Shown piece after piece: positions 1-64,000 of a stretch of DNA of 64,000 nucleotides. This stretch comes from Branchiostoma floridae (taxonomy: Eukaryota > Chordata > Leptocardii > Amphioxiformes > Branchiostomatidae). How positions within the stretch are numbered: position 1 is the stretch's first letter; every line of letters begins with the position of its first letter. The notes under the pieces were generated by a model. It was not told where the DNA came from. It saw nothing but the letters and a program-made list of their open reading frames with translations, and made no database searches. Location of the stretch: contig NC_049980.1 of the NCBI RefSeq assembly GCF_000003815.2, forward strand, positions 6,310,659-6,374,658. Direction: 5' to 3'. Made by a program: the position numbers and the translations under genes.

Positions 1-447
1 ATATTATATATGAGCGTAAAAGGTTAGTTGAGAGTTGAAGTTTATTGTTTGAGTTATTGAAACGTCATTCCATATTTGAGACTCAAAGTCCAAGTATTTG
101 TGAGTAAAGTTTTGTACAGCAAAATGTTGTATAAGTTGAGTTCAGCATATATTAGATACTAGTTTAAAATGCCATCAGAAAGCAGGTTTTGCCAAATAAG
201 ACATTCAAGCACTTAGAACATTTGTGACCATTCCTTAAACTTAAAGTTTGTACTTCCAAGCCACGTGCACGTGTGAGCCAGTTAATCTTATCTAATGTCT
301 TCAAACAATGTCAAAACAAAAAGGATGGACATGGACATTGTCATTTTTCATTAATTTATTACTTAACCCACTTCCAACAATGATATCTTTAATCTAGGAA
401 TCAAACATGGCATGAAATGTTTGGGATTTCTGTATTAGGAAAAAAGC
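1..447. other. Intergenic, nothing recognised
   Basis: AT-rich sequence with no coding exon, RNA gene or repeat that I can recognise. It could be the 3' untranslated tail of a gene lying to the left, but nothing in the sequence shows this. Confidence 0.4.
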
Positions 448-667
448 TAATGCTAGTTCACCTTTATTTGCAGGGTAGCCAATATCCATTGTTTTTAAAA
501 ACAGTATTTGGGGATATCAAGTCAATGGACAGTGTTTTCAAACAACATTGCGATATTTTAAAAATATTTCAGTTTGAAACCATTGTTTGTCGACTTGATA
601 TCTCTATAGATACCGTTTTCAAAAACAACGGATATAGGTTACCCCACAGGTAAAGGTGAACAAGCGA
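448..667. mobile_element. Fold-back MITE, family A, copy 1
   Basis: A ~220-bp palindromic element. The left end reads TAGTTCACCTTTATTTGCAG and the right end is its inverse (GGTAAAGGTGAAC). A second, inner inverted pair surrounds GATATCAAG / CTTGATATC, so the whole element can fold back on itself. Five more copies occur in this window (near 4824, 6301, 22250, 25994 and 44985). It has no coding capacity, so it is a non-autonomous DNA element. The small open frame inside it is an artefact. Confidence 0.8.
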
Positions 668-2301
668 TGGGTGCTGCAAGAAAAATTTTGAATTGAATCT
701 ATCTGCCTATTGCAGCTGTTTGTATTAGCAACTTTTTGATCATATGACATTGTGTACCTTATTTTGCTTGATCCTGAACTTGAAAAGGCAAGCTTTGTAC
801 TTTTTAAGGGACCAAATGACCATTGGCTTCTACCAGCAGTAACCACCTATAGTTATGGATTCTAATAGATACAAAATGCATCTCATGATCCACCTTTGAA
901 ACCATGCTGTATGTGACACAGACAATGCAGTCTTAGTTCAATTCAAACGTAGGTAAATTCTGTACCAGCTTGCACAGAGGGGCATCTGTTTGGTTTCTTT
1001 TGATGATTGTGCCACAAACCATTTCAAAATTTTATCATCTGCAACAAAATTTTTTTTCATCTTTTTTTTCATACATTTTTGATGGAACACACAGAAAGGC
1101 ACATGCAGCCTGTTAAATCTTATTTCAAGCCACACTGAAAAGTTCTGTTTTCCATCTGTACATACACATGTTTAAGAGAAGGCGTTCTAGCACCGTGGAC
1201 AGGTACCACATGGAATGTACTACTTGTGAGAACTGCATTGGCAATCGCAAGTCACATTCTTACCATGTATCCACTAGAATCAAATAGATGCCTAAAATGC
1301 TGTTTGACCATGAGTTCACTTCTCAGTTTACAAATATGATGTTTTCGTAGTTCAAATGACCTTTGAACATCAAGACTTAGTGTTTCACTACATTTTCACC
1401 TTTTGCTTCTCTGAGTATGCTTTGAAGTAAAAATGGTCAAGAGCAATGGTCAGTTACATGTACTTAATTGACAGTAAAACGGGTGGAGGTTCATTCCATA
1501 ATAGCTCTACATTTAGCCTTTCAAGTAAAGGATTTTATTCAATACTTTCCAAACTGGTGTGTATGTAAGCAGTTTACAAAGAAAGTACAGTCGCAAGTCT
1601 AGCCAATGACTTTTGCATTGTCAAATAGATACAAATGAAATTGACACAAGAATCTGCTGTTTCAAGATATAATCTGTAATCTTATTTTCTACCATTGGTA
1701 TGAAAAGATCCGTGTGTACATCTGATTCAGTGTTTACTGGCTATAATCCTGTCCAAAACAAATCTTGTACTTTGACAAAAATTGTACTTAAACGCCATGG
1801 TGTCATTCAGGCTGACTAGTTAGTGAGAAGCATACACATTTATAGGCGAGGGCTTCTGGTATTTCTTCCATTATACATATCATAGACTTATCTAGAACTA
1901 TTGCTTGAGACAAAACAATGGGTAAAGTGCTTAAGCACTAAAAGTAAAGACAATTATGATTTACAGATGGTAACACACTTGAAAACATGTACTGATGTTC
2001 CATGAATGTTCAAACCTTGCAAAGATAGTAGCTTGGCTGGCATTTCGGAAAAGACTGAATGGAAGCGTTATTTTGGTGCATTCCAGGAACTTTATTTTGC
2101 ATTTACCCTTAATGGGTACATTCCAGAAACTTTGTTGTGTATTTAGCTTTATGGTGTATTTCATTCAGGTGTCAAAGAAAGCTGTACAATCATTACATTG
2201 TGGTAAGCTTCATGTCATTTTGATGTTTTGAAAGGAAGATGGCATATTAAAGAAGAGAAGACAAGATGCTGCACTTTTTGCTCATTTCCCTTGTGTGTCA
2301 C
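668..2301. other. Intergenic, nothing recognised
   Basis: About 1.6 kb of T-rich single-copy-looking sequence. Short open frames on both strands have no recognisable similarity, no convincing splice sites and low-complexity composition. No gene is called. Confidence 0.4.
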
Positions 2302-2334
2302 AGTGCGTGTGTGTATGTGTGTGTGTGTGTGTGT
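2302..2334. repeat. (GT)n microsatellite
   Basis: An interrupted GT dinucleotide run. A related GA/GT-rich low-complexity stretch follows at about 2720-2800. Confidence 0.8.
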
Positions 2335-2370
2335 CGGAAGTTTGATAGGTGTTTTACATAATGCTACAGT

Positions 2371-2630
2371 GCTAGATAGATATCATCCAAATGATAACAC
2401 AATTTGCTTAGCCAATTAGCAAATGCCATAATGAAAGTGACGTTGATAGAAACTGATGAGTCGGATGTAACGTTAAAGAGAGTATATGTTTATCCAGGTG
2501 AATTGTGATGAATAATTCCTTACTTGGCGACATGGCAGTGGGGACCTCTAGCTATTAGAGTAATTACTGCAGGTCGATCACACCACTGCTGCAGTACTTT
2601 CATTGATAACTAGGGGACGTTTTTATCCAT
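2371..2630. repeat. Direct repeat, left copy of a ~250-bp pair
   Basis: Matches 3343-3587 in the same orientation. Shared blocks include TGATGAATAA, CTTACTTGGCGAC, GTGGCAGTGGGGACC and CTGCTGCAGTACTTTCATTG, and both copies end in TTTTATCCAT. The copies are diverged by substitutions and small indels. This is either a local duplication or two copies of an unnamed dispersed element. Confidence 0.7.
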
Positions 2631-3342
2631 GTAATTGAAGCTGATAGACAAACGGAGACAAAACAACGGAAGATGCAAAAATGTAGAATCTGATGTAGAT
2701 ATCTATACAACCTAGCTATGAGAGAAAGAGTGTATGTGTGCATGAGAGAGAGAAGAAGAGCGAGTGTTCGTGTGCGTGTATGTGTGCGTGAGTGAGAGAG
2801 TTGTGATAGGCCCTGGGTTGTTTTAGTTTTGACTTGTAAAATCAACGCCATAACACCGCCACATACAAAAATATTGTTATAGAGGTCATCTCAAGATTGT
2901 CTCGAGCACCTAAATATCTTAAGTGTATATACCTCATGCTTACTGATGATGCATTGGTACATCTCTTTAAATGACCTTAAATTCATGTATTTCTCTCTCG
3001 TAGTGTTGTATGGTACCTGGTGGAAGTATGAAAGTTGATGTTACATCTACATGTAAGTAACTTGAGTTAGCATGAATGCATGCCCAAAATACAATACTTA
3101 TTTTGCATAGTTCATGAGGAACGTTTTCACGGTCAGTTGTGGATCATTGTGTTCCATCACAGGAACTTGAAACGCATACAATGTATAATTTAGACAGAGT
3201 CGACTCTTCGAAGATATCGATTATGCGAATGGAACCTAATTTCAATTATTCATTCAGGAAATACTAAACTGACCGTGATGGTAACTATGTAACTTATATA
3301 ACGTTACTTGTGAGTGTAAAAAGCACGTGATGTTATACATCG

Positions 3343-3587
3343 TTAGGCAAATATTATTCTAATGATGACACAATTTACTATTATAATAATAGTAGTGACG
3401 TTATGTGACAGACTGACAGGAACTGGTGAGTCGGATGAAAAGATCTTATCCATGTGAATTGTGATGAATAACCCCTTACTTGGCGACGTGGCAGTGGGGA
3501 CCCCTAGCTGTTGAAGTAATCACTGCAGATCGATCGCAACACTGCTGCAGTACTTTCATTGATCACTAGAAGCCGCTTTTTATCCAT
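3343..3587. repeat. Direct repeat, right copy of a ~250-bp pair
   Basis: Second copy of the 2371-2630 repeat, in the same orientation about 970 bp downstream. It ends just before the candidate exon at 3924. Confidence 0.7.
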
Positions 3588-3903
3588 TCCTAGATACTCA
3601 TTGGTCACAAAGGCAGCACCAGTGCATGGTGAGATTTATTCAATTCATGACTAGTTTTACCTATCGAACTTGAATGAAAAAAGAGACGTTAACTGCAGAA
3701 ATTTCAATTTTGATTAAGATTCCCAGATACTGGACACACTGGAACACCATATATACCCATAAATATGCGGGCTCAGCAGTACAAGGGTTAAGACATGTAG
3801 AAACATTGCAAGAGACATGTTATATTTCAGATCTATTAGATATGATTTGGGTCCAATTTCTAGCCTCGACCGACCCCTAATCTGAAGTGGTTAGTCCCTA
3901 AAT

Positions 3904-3911
3904 TGACGTCA
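3904..3911. promoter_or_regulatory. Palindromic CRE (TGACGTCA)
   Basis: A perfect 8-bp CREB/ATF consensus within TTGACGTCAA. It lies 13 bp upstream of the ATG of the candidate exon at 3924. The close spacing to an ATG with a good donor makes it worth noting. A single 8-mer can also occur by chance. Confidence 0.35.
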
Positions 3912-3923
3912 ACTAAACCCAGT

Positions 3924-4010
3924 ATGGCGGCATTGTTTGAATCTTCGAGCGGAAAGACGTTGGAGAAATTTGACTTTTTGGACACTTGGGATTTGCGAGC
4001 TACTATGGGG
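3924..4010 (+). CDS. Candidate first coding exon of an unidentified gene
   Basis: I do not recognise the product. What is seen is ATGG (good Kozak +4 G) followed by 29 sense codons of ordinary, non-repetitive composition (starts MAALFESSSGKTLEKF, ends DLRATMG). It runs straight into a strong donor, G|GTAAGT, in phase 0. A perfect CRE sits just upstream. No second exon could be found, and the reading frame closes 15 codons into the putative intron. If real, the gene runs to the right on the + strand. It could equally be a chance combination of a short frame and a donor-like hexamer. The larger open frame at 4175-4576 is not linked to it by any acceptor I trust. Confidence 0.25.
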
Positions 4011-4823
4011 GTAAGTTTTCATGATCTGGAATATTCACAGATGAGATTATAACACCTTATGACACGCCTATTTTAATATTATCGCCAATACAGATATCCA
4101 TTAGTGTCATTACTTCCATGAAGATGGAAGGTATTGTTGTCGGTTAAAATAATACACTGCAATACTGACTAGATATGATAGGAGTCGCTGTGAGACCGCC
4201 TGCAACCATGCCGATTTTTAGAACAACACTTTCTGCAATGAAGTACCTCGTCCCTCCTTTTAAAAGATGCAAACACAGTAAAACACCACACACTCTTGAT
4301 GGGGAGCCGTTTGTTTCAGGCACTGCGCGGAATTTATGCATAAACTCAATTCGAGAATTTCTTCTCTGGTTGACTCCGTTGTGCCTGGAAGAAAGGACTG
4401 GACTGAACGCCGAACGAGATATAAGCATGAAGAGCAGAAGCGTGGAGAAAAATACGAATTATTTACAAATTTTTATCCTCTTCGTGCTGTGTAAAGTTAT
4501 GTACTTGGAATTCCGTGATTATTTGCAAAAGAAACATATCTATGACGATATACAAAATGTAACTTTACCGCTATAACGTTCTACATCAGTGGCGTCAGCC
4601 AAGTTAAATTCACGATTTCGTTCCATTTCCTTTATGGGGTGTATTTTTACGATGTCTGGTTCCGAGAAGCTCAGACTAAGTCATATGTCTTCATAAATGT
4701 TTTCGGTCTGAAGTGTTGGCAACGTACCAAAATGGTTCACATCTTGTACTTTTTTTTTTTTTAGTTTCCTCAGTGCGAGGCCATATGGGCCACTTCTGGG
4801 CACTGAAGTTGCGCTCATTACAA
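4011..4823. other. No supported gene
   Basis: Contains open frames on both strands (the longest is 133 codons at 4175-4576) without recognisable domains, Kozak context or splice support. A T-homopolymer lies near 4749. Confidence 0.35.
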
Positions 4824-5034
4824 CACTACTTCACCTTTATTCGCAGGATAACCTATATCCGTTTGGGGGATTTAGGTATATCAAGTTTAAAACTACGGTA
4901 GTTTAAAACTACAATGTTTTGATAATACTGCAATTTGAAACTTCCGTCCGTCAACTTGATATCCCTACATGTACGTTGCCTGTTTAAAATACAACGGGTA
5001 TAGGTTACCTCGGATAAAGGTGAACTAGCGTTAA
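4824..5034. mobile_element. Fold-back MITE, family A, copy 2
   Basis: Left end TTCACCTTTATTCGCAGG, right end CGGATAAAGGTGAACTAGCG, with inner GATATC arms. Same structure as the copy at 448-667. The right flank CTAGCGTT matches the right flank of the copy at 6301, so the TIR probably extends to AACGCTAG. Confidence 0.8.
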
Positions 5035-6300
5035 AACACAGGGATAAATCTTCTCACAGTTTGGTATTCATCACTTTGTCCAGATCATCTCCAGACTTTC
5101 TGAAAACGAAACGAATCTTGTAACGATTTTGGATCTGTAAACATAGATTGCAGACAACGTAATGTCATCCACATTCAGTTAAATGAAGAAAGATAGTCCA
5201 TTTTACTACCCAGACGTTAGCGTTACCTTGTCAAGGTCCCTAAACTATTGGATGCACCCTTCCCGGCGGGTCAGCAGTTCAATGCTAATCCCATGTTCCA
5301 GCGGATTGATTAAGTGCGATGTCTGCGTGCAAAGCAGCTGTGATACGTCTAGCCGCGCCGGTGAATAAAAATCCAATGAAGCACATGTCAAGGTTAGAAT
5401 AACCTTGGTGGTGATAGTCGCTGGTTTCTATTTTGTACGTAATGTCGGGTTTAGGTTACATTTAGTGGAACTGAATTAGTGGCTCAATGCATCTACATTC
5501 ATATAATGAAACCCGCAAATAACCCCACTAGGGGCAAAGCAGGAGGGAGTTTAGATCCCAAGGAAAGACCCAACTGTGTCACGACCGCGACAAGCAGAAT
5601 GCTCCATTCTGGTACATACTGTCCGTAGTCTGGCTATACTGTCCGTGGAACAAGAGAATACTTCTAGGCGTCAGCTCTGGCCAATAGATGTTGCAATTTG
5701 TGTTGGTGGCTCCCTAGGGTGCGCTTCTGGGCTGGTTTGAGAATACTACTAATATCATGATTAATGTCGCTGTTGATGAGTTCATAGAATGTGGTGAGGT
5801 GGGCGTTCCCCTTTTTTTCGGGGAGAAAAGGACAGACTAAGGCCTCCTGAAAGAATATGCTTCTTTGAAAATCGAAAACCTGATCACGAAGGTTGAAAGT
5901 GAACCGTGCATGACGAATTCATGACCAAATGCAAACGATAGCTTCGGTCAATATGCAAATGACTGTGAACACACATCGAAACAGACAAACAAACAGAATG
6001 AAAACAATACCTCCGTTTCCACGTATGTAACAACGTTTCCCACTTTCATATTTCTTTTTGTTTTTTCTTCAGTACTTCCGTGTCTGTTTCTGAAACACAA
6101 GCACGCACACACTTCACATACAGCGGGTCTTGAGTTATATATAATTGCGAAAAGCACTTTACACCTACCCGTTTGAGCGATCTCTTGCCGCACACTGTAC
6201 CAAGTCGTAATGGAGGGCGAACTTCTCATTTTGCAAGAGCATCCGTTCACCTACCACGTAGAGAGGTGGGCATGAATTCTGCACCATCTGTCTCTAGAGA
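5035..6300. other. Intergenic, nothing recognised
   Basis: No exon, RNA gene or clear repeat is seen. The open frames here are short and uninformative. Confidence 0.4.
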
Positions 6301-6511
6301 TAACGCCAGGTCACCTTTATCCGCAGGGCAACCTATATCCGTTGTAGTTAAAGACGGCATTTAGGGATATCAAGTTTACGGTTGTTTCAAACTGCAATGG
6401 TTGGAAACTTTTGCATTTTGAAACAAGAGTCCCTCGACTTTATATCCCTAGATAACCTGTTTCTAGATACAATGGATATAAGTTACCCCCGAATAAAGGT
6501 GAACTAGCGTT
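6301..6511. mobile_element. Fold-back MITE, family A, copy 3
   Basis: TAACGCCAGGTCACCTTTAT at the left and ATAAAGGTGAACTAGCGTT at the right, with the inner ATATCAAG/CTTTATATC arms. It is the copy in which the long TIR (AACGCTAG...) is easiest to see. Confidence 0.8.
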
Positions 6512-6729
6512 GCCGACCACTGAAATCTGATTAAAGAAGAAACGCGCGAACAGACATGTAAGGAAAGAAATGTCAGGACTCAAACATCATCCGATTTTAA
6601 CAAGGGAGGGCGGTTTTAGGAACACTGTACGTCTTGGTTTTGAAAGAGAAGATCGTTTGTGGCTTAAGCTTTTATATCTTTACATGTTTATTTTTCAATC
6701 GTTGTTTTGAATCTTTATGTCTAGAGACA

Positions 6730-6750
6730 GTATCTTTCCTTGGTGCTGAA
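6730..6750 (-). promoter_or_regulatory. Degenerate RE1/NRSE-like motif
   Basis: Reads TTCAGCACCAAGGAAAG on the minus strand. This is one mismatch (GGACAG to GGAAAG) from the 17-bp core TTCAGCACCNNGGACAG bound by REST/NRSF in vertebrates. It is isolated from the main group at 29-34 kb and is the only one on the minus strand. Confidence 0.3.
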
Positions 6751-6949
6751 AGAGACATCATCTGTAGAACTAGCTTGTACATGTACGGGATAATGCAGAT
6801 TGGTATTGTTTTCATTGTTGTTCGTTTTATTGTTGCAGCAATTAGATGTGTACATGGGCCTTCACTGGTATTTTAAAGTGAGGAAGAATAAGTATAGTGG
6901 ATAACAATTTCTTTGTACGCAAGCTGTAATGATTAATAATATTTTTTTT

Positions 6950-7090
6950 TCAAGACCGACCCTTCGGTGACCGCCTGTCACCTTCTTCAGGGCAATTCTG
7001 ACCAGTTCTGTTATGTACTGCAGGTAGATGTCGCTGTTAGCAGATGCGGTCCCAACCGTAGAGCATTTACGCAGCTGCCGTGTTAACAAT
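6950..7090 (-). repeat. Dispersed repeat ending in a GGTCACCGAA hairpin, copy 1
   Basis: On the minus strand this reads GGGACCGCATCTGC...CAGCGACATCTACC...GCCCTGAAGAAGGTGACAGG and then CGGTCACCGAAGGGTCGG. It matches the + strand copy at 11130-11240. GGTGAC/GTCACC form a hairpin. Similar CTGAAGAAGG...CCGAAACGTCGG tails end several retroelement families, so this is probably a retroelement 3' fragment. The 170-codon open frame across it is not a gene. Confidence 0.55.
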
Positions 7091-8044
7091 GCAATCCCAA
7101 ACGTAGCTAGGTAATACCGAATCGTCGAGCTTGTATAAACAATTTGTTTACAAAAGAACTTATCTATTGTCTTACCAATCTGATCGATGAATCCAATTTG
7201 CGAAACAATCAAAGTTGCCCTAGAACATGATAATCTGACAAAACCTCTTGGACAGTTTACCGGAATCCATTTCCCTGTGTGATATATATATATATATGTT
7301 CGCTCTGTGCGAGCCACGCTAATAGTTAGAAGCGGGTCCGTTTTACTCCAATCCACACAGCAATTTCCATCCATCAGCGGACATCATAACCCCTAATTGT
7401 CAATATTTTTCCTGAGGAGAAAAAAAGAACGGAGTTCCTTTGCACGATGCCGTAATTTGCCATTGATTGGTTCGATCGCAGAGCCTTCTGGGATCTAGTG
7501 GGCGTGACCATCTTCCGGAGAAGCCGGCCGGACGAGATCTAACCGCTCTCCCAACACACCGAACCAGGTTTGTCGCTTTTCCATGTATCTTTATAAGAAT
7601 CTAATAATAACATCAAGTACATGGGTTACGTACTGCAATTTCATTTCGCATCTATTGCTAGCTTCCTTTCCTTTTAGATGACAGTGATTTTCTGGGTCCG
7701 TTTTGCAATCTACTCGTGTTCTGTCCATGTAGTATTTGATCTCCAAGCAGGAGTATATATGGAGCATATTCTATCCGTCTGTTCGCAGCGGTTTGCGAGT
7801 TTCTTTGCAAGTGTTATGTGGGTTTTTTTTCTGCACCCAGACAACATTCTGCAAAAGGAATTACTTTACAAGTTGGGGCTAAACACACGCGCGTAGAGAT
7901 ACAAAATATATATAGAGAGATGGGTCTCATGCTATTCTAAGTCAGAAACACTGTGTGAGGGAGCTTATTTCACATTCTGTTGCGGTGTCCCAAATGTTGC
8001 TAATGTCACCAATTGGTTGGATCTGTTTGCCTGTTGTTACATTG
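7091..8044. other. No supported gene; moderately GC-rich patch
   Basis: About 7440-7570 is a more GC-rich patch with an ATTGG (inverted CCAAT) element and a G|GTTTGT donor-like end near 7567. It could be an untranslated first exon, but there is no further support. A short TA run lies near 7281. Confidence 0.2.
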
Positions 8045-8308
8045 GTGTAAACGTCCAGTGGATTGATGACGTACTTGGAAAGTTGTTTACACGACGTATC
8101 TCGAGATTTCGTCCGAGATTTCTTATTTGAGAATTTCTATTTGCTACATTTCACATTACGAGATTTCTTACCTTTCTTACGAGATTTCTCATTTGCTACA
8201 TTATGAAATTTCTTATTCAAGAATTCTTATTTGCTACATTTGTGTAAACGTCCACTGGATTGATGACGTACTTGGAAAGTTGTTTACACGACGTATCTCG
8301 AGATTTCT
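8045..8308. repeat. Direct repeat pair (65 bp) with (GAGATTTCTTA)-type filler
   Basis: Segments 8045-8109 and 8242-8308 are almost identical (GTAAACGTCCA[G/C]TGGATTG and on to ACGACGTATCTCGAGATTTC). They enclose several partial copies of GAGATTTCTTATTTG. A local tandem duplication with internal slippage is the simplest reading. Confidence 0.75.
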
Positions 8309-9130
8309 TCCGCCGCGGGAAATCTTGTGCGACACCGGCTGCCCGGGTCAGGGCGCCCGGTACTTTATCACCGCCTTGCAGTCGTCCGCCCACGGGAAAT
8401 TGCGTAAAGTCACACTGACTTAATTCTATTGATGACATCCTGTGGAAGCCCAAAAAATAATGCGCGAGGGCGGAAAAAAGACAAATCCAGCAAACAAAAT
8501 GCTTCGATCTTTAGAGACGTATCACATAAGATTCGTACGAATCTCGTAAGGCTCGTGCAAATGCTTAGGCACCCCTTCATTGACCACAGAAACACGTAGA
8601 AGAGAAGCTGGGGCCATCTATGTGCTTGAATGTTTGCCTTCTTACAATGGTGGACTTTTGGTGTACATTGCTTGTATGTAGTAATAAATTTAGATTAGTC
8701 ACTTGTACCTAGCCCACATACGATCACTTCATGTTAGTACGTTAGTATTTGATTTTATTCATTTGCAATTAGCATGGGCATAAATTTGCAATAAAACATA
8801 TCATAACAAAGGCTTTTCCTTTAGACTCGTGTTTTTTATAAGCGGAGCCCTTTTTTGGAGAGCAGAAAGACGTTCAGATTCTATCGTGATCATCTGTCTA
8901 GATCTCTTTTCGCGGTGCCATTTTTATCAACGTCTTAGGTGTTAGGTCACTAAGTAGGTAAAGCTTCAAAGAGATGCCTTAAGTTATCGCTGCTGTACAT
9001 ATTATTGATAGACGGTCGATTAAGTGATGCCATCTCTGTCATTAGTCTTTGTCAGGTGTATCTTCTTACAGAGTCTTAAGTCGATGTGGTATCGATCAGC
9101 TTTAAGTTTCCACGTCTCTTTCCCTCTCTT

Positions 9131-9135
<5 letters not shown>
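8309..9135. other. Intergenic; one fragment of a dispersed element
   Basis: Near 8405-8470 the minus strand carries a 'GGATGTCATC...' block. That block also occurs near 14450, 20360 (minus), 20950, 27195 and 48165, so it marks a dispersed ~90-bp repeat. Nothing else is recognised. Confidence 0.35.

Positions 9136-9170
<35 letters not shown>
9136..9170. repeat. (GT)n microsatellite
   Basis: Uninterrupted GT dinucleotide run. Confidence 0.9.
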
Positions 9171-9224
9171 TACAGAAAACTATCCTCCTACTAACCCTCC
9201 GTCAACAATCATTGCAAAGTGGGA

Positions 9225-9493
9225 CTTTTTGTTATGAAAAATGGAGGTATAGTTTTGGCAGTTAATTTGCTTGTGTTTGCGAGTTTGCTTGTTCCAGCTG
9301 CAGTTTTCGGACATTTCTGGTCAGCAAGCAGCTAGGAAGTCCAAACATCCAATCATTTCTAGTGTTTGTCAGACCCTACCAACACATCAAATATGAAACC
9401 AGTCCATACCGCCGTTCTTGAGTTATCTTGTTCACCAACAGACACGCAAACGCTGCCCAAAACATAACCTCCATGACGTTTCATGGAGGTAAA
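9225..9493 (+). repeat. Dispersed short element ending in an AACCTCCATG hairpin
   Basis: The sequence runs from ATGGAGGTATAGTTTTGG to CATAACCTCCATGACGTTTC and ATGGAGG, closing in a hairpin (ACCTCCATGA/TCATGGAGGT). It includes the block GTTCTTGAGTTATCTTGTTC, then ACAGACGC. Related segments lie at 10085-10300 (minus) and 13440-13592 (plus). A SINE-like or other non-autonomous element is likely. The class is not assigned. Confidence 0.55.
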
Positions 9494-10084
9494 AAAGGGA
9501 AACGTCCGGAAATGACCCGAAACTGTCCTCAGAGTTTAGCCACCCGGTAACTTCTTGCTGTATCGTATCTCTATTTGTACAGCTTTACGGGTCCCTCGGG
9601 CGTCCATATCACAACAGTGCACGTTTCTTACTGATCGATGAGAAAGTTAGAATTATGTCTTCCGCTTCTCATAAGTGAGGATTTGCCTGCTTGGCCTTGC
9701 TGCAAAGCAACAGATCGGTTTGACCTTGAGATACCATCTAAAGGGAAAGGTCGTTGTCCGGAATTATCAAACACACTTTCTCAGAAAGTCGCCCGCCCGA
9801 ATCACTGCTCATATTTCGAGAGGAGAGCAATAACATTAATCTTGGGTTGCCATGAAAGCTAGAAAAGCCAAAACATAGTATTATAGGCACAGGACTGCCG
9901 TCGCAAAACTGCGTAACATCTGCCAGAAACTACACTTTGAAACCGGAAGACATAACCAGACTTCTCCGAAACAACGAATATTGTAATCTTAACAGAATAA
10001 AATACGGACACCTTTTTATTAGTAGATTTATACAACAAAAAGCTGAACTTTAGTCTGGTACACTCTATGTTCTCTGTTTTATAC
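9494..10084. other. No supported gene
   Basis: Short frames on both strands without domains. No RNA gene or clear repeat is seen. Confidence 0.35.
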
Positions 10085-10300
10085 ACCTGAGGTAAGACAA
10101 AGTCATGTGTGTGTGTGTGTGTCTGTGAACAAGAACGGCTGAATGGATTGGTTTCATACTTAGTGCGCTGGTAGGATGTGATAAAAGCTTTAACTGATAA
10201 GATTTTGGACCCCCTAACGGCTTTCCTTGGTACTGCAGCGGAACTTCCGATTTTGATATCTCGGGTTCTGGACAAGCTACAGTCACGAATTTCTCGTATT
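10085..10300 (-). repeat. Dispersed short element, inverted copy
   Basis: On the minus strand the block ACCAATCCATTCAGCCGTTC then TTGTTCACAGACACACAC corresponds to the element at 9225-9493. The + strand block TTGGTACTGCAGCGGAACTT (10228-10247) recurs in diverged form near 23250. The open frames here (138 and 101 codons) are artefacts of the repeat. Confidence 0.5.
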
Positions 10301-11129
10301 CTTTTGCCAGTTTTGGTCCGTACGTAAGCCGGTGGAAAGTTAAGTTATGTACAATAAAGTCTGCATTCAAATCATAGCATTGGTAGCTAAAATAGCCTCA
10401 AGGAAAGAACATTAATTATTCTGGGGGCTTACCTGTCACATAAATGCAGTACAGGAACATCTACAAACCTCCAGTGCGTTACATCATGTCTTTCCTGTCT
10501 TCCTTGACATCGGATGTGACATGACCGTGTCTTCTTCCTGCCCACTCATTCCGCTGGGTACACTAAGCAGGTTTCTGCAAGTCTTGTCATCGCTAGCTAC
10601 ATGTCTACACCACCACCTCTGACATTTCCCTACCACTTGAGCCATCATGAGTGCAGTAATAACTGAATAGGTGAAGCAAGTCGTGAGGGTCTAGCGGTTG
10701 TGGAATTTTGGATAACAAGAAGGGGGTCAGAAAGGTTTTGCGTTGAACCAAAAATACTCATTGTGTCCTAACACTGACTTCTCCGGTATCGTTCAACGCA
10801 TTGCACACAATACATGGTTTTATGACAGTCTTTTTGGTTCCAGCGTGGGTAGTTGATGCTTACAATTCATCGAGTTGTTTCAAATAGAATTTTGCTAACG
10901 TTTGTCCTGGGTTAGGCCTCAAAGGTATGCAGAATCTTGAACCCTGGATTGAATGTCTTTCTTGTTTGGAAGTGTTCATGTCCCTGAGTCCTATAAATGT
11001 TATCAATTGCACTCAATCACAGGCACTCGTGACGCAGATATTTAGCTATTACAGTAAAAAGAAACCTCCCACAATTTCTTTTCATGTTAAACCGCATGAA
11101 CCATCTATATATGTAAATATGTAAATACT
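10301..11129. other. Intergenic, nothing recognised
   Basis: No exon or repeat can be supported. Confidence 0.35.
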
Positions 11130-11240
11130 TTACGTTTGGGATCGCATCTGTACGCAGCGACACCTATACTGCAGTACAAGTCAGAATTTCCCTGAGGTGG
11201 CTGACAGACGGTCACCGAAACGTCGGTTGAATAAAACACT
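11130..11240 (+). repeat. Dispersed repeat ending in a GGTCACCGAA hairpin, copy 2
   Basis: Contains GGGATCGCATCTGTACGCAG, CTGCAGTACAAGTCAGAATT and CTGACAGACGGTCACCGAAA then CGTCGGTT. It is the plus-strand counterpart of 6950-7090. Probably the 3' end of a retroelement. Confidence 0.55.
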
Positions 11241-11304
11241 TCGTTGTGTACAAAGAATCATGTGAAGCTGTTATTCATGTTTTGTAGAGGCCCATTCCAA
11301 TGTC

Positions 11305-11719
11305 NNNNNNNNNNNNNNNNNNNNNNNNNNNNNNNNNNNNNNNNNNNNNNNNNNNNNNNNNNNNNNNNNNNNNNNNNNNNNNNNNNNNNNNNNNNNNNNN
11401 NNNNNNNNNNNNNNNNNNNNNNNNNNNNNNNNNNNNNNNNNNNNNNNNNNNNNNNNNNNNNNNNNNNNNNNNNNNNNNNNNNNNNNNNNNNNNNNNNNNN
11501 NNNNNNNNNNNNNNNNNNNNNNNNNNNNNNNNNNNNNNNNNNNNNNNNNNNNNNNNNNNNNNNNNNNNNNNNNNNNNNNNNNNNNNNNNNNNNNNNNNNN
11601 NNNNNNNNNNNNNNNNNNNNNNNNNNNNNNNNNNNNNNNNNNNNNNNNNNNNNNNNNNNNNNNNNNNNNNNNNNNNNNNNNNNNNNNNNNNNNNNNNNNN
11701 NNNNNNNNNNNNNNNNNNN
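11305..11719. other. Assembly gap (415 N)
   Basis: A run of undetermined bases. Open frames crossing it are meaningless. Confidence 1.
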
Positions 11720-12255
11720 TTCATAGATAGGGAATCATCTTTTCGTGTTTTCCATATGTTTTGTTGTCTTGATGATCATACTTCAACATCTTCATATTCC
11801 AGTTATGAAAAAAGCATTACACACATCTAATGTTGAATTGGTCGCTGTACAGTCGCTCAGCGATCGCCGCCCAGTGTAAAATTAGCCTATCTCAACAGAA
11901 GACGTATGTTGATTGAACCTCGATATTTAAGCCTTTCACAAGCCATACATTACAGTGATCCCCACTGTAGTGATAATTTCACGGTGGATTGTTCACTGTA
12001 ATTTTCCCTCCCCCTCGCGCCCCACTCCCTCTTCTATCAAAGTCGTACAATTGGTACAGAGCGACAAAAGGAAAACGCCAAGTCACCGCCCCCTCACTGT
12101 ACCTAATGCTCACTGCAGTCATTTACCGGATAATGTACCGAGACAGTCGGAGGGATGTGCAAAGGTCACCTCTGTCCGCTGGGACGGTGCTCTAGTACAC
12201 TCTCTGCATTCTAAGAGGAATGAGAGGGAATGTTGGGGAGAAACATCTATTCTGG
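11720..12255. other. No supported gene
   Basis: No recognisable exon. The long + strand frames starting at 11955 and 11989 have no domain and run into the pyrimidine tract. Confidence 0.35.
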
Positions 12256-12540
12256 CTATAGTTTCATCCCCCCCCCCTCCCTTGTGTTTTCTTTTTCTTT
12301 CTTTTCTCCTTCCTTGCTTGACTCATTTCTTAATCTTTTGTTTCTTTCACTCATTCTTACTCTTTCCTTCACTCTTTCTTACTCTCTCTCTCTCCTTGTT
12401 TCTTTATTTCCTTTTCATTTGTTCTCTTTATCTTTTTCTTTCATTCCTTACCTTCTTTCTTTCTTGTTTTCTTATATCCATTCTTTTTTCTTTCCCTTTA
12501 TCCTCTTTCTACTTTCTTCTTTTTCTCTATCTATCCTCTT

Positions 12541-12628
<88 letters not shown>

Positions 12629-12640
12629 TCGTCCTCTCTT
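12256..12640. repeat. Pyrimidine tract / (CTTT)n microsatellite
   Basis: A near-pure C/T strand of about 370 bp. It has a clean (CTTT)n core at about 12545-12630 and a C-homopolymer near 12270. The 235- and 147-codon 'proteins' read across it (Phe/Leu/Ser strings) are artefacts. Mirror-repeat polypyrimidine DNA of this kind can form triplex structures. Confidence 0.95.
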
Positions 12641-13439
12641 TCCATATCTATATGCAAGTTAGCATACGCTTGAGAAGATAATGGTTCCCTCTCGGCCCCT
12701 TAGGCTTCGTACGATAGATGTACCTTATCCACTGCACCGCTGTGGCATTCTTAGCACTTAAGCCTTCAATATTTCACTTGCTCGCCAATCCTATAGATTT
12801 TACCGTCATGTTTTGTACAGGGTATTCATACGTGTGATATATTGGGGCAGGTTACCACACTTACAGTCCCGTTACATAAATCTTCGCCGTTCGTGTTTGT
12901 CAATGTTAAATGCAGTAAAACATTCGTCTTTCACGACTACGGAAAACAGTATACGACACATTTCACAATAAATGCCGTAAATCGTCAGGCAGATTTGCGG
13001 CAGAGTCCCCAACTGGAAAAGTCGATCTAGTGACAGAAATCAGATGTCATTCTTTGTCCGGCATGAAGAGAAGAATCTTCTAGTAAAGCTCTCAGCGAGT
13101 TGTAATATGCATGGGATAAAGCTCTGTATCATTTGGCGGCTAAATTTGCCTTTTTGTCGATGGTTATCTAAAGAACTGCATTCCTGCACGCTTCAGCTTG
13201 ACAGTTTTTCTTTATATTCAATATCGACTATCATCCAACGGCGGCTGAAAATGGCCATTTGCTGTGAGCGCATATCAGTAATAAAAATGAGGTCTTTATT
13301 TGCCTTATAGACATTCCTACTATCTTTCTCTGTAACATGTGACACGTTTGAGAGTCCTATCACGAATGCAGTGGATTTATAAACTTTCTTCATTGAATAA
13401 TCGAATTAGTTGTTGACTTACATAATTAGTATTTCATTA
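12641..13439. other. Intergenic, nothing recognised
   Basis: Short frames only. No splice-supported exon or repeat. Confidence 0.35.
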
Positions 13440-13592
13440 TGTGCGTTATCAGTTAGGCTATGTAACGTTACATATAAAACTCAGGATCCATCAAATGCTT
13501 CTCGAGTTATGCTGTTCACAGGTATGCTGACAGACGCACACACACGCACACACACAAATACACCCCACCCAAAATATAACCTTGGCAAAGCC
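13440..13592 (+). repeat. Dispersed short element, diverged copy
   Basis: TTCTCGAGTTATGCTGTTCA, then ACAGACGC and a CA-rich stretch, ending in AACCTTGGCAAAGCCAAAGG. It has the same layout (block, CA run, terminal hairpin) as 9225-9493. Confidence 0.5.
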
Positions 13593-14330
13593 AAAGGTAA
13601 AATGGGGAGGGGTGGTTTTCTTAGCTTGCTATGCTGAAAAATGGCGCGGCCTTCACCCGAGACGGGTCGGTCTCTCTTCTTCTGCTTAACTTAACATCCA
13701 TCTTCTACTGAGCATGAATAAGACATGAAGAAGTGAAGCGTGTGTATTTCTTCCTGGGAGCTTGCAGGGGGATTGGTTGTACTCCTTTAGGTGCTCATAA
13801 AAATGGTAGTTTGACGCAGTGATGCAGGCCGTTTACGTGCTCTAAAAGAAAATTACATATCTTGACCAGAGAAAGAGTTGCATTTAGTTTACGACACCGT
13901 GTTGGGAATGTTTTGTAAAATAGCCATTGGGAGATTTCGCTAAGTGAAAATATTCCTCCTTTTTACGGTCTATATTAGGCCATGTTGATTTGATTATATG
14001 GATAGCATCCTCGCGCGCATCAATTTTCAGCCGTTTTCAAAATTCAAGTTTTTTACTTCCCTGTAAGATTTTAAAATTTCACTTCATTGTAAAATGAAAA
14101 AGTTTTTTACTTCACTGTAAAATTTTAAGATTTTACTTCATTGTCAAATCGTACAAATCAGCTGAAAAATGAGCAAATATATGCCGTAAATTGCAAAACA
14201 AATATCGAAAAGCGGCCACTAATGTCTAAAAAAATGCCTAAGTCTGTCCCAAAGTAAACGAAAATAAAATATATGAAAGAACGAAACTAGTTAACTAAGG
14301 AATCTGTTCGACATACTGGTTCTAAATGTG
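13593..14330. other. Intergenic with a short AT-rich tandem patch
   Basis: At about 14045-14150 the motif TTTTTACTTCACTGTAAAAT recurs roughly four times with drift. Nothing coding is recognised. Confidence 0.4.
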
Positions 14331-14369
14331 AGTTCAACCCTCCTGACAAGTGGTCAGGAGGGTTGAACT
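14331..14369. repeat. Perfect 17-bp inverted repeat (hairpin)
   Basis: Arms AGTTCAACCCTCCTGAC and GTCAGGAGGGTTGAACT are perfectly complementary with a 5-nt AAGTG loop. No T-run follows, so it is not a typical terminator. It may be the tip of a fold-back element or simply a cruciform-prone palindrome. Confidence 0.9.
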
Positions 14370-14404
14370 GGGTTGAGATTTCATAATAAAGGCAACATTT
14401 TGGG

Positions 14405-14500
14405 CTAAACTTTTTATTCGCACGCTTGCATCAGTCTTGGGGTTCCGAGGGGATGTCATCCATATCACCCAATCAACATGGCCGTACTAGGTGCGATTGT
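14405..14500 (+). repeat. Dispersed ~90-bp repeat (GGATGTCATCCATAT block)
   Basis: TTTTTATTCGCACGCTTGCA, TTGGGGTTCCGAGGGGATGT, CATCCATATCACCCAATCAA, CATGGCC. Recognisable relatives lie at 27150-27240, 48155-48215, 20920-20990 and, inverted, near 8405-8470, 13985-14025 and 20340-20400. It is probably one end of a dispersed transposon. Confidence 0.6.
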
Positions 14501-14865
14501 GCGTCATTGAGCCTTTCGGGTTTCCCGTTGCCGTCTGTGATTGGTCACATGAAGCGTCGTATGTAAATCCGGGATTTCGTCACTACCAGCCTGCTGCAGC
14601 TCTTTTGGGCCCCATTAGGGACTTTTCAGAAATTTGATCTGAAATATCTGGGGCATGACGTCAGAGAACTGTGGGGATATGAGTACCAGATAGAAATGTA
14701 TATTCATAATACGCTTTGATTATCTGATATTATCTATGGCGATATTCTTCGAAATTTCTATCATAAAATATGCAAGAAAAAGTCAAGTTAATGCGCTAAA
14801 TCTTTGCCATGACCCGTACATAGCCAGATGTAACCACAATATACAAATATAGGTCAATCTCATTC
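14501..14865. other. Intergenic; one CRE 8-mer
   Basis: TGACGTCA at 14656-14663. Otherwise nothing is recognised. Confidence 0.3.
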
Positions 14866-14905
14866 ATTCATTCATTCATTCATTCATTCATTCATTCATT
14901 CATTT
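14866..14905. repeat. (ATTC)n microsatellite
   Basis: Tetranucleotide run followed by degenerate CATTCAT/CCATCCAT sequence to about 14985 and a short TTTC run near 15040-15065. Confidence 0.95.
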
Positions 14906-15065
14906 GTTCGTTATTTCGTTCATATATTCGTTCTCCCGTTCATCCATCCATACACCCACGCATTCATCCATCTATCAATTCATTTATTATATTTCAGCCA
15001 TACCATAGGTATGGTGAAATATATTGTATTCGTAATGTTTCTTTCTTTCTTCTTTCTTTCTTTCT

Positions 15066-15647
15066 CCTGTCAAATCTTCGGAACACGGTATCTCCGTTGT
15101 TCCTGAACCGATTGACTTGAAATTTGACACAAGGGTAGAGTGGGTCAATATCCCCAGACGTTTTTTTCATTTTTTTCATATCTACCTTTAAAATGATTTT
15201 ATTAAGGTTTTTTGGTCATCTTAAGACCAAAACTGTATATTTGGGCCCCCTGTACCCTGGTATTATAACCGAATGAGCTGAAATTTGTCACAGATGTGCT
15301 TTGATAATTCCCCCATACAAATTCAATACCACTTTTGGTGTACAGTATAACGAAATGCTTATTTTTGCGATTTTTTGGTCATTTTTTGACCAAAAAAGGA
15401 CACTTTTGGCTCCTGTACCTTGGTTTTAGAACCGGATGACCTGAAATTTAGTATAGGAGTGCCCTAGACATATGCGCACATGGATTCATTAACAGTTGAG
15501 GCATACAGTACAACAAAATGCTTAATTTTACGATTATTTGGCCATTTTATGACCAAAAAGTACACTTTTGGCTCTTGTGCTCTGGTTTTAAAACCAAATG
15601 ACCTAAATTTTGGAAGCTTGTGCTGGCAGGGCCCTTGAAATGACACA
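15066..15647. repeat. Satellite with ~162-bp unit
   Basis: The anchor 'GAAATTT' occurs at about 15119, 15282, 15442 and 15604, at a spacing of 160-163 bp. Each unit holds an ACCGGATGACCTGAAATTT-type block, a TTTTTGGTCATTTTTTGACC inverted pair and a TTTGGCTCCTGTACC block. The array runs into the gap at 15648. Confidence 0.85.
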
Positions 15648-15898
15648 NNNNNNNNNNNNNNNNNNNNNNNNNNNNNNNNNNNNNNNNNNNNNNNNNNNNN
15701 NNNNNNNNNNNNNNNNNNNNNNNNNNNNNNNNNNNNNNNNNNNNNNNNNNNNNNNNNNNNNNNNNNNNNNNNNNNNNNNNNNNNNNNNNNNNNNNNNNNN
15801 NNNNNNNNNNNNNNNNNNNNNNNNNNNNNNNNNNNNNNNNNNNNNNNNNNNNNNNNNNNNNNNNNNNNNNNNNNNNNNNNNNNNNNNNNNNNNNNNNN
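15648..15898. other. Assembly gap (251 N)
   Basis: Undetermined bases lying inside tandem satellites on both sides. The gap was probably caused by the repeats. Confidence 1.
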
Positions 15899-16650
15899 CG
15901 GAGGGGGTTCTTTTTTTTAAAATTCATCCTCGGACTGGTGAAGTCTTCAAGTGGGGTGTATTTTTGGACAGGTCTATTTTGCAGTTTTACAGAAGGTGTG
16001 CTGGAAGAGTCTATTCTCGCACGGAGGGGGGATTTTTTTAAATTCATATTTTGGACTTTGGTGACTTCTAGTTTGTCAAAGTCTTTCAGCAGGGTTATTT
16101 TGGACTGGTCTAATTTGCAATTTTAAATGGGTGTGCTGGAAGAGTCCATTCTTGCATGGAGGGGGGATTTTTTAAAAATCTATTGGCTTTTTTTTAAATC
16201 CATTTTTGGGACTTCAGTGATTATGTCAAAGTCCTATTTTAGCGGATGTATTTTTGGACTGCTCTACTTTACATGGAAGAATCCATTTTTTGCACACGGA
16301 AGGGGGATTTTTTCAAATTCAGTTTGGACGGGTGGTGATGATTCAAAATTCAATTTTTAGTGGAAGTGTTTTTAGACTGGTCTATTATACCTTTTCATGC
16401 ACTGGGACCTTTTTTGCTGAATTCAATTTTGGATTTGGTTTCTTATTCAAAAGGCCAAGGTTTCAGTGGGAGTATTTCTGGACTGGTCTATTGTGCAAAT
16501 TCACATAGGGTGCACTGGAGTCCATTCTTGAAGTTGAACGGGGGAATTTTGTAAGATTCATTTTTGGGTTAAACCGCCATTAGTAAAAGTGATTTTTCAA
16601 ATGGGTGATTTTGAAATAGTCTATTGTTGCATGGGGAGGGAGATGGCTGA
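15899..16650. repeat. Second, unrelated satellite (~105-155-bp unit)
   Basis: The block GGACTGGTCTATTTTGCA recurs, with changes, near 15967, 16105, 16256, 16375 and 16480. GGAAGAGTCCATTCTTGCA and GGAGGGGGGATTTTTT blocks lie between the copies. Units vary in length and are more diverged towards the right. The sequence is unlike the 162-bp satellite on the other side of the gap. The overlapping short frames are artefacts. Confidence 0.8.
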
Positions 16651-17397
16651 AATATGCTGTATTTGCTCTCAAGCAAATGTCGGCCTTTCTAGTTTATTCA
16701 ATAGATTAATGAAATCTATGTGAAATGCGGCTTGTTGATTCTGTTTTTTAATAGTGAGGGCCCTTCTACAAGCTTCCCGTCTTATACAAGAATTTAAAAC
16801 TGCCCATGCAATGAGAAAATTACCATTGGTTTGATTTGAACACTTGGGTCACATTTCAAGTTTTCAATTTTGCCCGCTCCTTCTCCAATTATTTATGGCG
16901 TTGTTATGTACCATTTCAAAAAAGATCAATGAATAACAGGTTAATGAACTTTCGCCTGGATTATATAGGCCATGGCGTGAGAGTAAAGGTGATAAAATCT
17001 TATTATGGCATCTCAGCGAGAGATATAAAAACCTATTACCCTATTGATCCTATGATTTATAGTTTGTATTCTGAATATAAAATTGCCGATGCCATCAACG
17101 GTATTCTCGAGAACTTTTTTCCCATCAAAATCACATTATTTTTTCACTTGCTTTGTTCATTGTCTGACTCGAGCTCAAAGGCATATATTCACATGCACCG
17201 ATATACATATATAAAAGAAATGAACGGCAGTATTCACAACTATCATAGACTACGTACTGCATTCGAAAGCATTCATCTGATTATAAAGCATGCATTGTAT
17301 ATCTTCGACATACGGGGCAAACGCCCCATCGTATGAATCGTTCGTATGATTCGGATAACGAGTTTTCAATATGTTGATGTATATATTAATCTAAATA
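16651..17397. other. No supported gene; diverged repeat shared with 17790-17960
   Basis: A 166-codon open frame (16836-17336) has no recognisable domain. The stretch CATGGCGTGAGAG to CCTATTACCCTATTG (about 16970-17065) is a diverged copy of 17808-17900, which suggests a degraded repeat rather than a gene. Confidence 0.4.
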
Positions 17398-17620
17398 AGG
17401 GATGTCCCTGTAGCTCAATCGGTAGTAGCAGGACATTTGAAGTTCCTGGTCATTTCTGAGTTGGTAACTCCGCTTCAAATTCTGAGAGGCATCTTGGTTG
17501 GGGCTGCACTAGTCTTTCGGAAGGGACGTAAAATGGTGGTGGAAGGGCTACCAACCTCTCTGTGCAAACCCAGTTAAAGACTGAAATATGCGCAATTATC
17601 TTTAAAAAGGGGAAATAATG
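17398..17620 (+). mobile_element. tRNA-like SINE, copy 1
   Basis: It begins GGGATGTCCCTGTAGCTCAA then TCGGTAG, a good match to the polymerase III A box of a tRNA. Further on are the blocks GGTTGGGGCTGCACTAGTCT and TTTCGGAAGGGACGTAAAA. The same layout is found inverted at 18240-18405 and at 30073-30255. The B-box region (GCTTCAAATTCTG) is degenerate, so it is not a working tRNA gene. Confidence 0.7.
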
Positions 17621-18239
17621 ATCTGTGAAACCCTTGTAAAATGTATTTTCTCGCTACTTAACATGTAATTATCGGCTGTATTTAACACTGGAAATAAAGG
17701 TGTTTGAATATAACCTACGTGCCACTAGGAACTACGGGGGTCTGAACAATCACAATAAGATCAATAAGATAAAAATCAATAAAATCTCACCTGAAATATT
17801 CAGGCCATGACGTGACATGAATCGCAATAAAATATGATCTATGCCCGAGAGAAAACAGCCTATTATCGTATCAGAAATCGATATTATGATTTAAAGTCTA
17901 TATCTTAGACAAAAATCAAGACAGATTGCAGACCAAGTTAATGGTGCCCGCGAGAGCCGTTACTGATTAAACTTACATTCAACATTTATCTAGTTTGAAA
18001 TTGATATGATAGATTTAAATATTGTACACAAAAAGCCACTACTGTATTCAATTTGTCAAAGGCTTCATCATGATATATTGTCTTAATAATGAGTTACATT
18101 TATTCATTTTCATATTAATATTAATCAGGTGTTAAGTCTTAGTGCCTGGTGGCACTAGAGCAGCAAGTTTTTTTTGCTGTTTCAGTAGCAGGGTATATTC
18201 TAAGTTACAGTGAGGTATAGTTAGCGATTCCCCTTTAAC
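17621..18239. other. Intergenic; diverged repeat, nothing coding
   Basis: Includes the counterpart of the 16970-17065 repeat at about 17808-17900. No gene is recognised. Confidence 0.35.
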
Positions 18240-18405
18240 GTGCTTGAGGCATCTTCTGAAACAAGGAACCCTGATTTTCCGAAAGACGAGTGCAACCCCA
18301 ACCAATATGCCCTACCGGTATTTCCCAGTTTCCTACTGGAACCGGAATTGGAACCAGGAGCACAACTGTGAGACTGCTACCAGTTGAGCTACAGTGGGAT
18401 TGAAA
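18240..18405 (-). mobile_element. tRNA-like SINE, copy 2 (inverted)
   Basis: On the minus strand it reads ATCCCACTGTAGCTCAACTG, GTAGCAGTCTCACAGTTG, CCTGGTTCCAATTCCGGTTC, then TTGGTTGGGGTTGCACTCGT and CTTTCGGAA. The A box and the GGTTGGGG...CTTTCGGAA block match copies 1 and 3. Confidence 0.7.
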
Positions 18406-19270
18406 ATGACACCAGACGTACACTCAACGTACGAGGGGAGATCAATAAGTCATCAGCCTCACCCAGAAATAATAAGCACAACTCAGATTTCGAAGCATAG
18501 ATGTCAAGTATAATGTCTTATATTAATGTGTACCAAAATTCAAATCATTTTGAACATCAATTTGCAGGCGACACCCAGTAACGTAAGGTAAGGGAGAACT
18601 TCCGAGAAGGAAAAAAACGTGGATAATTGACCTGCGACCTGATCAGTGTGCGCGTCAACTTGCGCTGCTGGAAGTCAGACAGTCACTTCTTTCTGCTTGA
18701 AATCGGAAGACAATCATTATCAAACATTTTGACAATGTCTTACTTTAATAACAAAGGATTTACAGCATGTGCAACTCGACCCACACATGTCTGATCACAA
18801 TTCATCCTTGTTTTTCTCGCCACTTACCTTCTAATTTGCAAGAAAACAAATGCCGGGAAAGTAATGACTGCAATGATTTGAAATTTGGAAGATATTGACA
18901 AAACGCTTCATACTATGAATTTGTGGCTCAAAATTTGAGTTATGCTTATTATTTCTGGCCGAGGCCAAGGACTTATTGATCACCCCTCTTACTACCACTT
19001 CAAACCTAGTGACATCTCTCAAGGTCACTTTACGCGTACAAAAAGGACCCAAAACGCACAAAGTGCATCAGGAAAATTGAGTATCAAGGTGTCCAAATCC
19101 AACCGTCAGGCAGTGTTCACCAAAGTGCGCAGACATCGATTTTCGGACTCAGGTGGATTTTACCCGGCAATATTTGTTAGAGGGTTTAGTTCTCTGTGAG
19201 TCGGCACGTGATTATCGAACATGTGTGTGCCCCGCGACAGTCTACCACCGCCTGACGTGCGACAGTGCAC
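18406..19270. other. Intergenic, nothing recognised
   Basis: Short frames without domains or splice support. Confidence 0.35.
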
Positions 19271-19697
19271 ACGTACTCCTAGCCTGGTTACCAAACCCCA
19301 GCCCGATCTCAAGTATCTATCGTGCAGGGGTCTGGCCGGATCGGATAGGCCGGCTTCTCAATTTTGCCCCTTATAGTGGGCAAAAAACTCCACCAATAGA
19401 ACAGCAGCAGGATCAGCAGGAGGTAATTACACCCCTACCATGATTGGTTAAAGACCCCCAACTGTATTTTTTGAATCCATAACAGTGGCCACCAAGTACC
19501 TGATTCGCTACTGTGATAGCCTGCTGACCAACTGTGGTGTGTTGTAGCTGGCTATCTGTGGTGTGAGTGGTCATAAATCCTAGGTTCTCCTCCCTCTGAT
19601 CAAGGGCCCTCGAGAACATTTCTACAGCCATCCTGCCAGACCCCAACACGAAAGATATTTTTGAGGTTGGGGTATGGTATCCAGGCTAACGTACTCC
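19271..19697. mobile_element. 409-bp TIR element with 9-bp target duplication
   Basis: The element proper is 19280-19688. It begins TAGCCTGGTTACCAAACCCC and ends with the near-inverse GGGGTATGGTATCCAGGCTA. It is flanked on both sides by the identical 9-mer ACGTACTCC (19271-19279 and 19689-19697), a target-site duplication. A 9-bp duplication is typical of Mutator-like (MULE/MuDR) transposons, while hAT elements make 8 bp. It has no transposase frame, so it is non-autonomous. The intact duplication and clean ends suggest a fairly recent insertion. Confidence 0.85.
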
Positions 19698-20014
19698 GGA
19701 CACGTGCACATGCATATCAATGTGCACTGTTCGAAATAAGTTCGTCTGCGATGGCTTGACACATCCCTTTTTCTTTCCTTCTTCTCTTGTATGTACTTTG
19801 AAATGATGTAAAAAAAGATGAAAACAGTGAAAAAACGTCTTGTCTCTCTTGTCTTTCTTTCCTTTTTTAAATGTTTGTTATATCCCCATTAAAAACGGGT
19901 ACAAATGTAGATGAAAGATATTGTATGCTTTATCCGTACGCCAAGTAAAGCTCTTACCAACAAGATTTCCAAAAGTCCTCTGATCCTCTTGAATTCATAT
20001 GACCCAAAGCCTAT
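19698..20014. other. Intergenic, nothing recognised
   Basis: No exon or repeat supported. Confidence 0.35.
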
Positions 20015-20046
20015 GTCACGTGACGATTTCGTTCAGATCACGTGAC
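20015..20046. promoter_or_regulatory. Paired E-boxes (CACGTGAC x2)
   Basis: GTCACGTGAC at 20015-20024 and ATCACGTGAC at 20037-20046 lie 22 bp apart, about two helical turns. Both match the extended E-box bound by USF/MITF-TFE bHLH-zip proteins. No gene start is evident next to them. Confidence 0.45.
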
Positions 20047-20544
20047 AAAGACTCCCGGTCATTCCAACTTGATGAAGAATCGCAAATTTAAAAGAAACAA
20101 GATAACAAAATTTAGCAAACCCACCCACAAACAGACGCAGAAAACTTAAACCTTACAGATTGTACGTGCAGATCTAATTTTATGGACAGCCGAAAACTCA
20201 TTTCACTTGGCCAATGTCGGTCCCGTTGGGCTGGTTCGATTTCGTACGTCGACGTCTTGTAACTCCTATACGCCTTTCTCCATGAAACCCCTGTTGGCTA
20301 CTTCCTGACTCCTGAACTTCTGCAAAACCATCTGTCATAAGGCTGCACTGGCTTAATTTTATGGATGACATCCGCGCGCGCATTTATTTTCGCCTGTTCT
20401 GAAAAAAAAACTGTGGCCACATGTTACACAATAGCACTGAAACCCTGGTCAGGAATCAAAATTTCATGCTTGCCAGAGGATCTGGTCTCCAGGGTAAAGG
20501 GATCACTTGGTCAGGACATGGGGCCGGTTCAGTTTAGTTTAGTT
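20047..20544. other. Intergenic; fragment of the GGATGTCATC dispersed repeat (minus)
   Basis: TTAATTTTATGGATGACATC near 20354 is the inverted form of the block at 14450. Nothing else is recognised. Confidence 0.35.
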
Positions 20545-20761
20545 TAGTGCAAAACGGGGTCCTTCTGATCTTTTGCATAAATTATGATGATGAGCTGGAA
20601 TTAGCAACACATTAACATCTCAAAATATTCCTCTTACATTGACGAAGCAATGTATGTACAATGATTACCGATAAGAATTGGAACTGAGATTCTATGAACA
20701 AAACATTTTGGGGTCCTTTTGGACCCCACTTGGTCATTTTAGTCGGGTGCTTGAGGGTTAA
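20545..20761. mobile_element. Right-end fragment of a piggyBac-like MITE
   Basis: TTTTGCATAAATTATGATGA, TTTTGGGGTCC, TTTGGACCCC and the terminal GCTTGAGGGTTAA match the right end of the complete element at 46527-47497 (TTTTGCATAAATTATGATGA, GGTTTGAGGGTTAA). The left part is missing. Confidence 0.65.
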
Positions 20762-21744
20762 ACAAGAATGGTAATATCAGCATAATAGATCTAAAAATAG
20801 CGACGATTGTCTCTTACAGTCTAACTGGAGGTGAGCATAAGACAAACCAAGCTTGGGAAAGAAGGGCCGGTCTGGATCTTTAGTCCTGTAGTTTAGCAGC
20901 ATATTTTGCTGGATTATTTTTTCGCCAGGACGCATTAGTTTTGGAGTGTCCAGGGGATGCCACCCATAAAATTAAGCCGGTGTGGCCTAACGGGGTTAAC
21001 CGTTGACACAAAGTCAGTTATTCGGAGTGATCGGCCCCTTGAACCGAATGAAATTCCCATTCAGACCACGATCGCTCGGCACGAAAGTTGACCAAAGATA
21101 GCACCGTATCAAATCCCCTTCGCTCACCTCCGTAAAAAGGTGGGTGCCCCGCGCATACCTGATCCCAGCTCTCGTGTGTCAGCGAAATACGGGGCTGCAA
21201 AAAATCGATGGATTCGATTTCGGTTCGGCAATTTCTCGTGCTGTACCGGTCGGGGACAGTCCATTCATTTTGTTGTTAATGTAAAATATGGAGCATGCAA
21301 GAAAGTATACCGGCGAGTTTAGTTTTGGAAAAGCCGAAAGGCAATGAAAAAATTAACGTTAAACAACCCAGTGCAGAAGGCAAAGTTATCAGTGGTAGTT
21401 GAAAGACCATGCTTTTATATAGTATACATGCTAGGATGTGGGGGAAGTCTAGTTTCCTCCAATTAGCTACTTCTGTGCCTTCCTGAAATCGAATGAAATG
21501 TTTTCAGAAAAAAAAGATAATCCAAGAAAAGGCTCTTTTCAGTTGAATACAAACACGTTGCTTGAAACAGCAACCTACGATTCGACATAAAGAGAAACCC
21601 GAAAAAAGTAACATTTACCGCACACAAAGACAATGTTTGAAACGTCCCTATGTTAGCTTAAAGCCCCAGCACACTGGGGACTTAGCTATCCGGTCGGTGG
21701 TAGTCGGACGCTCTGCGCAGTTTGTAGCTAAACGCGTCGCGCAG
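20762..21744. other. Intergenic; one dispersed-repeat fragment
   Basis: 20920-20990 carries the GGGGATGCCACCCATAAAAT form of the dispersed repeat. Nothing coding is recognised. 21650-21740 is CpG-rich. Confidence 0.35.
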
Positions 21745-22030
21745 ACGGACCGTCAGCTAACAGTTGCTGGTCTGTACTCGCTGTGGTGAAGGACCACAAA
21801 TCCAGGTACGTCTTTCTGCCGAAATGTAACTTATGCATTGTATTTTGTGTACTATTTCACCAAATTACATTGCTGGGAGCCCTTTAGTACTTTTCAAAAT
21901 CAGTGTGAACAAACGGTCGGCTAGCTCACAGTTGCTAGTCTGTAACTCGCTGTATGTAGTGAGAAGCCACAAACCCAGCAACGTCATTCTGCCAAAAGAT
22001 AACTTCTACATTCTATTTTGCGTATTTCCT
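21745..22030. repeat. Direct duplication (~110-bp unit, two copies)
   Basis: 21750-21852 and 21910-22027 share ACAGTTGCT[G/A]GTCTGTA, CTCGCTGT, GACCACAAATCCAG/AGCCACAAACCCAG, TTCTGCC and ATTTTG[T/C]GTA. The offset is about 165 bp. Confidence 0.7.
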
Positions 22031-22249
22031 TCATCGCTTTAGGTACCTAATTAAGTGAGAAAAACGACCACATTTACACTTTTATAAGTGTCCACATTGT
22101 AATAGCCACCGGCTAGTTGGGTAATGCTAGATGTATGTCTTTCAACGCAAAATGGTCAGCACCATCCGTTCGTTTGTACTTGCTCGTATGCAATTTCACT
22201 CGCAATGATGAGAAATGGTTAAGTGTACTTTAAATCAGTTAGAGATTGG
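22031..22249. other. Intergenic, nothing recognised
   Basis: No feature is supported. Confidence 0.35.
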
Positions 22250-22490
22250 TAACATTCATCTTTATCCGTGGGGTAACCCATATCTTTTGTTTTGAAAACA
22301 GGATATTCAGGCATATAAAGTCGACGGACAGTGATCTCAAACTGTAATATTTAAAGAAAATACATCAGTGATGACATTTATTGCAATTTGAAACCAAGCG
22401 TCCGTTGACTTGATATCCCTAGATCTAGATACCATGTTTTTAACAGAATAATGTATATAGATTGCTCCTCGGATAAAGGTGAACTACCTT
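22250..22490. mobile_element. Fold-back MITE, family A, copy 4
   Basis: CATCTTTATCCGTGGGGTAA at the left, CGGATAAAGGTGAACTACC at the right, with inner AAAGTCGACGGACAG / CGTTGACTTGATATCCC arms. Slightly longer than the others because of an insertion near the centre. Confidence 0.75.
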
Positions 22491-24900
22491 TAAATTCTTT
22501 TGATGAATTAGTGTGCCGAAACGTTCGGAGCAATCCATCCACGTACAATGTATGGTTGTACCCGGCAGTGGCGTCGGACTACAAAGCCGGGTATTTCTCT
22601 CCCCATAGAGATAACGTTGTATCTTTCGCACCTATGGTACTTTATGGAAAGAGATGGCGAGATCTTTTGTAGTGAACGTTTTGATGGACTACACCGACAG
22701 CAGGAATAGGTTTGGCAATACTTTATGGACGTCCTAAACAATGCATTCCTGTATATCAAGATCATGGTGCTCCTACGGTATAGCTCAAAATAAGATAGAC
22801 CAAGATAAAAAGTGCAACTCTCATAATACCGCCTGGAGCCTAAGATCACACCATTAAGATAAAGCTTTGCGAGAATGTCTCATACAAATGTATGACTGAA
22901 GTGTGAATACCTTTGGGATTACTAGAGGCTGCGCAAGTATGTCTTTACATTTCACCGTTTTTTTTTAAGTCTCAGATTCATGAGAGCTGATGATGTACCT
23001 GTCATCTTGTTTCTGATAACGTGAATATACATGTAGTTACAGATATGACTGACGTTAATGGTTTATCTTAATGATTTCAAAATCCCAGCTTCAGCATTTC
23101 CAAACCTAGAGTGAGACACTATGAAAATGTAGGTTAAGTTTTGCTGGGTAGATGTGTATTTCCGGCGCTCTATCTCCAGAAGATTTTTGGGTAGATGTTT
23201 TTGACCTGGCGATTAGGTTTGATTTTGGGCTTCCTGGTGGCCGAATTTGGTACTGCAGCAGGACTGTTTTAGCATCTTTGGTCCTGGATATGCTGTAGTT
23301 TTCGTGGCGGATAGCTTTAGTTAGATGTAAGGAAGAAGTTATGCAGGTATGGGTCCCCTAGCAGCTTGATATGGATTGTTTTCAACTGGTCAACGTTGTA
23401 CGCACGTAGCTTGGTCGCTAAGTGTGAAAAACGAAACCCTAGTGCCCCATTTTCCCACCATGTATCTCCATTTTACTAGACTGTGATCGCGCTGTAATCT
23501 TGCTGAGACCTATTTGTGTTATGCTAGGGTCACATATCTAAACCTAGGTCCGGCCGGGCAGTTATTAGGAAACGAAAAATAGGAAATGTATATCTAGAAT
23601 TAAGGAGGAATCGTGCCCATTACTCTCCTTTTTACGTTTTGTGCATTTTGATGTCTTTTAAATCATATTTTTCGTTTTTCCGAAAGCTGCCCGGCCGGGC
23701 CCCAGTTTGCAAATGTGACTTAGGCATAACCCTTGCTTTCATGATTCAAAATGTACAAGGATATGTCTAAAAAGACAACAATACACACATAACGTACAAA
23801 GATTTCTATCTCTTTAAGAATCTATGAAATTCGTTAAACGCCCAGTCAAATTCCAGGTCGCAGCGAAGTAGCCACCCTAGTGGAAATGTTGCAATTTACC
23901 CGTTGGCTGCAATCAAGCTACTATCATAGTCATAGATCATCATTATATCCAATCCCCTATTAGACCGGATAGGCATTTAGGAGGATCCATGCAAGATTGG
24001 CATTTCTAAAAAGCGTAGGTAAACCTTTGTTGGGAACGTTCACAGATATGATTCTTGTAAGAATTTTGCGGATTCCATTGAGAGGAAAAATGTTGAATGA
24101 AGACCGTTATTGCACATTTTTAGCCACACCGGGCTAAGTACAGGTCACAAAAAAGACATGATAAAAAGATACAGTTCACAGATACAAAATAAGACTATTG
24201 CTGGATAAATTCAAGTTCTCCTCGTTTTTCTGTTATAGTGGAGATAAAAGAGCAGATATTTTTTATGATCGATGGTTTGTCTAGTTGCATTAGGAATATG
24301 AATTTTTGTACAGAACTTAGGTGTATGAAATAAGAAAATTGGTTTTGTATAACCTTATACAGTTCATTTCTCTATACGCTATACAATCTACACTCTACTA
24401 CAAAATGACATTCGTCCTCTATTCTATCTATGTTAATATTTATCTCACGTATCATGGACAAAATATAGGGGCAAACATCCGATTCGAAATCATAAACCAT
24501 ATCAGGAAATTATATGTTTTGGTCAATAATATCCTTTCACGTTCTTTATGGTGTGTAAATTATATGAGGAACATCCGATTCCGAGTATCGAACTGAATCA
24601 TGTAAATTATACACGAAGGTCGATAAAGAGCGTCTCACATAGGCAAGGGCACCGAAGTATCCTTGAATACGAGCATCAAGGTCAAATTCATGACACCATA
24701 TTTCACTTCACGCATGCGTGGAGAAAGTCATAAAGTACAAATCATCACGACTTCAGGTCAAGGAGTTTGGAATTCAGTAAAAATGCTACATTTTAAAGCT
24801 TTTTAACCTTCAATGCAGACAAGAAAATCCTATAAAAGCTCCCTTCTTCCTTTAAATCTGCATTTTCCGTGGTCTGACGCCGGGTGAAAATGTCCCGGTC
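22491..24900. other. Intergenic; one diverged dispersed element
   Basis: 23160-23300 carries TTGGTACTGCAGCAGGACTG and related sequence matching 10200-10290. 23545-23700 has an inverted GCCCGGCCGGG / CCGGCCGGGC pair around an AT-rich core, probably another small fold-back element. No gene is recognised. Confidence 0.4.
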
Positions 24901-25385
24901 ATCAGCAAAATGGCTCTCTTGAGGGCCCGGCTGTTAGTAGTCTAGCAAGTACCAGACTGCATAGGTTGCTCGGGAAACACAAGTAGTAGAATTCGGTCAA
25001 ATAGAATAACATTCCTTAGGAGTTAGCCAGCCACAGAGTACAATTCACAGACTAGGGATGGGTAAATGGTACCCTCACTTAGTCTCTACCAGACTGACTT
25101 CGCTGGCTATCATAGGGAGGATAATTTTCCAAGGCAGTTTTGCTACCAGAGGAGTCGGCCGGACGATTGAGAGGAAACATGAATCTTAGCGTGGACTAAC
25201 TCCTCTGGCCAATTTCCAGATTTTTTTTGCCGAATTCTACGGTCCATGTACTACCTTAGGAAGGCCTGTTAGAGGCCAGGACCTTGGCTAACTATTCAGC
25301 CCGAATTTTCCCATCCATAACCCCATTAATAGGAAGGCCTGGTGGAGGCTAGAACGGTGGCGTCGGCCTGTCCGGGGCACTGTTT
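24901..25385. mobile_element. Composite of inverted-repeat fragments, family B
   Basis: Blocks such as GAATTCGGTC / GCCGAATTC, CAGAGGAGTCGGCCGGAC / TAACTCCTCTGGCC and GGAAGGCCTG[T/G][T/G][A/G]GAGGC[C/T]AG occur in both orientations. The same blocks are found in the element at 36468-36872. Several nested or broken copies of a TIR element explain this best. Confidence 0.55.
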
Positions 25386-25993
25386 AATTCATGTCCCCCA
25401 GGGGGGATATCGGGCGGAGAAACGTGCGCGGGGTGCACCTAATAGGATGATCGATCGGCCCGATAAGCAGAGGCACAATTGTTCGGTCTCGGGCCGATGA
25501 AAAAAAGGGTTATGTTTCTGGTTACGTTTGTTGTGAGTCGTCGTACGATTTTTACAGAATCAAGGGATACATACAGTACAGATTTTTTGTGTGACATGTG
25601 ACAAGACAGGGGAATTTAAAATTCATCTAAATTTTTGTATCACATATTTACGACTATCCAAAGCACTTCTTTTAGTTGAAGAACGTTGTACGATGACCAC
25701 CCGAGGAATGCGATGACAGCGTCCTTATCCCGACATATCCTAAAAAACTTGTTGACCATTGCTTCTTTGGAAGGTCGATTGCTGGCAGGGAACATAGAAT
25801 TTTCGATCTGATATCTTGGTGAACAAAACGGTGTAAGGTTGTTTCCCTACAAACTGGTTCTCACGAGTGCATTTGAACGTGTGATTAAAATATGATGCTG
25901 AAAACACCACTGTCTTGATGCATGTCAGTTTTAAGTTGTTCAATTGTATTCCTTGTATCACTTCGGGTTAAATCTAGAAAAATACAAAATTCC
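25386..25993. other. Intergenic, nothing recognised
   Basis: No feature is supported. Confidence 0.35.
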
Positions 25994-26207
25994 TAACGCT
26001 CGTTTACCTTTATCCGCGGGGTAACCAATATCCGTTAAAAAAGCAGGATATTTGGGGATATCAAATCGTTGGACGGTGGTTTCAAATTCTGAAATGTCAA
26101 AATTTTTCAGTTTGAAACCCCCGTCTGTCGACTTGATATCCCTAAACACCCTGTTCTTGAAAACAACGGATAAAGGTTACCCCTCGGATGAAGAAGGTGA
26201 ACTATCC
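25994..26207. mobile_element. Fold-back MITE, family A, copy 5
   Basis: AACGCTCGTTTACCTTTATC and CGCGGGGTAACC at the left. GGTTACCCCTCGGATG and AAGGTGAAC at the right. Inner GGGGATATCAAATCGTTGGA / CGACTTGATATCCC arms. The clearest copy of the internal palindrome. Confidence 0.85.
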
Positions 26208-27149
26208 TTTCATACAATCAGAACTTTTAAAGGACGTAATCTGAAACGTAGCATTAATTTTCCTCGGCCCTATACACCATGAAGCGAATCAGACGGCTTG
26301 TCTTTCTGCCTCTTGAATTATGCAGATCTTCGGTGGGTAGTGCCGAAAATCTTGTTACAGGAATAGCAACACATAATTGTGCCTGCGGCGCGCGATGGGG
26401 GATAGGCTATAGGAGTAATTCACCAAATGACAGGAAATAGCCTGATTGTATTTGAGGGATCAATATCGGTATTTATGACAGGAAATGGTCTCGTTTAAAA
26501 GGGAAATCTTATGCACAATATTCTATATCATTAGCATGGGCCCAGTCCGGGGGTTTCTTTCACCACTGTTTTCTTTATACTTTAGAACTATGAAGAAAGC
26601 AGTTACTCAAGCAACTGGACATGATTTTAGAGGTTTCAGACTACCATCGGTGTCCTTCGTCAGTGACACTGGAGAGATCTTGTTGGAGAGAGTTTTATAT
26701 TCTCTCATGTTCGAACCATCGGGGTTCGCGGTTTAGGATATCGGTAGGTTGGAGATTGAAAGAGTGTCCCTGGTTGTGTTTTTAGATGGTGGAAAATGGC
26801 AGAGTGATCGTTAGCCCTAGGTTTGCAATGTTTCTTACCTTCATCGACGTAGGAAGAAAGGCTTTCAATGGCAATGCCTTCAAGTACCAAATTCTCCAGC
26901 CAAGAATTGATGTGTTCAAAATACTAGTTCTTTCATAGAGCTATCACTGAGTGGAATTCGTTGCCATCACGTACAGTAGGCGCATCGTCACTAGATAGTC
27001 AGATGTGTAAAGGCTATAGGTATGACAGGTCGTTCAGTGTAATATAACCAGCTGCTATGTATACTTCGCCGCGCAACTTTCCTGCAAAAAAAGAGACTAT
27101 GGTTCGGTGTACCATACTCTGTGTGTTCAGTGATTTGTAATATTTTTTA
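26208..27149. other. Intergenic, nothing recognised
   Basis: Short frames only. Confidence 0.35.
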
Positions 27150-27240
27150 TGCCAAACCTTTTTCCGCACGCTCGCACCAGTTTTTTTTTTTGTTTCCCAG
27201 AGGATGTCCTCCATATATTTGAATCAACATGATGGCCTAA
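27150..27240 (+). repeat. Dispersed ~90-bp repeat, another copy
   Basis: CCGCACGCTCGCACCAG, a T-run, CAGAGGATGTCCTCCATATA and ATCAACATGATGGCC match the copy at 14405-14500. Confidence 0.6.
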
Positions 27241-27389
27241 TGTTGTAAAACGTGTTTTCTTCGCACGCCTACAGTATTCTTTATCTGCCATTTTACATCC
27301 GCATCTTCTCAGCAGTACCTGAAGAAATGGCACTTCACTAGGTGATATCGTTTACTACCTGCGAGCGTGTAGTCTCTGGTTATCGCAGC

Positions 27390-27681
27390 AAAGCGTTCAT
27401 CTGGCCGGGATCCAAGCCAGGCGCCGCCGCGGAGGAAAGTTATTGCCTACCCTCCAGCGGAATTTGCCGACTACAACTGCGAACTTTCCCCATAAATCTC
27501 CCAAGTTTGCACGGAGGTTATATGTGCCGCTCACGAAGTCCCGTACGCACGTATATATATCTCGCGCAGGGGTGAAAAATCGATATTTGAAACAGTGCCA
27601 AAAACAGCTAAGCTCTCCTCCCACTCTCGCTATACATAAAAACCCGGCACGGACCCCCAATTCCATGAGATGTAATAAAAA
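27390..27681 (+). promoter_or_regulatory. GC-rich promoter-like patch
   Basis: A CpG-containing stretch (CAGGCGCCGCCGCGGAGG near 27418) is followed by a TATA-like CTATACATAAAAACCC near 27630. It leads up to the candidate short exon at 27682. There is no experimental or homology support. It could be chance composition. Confidence 0.2.
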
Positions 27682-27735
27682 ATGGCCTCTGCCGATTTTA
27701 TCGGGACATTATCCAACGCTTTCTTAAAGTCTACC
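27682..27735 (+). CDS. Very short candidate first coding exon, unidentified
   Basis: ATGG in AAAATGG context opens 18 codons (MASADFIGTLSNAFLKST) that reach a donor-like ACC|GTGAGC in phase 0. Without splicing the frame stops three codons later. It sits just downstream of the GC-rich patch with a TATA-like element. I do not recognise the product and found no matching downstream exon. It is a weak candidate, recorded because nothing else explains the patch. Confidence 0.15.
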
Positions 27736-28117
27736 GTGAGCATTTAGCGAAATTTTCGATTGGCAGTAAAATGGTTGCTATTTGGAATAGCATAAAACGT
27801 AACTAGAAGAGAATTCTCTCTATGACGGCACGTACACACCAGACTTTATTGACAAAAGAACCAGACAATATATATATCTATAAGTACCGTTAGTGACATT
27901 TGATATCTTACGTGGTAGGGTTCATAAGGATATGAAACGTTTTCAAATCCAACTATTGGATACAGATTGATGAGGACAGAAACAAATTTATCACAGATAT
28001 ACAAATAGTTTAAAATAATCGATATAGATACAAGTCTTACCCTCTAGTGAGAAGGGGTAAAGAGGGCAAATACTAAAGGGTTAATGCCCCGGCCCGAGGT
28101 GTATATGGTGAGATAAT
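27736..28117. other. Intergenic, nothing recognised
   Basis: AT-rich sequence without a supported feature. Confidence 0.35.
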
Positions 28118-28217
28118 NNNNNNNNNNNNNNNNNNNNNNNNNNNNNNNNNNNNNNNNNNNNNNNNNNNNNNNNNNNNNNNNNNNNNNNNNNNNNNNNNNN
28201 NNNNNNNNNNNNNNNNN
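28118..28217. other. Assembly gap (100 N)
   Basis: Exactly 100 undetermined bases, the usual size for a gap of unknown length. Confidence 1.
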
Positions 28218-28680
28218 ATTACATAAAAATACATTTGCAATATATATATTGTACAATAGTGTCTATATATAATACAAACATTAAACTATTTCATCATCAT
28301 CATTTAACTAATAATTTTAACTAATCATCTGTTTGTGAGATAGCATATCAGCATCAACATGTGGCTTATTTGCAATACAAACTACATGTATTAAGTGGAG
28401 TCCTGGTACCCCCCATGCAGAGCCTTTTCAATTGGGCACGACAAAGTACGTATATATGAAGTGATTTTAGGAAGGTACCGGCTTAATCACGTTAGAAAGC
28501 CATAATGAAAATGTGTAAAATCAGCATAATTCCTTTTCAAGTATCCCTATATTCCCCATGTGGAGCCCTAATTAACATAACCAATCAATCATAATATTTT
28601 TGACAGTTATGCATGGTTTACACACAAACAACAGTACAAAAAAAACTTCATGACTGTCCCCTGTATAATGGTGCGGTCCA

Positions 28681-28716
28681 AAAAGTGGTCGGTTATTAGA
28701 ATAACCGACCACTTTT
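28681..28716. repeat. Perfect 17-bp palindrome with 2-nt loop
   Basis: AAAAGTGGTCGGTTATT and AATAACCGACCACTTTT are perfectly complementary around AG. A nearly perfect cruciform of this size is unusual in single-copy DNA. It may be a TIR-TIR junction or the centre of a fold-back element. Confidence 0.9.
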
Positions 28717-29000
28717 GAGGTTACTGCCTGATAACCCATGGGAAATGGGGGCCTCTGATTGGCCAACTCCATCTGGCTATATGATAATATAGTAATAAAA
28801 AATAATAAAGTGGTTTATTGTCCATGTTTGGCTTTTGCAATATGTAAAATATCATTTGAAGATTCATGGTAGACGAATAAAAGGGGTTTCCACAAGTTCC
28901 AAAATAGCCGTAAAATTTGCCACCTCTAGAAATATTGAAATGATTATTTTGCTAACAATTAACGTTGTGTATATAAATGGCAATACGAGTGTGAATATTC

Positions 29001-29021
29001 TTCAGAACCAAGGACAGGGCA
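29001..29021 (+). promoter_or_regulatory. RE1/NRSE-like motif 1
   Basis: TTCAGAACCAAGGACAGGGC. It differs from the REST/NRSF core TTCAGCACCNNGGACAG by one base (C to A in GCACC). It is preceded by GAGTGTGAATATTC, which also precedes motif 2, so the two arose by duplication. Confidence 0.5.
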
Positions 29022-29306
29022 AAATGTATAAACGTGATATTTTTGTGATGTTCTCTTACTAATGATTGATATTATTCAAAATGCAAGAATAAGTGTCTCA
29101 GAGGGTCAAGATTTTCAAAGTAAGATTACATAAAGATGACAGTTTATTTTCACCGATTAACTCTTAGAATGTCTGAAAACATATAATTTGAAAATTTGTG
29201 GTCGTAGGGGTGCCCACAAACTATCTAAAAAAAGTAGCCCCTTTCTAGAAATGTCGAACTTATTATTTCAAGTACAAGTACTAGTATGTAATGAGTGTGA
29301 ATATTC

Positions 29307-29327
29307 TTCAGCACCAAGGACAGAGAA
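29307..29327 (+). promoter_or_regulatory. RE1/NRSE-like motif 2
   Basis: TTCAGCACCAAGGACAG followed by AGAA: a perfect match to the 17-bp vertebrate RE1 core. It lies in a segment related to that around motif 1, about 306 bp downstream. Confidence 0.6.
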
Positions 29328-30072
29328 AACAGTAAGAGCGTAAACCTTTGTTTCATAATTAGTTTTATGATATTCTCTGACTAATAATTAATTTTAAGAT
29401 CTTCTTTTATCTTTGTACCCACTCTATTATAAGGAAATAACGTGAACAAACAGTATAGTAATCAATAAAATATTCTTTATTTTAGTGGTAAAATGTTGAA
29501 ACATAGCGAGCGGAGCGGCCCCTTTCTTTGCCCAGCCAGTAGAATTATCGCCAGCCTCACATATTATATCGATATTTCGTATTTACCCGTAATACCACCA
29601 GCTTACTTCCACATCTGCTAGAGCGAATCTGCACATGATGAGGATTTAGAATCGTGTGCAGCCAAATAGATACAAAAGAATGGGAGATACGGCAGTCATA
29701 ACTCAAAACTATTGTGAGAACGTCTCGACTGTGCGTGCCATTGGCAACGTTCGCATCAATAACTGGACGTGAAGCCAATATTTCTGGAAGGAGAGAGCGC
29801 TGTTGGTCGGTTGAGTAGGTGATCTATGCTCTTCCTGCAGTCAGAACGACATACATTCAAAATTCAATCAACTGGACAACTCTATTTCAAAACACTGGTA
29901 TACAACAGAGGTCAACCGTCAACTTTATAAGGAAAATGACTTTGCTGTGCTTAAACTTAGTAGAGAGTAAAGCTTTTGAATTCAACCCACTTCATACATC
30001 AGTACTTTTTTCATGCGTTTTCTTTATAACATGCGGAGAAATGCATATTTTGAACGTAGTATAAATGATACT
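29328..30072. other. Intergenic, nothing recognised
   Basis: AT-rich. No feature is supported. Confidence 0.35.
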
Positions 30073-30255
30073 GGGATGTCCCTGTAGCTCATCTGGTAGC
30101 ATCCTCGCGGTTTAGCTCTTGGTTCCAATTAGTTAGCAACTGGAAGACCCCGGTTCATATCTTGGGAAGAGGTTGGGACCGCACATGTCTTTCGGAAGGG
30201 ACGTAAAAAGGGGGTCCCATGTTCGAAGAGTTATCTCGAGCACGTTGAAAAAGGA
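30073..30255 (+). mobile_element. tRNA-like SINE, copy 3
   Basis: GGGATGTCCCTGTAGCTCAT and CTGGTAGC form an A-box-like start. It is followed by CTCTTGGTTCCAATTAG, CCCCGGTTCATATCTTGG, GAGGTTGGGACCGCAC and TCTTTCGGAAGGGACGTAAA. The layout matches the copies at 17398 and 18405 (inverted). Confidence 0.7.
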
Positions 30256-30954
30256 AGTGCTAGCAAACTCTTTCCGAAAAAAAATGTACTCTGCCATACA
30301 AACAGCAAGGAAACTATATGCCACTAGTTATTATAAGGAGGACCCAAAAAACAAAAACAGTAAGAGATACTGCAGTACAGAATCGTCGTAACAAGTAAAC
30401 CTGAAACATCATGACACAAATCTACGAAAGAATATCAAGGTGGGCAATGTTGAAAATGTTTACAGGAATGCCGCGGTAGAAGTGTCACTATTTTCCTAAA
30501 AATGGATTGCAGTGTTATGTGAAAGACGTGAAATGAATTAATTGAAAAAATTATGCAGCACCAATGTATCTAGTGCCCATGCAAAATATATCCATGTAAA
30601 ATTGCTTTGAGACATGACGAATCTACTTTCAAAAGAAAACATTATGATCACTTTTATCACATATGTAGCTCACCGGCTTGTCCATGCCAATGTAGGCATA
30701 TGACTGAATTTTAGTACTGTGATAATGCCTTCAGTCGCCCGTAACCAAGCTTATGTCACAGTGAAGTATAAGTGGCCTACAGTGTTGTTCATGGTAAAAT
30801 TAGTTCATCTGCGGTCCATAACACGATAAGAAGGTGTAGGTGGTCTCGGTATGGGTCCATTGCTGATTACATTTGATGTCTACGGAAGAAAGAGGCATTT
30901 GGGCCTTAGTCCACATCTATGCAAAGCTATGATAGCTATTGACATAAAGTTGAA
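30256..30954. other. Intergenic, nothing recognised
   Basis: No feature is supported. Confidence 0.35.
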
Positions 30955-31050
30955 TGAAATAGAAAAGAGCAGAGTAGAATAAAAATAGAAAAGAATAGAA
31001 TAGAATGGCATAGAATAAAATAACATAGAATAGAATAGAATAGAAAATAG
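30955..31050. repeat. (GAATA)n pentanucleotide microsatellite
   Basis: Imperfect AGAATA/AGAAAA run. A second, cleaner run of the same unit lies at 31190-31246. Confidence 0.9.
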
Positions 31051-31189
31051 TCGAGCCAAGATGACCACTTAACATTTTGCAGTTCCTTAGATCGATGTCT
31101 CATTAATTACCTAAGTATGAAGAATCATGTATATTGTAGCTACCGTGACCATATCAATTAAATGGTCACTATCAACAGGATTGATACTA

Positions 31190-31246
31190 GAATGGAATAG
31201 AATAGAACAGAACAGAACAGAATAGAATAGAATAGAATAGAATAGA
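31190..31246. repeat. (GAATA)n pentanucleotide microsatellite, second run
   Basis: AATAGAATAGAACAGAACAG and further AATAG units. Same unit as 30955-31050. Confidence 0.9.
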
Positions 31247-31727
31247 AATCTGTGTTGGCAAGTGACGTGTAGGGAAGATACTAACTATTTAAAGTCGAGT
31301 TACATGGTCACTATGTTTTTGCCATCACTGGCTGTGTTGTATTCACTATCGTAATAGTTCACCTCGGTGAGGTTGATTAAATCGCATTTCTTCCTCCGTC
31401 TTTAATTGCATGATATGCCCGAGCTGAACTAGTGGGTCTTTGTATTTAATCGGAAGTTTGGTCATGTTCTCATGTGCCATATTTGCCAGATGATTGGACG
31501 TTCTTATCCTGAGCGGCGCAGGGATATACACGCATTACTTGAAGTGACCATTAGGCAAATGTTAGTGGAAATGTCAATCTGCGTTACACATAGTGTCAAC
31601 AATTTTAATGGCGACGTCAATCAGTAGTGGGCATGTACAGAACAACGTCTGTGCAACGTCAATTCTAATAAAACACAGGGACAACGATGCAATGGAAACT
31701 TTATTCAGTATTAGGAATGGCAGTATT
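31247..31727. other. Intergenic, nothing recognised
   Basis: No feature is supported. Confidence 0.35.
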
Positions 31728-31748
31728 TTCAGCACCAAGGACAAGGAA
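31728..31748 (+). promoter_or_regulatory. RE1/NRSE-like motif 3
   Basis: TTCAGCACCAAGGACAAGG, one change from the core (final G of GGACAG to A). The downstream AAAACAG...TTTCGCTTCATTA...GTGATATTAT is a diverged match to the sequence after motif 2 (AAAACAG...TTTGTTTCATAA...ATGATATTCT). Confidence 0.5.
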
Positions 31749-33229
31749 AACAGCAACAGCAGACGTTTTCGCTTCATTACCAGCTTGGTGATATTATCTT
31801 ATATTGTTAAGATAAGAATAGTCTTACCATAAACGGCAAAGAAGAACACAAACTAGAGGAGGACGTTTTGGTTAAGGTGATTATCACAAAATCAAGAAGT
31901 TATACGGAAGTTAGAAAAATCTGACAACTTTAGTCTTTTGACAATTAATGAAAATAACTTTTTTCAAGTTGCGGCTCTGTCAAAAGCAATATGACAAGAC
32001 TATATTCTTGTTGCTCACACTCAGCCAGCTGCGAGGTGTGTATTGTCAAATATGTATTGCAAGGAATGCTGGGATATTTGAATTTTCCTCTGAACACAGA
32101 TCTTGTGGGACTCACATATCGTTATATCACTTCTCGTAAGTAGCCACATCTAGATTGGTTGAACATGTTGCGTGATATATTATTCCATACGTGGCACTAT
32201 GCTAGGTTTCGGCATACGTTAGGTAAGTGATAAAACAATGGATTATCACTGTACCTTCTCACCATGGAATTCAAATCGGTGTTTGTAGCAATCCCAACTT
32301 GAGCCTTGCATGATAACGAATCGAGTTCATCAAAACCTCGGAAGTCATGGGTAACACTCTAATCAGCATAAATGTCTTCTACTAGCACATAATGTGCACA
32401 GGGAAGGCTCTAAAATAGCACTCAGTGACTGGAAAATGCCGTTGCTATTATCTAAAATGTTTCTCTGCACAAGAGACAGGAAGAGTCACATTAACGTTTC
32501 CCTGGATGGAACAGATAAGCACAGAGAAGCTATTTCTCACTACTCAAACAAAAAGGGCATCATTTTCATGAAGGTCCCCAATAGCTAAGAAATCTGTCAG
32601 CGGTTTCACCGGGGACTAGAGATATGTTTCGTTTATTTCTTGTTGGACAGGTCCGGAAAAATCGGATCTTAAAAATCAGTTGACCGGATGTTGGCCCGAT
32701 TAGAAAATGAACAGATTATACCGGAACTAGGGCGGCAGGAGTTCACGTGTTTGGGGGTTTATTGAAACCTGGTCTGACTGAACTGAGTTAGCGCTCGCCC
32801 AAACATATTCCTTTGTAGCGAAATGGACCATTGTTTTGAGTATGGCTCAATCACAGACAAATAATTAGGTCCGAGTTCAGGTCCGGACTTGGAGCCGATC
32901 CTCTGAACCTGGACCGTACTTGTACGTGAATTTTCTGTACCGGTACCCACTCTTACCGTGGACGGTATCCATTACCATAGCCAGAGACGTGTTTATGACC
33001 AACACCACCAGGCATAGGACAATTTAGGAGACTCCGAGCAAATGTCATCTGAGATAAAAGCAGGAAGATTAGAACGAAACGCGTTTAGAGTCAGGAACCG
33101 TGGCGACACTGTCAGTGTGGCTGCCAATACGTATTAAACACGGGGACCAGATATAAGCGTAAACTGTCAATCCGTATTTAGCCTGGTATTCCCTCTATTC
33201 TGCATGGAAGCAGAATCTGAGAAGCAAAC
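31749..33229. other. Intergenic, nothing recognised
   Basis: Short frames only. No splice-supported exon. Confidence 0.35.
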
Positions 33230-33925
33230 AGGAACGACATGTAGAGGCAGCTTTGTGTAAGTGTGAACGTCATTTCGTAGTCCACGTAGGAACAGCAATG
33301 TTTGTGTGCATGTTAATCTGCATTCTGGGGCAAGAATGGCGGTTTTGAACGCCAGTTTGCATTTCAGTAAGATACAAACAGCAATGTTTGTGTGAATGTT
33401 AATCCGCATTCTAGATATAGACAAGAAAGGCGATGTGAACGCCAATCCTCACATTCAAAGTAGAGACAGCAATGTCAGTGTGAAATTCAATCCACGTTCA
33501 ACGCAAGGTTAAGGTCAGTGTGAACGTCAGTCATCGGTTCACGTAGGGACATCAAAGCTAGTGTGAACGTCAATCCGCATTCCAGGACAGCAATTAAAAA
33601 ATAATGTCAGTGTGAACCCCAACCTGCATTCCAGGACAGCAATGTCAATGTGAACGCCAAACTGCATTCCAGGACAGCAATGTTAGTGTGAACACCAAGC
33701 TGCATTCCAGGACAGCAATGTCAATGTGAACGCCAAACTGCATTCCAGGACAGCAATGTCAATGTGAACGCCAACCTGCCTTCCAGGACAGCAATGTCAA
33801 TGTAAACGCCAACCTCCATTCCAGGACAGCAATGTCAATGTGAACGCCAAACTGCATTCCAGGACAGCAATGTCAATGTGAAGGCCAAGCTGCATTCCAG
33901 GACAGCAATGTCAATGTGAACTTCA
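33230..33925 (+). repeat. 38-bp minisatellite with decayed left flank
   Basis: Nine clean units from about 33575 to 33925. Each begins CATTCCAGGACAGCAATGTC and continues AATGTGAACGCCAAACTG. Diverged longer relatives run left to about 33230 (GGAACAGCAATGTTTGTGTG and similar). Each unit contains GGACAGC, the right half of the RE1 motif. The array lies between RE1-like motifs 3 and 4. Confidence 0.95.
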
Positions 33926-33962
33926 GTCAGTATCAGAGACAACAGTTTTGGTATGATTCTCC

Positions 33963-33983
33963 TTCAGCACCAAGGACAGAGAC
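33963..33983 (+). promoter_or_regulatory. RE1/NRSE-like motif 4
   Basis: TTCAGCACCAAGGACAG then AGAC: perfect 17-bp core, with the last C of the 21-bp vertebrate motif also matching. It sits 38 bp past the end of the minisatellite. Confidence 0.65.
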
Positions 33984-34200
33984 ATTCGCATACAATAAAG
34001 CTTCACTCACCAGTTAAGGGACCAGAGAACACAAATGAAGTAAGCTGCCATTTTATATCAAGGGCAAGGACAAATCATTGAATTATCATCAAGGACAACG
34101 AATAGAGTGGTAGACTGTTATTCAGCGAAAGAGACGAGACATCATTAACGTAAATTTCATTAGCCACTAGCAGGAGACAGATGTGTCATTGGGAATGTCG

Positions 34201-34221
34201 TTTAGCACCAAGGACAGGAAC
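34201..34221 (+). promoter_or_regulatory. RE1/NRSE-like motif 5
   Basis: TTTAGCACCAAGGACAG then GAAC. The T at position 3 is allowed by the TTYAGCACC form of the consensus. Confidence 0.6.
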
Positions 34222-34248
34222 AACATTCAACAACATTAGACATCTGTC

Positions 34249-34269
34249 GCCAAAACCAAGGACAGTAGA
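34249..34269 (+). promoter_or_regulatory. Degenerate RE1-like motif 6
   Basis: GCCAAAACCAAGGACAG. The right half is intact and the left half is lost. It follows motif 5 by 48 bp and looks like a decayed duplicate. Confidence 0.3.
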
Positions 34270-34329
34270 CGTCAAGAAGTAACTATCATTTAGCGACATG
34301 TATAGGCTGACTGTGACAGTGTGACCATT

Positions 34330-34350
34330 TTCAGTACCAAGGACAGGAAC
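34330..34350 (+). promoter_or_regulatory. RE1/NRSE-like motif 7
   Basis: TTCAGTACCAAGGACAG then GAAC, one change from the core (GCACC to GTACC). The downstream GAAC matches that of motif 5. Confidence 0.55.
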
Positions 34351-36160
34351 TGATGTCAGCGTGAATAAGCTCGTTCACCATTCCGAGTTCGCATGCGCAG
34401 TGACAGGGTTTGTGGTTAATATGTCAAAGGTGAAGACGGTGTAAACTGTTCTCGTCTCGACCATCGCATCGTTTTTCTTCAGTTTGGGACCGAGGTTGAT
34501 GCGGCATACACCGTGTTGTACCTTATTCACGTCCTACCCACCTGTGAAAACACTCGTTTCAAGAAGTTGAAAAAAATTTGATGTCCTCAAAACAAAAATT
34601 GTAACAACGGCAATTCCCCTGTCAGAATCCGACATTGAATTTTTTGACAACGACGCATTTGGAGCACGTGAAATGCATTCAAATAATTCTATGGAATGCC
34701 TGTGTGATAACAGTAGAAACCCGCGTGATAACCCACGTTATCACTCGGCCCGGAACACCCGTATTGAACGTTATATGCCGGCCCAAGTATGACATAATCA
34801 CCCAATCAGCATGCCGCATGCGTTAGTTTTACATCCAGTAAATCCATATCGGTGGACAATAATGGCATCGGCAATCATATAACAACAAAAGAGTAGGGAT
34901 TACCCGCTACCGTTATCGTCAGCGAGTTTTACCACTTCGGGCGACAAAATTGCTGCACAGGTTTGGGGTTACTGGGTCACAGGGACGCAATTCCACCACG
35001 AAAAGGCACCTCTTCAATATTAATGAACCAAGCCCCCTCGCGGCCGCCATATCAATATTTTAGGGAAATCCAATTTTCCAGGGGTAAATTATATATCCAG
35101 CCGCCGCGCAGCGAGGGTGCACACCGCGACAAAGTGTGCGGTGACGAATGGCTTATTATTTTGATTAGGGTGAGTCGGGAAAGAACAGACTTTCAAATGT
35201 CAACCAAATCAAGTACACTGTGAGAATACGAACCAAACTCCAGACAGATCTATCACTGTTACACGGTGCTGCGAGCACACAGTTTGCATTCTGTATGTGC
35301 TTTGCATGTGTAAATCACCTTGTAACGTCTGTATAGTGACGTAAGATGGGGCATAAAAAACGCGGGAACACTGCCCCTTCCAAAGCCCATTGCCGTGCGA
35401 TTTAATGGCCTTTATATTGCCCCGAGGATGTTACAATGTAGAAATGATTTTATGGGAGTCAGTGACCTCGATGAAACAATCCTTGACGCGTTCTAAGCTG
35501 CGAGCGTGGGCGTGAGAGATGAAGCGAACACAGATCAAAGATGGCGTCTTTCCCCCGGTGGCAAACACACAATCCCCCCCCCCCCCTAAAATATTCACAC
35601 AGCGTCCCAACAAATACCTTTCGTAACCTTACTTAAGGCAAACATGCAAGGGAGCACTAGTGTGCTTCCGTTGAAGGATGGCCCAGTGCCTTTCCTAGCA
35701 AAGGGGGCGCATGCAGACAAGCTAAAGCGTGGGACCTCGGGCAGGATGGGTGGCATGGCGGTCACGTAACACGTGTATACCGGCAGGCGAAACTAAATCC
35801 AAACATCGTTTCTCGTCACCATGTATGATGCTTAAAACCTGCCATACGAACATATTACGCATATTGTTTTCGAAGTGAATACAGACTTTTTTGTCACGTA
35901 TTTGCAAAGGGCGTCATCTTCAAGCAGATGTTTGGTTGTGACATGTATTTTACGCAAGTATGATGCTTTTTGTTACTTCAGACAAATAATGTAGTCTTAA
36001 ACGAAAACTCTAAGTAAAAAAGCAACTGCATTTGTTTAAAAACATGGAAAACGACGCAATGGTACGCACACATCTAGCACAGCTATTATGGGTATGCTGG
36101 GAGAATATTGTTTTTCCCACGTAGGAAGTGCACCCCTCGCAATTTATCTGTCTCAGTTCA
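34351..36160. other. Upstream region of the MAP1 gene; nothing coding supported
   Basis: 34960-35220 is more CpG-rich and holds an 86-codon open frame with no recognisable domain. A TATA-like GGGGCATAAAAAACGCG lies near 35350. A C-homopolymer lies at about 35574-35586. A distal promoter or enhancer is possible but not shown. Confidence 0.3.
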
Positions 36161-36430
36161 CCGAACCGTACGATTTACACAGCCGTAAAGAACGTCTAGT
36201 ATGAAGTCTCTCTCGGCAAATTACGACGGAAACGTCCCAGTGCAGCCCGCTTTATCAATTTAAAGCGTTCCCGATTGTGGACTCGGACAGATTAATGCGG
36301 CTGTATGTACCCGCCGCACGTTCGGCAACTCTAGACATGACGTCATCGTGGGAACTGGGGGAGACACTGCAGTGTGATCTCTCACTGTCAGTCAGCTGGC
36401 ACGCGCGAGCAATATCAATTATTGAAACGC
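36161..36430. promoter_or_regulatory. Candidate regulatory patch with CRE
   Basis: A CpG-richer stretch holding a perfect TGACGTCA at 36338-36345, in the context ATGACGTCATCG. The MAP1 exon 1 promoter also has GCGTCATCG and TGACGTCAG. It lies about 3.2 kb upstream of the first coding exon. It could be an enhancer or an upstream untranslated exon. Confidence 0.25.
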
Positions 36431-36872
36431 TTTAATTTGGTGTAAACAACTGGGAGGCAGTAACGTTAGGCTCTAGCAGGCTCCATGGAACGCTGGAAAA
36501 ATAGTACAAACTCAGGCCAAATGGACAATTTTGTCAGAGGAGCCGGCCAGGGATTAACGTTATATGAAAAAATTAGTTTGCGACGTAGGGACACAAACTG
36601 TACTCTCATTTCATTTGCAGTAAACAGCTGGGAGACGGTAGCCTCTAGCAGGCTCCATAGGACGCTGGAAAGATTGTATGATAAGCAGCAAAATAGATAA
36701 CATGCTATAGGAGTTAGCTGGACAGGCTAGGGAGTACCATTTGCGACGTAGAGACACAAGCTGTGCTCTCTGGTCAGCTAACTCCTCCGACATGTTATCT
36801 GTTGTTATTATCTGTCTTTTGGGCCAGTTTCTACTACTATTTTGTACCCATGGAGCCTGGTAGAGGCTAGAA
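36431..36872. mobile_element. Inverted-repeat element, family B, with internal duplication
   Basis: TAGCCTCTAGCAGGCTCCAT at 36640 and its inverse CCATGGAGCCTGGTAGAGGC near 36848 are TIRs. A second left-end copy (TAGGCTCTAGCAGGCTCCAT) lies at 36466. It carries the same GTAAACA[A/G]CTGGGAG flank, so the left part is duplicated about 175 bp apart. Inner GGAGTTAGCTGGAC / GTCAGCTAACTCC arms are shared with 24901-25385. Confidence 0.6.
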
Positions 36873-38397
36873 AGTTGGCATACACTTTGATAAAGCGTAT
36901 CGTATGAAGCCGTGTTCTTGAACATAAAGATGATATTCTTTCTTTATTTTCCGAATGTTGTGTGATCTTGTGTGGAAGAAGATATCGTAGCAACGAACAC
37001 AATTCTGATGCAACGTTTACCAAAACTTCCAACAGAAATCGTGATTTCTATTGTGACTATATATAACACAACACCAACTTCGGTACATGCCTGTTAACAC
37101 ATTGTACGTAAGGTATTTAATGCTTTTCAAAGGGTCCAGTTACTGTTGGCAGTTACTATTGGTTATTGATGAACACAAACAAACAAACAAGCAAACAAAC
37201 AATTCATCAGCCAGGCTGATGCACGTGCAACATCACCGGCATCAATTATTCAAACGTTTTCATTCCCTGTAAACATACATATGTATCCGGGAGACGGAAA
37301 TGAAGCCCATTGAGTGTGAATTCATTCATTTGTCCAGGCCCTCTTTCGACCAGACATCGCTAGCTGAACGACGGTTAATTTCGGACTTGTGTGACTCCTG
37401 GCATCATTTTGGGTGATGCAATGTTAGTAGTATGTTTCAACAAAAGACATCAGAACACACAACAACAAACAAACAAAAAACGTTTAAAAAGAAATCGTTG
37501 TTTATTCATGTATATGAAAAATCTGGTCAATCGGAGGTCGCAGCCTCTAATGTAAAAGGTTGTGTTATTCACTCCACGACGTACTTGTTACACAGAGCTC
37601 ACCAACACACGTATTGAATGTGCAAGTGCTTCCGGGAGGAGAGATACACATGGTGTAATGTTGAACTTGGACGTGTTTATATGTCACGTTGGTCTGAAAT
37701 CCTGCCGCTGACTGCATTTGAGGACACAGATGCCCATCCCACACACTTGATTATTCAACCAAATGTAAATAGGGAGTAGGGAAGAAACACGGAGAAATTT
37801 AGAAGGGCACTGAAAAATATTTAGTAAGTTTTAACAACATGTTTTCTTCGATACTTACAATGCATTCGTTTCTGTCACACTTTTATACATGTAGAAATTT
37901 TTCACTATTCAGATGATTAGATTTTCTGAATTCTTAATATCCTTTTTTTTTCTAAATTGAAATTGGCTAGTGTCGGGGCGTTTCTCAACAAGTGTACCTC
38001 AAGTTTGCAAGATAAGAAAATAAAAACTGCAGTCGTGCATGGCGGCCCCCCTCCCCACCTGCATAATTGGACATTGCTATCCACCCCTTTACGTTTACAT
38101 TTAACGATCCGCTTGGTCTTACCCCTACCGACTATGGATTACTCTGGGTTTAGGGGATTTCACACCTCACCCATCCTCCAAGCCAGTTGGATTAGGTTGG
38201 CCGAGCTTCAAAAGTTTCATGGCTTCGTAGAAGGCGGTAATAAAATGTCCACATTCTTTGGATCAAAACAACTTTGTACAAAGGTGGAATGATGATTTAT
38301 ACAACGGGAACTGATAAGAAAAGGACAGTTGAACCCCCGCCCCATTTGATTTTCTCTAATTATCATTGCCAAGGTTAACGTTACGTATTCTGTACCG
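36873..38397. other. Upstream of MAP1; nothing coding supported
   Basis: Contains a short (CAAA)n run near 37175-37200. Open frames are short and featureless. Confidence 0.35.
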
Positions 38398-38492
38398 TGT
38401 GTGTGTGCTCGTGTGTGTGTGCTCGTGTGTGTGACCGCGCGCGCGTGTGTATTTGTGTGTGTGTGTGTGTGTGTTTGTGTTTGTGTTTGTAG
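38398..38492. repeat. (GT)n low-complexity tract
   Basis: GT-rich run with TGTGTGTGCTC units, a short CG-rich patch and terminal TTTGTG repeats. Alternating purine/pyrimidine sequence of this kind is prone to Z-DNA. About 1.1 kb upstream of MAP1 exon 1. Confidence 0.85.
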
Positions 38493-39480
38493 ATAGTATA
38501 ATTTAAGAAGCTGTCGATGGATTCTTTTTACATTCGCTTGGTAAGTAGCGATCGGGAAACAATGATCAGATTAGATAATGGGCCTCCTAGCGGTTTTTTA
38601 AGGTACAACAGCAAAACATCAGGTTTTGATATCTTACTCTCTTCTTTGGAATATCAATCGACCTTTTATGCTGACATCAGCCGACATGGTAGTTTCGATA
38701 ACGGCCGTGCGGGTAATTTGATAATTACCAGATTGGTAGAGCAAAAGATATTGCGTTCGTGCAAGAGAAAGAGTAATTTTCTCGTCCATTCATTTTCTGT
38801 TATCTTCTAGATTTCCATCAAGATGTTTCATTGGGTAAAACTGCCCTCCCCAATCCACTGGGACAAGTCTAATATAGACAGTCCTGCACTGGTTACGTCC
38901 GGTATGATTTTGCCCCGCTAAAGTCTGATAAACAATCGCCAGTGTGGATGACTATCGCCGGCTGTTATATGACGGCAAGATGGCGATATGAACATCACTG
39001 GCAAGTGTTGCGCTTTCGATAATGTGTACTACCATCTAGGCTTCACCAGGCCTTCATACGGGGTTGTGGGTAGGGGAATTCGGCAACTATTGGGCTAATA
39101 ATTGTCCAGCAGAGATAAAGAGAGAGAGACTGTTAAAAGGCTAACGTTTCCTCTTGAACTGAGCGGGAGAATACAACCCTATGGTAGCCAAACTCCACTT
39201 ACATGCGTATAGCGACCTTAGTTATTATGGTAGATCAACGTAGTCAGTCATGATCAGTATATCACAAAACCACAGTTTACAATTTCAGATCGTTTCTCTG
39301 AAAAATTGCTGACATTAGATTGTATCTAGTTTATGCTGTTTCATTTACATCTTTTGTTGCATGATGTTATCTTGTCTCCATGTTTGCAATATTGATAATT
39401 GATGCGTCTGCCTCCGCCAAGAAAAAAAGAATCGATGATTTTTTTTCGCCTTTTGCCAAGCAACCCGAATTAACCTTCCG
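38493..39480. other. Immediate upstream region of MAP1, no coding exon recognised
   Basis: A 97-codon open frame (38517-38810) has no recognisable domain. A 5' untranslated exon could lie here, but no donor can be singled out. Confidence 0.3.
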
Positions 39481-39569
39481 CACGCCTGACCAATGGCAGG
39501 TGCGGACGGCTGCGTCATCGCCGGTGACGTCAGACGTAGGGCCCGTCTCCCAGTCAGTGCCGTGGTGCC
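39481..39569 (+). promoter_or_regulatory. MAP1 proximal promoter / 5'UTR with CCAAT and CRE
   Basis: Directly upstream of the first MAP1 ATG. CCAAT is at 39490-39494, a CRE-like TGCGTCAT at 39511-39518, and a perfect palindromic CRE TGACGTCA at 39525-39532 in a GC-rich, CpG-containing stretch. There is no TATA box. CRE plus CCAAT without TATA is a common layout for neuronal and housekeeping promoters. The transcription start is not known. If it lies further upstream, these elements would be in the 5'UTR. Confidence 0.5.
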
Positions 39570-39726
39570 ATGGCTGACGCCGCCTTATCCCCATCTACCG
39601 CCGGTCCTCCACAGTCGGACTCCGACACCATGGCGGACAGCAACGCCAAGGGCTATCTCCTAGCCATCGTCGGCGAGGTCGACTCGCCTGAAGCGCTGAG
39701 AGCGGCGGCTGAAGCCGTCGGAAGAG
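39570..39726 (+). CDS. MAP1: MAP1-family microtubule-associated protein, coding exon 1
   Basis: The first 52 codons of the MAP1 gene. MAP1 proteins bind and stabilise microtubules, chiefly in neurites, and are cut into heavy and light chains. The exon begins MADAALSPSTAG at 39570 in good Kozak context (GCCATGG). A second in-frame ATG at 39630 (ACCATGG, then ADSNAKG) is just as good, so the protein may start at residue 21. The block YLLAIVGEVDSPEAL and then AAEAVGRG corresponds to the conserved start of MAP1A/MAP1B, where a similar 'VIGE...SPEQL...LERG' lies. The exon ends GGAAGAG|GTAAGC with one base of the next codon (phase 1), joining exon 2 in frame as G-IKAW, equivalent to GIRSW in MAP1B. 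The exon is CpG-rich. Upstream frames are not continuous with it. Confidence 0.88.
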
Positions 39727-41760
39727 GTAAGCTTCGAGGTTCTTCTTTAAAAAAAAAACTTTCGCGCCTTTCTTAATTATTACTGCTTCTATAATTTGGG
39801 TCAGAATTCCTGTAAGATGAGTTCACTAGATCTAAGGCACGAACTTGATGATTTAGCGGCGTCGACAAGTAGCGCTTATAAAATTGCACACTGTATATGG
39901 GTCCAAGCCGAACCGTGTTGCATTGGTGATCACGATTTTGCCCTTTTTTCCTATACCGGGGCGGGCACTCGGTAAACGTTATACCAGCAGCCTGCAATAC
40001 AAATTCCCGTTATGACAAAACTGCTTGCTTAAATCTGTTATCAGTCATAACATGAGAGTTTTATGTACCATAAATTTCTTACGCTGCATGAATCTAATAG
40101 TCTTTAACGGTAGGAATAAGCCCAGACCGTTGTATTGCGACTTGTGGCCTCACTGGCATCGATAGGACCTGTATACCCCATGGGGCCGGCGATTGATTGC
40201 ATGAAAAATACATCTCCGTCAGAAATACATGTCCCCACGGAACTATACCGCTTCGCCTCCGGAATATATATTCAATTTCTCTCCAATACCCTGCAATATC
40301 TCACCCATACCTCCTCACCGAGACAAAAATATATACCAACTCAAGCAAGCGATTCAATTTTGTCGTTCTAAGTTTATTGGGCTGTATAGTAGTAAATAAT
40401 TGAAGGCTGGAAGAGAGAGAGTGGAGGGATTCTGGCCCTTATTGCCTAATTGGTGCACCCATTACTTAATGCCCGCCACCTGTTTCAGGCCAGTAAGCTG
40501 GCACAATGGTGGGAGAGGTATTACAACTGGGGGGTCAATTGCGCACTTTGCAGGGGTCGCAGATAATGAAGCATGCCCCCATGAACCCCTGTCAGCTCGC
40601 TGGTTACGTGCTACATAATATGTGGGTCACTTAAACTTCAATAGGAAAAATGTGAAAGAATTTATAAAAGTATAATTTTGAAAAAAAATTGTTTTTTATA
40701 TATCTGATAGAAAGTGAGGAACTAATCATTGTTTGCAGCATAAACATAGCTTGATATTAAGGGAAGAAAGCAAGTGTGAAATAATTGATAAAAGCATAAT
40801 GTTGGAAAATTTCTATGTTGTATATATCTAATAAAAAATAAAGAAATAATTGTTTGCAGCATAATTATAGCTTGAAATGCAGGGAAGAATGCAAGAAAAT
40901 ACAGGGAAAAAGTGTAGTAATACCAATTTGTTGCCTAAGTTTTTGTGGCCCCAATAACACATATTTAGTAGTGAAAATTCTCAATTTTATAATGCTAGGA
41001 CAACAAAACATAAATTATTTTTGGGCCATTTTTTTCGATCATCTCATAATATCCCTTCAAACTTCTGCAAGCTTCTTGCCTTTCATTAGAAAAGCTTCTA
41101 ATTTGATTATCATATCAAGTGACACATAAATGAGATATTTGCTCATTTGCAATTCTCCATCAGCAGTGCTTACAGAATATGCAATTCAAGCTAAGTGAGG
41201 TAGTGCTTTATTATGCAATCCACTGATAACAATTTTGTCAGCTTGCCAAAATGTCCAACACAGTAATGTTACAGACTATCATATATCTGTCGCTATGGGG
41301 TGAATTATGATTATGCTGTGCCCAGACTTTGCCCTTTAGTGTCTGAATTATTGGACTTTTGCAGCAGAAATATGCAATAAAGTTGCGTTCATGTTCAAGT
41401 TTTGGAATTACTAAGAGTCTACTTTAAAAAGGTTGGCTGTCTTTCAAGAAATTCAGAGAATGTGTTAGGCTGTCCCATTCAATTAGTTTCCTCCCTAACT
41501 TCGAGGCATTTAAGTGTTGAACCAATGATTGCACATTTTCATCCCACAAGCTAGGTACAATTTTTTTTATGGTGTGCATGAGCCAACAAGGAAAGCGGAG
41601 CTCCTGCTCTAAATTTGGGGAGAGAAAACTCTTTCACTAGTAAAATGCTTTTGATTACTGTTGGACACACACATAGTAAGATAAGTATGTGAGATAATGC
41701 TGGTTCATAAAAAAAATTAGATTTTATCAGGACAAAAATGACTGTAAAACCTACACGTGA

Positions 41761-41808
<48 letters not shown>

Positions 41809-42607
41809 TACACACACACACAAATACATCAAGAACCAAAACCTGTGTGGTGGCTTATATCATATAAATCCCTGTAGAAACATCCAAAATGCTGCAAGGC
41901 TGATTCCAGGGCCTACACATGCCAACTCCTTGGCTCTAGGGCTAGCAAGCCCCCTAGGAAATTCTGCACACAGTCCCCCAGGCATTGAGATCACAGGCTG
42001 GCATCCAGTCTAACGGTATTACAGACAAAATGGTGACTCATCTTTATTCTGCAAAATTTATAGCCACTGACAATTAGTCTACCTTTTAATGTAAGTAAGA
42101 TTTACCAGAGCCCCTCCTTTCTTCCAAAAGAGCAGCTGCCTGGAATATGTCATTGCTGTTCTTTTTAATGAAACCCCTTGGGGACTGTCATTTCTGTAAA
42201 ACAGATAAGAGGGATTCATCAAAATGCAGCCCCAGGATGAAGATGTCACATTGTATGACAGAAATTGTAGAACATGATCCTTTTTTGCGCTGTGGAATAT
42301 ATGTTATATAATAGGTATTGTCATCTTCTGCAATAACCTTTCATTTGCATCTCCCTGGAAAGACATTGTGATGAATTCAATACTGGATTTTATGAAATTG
42401 CTTAAGGATGGATTCTAAACTTAAGATGCAGCTGTCAGTACAAATTTCAGAAAAGTGTAAATTCAGTTGTTGTCTTTTTGGTTCAACTTCTTTTCAGTTT
42501 CATTCCATGCAACATAGCAGACTAATTAAGGTTCCAGAAATAGCTAAATATATATTTAGGGAGGGGCATGCACATTTCTTGTTGGGGGCCAAGAAAGCTA
42601 GCAAAAA
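39727..42607 (+). other. MAP1 intron 1, unique part
   Basis: The intron runs 39727-43363 (3,637 bp), GT...AG. It is AT-rich, with a (CT)n(CA)n compound microsatellite at 41766-41824. 40400-40620 and 40850-41130 hold short featureless frames. No additional MAP1-like exon was seen. Confidence 0.6.
41766..41824. repeat. (CT)n(CA)n compound microsatellite
   Basis: A long CT run passing into ACACAC. Lies in MAP1 intron 1. Confidence 0.95.
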
Positions 42608-43363
42608 TTAAGACATGTACATCTGGTCTTGATAGTTCATTAAGACATGATGTACATCTTGTCTTGACAGGTGTTTAAGACATGTACATCTGGTCTTGAC
42701 AGTTCATTAAGACACGAACATCTTGTCTTGACAGTTCATTAAGTCTTGACAGGTGTTTAAGACATGTACATCTGGTCTTGACTGGTGTTCAAGACATACA
42801 CATCTTGTCTTGACAGGTGTTTAAGACATGTACATCTTGACAGGTCATTAAGACATGTACATCTTGACAGGTCATTAAGACATGTACATCTTGACAGGTC
42901 ATTAAGACATGTACATCTTGACAGGTGTTTAAGACACATCTGGTCTTGACAGGTCATTAAGTCATCTTCATGTTGTCTTGACAGGCATTAAGACATGTAC
43001 ATCTTGTTTGACAGGTCGTTAAGTCATATACATCTGGGCGTGACAGGTATTAAGATGTGAATTAAGACAAGTCTTGACAGATTTAAATTGAGATGTGTGC
43101 ATCATACTGTAATGGGTAATAAGATGTTTATTTCTGGTCTTGACAGGCATTTAGACATGTAATTTTTGTCTTGACAGGCATTAAGACATATCATTTTTGT
43201 CTTGACAGGTATTAAGACATGTGATTTTTGTCTTGACAGGTATTAAGACATATCATTTTTGTCTTGACAGGTATCAAGACATGTATTTTTTGTCTTGACA
43301 GGCATTAAGACATGTAGTTTTTGTCTTGACAGGCACTAAGACATGTAATTTTTGCCCTGACAG
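42608..43363 (+). repeat. Minisatellite made of splice-acceptor-like units
   Basis: More than 20 units of about 31-40 bp fill the last ~750 bp of MAP1 intron 1. The right-hand units read TTTTTGTCTTGACAGGTATT then AAGACATG (about 31 bp). The left-hand units read CATCTGGTCTTGACAGGTGT and similar. The true exon 2 acceptor TTTTTGCCCTGACAG|GTATTAAGGCATGG is the last, slightly altered unit. The array therefore repeats a pyrimidine tract, the AG and the first bases of the exon. Confidence 0.9.
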
Positions 43364-43462
43364 GTATTAAGGCATGGCCCAACCCTGCCATGAAGGAAGA
43401 CGTCAGTACCGCCCTGAAGGACATGATGTCCCAGAAGCCTTCAGTCTCAGACGACATTCAAG
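43364..43462 (+). CDS. MAP1: MAP1-family protein, coding exon 2
   Basis: A 99-bp exon that completes residue 53 and encodes residues 54-85. It begins GIKAWPNPAMKEDVSTALKD and ends SVSDDIQ, with one base carried into exon 3 (phase 1 on both sides, so skipping it keeps the frame). It corresponds to the MAP1B segment between 'GIRSW' and 'GQKTLHH', which is conserved in position but less so in sequence. The acceptor is CCCTGACAG|GT and the donor is CAAG|GTGAGA. The GTGAGA donor is good. The acceptor is the final unit of the upstream splice-site minisatellite, so the first 14 exon bases (GTATTAAGGCATGG) also match the repeat at 12 of 14 positions. Use of the next acceptor upstream would add 31 bases and run into a TAA, so accurate choice of this acceptor is needed to make MAP1. 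Confidence 0.85.
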
Positions 43463-44984
43463 GTGAGAATATTGCACCCCTGGGTTTTAACCCTCAGCTT
43501 ACTAAGGTAGCCATTCTGCACTAAATTTGTACTGGTTATGGGGTTAGGCAGCATTGAGAAGGTTAAATTGAAGGTTAATTGAATACAAAGTATGGACATA
43601 GTATTATAGACATAGGGAATGGCAACCTTTGGCAAAACATGACAGTAAGTGTAAATTTACTGTTAACTACTTGTTGATTACTAACAGTACAATTTCAGTA
43701 AATTTTCAGTAAATCAACTTTTAATGTATTACTGAAGCATTTAAGGTCTGGAATTGTAGGGATACTTTATGAGAAACCTTGTCAGACATTGCCTGTAAAA
43801 AGGTGGTATTTTAGAGTTGAAAATGTAACAGTCACATTAAGTGTCATTCTACTTACCTTTTAGTGCGTGTGAAAATTCTGCCATTATTATATATTGCATG
43901 TCTATAATATATTTAATTTTATCAAAACCCCACTATTGCTTAATTACTTAACACTGTGAGAGTTTATCAATTGAAGTTTGATGAATTAAATCTGAAGCCA
44001 AGTATGATAGTTCACTGAAGTTCAACATGGTTACTTGTACTCATTACAACTGCACTACATTGTCACAACCAAATTTGGACATCTCGAGCCTGGATGTTCC
44101 ATCTGTGTGTCCCATACATGGACCGTTTTGGGGCCAAGGTCGCTTCCTCTCCAGTACTGAACATGGTTTTCCACTCAGTCGGATTGCTGGTAACCAGGAT
44201 GTTTGGTTTGAAAGGGTCAGAGGTGCATTTTTTGCTCTGCATGTCACCAAAATCCATTCATGACAATCTCTAAAGGGGAAAGGCTCAGAGGGAATCAGAT
44301 ATAGTAGGGAGAATGTCTCCTACCACTGTTGTTTCCCAGCCAACTGGTTATAATGTTATGTTGGCAAGAGACGTCTTATTTCAATCAGTTCATACTTTGA
44401 ACTTTTTTTTAATGTTCAGCCTGCTTGTATTGCTTATGGGGCTAGGTAGCAGGGACAAGTTTAGGGGGGGGGGGGTCTACGATCATCCCCCTAAACATGT
44501 ACAGTTGAGCCATTCTAGTATACTATCTAATCTGAGCACTCTCTTCTTCAACATAAAATCCTCAGTGCAGAGTCCCTTTCATGGAGTATGATTTAGGCAA
44601 ATGCACAATTGGGATTTCAGACCCATTTTTGTCAGTCTGGTATATCTGATTCTGCCAGCACTTGTGATCCTTTTGGCTAGTCCAATGTCATGACTCAAAT
44701 GGGGGAGCAGATGGTCAAGTAGTTTCTTTAAGTGCACCACTTTCAGCATATTGCCCTCGAGCTGCTCTGCATGGATTAGTTCAAGACTCTTTATTTGAAG
44801 TGTTTGTCACTGTCTGCAGTTTGGTCTCCAGAGACTATATCTACACCCAGGCTTGCTGTAACATCTGTTAACAGCACTCTTTGTTGAGTATCCTTAATCT
44901 GATTAACAATTTTTGTAAATTTAAAGAACAGTTGAACCATTCATGCTCAAGAAGTATTATTCTCCATAAATGATAACTTAAAGG
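43463..44984 (+). other. MAP1 intron 2, first part
   Basis: Intron 2 runs 43463-58293 (14,831 bp). This part is AT-rich with a G-homopolymer near 44464 and no recognisable exon. The open frames at 44027-44263 are featureless. Confidence 0.5.
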
Positions 44985-45175
44985 TAATGGTAGTTCACCT
45001 TTGTCTGTGGCAATTTTAAAAAAAACACTGTATTTTGGAATATCAAGTTGACAGACGTTGGTTTCAAACTGCAATATTTTCAAAATATTACAATTGGAAA
45101 CCACATCTTGATTTCCCTTCCTACCAAATAAATGATGTTTTTAAACATATGATCTGCAGGTAAAATGTGAACTAA
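44985..45175. mobile_element. Fold-back MITE, family A, copy 6 (in MAP1 intron 2)
   Basis: GGTAGTTCACCTTTGTCTGT at the left and CTGCAGGTAAAATGTGAAC at the right, with inner AATATCAAGTTGACAGACG arms. It is the most diverged of the six copies in the window. Confidence 0.65.
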
Positions 45176-46526
45176 ATCACTTATATTAAGTGTTACTCAT
45201 TGCAGTTGATGAGGGAAGGTTTTGCATGCTTTTATTGATGGTATAATCAGCAATATCAACGGCAGATACAAAATCTTTAATGTGAGAGCCCTTAACTTAT
45301 TCTTCATTTTCATACAATATGACAAATGCATTTCGTGACAGTCACTGTATCTCGCTGTAACGTTAACAACCGTATTTCATGCTCGTATTATGTCATGCCT
45401 AAAGACACAGTCAAACAGTTCAGAAAAGGGATTATCTTCTAAAACCCCTTGACTAGCCTCACATGGAGGTCAAGTTCAAGTAGACATTGTCACCTTTCCC
45501 TTTGGTAGCCTCAGATTTCTTAATGTGCTGTACAAAATACACATCCGCAATGGGGTTTAAGGCTTCCAGTGAGTTGTAAAACTATATAGGCTAGCCTTTG
45601 TGCTCTGATAGAGGTCAAGTTCAGGCCAAAGTATAGACAGCTCCCACATTCCCTCCAGGCAACTGTGCAAACTGAGTGTTTACCCCCAACAGTACGCTTG
45701 CCAACTGACCTCTCGCTTTGTACATGCACGCCGGTGAACCAAAAGGCATTCACCCTTCATGACTTGTGTAGAGACTGAGTCACAGCTTAGGCTTCAGATT
45801 CCTCATGAAACATTGATGACATGTGGGCCATTCAACAAATGGACTTTTCAGCCTGGGTTTGCTCTTTGGGGAAAAAGGGATTTGGGAAAGCTGTGATGAC
45901 AGGAATGTGTTTTGGTAATGCTCATTGGTCCAGAACATTAAATGTGACCTGAGTAGAATGAAGCAATCAAAGGTTTTTAACTGTCAATACATCAGGGAGT
46001 TTATGGCTTTGATATACCCTTGCCCCTCCCATAAAGCATTGTTTCAATTTGTTTTTATATTTTCTTTTTGTATTTTATGGGAGCAAAGGTCTAAGGAAAC
46101 ATATGAAATCATATTCATCAAACAATTTTAGAGCACTAAAAAATCTAATAACTGATTCATTATTTGTCTGGAGCAACAGTTAAAATCTACTAAAATCTGA
46201 ATTGTTTTCTGCTCAGGTATAACCACCCTTCATTGTAATACAATAGCTTTGCAGGCACAATATTTGCAGCATATCACACCAAATGAATCACACCGGAAAT
46301 TTCTAAAAATATCTCATATAGCGTTACAGTGCACTATATCTAGAATTGAAATGAGAGCAGGTCTTTACTTAAAAACTATCAAGAAATGTCTGTCTTACCC
46401 ATAACTTATGTCTCGTATAGTTGTAAATCGACAATGAGAACAATTTCCCCAAAAAGTTTTTTCTTCAAGCTTTTCTGATAAATTAAATCTCTAACAACAG
46501 TGCATTTTGCTGGTAGAACATCATTA
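45176..46526. other. MAP1 intron 2, nothing recognised
   Basis: No exon or clear repeat is supported. Confidence 0.35.
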
Positions 46527-47497
46527 TTAACCCTCAAACCACCGTATGGGGTCAAAACTGACCCCAGGCGTATATCAATGTGTGCCATTATGTCATTTCT
46601 GGTCGAAAACAAATTTCCTTCCAGGAGTTTGTTTGTATATATGTCCTATAACTTATCTTAAGTTTTTACCGAGATTGGCTTATTGTTGATTAAGTTATCT
46701 TAGAAAGTTTATGCATGGTCCAGTGGGGTCAAAACTGACCCCAGCATTTTTTTAAACAAACTTTTGCGACCCACACCTAAACTACTTATCGTAGGATCAC
46801 CAAATTTTCAGAGAATGATGTACATGTAAGCCAAAATTATTGTATTAACTTTTATGCCATTTTCATGGTATATGACGACATTATGACGTCATCTAGGTAA
46901 TAACGGCCGCCATCTTGGATTTTGACTAATGACGTCATCAAATTAGCATAAATTATGAATATTGAGTCATGAAATTTACGTTTAATTTCATAAGATGTGA
47001 TAAACAACTGTTATTTGCCAAGAAAACCTTAAAACTTAAATGTTTAATACAAAATTAGAAAATTTCGTAATAAATATGTATGTCAAAATTCCGTTGCCAT
47101 GGCAACATGAAAAATGATGAACATACTTTGTTCACTGAAAATGTTTGCTATCAACATTTTTTAAAAAGTTACCAAGTTTGGTGGCCCTAGCATAAGCCAT
47201 TCAGGCGCTATACGGCATTGAAGTCGGTACAGGCATCAAAAACCTCATTCCCGGTCTGTATAGCGTTGGTGCAAAATGTGGTCCTCATCATCTTTTGCAT
47301 AAATTATGATGATAAGCTAGACATATTCTCACCTAATCATGTCAAATTATCCCACGTAGATTAATGAAACTATACATATATACAAATCACAAAAAGAGTC
47401 ACACAAAAAACTGTATTTGTACAAAACGTTTTGGGGTCAGTTTTGACCCCATACGGTAATCTACGTCACAAAAAAGCTTCGGTGGTTTGAGGGTTAA
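46527..47497. mobile_element. piggyBac-like non-autonomous element (971 bp)
   Basis: Bounded by TTAA on both sides (46527-46530 and 47494-47497). The TIRs are CCCTCAAACCACCG at the left and CGGTGGTTTGAGGG at the right. Subterminal inverted GGGGTCAAAACTGACCCC and GGGGTCAGTTTTGACCCC blocks and TTTTGCATAAATTATGATGA follow inside. TTAA target duplication with a TIR starting CCCT is the signature of piggyBac. There is no transposase frame. It carries two perfect CREs, TGACGTCA at 46884-46891 and 46930-46937. A truncated relative lies at 20545-20761. Confidence 0.85.
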
Positions 47498-48860
47498 GGG
47501 ATCAGCATATCAACAATCAAATCTTGCTACTGTTTATGCACCCATGAATTTTTTATGTTTTAGACTTGTGATAATGGATCAAAGCCAAAAGGACAAATCC
47601 CCCATTTCCGCTAAGTTTACCCCCAGTCGTGACCGGGTCCAGTGCACCAGAAGTTCACATGTCCCACATCTCTGCCCCACGAGAGTACTTAGAGTGGATC
47701 GTTAAGACTTTAATGGGATATCTATGCCCCAGGGAGTAGTAAAATGACAGACGACAGTCCTATTAGAAGTGAACGCTGAAGTAGACAATGTGTCTACATC
47801 CCATATTAATACCAGCATCCACACTTTGACAGGTTATTGGTTTTCCATGAACTTTGATCCAATATTCATGATGTATGATAAGGTGTATAGATTAGAAAAG
47901 TTTTATGACAGTGACTTCATTGATTTCAAAAGTATTTGTTACCTAGGCAATATTGATTTGAGTATATGGGTGACTCCTATGCAAATAAGCAAAATGCCCC
48001 CCCCCCCCAAAAAAAATGTTGCTTTATTCTGAAAGTGGTCAGAAACACACAACATCTGTAACAATCAACTTTGGAATCGAATTTCATTGGCATTGTATGA
48101 CATTATTATACATTTACATGGCATATTTGTGCTAATTTTTGGAAACATACAAAAAATTGATGCACATGAGGATGTCATCCACATAATCAAATCAACATGG
48201 CCTTAGTGCATCTTGTTACCTGAAAATATAACATGCTATTTCATGGTTGAAAACTATGCATGTTTATTTCTTTATGAACACCTGTGACCATTCTGCAAAA
48301 AAGTCTGTGCAAAAGATGGCATCAATCAAAAGTTTTCAACAGCTCAACACCTTTTTTTACTTTCTAAAGTTCAACCCTTTTGGCAGTAACTTGTTAACTA
48401 TAATTGGACTATTGGGAGTATTGCAATTAAGAAGAAAATCCTACCTTTCTACAATTTCCATTCTTCATCCTGACAAAGGGATTCACCCCAATCCACCAGT
48501 AATCCGACTCGGAAAAGAATTAAACCCATTACGTAAAGCCGTAATCCTCGGAAAATCTACCCTTTCCTATGGTCACGACTCTCCCTGTAGCTGTAAAAAC
48601 CGACATCAATTTTTGATCATGTAGAGCAACGATTTTTCACTTTTATGGCTAACATAATGGGAATAGCAAATGGTAGCTTAACTATTGGACTTAGGCCAGT
48701 TTGACATGTGGGGTAGGAAATTAATTGGAGGATGCGATCGTTATTCACCAAACTTGCAGAGCACTTAGAAGCACTATGTATCTTTTTTAGATGCCAAAGT
48801 CTGGACGGATTTGTATCCATTATGATTAGATTCTGTATGTGTGCTCATAATTTCTTGAAA
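47498..48860. other. MAP1 intron 2; one dispersed-repeat copy
   Basis: 48155-48215 holds the GAGGATGTCATCCACATAAT form of the dispersed repeat. A 125-codon frame at 48247-48624 has no recognisable domain. Nothing else is seen. Confidence 0.4.
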
Positions 48861-48918
48861 AGAAACATGTCTGCAAAGATAGAGAATTAGAAAATTTCCG
48901 GATGCTCATGTGAAAGCA

Positions 48919-48939
48919 TTCAGCACCAAGGACAGGGAC
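48919..48939 (+). promoter_or_regulatory. RE1/NRSE-like motif 8 (MAP1 intron 2)
   Basis: TTCAGCACCAAGGACAG then GGAC: perfect 17-bp core, and G and C at the outer positions also agree with the 21-bp vertebrate motif. Among the best matches in the window. Confidence 0.65.
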
Positions 48940-49092
48940 GCTTTTGAAGGTAAAATTACTGTGATTGTTGTAATGTTGTAGAGATGGCCTCTTGTATCTA
49001 AATCATATTTGGCTTTTGAAGTTGTAAGTTGGAAACAAATATGACTGCAAAGATAAATCAGTAGAAAATTTCCGGATGTTCACATGATAGCT

Positions 49093-49113
49093 TTCAGTAC
49101 CAAGGACAGGGAC
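49093..49113 (+). promoter_or_regulatory. RE1/NRSE-like motif 9 (MAP1 intron 2)
   Basis: TTCAGTACCAAGGACAG then GGAC, one change from motif 8 (C to T), 174 bp downstream. It is the matching site in the second duplication unit. Confidence 0.6.
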
Positions 49114-49517
49114 GGTTTTGAGTTAAACTTATTTTGTTGCAATTCTATGTTACATAGATGGCCTCCTCAATTCTTATATGACCCAAAACTTGTTTGGCAT
49201 CGGGAGTTACAACTTGAGTAAGCATTTTAAGTGCTTTCTGCCCATAAAAAGTCATTTGGGTCAATTAGTGGACTTGTGGCGACAGATTTTCTTCACACAA
49301 TTTTGCCATGAACAGAAAGCCATGAAATTTTAATCAAGGTTTACCAAAATTGCCCCAAGCGTCGATGAATGCCAGCGACAAAAGTTGCTTAGGATTGAAT
49401 GCCAAGTACATGTAGATCTTGTCTGGCGTTTTTTTCTGCCGTGATATTTACCACAGAACAAATGCCCTCAAGAAAAAGCACCTTGCAATGTCTCTCAAGT
49501 CTACATCAAGAAATTAC

Positions 49518-49703
49518 AAAGCCTGCCAATGAAAGGGGCTCTGTTTGGGAAATCCTGTATCTAAATACCCTCTAAGGCAGACATTGTCAAAGCATTCTAT
49601 CACCTTGAAACTTGCCAATGAAAGGGGCTCTGCTTAGGGAATTTCTGAATCTAGATACCCTCTTAGGCAGACATTTCCGAAGCACTCTATCAGCTTGAAA
49701 CCC
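49518..49703. repeat. Tandem duplication, ~91-bp unit x2
   Basis: GCCAATGAAAGGGGCTCTG[T/C]T, ATCTAAATACCCTCTAAGGC / ATCTAGATACCCTCTTAGGC, GCAGACATT and CTATCA[C/G]CTTGAAAC occur twice in tandem. Confidence 0.85.
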
Positions 49704-52700
49704 CTTTGAAGGCCCCACAAACAGTAAAACTCAGTAATTGAGGTATAGCAATGAAAGCAGACATCAGTCCATCACCAGTCCCCACCCAATCAGCTCCCAA
49801 ATTAGTCTGGTCCCTCTGATGTATGACTCATTACAGAAAAGGCTTTTCCTGTTCAGAACCATCAGGGGCCGTTCCCAGATTGTGTCAGTTGGCTGTCCTC
49901 CAAGTTTCTGGCTCTGTGCTTTGTGCTGTCTCGCTGGGGTTTGCTCATGAAGGCATCTGATAAAGACACATCAATTCAAGTTGTTGGTTGTCGGATATGA
50001 GATGCTGCATCTGAAATAAAAGAGGAAAAAGAAAGTGTAATGTGAAAGTTGACTCCGTAGTACACATTTTGAGGAAAGTTTTTAGCACTCCATAGTTGAT
50101 TGGTATAAGTTGTCCCTCTGTCTATAGGAGAGTGCCTAGTACTTCTTAGAGGATCTAATTAAACCATGACAGAACGTTGTATATTTCTCATATATGGCAG
50201 TGCTTACATTATGTTATACATTCCGTACACAAGATAAAGTACCCCAAAATGAACGCACTGTATTTTAAATTCATTTTGTAATTCTCTCAAAAACACAGAA
50301 AATGCCATTTTAGAGGGCTGAATTTTTTTAATTTTCCTGGGGTGCTTCATCACAAAACCCCTGCACTCACAAGTCCCATAAATCTGCAGAGAACCCCCCC
50401 CCCCCCCAACAAATTACTGCCTGCTGTCTTACAAAGAAGCTTAAGATTCATTCGTCCATTTTCATTCTGGGCATTGTCATCAGACTAACATGTGGCAAAC
50501 ATTTGATCATATTTCATTATCGATAGCTTTCTGGTTACATGATGAATTCCTTATTTTTCCCCCTCATGTATTCAAGTATGCAGAGACGTGAATGGAATAT
50601 TGTGCATGCAAAGTAGATAAGTTGGCTTTCATCCAATGTCTGGTATTGCACTGTGGGCACTCAAACTCACAATGTCTATGTTATGCATGGCACCCAAAAG
50701 GTGCGGCACTGCAGGGTTCAAAAGTTTACTCAACTAACTTTAGAGATAAAGAATGAATTTTCTTATGTTTTGTGTATTTTGTTGTCTTCTAAGGCTTTTA
50801 TGTATTATGCAATACCTACATTATAAAAAATTGGTAGAAATAACACAACAGTGCTGCGGTAAATTAACCCCGCAGTGCTGCCCTGGTGCCCCAAGTGCAG
50901 TGAGATACCACCTGAAAATTGCTGAATGTAAACTTTGACATAATAAGTTAAGTCAGATTCATATTCCTCAGAAAAAATCATCAACGGTGAATGTTAAAGG
51001 GTACAGAATAATGCATTTATTGATAAAACACGCTGATTCAGTATAAATGAACTGTAGGGTATAAAAATTTTCAAAGCTTTAACTTTTCCAAATCTTCCAA
51101 ACTAAAGGATTCTACAAAACCTCAAAGTCCTGTTGCAGAGAGAAAGTTCTAAACATTTTCAGACTTGGGGAAATTATTTGCTGTCAACGCTCCGTGGGGA
51201 AATCACCTTTTGGCTCCTCCCTAGAATGTTCTGTGACCTGAAAGCTTTCCCCCTGCAATATCGGCTGGCACCCCTTCCGTAATGCTGTAACAAATCATTC
51301 AGGCGTCCGTCATTACGCCTTACTGGGGTCAGCCCCACTTGTGTATCAATTCAATTAAAGCACAGCAAGGGGGTTTGGTTGGTGCAACTTCTTTTTTTGT
51401 TTTCTTATTGCTTAAGAACAATTTTCTAATTACTTTTTAGCACGCTGGAATTCTGCTTGTTGATTTGCCATATCTAAAAGACAAAATGTAAATTTGTACG
51501 TATTTCATTTTGCTGTTCAATGAAGAGAAAAATTCTACTGTAATATATAATTTTGAGGTCATCGGCAAAAATGCCATGAGCACTATATGTATGGCACAAA
51601 TGTTTATTGCTGCAAAGTGTTTAAGAGATGTTACAAAAATGCTAGGTAAACTATGTTAGATCTAACATTCAAGTCTTTCCATTTGAATTTTAGCTCATTA
51701 TGCACCTTTCAGTGATGGAAAATTCATTATGACACAGCTGGTGTGTTGGTCAAAACTTTAGCGCAGCTCTAAGTACCCCTATGGCCCCATGTGGGACAAA
51801 TTTGCACACCAATGCCCCCACTCAATAACGAATATCAAAATGTTTATTGCATTACACCTTCCTTTCAACCTGTGCAAACATTCTAAATTCGGAGATAAAA
51901 ATCTCCTACTTATTATGCAGCTCATGTATTTAATACATGAAGAATGTTGTCTGGAATATCACTGTAGACACACTGTACCGACAGCTGCCTATATATATAT
52001 AGCAATTATTACAATGGCTCCCTATAGGGAAAGTGTCTAAATTATTCATGACATCCATGTAGAGCTTGTTGCACTTTTAGAATATCTTGTTGATTGTTTG
52101 ACTGCTTTGTTGTCACACTAGTGGAAAATATAATGAGTGCAATCTCATCTTGTCTATTTGTTTAAGTCCTAACTATTTGACTATTGGGGCACCACAAAAG
52201 ATCTGATCTGCAAAAAGCTTTCTCCACCCTTCTCAGTTTTCTATTCTTCTTAATGTCTCATGCAGTGTCATATCTGTCCATTGTTTGATCATTTTTTTTC
52301 CCTCTCATCTTTTACATTGCCTACCGGGCTTCTTTCTTCCCCGGAACACAATCATGGGTTAGTTTGAAATGGTGGATGTTCCTATCAATGTAGCCACCTG
52401 TACCTACAAAGCTGCTACAAAGCCCCTAGTTTTACAGCGCCTTAAAAATGAATGCCTTGTCACTGGATGTATTCTTGATATATAGGATATTTGTTCTCGG
52501 CTGTTGATTGTGAATGATGTATCAACATTGTGGTGCCATCTAAATCTATGTTAGTTCATCTGAAATTCTATGAATAAAGTAATTCAATTTGGCAATACCA
52601 TCCGATGGCATAAGATTGGTGGCAAAGTCATCATTTAAGTCCCCTTCCAAAGTGTATGTCTGAGCGAACTTCAAGGCATTTCTTTCTAAAATTTTATAGC

Positions 52701-53297
52701 CACAATTCCGGTGACATTATGGCAATTGTTGTAGTCATTTTTTAAATTGTACCCTGAAACTGGTGTTAATTTTTCCCTCTTTTAAAATTTGACCTCCCAG
52801 TATGTTCTACAACCAGTTTCATTCAATATCCCGACCAATATTGCAATATGTCATAATCAGTAATGGTTATAAATCCATTGGGCTGATGACCCACATTCTT
52901 ATGACATCCATCATGATTTTTGATTTACACTGCCCAGTCAGGCAGCAAGATTTCCTTGTTGGAAGCAAGCCTGGCCATCTGATGCTTATGTCAATCATCC
53001 TATCCAGTGTCACCCTACATACACAAATGTAGATATTACTTAACCTTGCCCATAACTAATACCATAAGCAGACATTTATGGAGATCTATACTCAAGGCAA
53101 GTTCATCAGACCGAATGTCATATTCTCTGACATACCATGTTACTCACCCCACACAGTAGCGAGCTATGTCGAGTGCCTATAAAGTTTGATTCTAAAGATT
53201 TCCTTCTGTTAGAAGATTTCACAATTTCAAACATTGTCAATATAAGCCACTATCTTGGTTTCTGATAACATCAATTTAGGGGCCACTGGCCACTTTA
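49704..53297. other. MAP1 intron 2, nothing recognised
   Basis: About 3.6 kb without a supported exon, RNA gene or major repeat. A C-homopolymer lies near 50395. Confidence 0.4.
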
Positions 53298-53380
53298 CAT
53301 GTACAGTCAAACCTGCCCAAGATGACCACCTGGGGGACCGGGCAAAAGTGGTCAGGTGGACAGGTGGTCGCGGAGAATCG
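53298..53380 (+). repeat. TACAGTCAAACCTG-type transposon end
   Basis: GTACAGTCAAACCTGCCCAA, GATGACCACCTGGGGGACC, AAAGTGGTCAGGTGG. The same TACAGTCAAACCTG...GACCACC end is repeated in the minisatellite at 54536-54960 and appears inverted near 55090-55113 (GGGCAGGTTTGACAG). This kind of end is common in Tc1/mariner-type MITEs. Confidence 0.5.
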
Positions 53381-54535
53381 ACTCACAACATGCCCGATGC
53401 ATAGTAATTAAAAAAAAAAAAAAATTGGTTTCCGTTGTGTTGAATGGCAAATAGCAAGCACACGCATGCAAAGAGGTAAGTAAGCGAGTTGTTTAATGTC
53501 AAATACAACACGCAAAAACGTAAGTAAGCCTGGTAGATTTTACTACAAGAAAATGAGGGCTCAAACATCTACAAGTTTGGCCAGAGCACCGTATATGTTG
53601 AAAATAGACCTCAGGCACAGCCATGCAGAAGTGTCGTACCTCCATAACCAATATAATGTATAACTCCTGCCAGTAAGCTGCCTCAGCAGCAAAAGGATTT
53701 AGTTAATTTCTCCGGGATTAGTTCAGCCTCGTTTCAATTTCTCATAACCCTACACCCACGCTTATTTCAATCCTGGCAATATTCGTCATCATCATTCAAT
53801 CCGTCAGAATTATCATACAGTAAAGCTAAGAGATGGCAATGAAAGAGTTCCCCAAAGTAAGTAAATTGACTTATACAAGTCAGAGTGCCCAAAGAAAAAA
53901 TCTTTATAATAAGTGTTACAAGGATGCCCTGAGGAAAAGAGAAAAGCTGGATTAAATTAATTTAATCATGATAATTTATATTTTATCTTTTTGCACCAGG
54001 CTCATACATATACAAAACATGCCCATATACCAAAGTACTTTTAATATACATAGAATTAATGAATGGCATTCAAATAATTTTTTGAATACTTTTCATGAGC
54101 TTAGCTCTAGGGAGCACAGTCTTGCCCTTTAGAACATTAAAATCTTCTGGGAATTCCTTCTTCCGAGAATTATTTCCTGAGGAACATGTAATAATGTGAA
54201 AGCACTCCTTGGGGCCTTGTCCTTAATTGGGGTTTTCACGCATCTTACCCAGCATTTGAAACACTTTAAGGAGCTCGATACATCAGAATGGTCCAGATTG
54301 AAGGACAGAATCAGGCCAATGCACTCTGTGGCCGATTCCAACCAATTTATTAGCTGCCTCGCGGATCCTTTTGAAGGTATTGACGATCGAGTCAATCTTC
54401 ATTGTGTGGCTTCAGGACATCATACACTCCCCTACACCACTGGGACTCAGGGTGAATTAATACATATTATACTGATCAATACATAAAAGCTGTGCTTGTG
54501 ATCACCTCTATATATATGAGCCAGCTGGCTGTTGA
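53381..54535. other. MAP1 intron 2, nothing recognised
   Basis: Open frames at 54129-54486 on both strands overlap each other and have no recognisable domain. Confidence 0.35.
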
Positions 54536-54960
54536 TATACAGTCAAACCAGCCCTATACTTTAGTCTATTGACCACATCTACAAAAAGAATTACCTGGCC
54601 AGTGATATACAGTCAACCTGTACAACATATATTATGTAAGGACCTGAAGGCAACGAGTCATTGATTTACTGAAAACCTATATAATTGACCCCTTCTAGAT
54701 AAGGACCACCTGGCCAGTGATATATAGTCAAACCTGTACAAGTGACAAGTGACCACCATTGATATACAGTCAAACCTGTACAAGTGACAAGTGACTACCA
54801 TTGATATACAGTCAAACCTGTACAAGTGACAAGTGACCACCATTGATATACAGTCAAACCTGTACAAGTGACAAGTGACTACCATTGATATACAGTCAAA
54901 CCTGTACAAGTGACAAGTGACCACCATTGATATACAGTCAAACCTGTACAAGTGACCACC
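54536..54960 (+). repeat. 42-bp minisatellite
   Basis: Units TGATATACAGTCAAACCTGT then ACAAGTGACAAGTGACCACC and AT. Five to six clean copies at about 54715-54955, with diverged copies to the left. The unit is a transposon end (see 53298) that has been amplified. Because 42 is a multiple of three, a repetitive false frame appears on the minus strand. Confidence 0.95.
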
Positions 54961-57806
54961 TCACTGTACCGGACTTTTTGGTGGTCCCTTAGATAATTTT
55001 TCCCATTCACACATTAGCATCAAGAATCCTGTCTATAGAGACCACAGGTCCACATAAACCAGATTTCACCAGTCCCCAGATGGATTGGTCTTCTTGGGCA
55101 GGTTTGACAGTAGAATGGATGAAGAAAGAACAAAATTAATGAAGTAAGAACAAAAATCACATAAATCTATAAGATCTTGTAGATCATGAAGTGATGAGGA
55201 ATAAAATTCAATACTCTCAGGTCCCTTCTAATGCGATGGCATTGATCAATTCTTGACGTCAAAGAAAATCAATGCCATCACAGATATCAGTACATTTTTT
55301 ATTGATTCAAGATTTGGGAAAAATGTAGTCATAGACTGTCTTATTATAGTTAGTAATTGCACATGCCCAGTAATATAGTATTGGTATGAATGAGGCATTA
55401 ACAAACTGAAGCACAAAGGATCTAAATGGGGGAATTTGGCATTTTTAAGATTACTAAGATAACTCAAGTTTACAGTTCCTAAAAAATGTTCACTTGCACA
55501 CAAAGCCATCATATTGGCCGTCTTTTATCAATCTTTCATTTGTGTAAAAGCAGAATTTATTAGGTCCACTGAACAGTGTATCAAATTGGCACAGCCTTAA
55601 TGGCATAATGTTGTTGCAGGCAGCAGTTGGTGACATGCAAGCCTACCCCAGACTTGCACTTGAACTCCGCAGGGTGACAGGCGGAAATTACAGCTGGGAA
55701 CTAATATGTTTGTCTTTCCAGTCTGCTGCTGCGCTAATGGACCTTTGTCGATTCTGCTGCCGGGTTTTAATGCATGTGTTGCATGTATGACAGGATGGAA
55801 ATCAATGTATAATACCTCTGATGCAGAATGGGTGTAAATTGTTGCCTTGACTGCACTGAAATTGACTGTCAAGTGGCTGCCACATTTAGTGCATGTCGCA
55901 ACATTTTCGTGCGGTGTAGAAAGCTCCATTAAAAGAGGTGAGCTTGCTAAAGTGGTGTCAAAAACACACAATATGTTGTTGGAGAAATGGCTAAATGCTG
56001 AGCAATGCAATGACAGAGAACTGTGCAAACAGAATTGTCCGAACCACACCCACTCCCACCCCCAATCAATTTTGTACAAAGAGAAAGACACTGGGGATTT
56101 CATTTACATGTACATGTAATGTGATCTGTGGCCTCCAGTCACCATATAATCAGGTCAACACAGATATTAGAGTACAGAAAGTTAAAGTTTTTGTTTCAAA
56201 AAATTTCAAGAGGCCTAGAGGCAAAATGGTTGACATGATAATCATACAGATTTCCTCTTAATATTTATTACTCTGATGATTCATTCAAAAGGCATCAAAT
56301 GAAGACTTGTAGGTCCTGTAATAAGAAAAAAAGCTTATTCTATCTATCTGGCTGCACTCCACAGTGCAGTATTGACATTTTTTACCATCTGCAAAAATAA
56401 TGCACACCTGACTTTCACAAAACGGACCATGCAATAAAAAATATCATACAATATTTTTATAACTGATGGCTACTCAACATCTATATAAAATCAGTACTTG
56501 CTTGACGGACATGCCAATGGTTCTGGCGGCATATATAATGTAATTTTATGTCAGCACTTAATCTACTTTGTCAGCAGCATGCCAATGACATGGGGGGGGG
56601 GGGTTGCTGTAATGCATATAGCAATTTGACAATTACAAAGATTACAGCATTGCATTCATTTTCCTTGGAACCAGTAGGACAAATAAAAGGGACAGCAATG
56701 AGGATACATCAATAATCAGCCTGCATTAGCTTTGGAATGTCTCTTTTCCAGGAATGTCTTGACTCATATTGTCAACATTTGTCAAAATTTATATTGTAAA
56801 TTTCACTGATTTTGGAAATTGTCAGACATCTCAGGTATAATCCACAAAGCAGATCTGTTGAAGAGTATGTCTTATACCCTTACTACAAATTAATATACAA
56901 AGGAGGTGAAGATAAATTTTAGATAGTCCATACAAAAAACAAAAGACTCAGAAAGTTAAGACACAGTTTAACCACTTTGTTTGCAATACTCCTGCTACAG
57001 TTAAAATGGATTTCCATTTGGTTTCTGCATTATATTTTGATATTTGGTCAACAAAAACAATTTTTGAGTAGGTAGAAGAGATGATGTAAGATTGTACCTT
57101 TAAGGAATTTTCTGAACCAAGAGCTAAAATGATTGTAATAATTGTTAGTACACTTCTACAACAAATGTTAACGTCAATATTCTTTAGAAATCCAAATCCA
57201 ACACTTTGGTTGAGTGACATGCATCATCTTGATGATATAAACCATTTAAGTTGATTACAAATCTTGTTTGCCTGTGTCTTTCAGGAATATGTCCTGGTAA
57301 GACAAAATTAAATTCCACCTCTTGGGACTGCAAGTAGTCTTTCAGGTCATCACATCCAATTTTGTCCCCCATCCAATCTATGCATTGTACACTTTTAGGT
57401 CATTATGCCAACCCCTCTCATCCCCTCTTATTGTCTCCCTAGCATTACCTTTGCATCCACCATTACTCCATAGGATTGGTTAATCCGGATATCTTTCTCA
57501 TAACGGCCACATAATTTGATGAAAACTGCAGCTAAACCAATATTTGCAGGATACCAGCTCTTAATTTACGACTGGCAAAAGGCACATAAAACAGGCATAA
57601 TGAACAGTAATGGAACAGGGCTTACAGTTTATCGTGTCACGTCTCTGTGCAGGGTCAGTTGTCGACATTATTCATTACATTATCTATTGATAATCTATGG
57701 TGGCGCCAAATGTACCAGCTGCTTTCAGAGGAGGGGAGTGGCACCTGGTGCCGTGAAGGGAAGTGTGGAATGGGTTATGCACCAAGATGGAAAGGATCTC
57801 TGGATG
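54961..57806. other. MAP1 intron 2; inverted transposon end, otherwise nothing
   Basis: 55003-55113 holds the inverted end of the TACAGTCAAACC element. The 168-codon minus frame at 55597-56103 and its overlapping plus frames have no recognised domain. A G-homopolymer lies near 56593. Confidence 0.35.
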
Positions 57807-57970
57807 TACTGTAAATGCAGAAACTTTCGCGGTGGTTTAATGTTTGCGGTATTTGCGGTGGATGCTTCACCAAGAACTTAAAACCGCCGCGAACGTTTTT
57901 GCATGGCAGTAAGAGTTCATGGTGTTACTGCAAAATCAAAACCACCGCAAACTTAAATGCATTTACAGTA
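57807..57970. mobile_element. 164-bp MITE (TACTGTAAATGC ends)
   Basis: Begins TACTGTAAATGCAGAAACTT then TCGCGGTGGTTT, and ends with the near-inverse AACCACCGCAAACTTAAATG then CATTTACAGTA. The centre has CGCGG/CCGCG arms. The terminal TA suggests a TA target. It lies about 320 bp before exon 3. Confidence 0.85.
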
Positions 57971-58293
57971 TTCCCACCTGATGCCATTTAGATAGCTGTT
58001 GCTGTATTACCGTGGAAACTACTTGCAAACTTTTCAGTATTTTTCATATCTACAAACCTCTAGTCTTAGCCCAGAAGACAAGTGGTTCAAATGCAGCTTC
58101 TCTTTATAGATTTGACCAAGATTTAAGTCTTTTTTAAGAATTAAAAATGCCCTTAGTTAATAAGTTGATTGATTTCAAAATTCAACAAATACAAATGTTG
58201 GATATTAAATGTCACATTGTTCTCATCTGTAACAGTTCAATAGTGAACCTGATGTGATCTATGCCTGACATCTTTTTTTTTTTCTTTCAACAG
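57971..58293 (+). other. MAP1 intron 2, 3' end and acceptor
   Basis: Ends with a strong pyrimidine tract and acceptor, TTTTTTTTTTCTTTCAACAG|GC, directly before exon 3. Confidence 0.85.
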
Positions 58294-60326
58294 GCCAGCA
58301 AACCTTACAACACAGCAGTGACAACATGGAGGCAGTGCTGCTGTTGAACCCCATCTTGGACACAGTCAAGTCCGAGGTGAAGAACATGCTGACGCACCAG
58401 GACAGGCACAAGCACCTCGTCTTTGGAGGCAAATCAGCGGAGAACAGTGGAGACTGGGTCCTGCAAGACGGAGCCTTCTCCTTCCTGGATCTGATTGACT
58501 CGTGCAAGGATCCTGATGTCTCCACTGCGCTCACGTCTATGGGTAGCCGACCGTGCTTAACCGTAAGCTGTGCACCAGAGGGAGATTTCAAAGGAACGTC
58601 GTGTGCTACAAAGTCGTTAGAGCAACAGATAGAGATTCAACTGAACCCCAAACAGGACGATTGTGACATTGAGAGCACCGAGGACTTTGGTTGTTACCTG
58701 ATTGACACGACCAATCTGGAAACACCTTTCAATCTGCTGGAGCCTGCAAAGGCGAGTGGATTCCTCAAGATCAGTAAGCCATCGCTGTATGTATTCCCTG
58801 CTGGGAAGGGAGATGCTGCTTTCTTTGCTGTAAATGGCTTCAACATCCTGGTGAACGGTGGCTCGTCCCGGAAGGCCTGCTTCTGGAAGCTTGTGCGGCA
58901 TTTGGACAGAATAGACGCTGTCATGATGACACATGCGGGGACTGACAGCCTGCCTGGCATGAACAGCTTCTTGCAGAGGAAAGTGGCTGAGAGAGACCTT
59001 GGGGAACCCAGCCCTGGCACAGACGAATACAATGACTGGCTCAGTAAAGTAAAGTCTCCCGAACTGGGAGTCTTTTATTTCAATGCCCCTGACAAGACAA
59101 AAGCTAACAACGTAGACTCCATGGTCCTAACTAGTAGGGACCTTGGATGTGACACCCTGGAGAATCTGAAACTACTGGATATAAAACCCCACCAATGCAT
59201 GAGAACGGACTCTAAATCAGAGCCACTGACACTCTTCAACAAAGTGGGTGTCGGCAAACTGGACATGTACATACTGAACCCATCAAAAGACAGTAAAGAG
59301 GTCAAAGAGATGCTACACCAGTGGAGCAACAATGCAAAGAAGTTTAGCTCTGCAAAGATTGGTGTGAAAGTTTCTGGTAAAGATGTTGACATTCCTATTC
59401 CTGACCTTACGTCTATAGCTGCTCTACTAGTGTGGCATCCTGCAAACCCTACAGAGAAGATTGTTAGGGTTCTTTTCCCTGGAAATGCCCCACAAAATAA
59501 AATCTTTGAAGGTCTCGATAGATTAAAACATTTAGAGTTCCTGAAACATCCACATGCCTCCCAGAAGATCCTTACAGATCAAACTAAGCCCAAGAAGAGG
59601 AAAGTATCAGAGAAAAAGATTCAAGAGAAAAAGGAAAAGGAAAAGACAGAAAAAAAGGCTGAGAAAAAAGTAACAGAGAAAGTTGAAGAAAAACCTAAGA
59701 CAAAGCCAAAGCCAAAGGCTGCTGCTCCTAAGAAGAAAGCAGCAAAACCCAAAGAGAAAAAGAAGGCTGCAAAGAAAGATGTTGGTGCTGCTATTGTAGC
59801 AACTGGTGCCATTGCAGCAGCCACTGGAGCTACGGTTATTGCAATGGCAGCGGATGAAGCTGCAGCTGCTCCTCCAGAGCAAGCACCACCCAAAGAAGAG
59901 CCAGCATTTACTCCCCCAGAGGACCTTACCGCTGAGTTTGAAAAACAACGAACGGAAGAGACAGCTGAGGTGGAAGTTGCAGAAGAGGCAATAGAAGAGA
60001 TGGAAGCTCAAATCCCTGCAGAGGAGGAGGAACCACCTACAACAGAAGAAGAAAAGGAAAAAGGTGCAGAGGAACTTGAAGGCAAGCCATCACCCGATGA
60101 AGAACCTGAAGAAAAAATCGAAAAAGAGGAGGATAACATTCCAGCTGAAATCATTGAAGAAACTATTGAGAAAGAGGAAGAAAAAACTGTCCAAGGTGAA
60201 GAGGAAGTACAAGAAAAAGAAGAGGAACAAGAAGATCATCGTGAAATCGAGGAAGCTGAAACTGCCACAACCACAACCACCACAGAAGGTCCTGATGAAC
60301 CTGATGAAGATGATGAGGAGGAGGTT

Positions 60327-60357
<31 letters not shown>

Positions 60358-63300
60358 GTATAACTCCAACTGCTCTTGTGCTTCCCTCCAGCATTGAAGC
60401 AAAGGCCAAGGATGAAGAGGAATCAGATCAAGAGATGGAAGAAGAGTCTTCTCCAGGAGATGAGAGAGAAGGGGAGGGACACGAGGCAGACATAGAGACC
60501 TCACCTGAAATCAGTGATGTGATGCAAAAGGGAGAGCCCGATGAAGAGAAGGGTACTCCTGAAGATTCAGGTCTGCCTGAGGAAGGACGTCGGCCAGAAT
60601 CAACAGAGCTGACATCAGGGGAAGAGGCTGAAGGAAAGGAAGTCTCTGAGGATGAAGCCCTTGGTGCTCCGGCAGAGGAGGAACAGAATGGAGAGGTAGG
60701 ATCTCCAGATGAAGAAGCAAACTATGAAATAGTGGACTCTGCAGAACCACAAGCCTCCTCACCAACAGAGGAAGAGGTCAAGTCACCAGAAGACAAGAAG
60801 TCCCTTTCTCCTCTTTCATCCCCTGAAATTATTACTATGGAGACAGCAGATGCTGCATTTGCACCAATTGGACTTGATGTTGGAGATGAATTGGAAGGAA
60901 TTCCCTTCAGCATCCCATCTAGAGATCAGCCAGAACAAGAACCTCAGAAAGAAAGCGAGGACAAAGAGGAGGAAGAAGAAGACGAGGATGAAGAGGATGA
61001 GACAACTCCAGTTTCTGAGGACAGAACTCCAGTAGCAGAGGACAGGACACCTGTAACAGAGGAGAAGACACCTGTTACAGAAGAGGCAGTTTCACCTGCA
61101 GCTGAAGAAGCTGGATCACCCGAAAAAGAACACAAGGAGGCAATTGAATCCCCCAAACCTAAGCCTGATGACATTGACATCTCCCCAATTGAACAGGTGC
61201 AGGAGTTTGAGCCAATCAAGTCAGCACCCCCTACAACAAAGACTTATGAAGCTGATACATCTGATGCTGATGCACAGTACCTTGCTAAATGGGAAACCCT
61301 GAATGATGTTAGCCCATCTGCTGCCCCAGAATATGCTGCCCCAGTTGCTATTGAAATTGAAGATGGAGAAGATAGTGATGGTGAGGAAAAGGAAACTCCA
61401 ACTACTGATAAAATGAAATTGCTGGAAGATCTTGAGGAAGAGGATGAAACAGAGCTTGCTGAAATAGCAAAGTCTCCAGAGACAGTGGACACCTCTGGTA
61501 AGGCTGCAATCCCAGTGACTACTGAGGATTCGGAAGAACCAACAAAGAAGGAAGACATCACTGAGGTGACTATGACAGTGGAGATTTCAGTACAGGAAAA
61601 ACATGAAACTGAAGAGGTTGTTGAGAAGGTGGACGAGGAAGAAGCAGCATCAGAAGATGATGAAGCAGAGGACAAGTTAAAAACAGCGGCAGAAGTAGTA
61701 ACAGCTCTGGTTGATACAGAAAAACAACTCGAACCTTCATCTGAAGAACCTGAACCTCAAACAGCAGCAGAAGTCACATTTGCTTTGGTTGATGCTGAGA
61801 AAGAACAGAGTCCTGTTGCAAACGTAGAATTTAAAACTGCAGCTGAAGTGTCGACTGCTCTGGTTGAATCGCAGAATGTACAAGAACAAGAGGCAGAGGT
61901 GGACCTCAAAACTGCTGGTGAAGTGGTTACATCCCTGGTTGCCTCTAAAATGGATGAGGAGGAGCCTGAGGTAGATGTCGAATTGAAGACAGCTGCTGAA
62001 GTAATGACAACTTTCACAGAAATGCAACAACAACAAGATGAGGAAAGGGCAGAAAAAGTAGATATCAAACCTGTTGCTGAGGTTGCTACAGCCCTTATAG
62101 AGGTAGAAAAACAACAAGAGGCATCCCTAGTACCTTCTGAAATGGCATTAGATGACAAGCCTGAAGCTGAGGAGGCAGGAAAACAGGAAGAGCCAGAGGT
62201 CGATTTGAAAGCTGATGCTGAGGTTGTGACAGCTGTGATAGACACACAGAAGGCTGTTGAGTCAGACACAAAAGTGGAAATGCCAACTGCTGCTGAAAGC
62301 CAACCAACAGAAGAGGAGGCTGAGGAAGCGCCTTCAGAGGACGAGCAAGAGGCAGGTGATCATGTAGAACTTGAGACAGCTGCCAATGTTATAACTGCCC
62401 TGGAAGACATCAAGAGGGAGCATCCTGAAGAAGTTGATGTAGACTTTAAGACTGCTGCTGAAGTTGTCACAGCCCTTGAAGACGCACAAAAGGAACACCC
62501 AGTAGCTGAAGCCGAGGTGGAACTGAAAACGGCTGTGGAAGTTGTTACCGCTCTTGAAAGTGTAAAAACTGAGGAGACAACAGAACCTGAAGCAGAACAG
62601 CAAGCAGAAACTGAGGTGGAATTCAAGACAGCTGCAGAGGTTGTAACTGCCTTTGAAAGTTCAAAAACAGAAGAGCCAACAGAAACTGAGGTAGATCTGA
62701 AGACTGCCGCAGAGGTTGTTACCGCACTTGAAGGTGTAAAAACAGAGGAACCAACAGAACCCGAAGCTGAGGAACCTGAAGAAACTGAGGTAGATCTCAA
62801 GACTGCCGCAGAGGTGGTTACAGCTCTTGAAGTTGCAAAAACTGAAGAACCAACAGAAACTGAGGTAGATCTGAAGACTGCAGCTGAGGTGGTTACAGCA
62901 CTTGAAGGTGTAAAATCGGAGGAACCAACAGAACCCGAAGCTGAGGAACCTGAAGAAACTGAGGTAGATCTGAAGACTGCTGCTGAAGTGGTTACAGCAC
63001 TTGAAGGTGTAAAAACCGAAGAATCAGAAGAAACTGAGGTAGACCTCAAGACTGCCGCAGAGGTGGTTACAGCACTTGAAGGTGTAAAAACAGAGGAACC
63101 AACAGAACCTGAAGCTGAGGAATCAGAAGAAACTGAGGTAGACCTCAAGACTGCGGCAGAAGTAGTCACAGCTCTTGAAGTTTCAAAAACTGAGGAACCA
63201 ACAGAAACTGAGGTAGACCTCAAGACTGCCGCTGAAGTGGTTACAGCACTTGAAAGTGTAAAACCTGAGGAATCAGAAGAAACTGAGATAGACCTCAAGA

Positions 63301-64000
63301 CTGCTGCAGAGGTGGTAACAGCACTTGAAGGTGTAAAAATAGAGGAACCAACAGAATCTGAAGCTGAGGAATCAGAAGAAACTGAGGTAGACCTCAAGAC
63401 TGCCGCAGAAGTGGTTACAGCTCTTGAAGGTGTAAAACCTGAGGAGCCAACAGAAATTGAGGTAGATCTGAAAACTGCTGCTGAAGTTGTTACAGCACTT
63501 GAAGATGTTAAACCTGAGGAACCAGAAGAACCGGAAGCAGAACAGCTGACAGAAACTGAAGTGGAACTCAAAACTGCTGCAGAGGTTGTCACTGCTCTTG
63601 AAGATGTAAAAACTGAGGAAACAGAAGAAACTGAGGTATACCTAAAGACTGCTGCTGAAGTTGTTACAGCACTTGAAGGTGTAAAACCTGAGGAACCAGA
63701 AGATGAAGTGGAACTTAAGACTGCTGCTGAGGTAGTCACAGCCCTTGAAAGTGTAAAAACGGAAGAGGTAACAGAAACTGAGGTAGAATTCAAAACAGCT
63801 GCAGAGGTTGTAACTGCCTTTGAAAGTTCAAAAACAGAAGAGCCAACAGAAACTGAGGTAGATCTGAAGACTGCCGCTGAAGTGGTTACAGCACTTGAAG
63901 GTGTAAAAACCGAGGAATCAGAAGAAACTGAGGTAGATCTCAAGACTGCTGCAGAGGTTGTTACAGCACTTGAAGGTGTAAAACCTGAGGAACCAGACGA
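58294..64000 (+). CDS. MAP1: MAP1-family protein, giant coding exon 3 (partial)
   Basis: Open from the acceptor to the window end (about 1,901 codons from residue 87, 3' end not reached), as in vertebrate MAP1A/B where one giant exon codes for most of the protein. Residues 87-515 are the conserved MAP1 N-terminal domain. It includes QQTLQHSSDNMEAVLLLNP, FLKISKPSLYVFPAGKGDAA, AVNGFNILVNGGSSRK, CFWKLVRHLDRIDAVMMTH, VGVGKLDMYILNPSK and LLVWHPANPTEKIVRVLFPG, all close to MAP1B. Residues 517-583 are Lys-rich with a PKKRKV motif, the likely microtubule-binding part. Residues ~584-640 carry an Ala-rich stretch and PPEDLTAEFE, also found in MAP1B. Acidic Glu-rich sequence follows (about 59940-61000), then four RTPV[A/T]E[D/E]-type heptads (61002-61085), then the KTAAEVV repeat array from 61677. 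The heavy/light chain cut site and light chain must lie beyond the window. Confidence 0.96.
61677..64000 (+). repeat. Coding tandem repeat, KTAAEVVTALE units (at least 27)
   Basis: Lies inside MAP1 exon 3 and keeps its frame. The core is VDLKTAAEVVTALE followed by a variable acidic linker such as GVKTEEPTETE. Units 1-10 (to about 62610) are diverged and of mixed length. From there units are nearly identical and come in two lengths, 25 codons (75 bp) and 33 codons (99 bp, with an added TEPEAEE-like insert), often alternating. The array is still running at the window end. The unit is predicted to be helical and highly acidic. It is unlike the repeats of vertebrate MAP1B or fly futsch. Confidence 0.95.

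What the first reader, a model, noticed from the sequence alone, without database searches (positions are those of the whole stretch)
28990..34350. Series of REST-type RE1/NRSE motifs upstream of a MAP1 gene
Seven motifs within 5.4 kb, all on the + strand, match or nearly match the RE1 core TTCAGCACCNNGGACAG, at 29001, 29307, 31728, 33963, 34201, 34249 (degenerate) and 34330. Two (29307 and 33963) match all 17 bases, and 34201 matches if the TTY form is allowed. A 15-base fixed motif should not occur several times in 5 kb by chance. RE1 is the site through which REST/NRSF silences neuronal genes in vertebrates. Here the motifs lie 5-10 kb upstream of a gene whose family is a neuronal marker. 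All carry AA at the NN positions and three share diverged flanks, so they spread by local duplication while the core stayed intact. If functional, this would be a homotypic RE1 cluster in an invertebrate chordate. The caveat is that the motif may belong to a dispersed repeat.
Basis: partly seen in the sequence, partly recalled or inferred. Interest (0 to 1): 0.85.

Follow-up and report, generated by a model that had tools for sequence, protein, structure and literature searches.

The report
REST-silencer sites amplified across a lancelet genome
The repeated 17-letter motif beside this MAP1 gene is the site that the vertebrate nerve-gene silencer REST reads; the same genome holds thousands of copies and a REST-like gene, so this silencing code probably predates vertebrates, though nothing here shows that it controls MAP1.

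Summary
The motifs are real. They are not special to MAP1: the 513-Mb genome holds 7,427 exact copies of TTCAGCACCNNGGACAG, control 1. Of the first 100 listed, 55 sit in tandem arrays, many with a related spacer, so a dispersed minisatellite does carry the motif. But 30 of 45 non-array sites examined have flanks unlike that spacer, and 97.4% of half-site pairs 0-20 bp apart have the RE1 spacing of 2. The genome also encodes a REST-like protein: the human finger-6 helix pattern has one hit (control 1), beside an identical finger-5 helix, a matching start of finger 7 and a lone C-terminal finger. Fingers 3-4 differ, and the vertebrate 3' end (CGCC, recalled) is absent in 0-of-22 sites. Best reading: lancelet RE1 sites, bindable by lancelet REST, multiplied by local duplication. 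Silencing of MAP1 is inferred only. Against: in a young array the core is not clearly better conserved than the spacer, and neuronal-gene preference was not tested.

The parts
29001..29017 (+). RE1-like 17-mer TTCAGAACCAAGGACAG (fits degenerate RE1 consensus)
29307..29323 (+). exact RE1 core TTCAGCACCAAGGACAG; duplicate partner of 29001 (left flank 79% identical, null 61%)
31728..31744 (+). RE1-like core, last base A; 72-nt stretch 74% identical to that at 29307
33603..33921 (+). 38-bp minisatellite, 8.4 copies, with ..CCAGGACAGC.. (right half-site without an intact left half); its unit resembles 4 of 8 RE1-bearing array units tested (p 0.002-0.05, uncorrected), 2 of 8 when GGACAG is masked
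33963..33979 (+). exact RE1 core
34201..34217 (+). RE1-like core TTTAGCACCAAGGACAG (fits degenerate consensus)
34249..34265 (+). degenerate: ACCAAGGACAG right part only
34330..34346 (+). RE1-like core TTCAGTACCAAGGACAG
39588..39707 (+). likely first coding exon of MAP1 (MADSNAKGYLLAIVGEVDSPEALRAA)
48919..48935 (+). exact RE1 core, probably inside a MAP1 intron; not in the finding
49093..49109 (+). RE1-like core, 174-bp local duplicate of 48919 (flanks 80% identical, null 60%)
58293..63998 (+). MAP1 large exon (open to the window's end)

Best explanation
The motifs are lancelet RE1 elements: recognition sites of the REST orthologue that this genome encodes. They belong to a genome-wide repertoire of thousands of sites that grew by local tandem duplication and by a dispersed minisatellite. 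At MAP1 the most likely action is that REST binds the upstream cluster and the intronic pair in non-neuronal cells and recruits CoREST/histone deacetylase silencing, as known for vertebrate REST. Shown: the sites, their number, the half-site spacing, the diversity of flanks, the REST-like gene. Inferred: binding, silencing, and that MAP1 is a target.
For: Exact 17-mer 7,427 times in 513 Mb against 1 for the reversed pattern; <=1 mismatch 16,728 against 22. Of 7,622 pairs of half-sites 0-20 bp apart (control 4), 7,427 (97.4%) have the RE1 spacing of 2; PMC9903721 (passages) gives 2 bp as canonical. NN varies between loci: AA, AG, AT, AC, CA, TT, TG, GC, GT, GA among the 100 listed. Flanks: 37 groups among 101 sites, 33 of them single sites; 30 of 45 non-array sites resemble the 43-bp minisatellite spacer on neither side; 1,443 sites remain under a pattern that excludes the commonest array junction, control 1, though other arrays are still among them. 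In the window, eight cores are 13-15/15 identical in all 28 pairs while most flank pairs are near the shuffled level. REST-like gene: the finger-6 helix pattern has one hit in the genome, control 1; what makes it convincing is the context: fingers 3-6 are 58% identical to human REST, 142 bits, against 118 bits for the best other finger ORF compared; recognition residues are identical in fingers 5 and 6 (8 of 8); a further exon begins finger 7 with ADRS as in human, and a lone finger ends the protein. Fingers 3-4 diverge (3 of 8 alike) and the vertebrate 3' extension is absent (0 of 22).
Against: No binding or expression data. 55 of the first 100 listed sites lie in arrays. In the L015 array, 29 of 660 core positions (4.4%) and 19 of 440 spacer positions (4.3%) changed; four of the ten spacer positions were fixed by the unit-finding rule, and over the other six it is 19 of 264 (7.2%), Fisher p 0.10: no clear extra constraint. 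One flank-defined copy in L023 has lost the core. Atypical 8-9-bp spacing, a second REST signature, is only weakly present. The test of substitution tolerance is inconclusive. With human REST as query, generic finger ORFs score higher (up to 189 bits over 200 residues) than the candidate (150 bits over 125), because the candidate is split by introns and finger domains are alike; the case rests on recognition residues. Preference for neuronal genes was not tested.
Confidence: 0.55

Rival explanations
1. The motif is a real, REST-bound RE1 genome-wide, but the cluster near MAP1 is a bystander: decayed and duplicated copies that bind REST weakly or without effect on the gene.
For: 3 exact copies in 64 kb is only mildly above the genome mean of 0.93; clustering is common (55 of 100 listed exact sites in loci of four or more); the 38-bp array beside the sites has no intact left half-site.
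Confidence: 0.25
2. The copies are by-products of a dispersed minisatellite or transposon whose unit happens to contain a RE1-like string; REST is irrelevant.
For: 2,064 same-strand exact pairs 8-38 bp apart, control 0; several listed arrays share a recognisable spacer of about 26 bp by eye, and period 43 is the commonest (44 of 100 rows); the core is not clearly better conserved than the spacer inside L015.
Against: Exact 15-base cores with unrecognisable flanks at most non-array sites cannot come from neutral decay: at 60% flank identity only 0.6^15, about 0.05%, of cores would stay intact, so millions of ancestral copies would be needed. By shuffling, only 2 of 28 pairs of eight array spacers were alike at p<=0.02. 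The half-site spacing and the REST-like gene would be coincidences.
Confidence: 0.15
3. The sites are read by another protein of the large lancelet zinc-finger repertoire, not by the REST orthologue.
For: The human REST query matches 538 places, of which only 150 of 4,113 first-look candidates were scored; fingers 3-4 of the REST-like gene differ from human REST.
Against: Among finger ORFs from 16 other loci none shares more than 9 of 28 recognition residues with human REST in order; the candidate shares 11 of 16 over fingers 3-6, counted by hand from the same call with finger 6 completed by one histidine (the script's own score for its truncated ORF is 7).
Confidence: 0.05

Closest known systems
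Vertebrate RE1/NRSE elements bound by REST/NRSF
   Same: 17-bp core, two half-sites 2 bp apart, variable spacer dinucleotide, thousands of copies (8,436 canonical sites under REST peaks in four human cell types, PMC9903721 passages), partly spread by repeats (PMC4499139 passages)
   Different: The vertebrate 21-bp form ends CGCC (recalled), not seen in any of 22 lancelet sites; over half of the listed sites sit in tandem arrays; atypical-spacing sites are rare
Human REST protein
   Same: Identical recognition residues in fingers 5 and 6, matching start of finger 7 (ADRS), finger 2 (TNRxDH), lone C-terminal finger (human sequence recalled)
   Different: Fingers 3-4 share 3 of 8 recognition residues; three further fingers upstream; the exon of finger 7 runs into N in this assembly
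Lancelet minisatellites and 'mirage' duplications
   Same: Short local tandem duplications are known in lancelet genes (PMC3902484 passages)
   Different: The passages seen do not describe a transcription-factor site carried in the arrays

Membership tests
RE1/NRSE element | 17-bp core NTYAGMRCCNNRGMSAG (recalled) | tested here: met
   5 window sites; 8,818 places with first base T genome-wide, control 25
RE1/NRSE element | half-sites exactly 2 bp apart | tested here: met
   7,427 of 7,622 at 2 bp
RE1/NRSE element | 3' extension of the vertebrate 21-bp form (CGCC, recalled) | tested here: not met
   0 of 22 visible non-array sites, 7 array rows dropped; hence filed as a variant, not as the vertebrate 21-mer
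RE1/NRSE element | atypical sites with 8-9-bp spacer (PMC9903721) | tested here: inconclusive
   with non-G after the spacer dinucleotide, after dropping 23 of 62 rows as degenerate canonical or second sites: 4 at 8 bp, 0 at 9 bp, 5 at 7 bp (3 from one array), other spacings 0-4
RE1/NRSE element | bound by REST and silencing in vivo | not testable with these tools
   no ChIP, reporter or expression data
REST orthologue | recognition residues of the DNA-reading fingers | tested here: inconclusive
   fingers 5, 6: 8 of 8; fingers 3, 4: 3 of 8; finger 7 starts alike, then N
REST orthologue | lone C-terminal finger (finger 9) | tested here: met
   GHSCDFCGRFFTDRDIWEQHVQRHLQAS before a stop
REST orthologue | Pfam zf-C2H2_REST | tested here: inconclusive
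   candidate passes (30.9 bits), but two generic lancelet finger proteins score higher (73.3 and 99.9): not diagnostic
REST orthologue | N-terminal Sin3-binding motif | not tested
One dispersed repeat family | shared flanks at all copies | tested here: not met
   30 of 45 non-array sites unlike the 43-bp spacer on both sides, 11 alike on one side, 4 on both; many arrays do share it

The most novel reading that the evidence does not exclude
The REST/RE1 silencing code existed before vertebrates, and in lancelets it was enlarged to some 2,500 loci (extrapolated) and over 7,000 exact sites, largely by RE1-bearing minisatellites: tandem arrays of up to dozens of REST sites that could nucleate silent chromatin or titrate REST, with fingers 3-4 and the 3' end of the site diverging together between lancelets and vertebrates.
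Probability: 0.45. Interest if true: 0.85.

Novelty: new variant of a known kind. Interest (0 to 1): 0.7.

Why it matters
REST is described as conserved in vertebrates (PMC5573535 passages). A matching protein and a matching, very large site repertoire in an invertebrate chordate would date the neuronal-silencing code to before vertebrates and give a direct test of how a silencer network grows: by tandem minisatellites here, with transposons in mammals. It also makes protein-site co-evolution (fingers 3-4 against the 3' extension) testable. In ten searches of the open-paper library I saw no listed paper on RE1 sites or REST in a lancelet; most subscription papers are not in that library, and I saw listings and passages only.

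Tried and rejected
Rejected: chance (genome control). Rejected: one single repeat family. Rejected as evidence: Pfam zf-C2H2_REST, which generic lancelet finger proteins match better. First REST candidate at C4:20253 kb rejected as the RE1 reader: its recognition helices, read by eye, differ from REST's. Poly-finger genes that gave the best hits to the human query rejected on recognition residues.

Substitution-tolerance test: six substitutions allowed by the recalled vertebrate consensus add 1,391 places (8,818 - 7,427), six matched disallowed ones add 433 (7,860 - 7,427). But all 45 single substitutions together add 9,301, so the other 33 average at least about 226, as many as the allowed six; the test does not separate RE1 tolerance from general decay. 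Atypical spacing: weak. Gene neighbourhood: ten ORFs from eight of the sampled loci gave no Pfam family; too little to judge neuronal preference. Two PDB sequence searches with recalled human REST pieces showed no entry named REST, so the recalled sequence could not be checked there.
Full report
Observation. Pattern TTCAGCACCNNGGACAG with up to 3 mismatches has 12 matches in the window, mean 1.31 in shuffles. It missed an exact copy at 48919, one at 49093 (174 bp on) and one on the - strand at 6734. CAAGGACAG occurs 8 times on the + strand and never on the - strand.

Setting. The large exon from about 58293 is MAP1. A likely first coding exon is at 39588-39707 (E 0.01). So the cluster lies about 5-10.5 kb upstream of it and two further sites are probably intronic. 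Between 33603 and 33921 lies a 38-bp minisatellite whose units carry GGACAGC. Its unit resembles some RE1-bearing array units elsewhere (4 of 8 tested at p<=0.05 uncorrected; 2 of 8 with GGACAG masked), which suggests, no more, that it is a relative with a broken left half.

Genome. The window is G000:C2:6310659-6374658 of a 513,431,437-base genome in 431 contigs; from its size I take it to be the Branchiostoma floridae assembly (recalled, not looked up). Exact copies: 3,462 + 3,965 = 7,427; reversed-pattern control 1. Up to 1 mismatch: 16,728, control 22. With spacers of 0-20 bp: 7,622, control 4, so 97.4% have 2 bp. The first 100 listed exact sites span 8.73 Mb of C1; merged at 5 kb they make 42 loci, 31 of them single; 55 sites are in loci of four or more. 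Extrapolated from that one stretch, about 2,500 loci genome-wide.

Arrays. Same-strand exact pairs 8-38 bp apart: 2,064, control 0. The 100 rows listed, all on C1, fall in 26 loci with periods of 31-52 bp (the search could see 25-55); 43 is the commonest (44 rows), then 37 (15) and 41 (12). Many share a spacer like GTATGTTTACCTGTGTGTGGATGGTG by eye; by shuffling only 2 of 28 pairs of eight chosen spacers were alike at p<=0.02, so relatedness is clear for some arrays, not for all. Inside L015, 44 units found by spacer alone: 23 cores exact, 29 of 660 core positions changed, 19 of 440 spacer positions changed; four of those ten spacer positions were fixed by the unit-finding rule, and over the other six it is 19 of 264 (Fisher p 0.10 against the core). 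In L009, 9 of 17 cores are exact and two have four or more changes. So young arrays show no clear extra constraint on the core.

Single sites. I fetched 20 stretches of C1 around listed sites. Among 101 sites with <=1 mismatch in these and the window, flanks (60 bp a side, core masked) fall in 37 groups, of which 33 are single sites; one group of 62 merges the arrays L009 and L015 with L011 and L025. Of 45 non-array sites, 30 resemble the 43-bp spacer on neither side, 11 on one, 4 on both (p<=0.05 a side, uncorrected). A pattern that excludes the commonest array junction still finds 1,443 sites, control 1; 80 of the 100 listed are on C1, in 52 loci, 44 of them single, and some of the rest are other arrays. 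In the window, eight cores are 13-15 of 15 identical in all 28 pairs, while most flanks are near the shuffled level; the clear exceptions are 29001/29307 on the left and 48919/49093 on both sides. These sites were found by their cores, so the comparison is biased; but neutral decay that erases flanks cannot spare thousands of 15-base cores, which is the main argument for selection or for independent origin as binding sites.

REST. A human REST finger query (from memory) hits 538 places, led by generic finger genes; in a direct comparison generic ORFs score up to 189 bits, the candidate below 150. A degenerate pattern for the finger-6 helix NQHE[VIL]xRH has one hit, C4:20317613, control 1, so the hit alone proves little; its surroundings do more (L048): a finger with TNRKDH (human finger 2: TNRYDH); four fingers 58% identical to human fingers 3-6 (142 bits; best other ORF 118); an exon that begins finger 7 with ADRS and runs into N; and a C-terminal lone finger. 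Recognition residues (-1, 2, 3, 6): finger 3 KFLK (human SYHK), 4 RVNA (RNNQ), 5 QTHR (QTHR), 6 NHER (NHER) (finger 6 completed by one histidine). REST reads the 3' half with its N-terminal fingers (recalled; PMC9903721 passages, say that in the atypical motif the sixth finger stretches between the half-sites). Divergence of fingers 3-4 would therefore fit the loss of the vertebrate CGCC end (0 of 22 sites). That link is an inference.

Mechanism. Shown: sites, grammar, spread, protein candidate. Inferred: binding; recruitment of CoREST and deacetylases as in vertebrates; silencing of MAP1 outside neurons. The locus is not exceptional in this genome (3 exact sites against a mean of 0.93), so the MAP1 claim stays open.

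Literature. PMC9903721: passages. PMC5573535: passages: REST is conserved in vertebrates. PMC4499139: passages: RE1 expansion by transposons. PMC3902484, PMC3145563, PMC9400249, PMC3485006: passages; none of the passages shown reports RE1 sites in lancelet. Other papers: search listings only.

Noticed in passing
L041 and L047 (G000:C4 about 20250.8-20253.7 kb): A second multi-finger gene about 64 kb from the REST-like gene ends in a similar lone C-terminal finger (GDYVCIYCDRSFTDKNMWTQHISRHK) but has different recognition helices; perhaps a tandem paralogue.
   Followed up: partly
L023:3189-5461: Cluster of ten sites (one exact, the others variants such as TTCAGCACCAAGGAAAG) about 150-410 bp apart with diverged flanks; one flank-defined copy near 4808-4896 has lost the core.
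   Followed up: partly
G000:C1:1537035-1537102: Four places fitting TTYAGMRCCNNRGMSAG on the - strand exactly 17 bp apart: an array with no spacer at all (letters withheld).
   Followed up: no
L019:4999-5577: Exact site TTCAGCACCCAGGACAG lies about 150 bp before an ORF that looks to me like the start of PDCD2 (recalled; no Pfam or PDB match), not a neuronal gene.
   Followed up: partly
window 62427-63998: MAP1 coding region carries nested 75/99/174/249-bp repeats encoding ELKTAAEVVTALE-type units.
   Followed up: no
window 42607-43376 and 54714-54956: Further minisatellites (about 31-bp and 42-bp units) between the MAP1 exons, without a RE1 core match.
   Followed up: no
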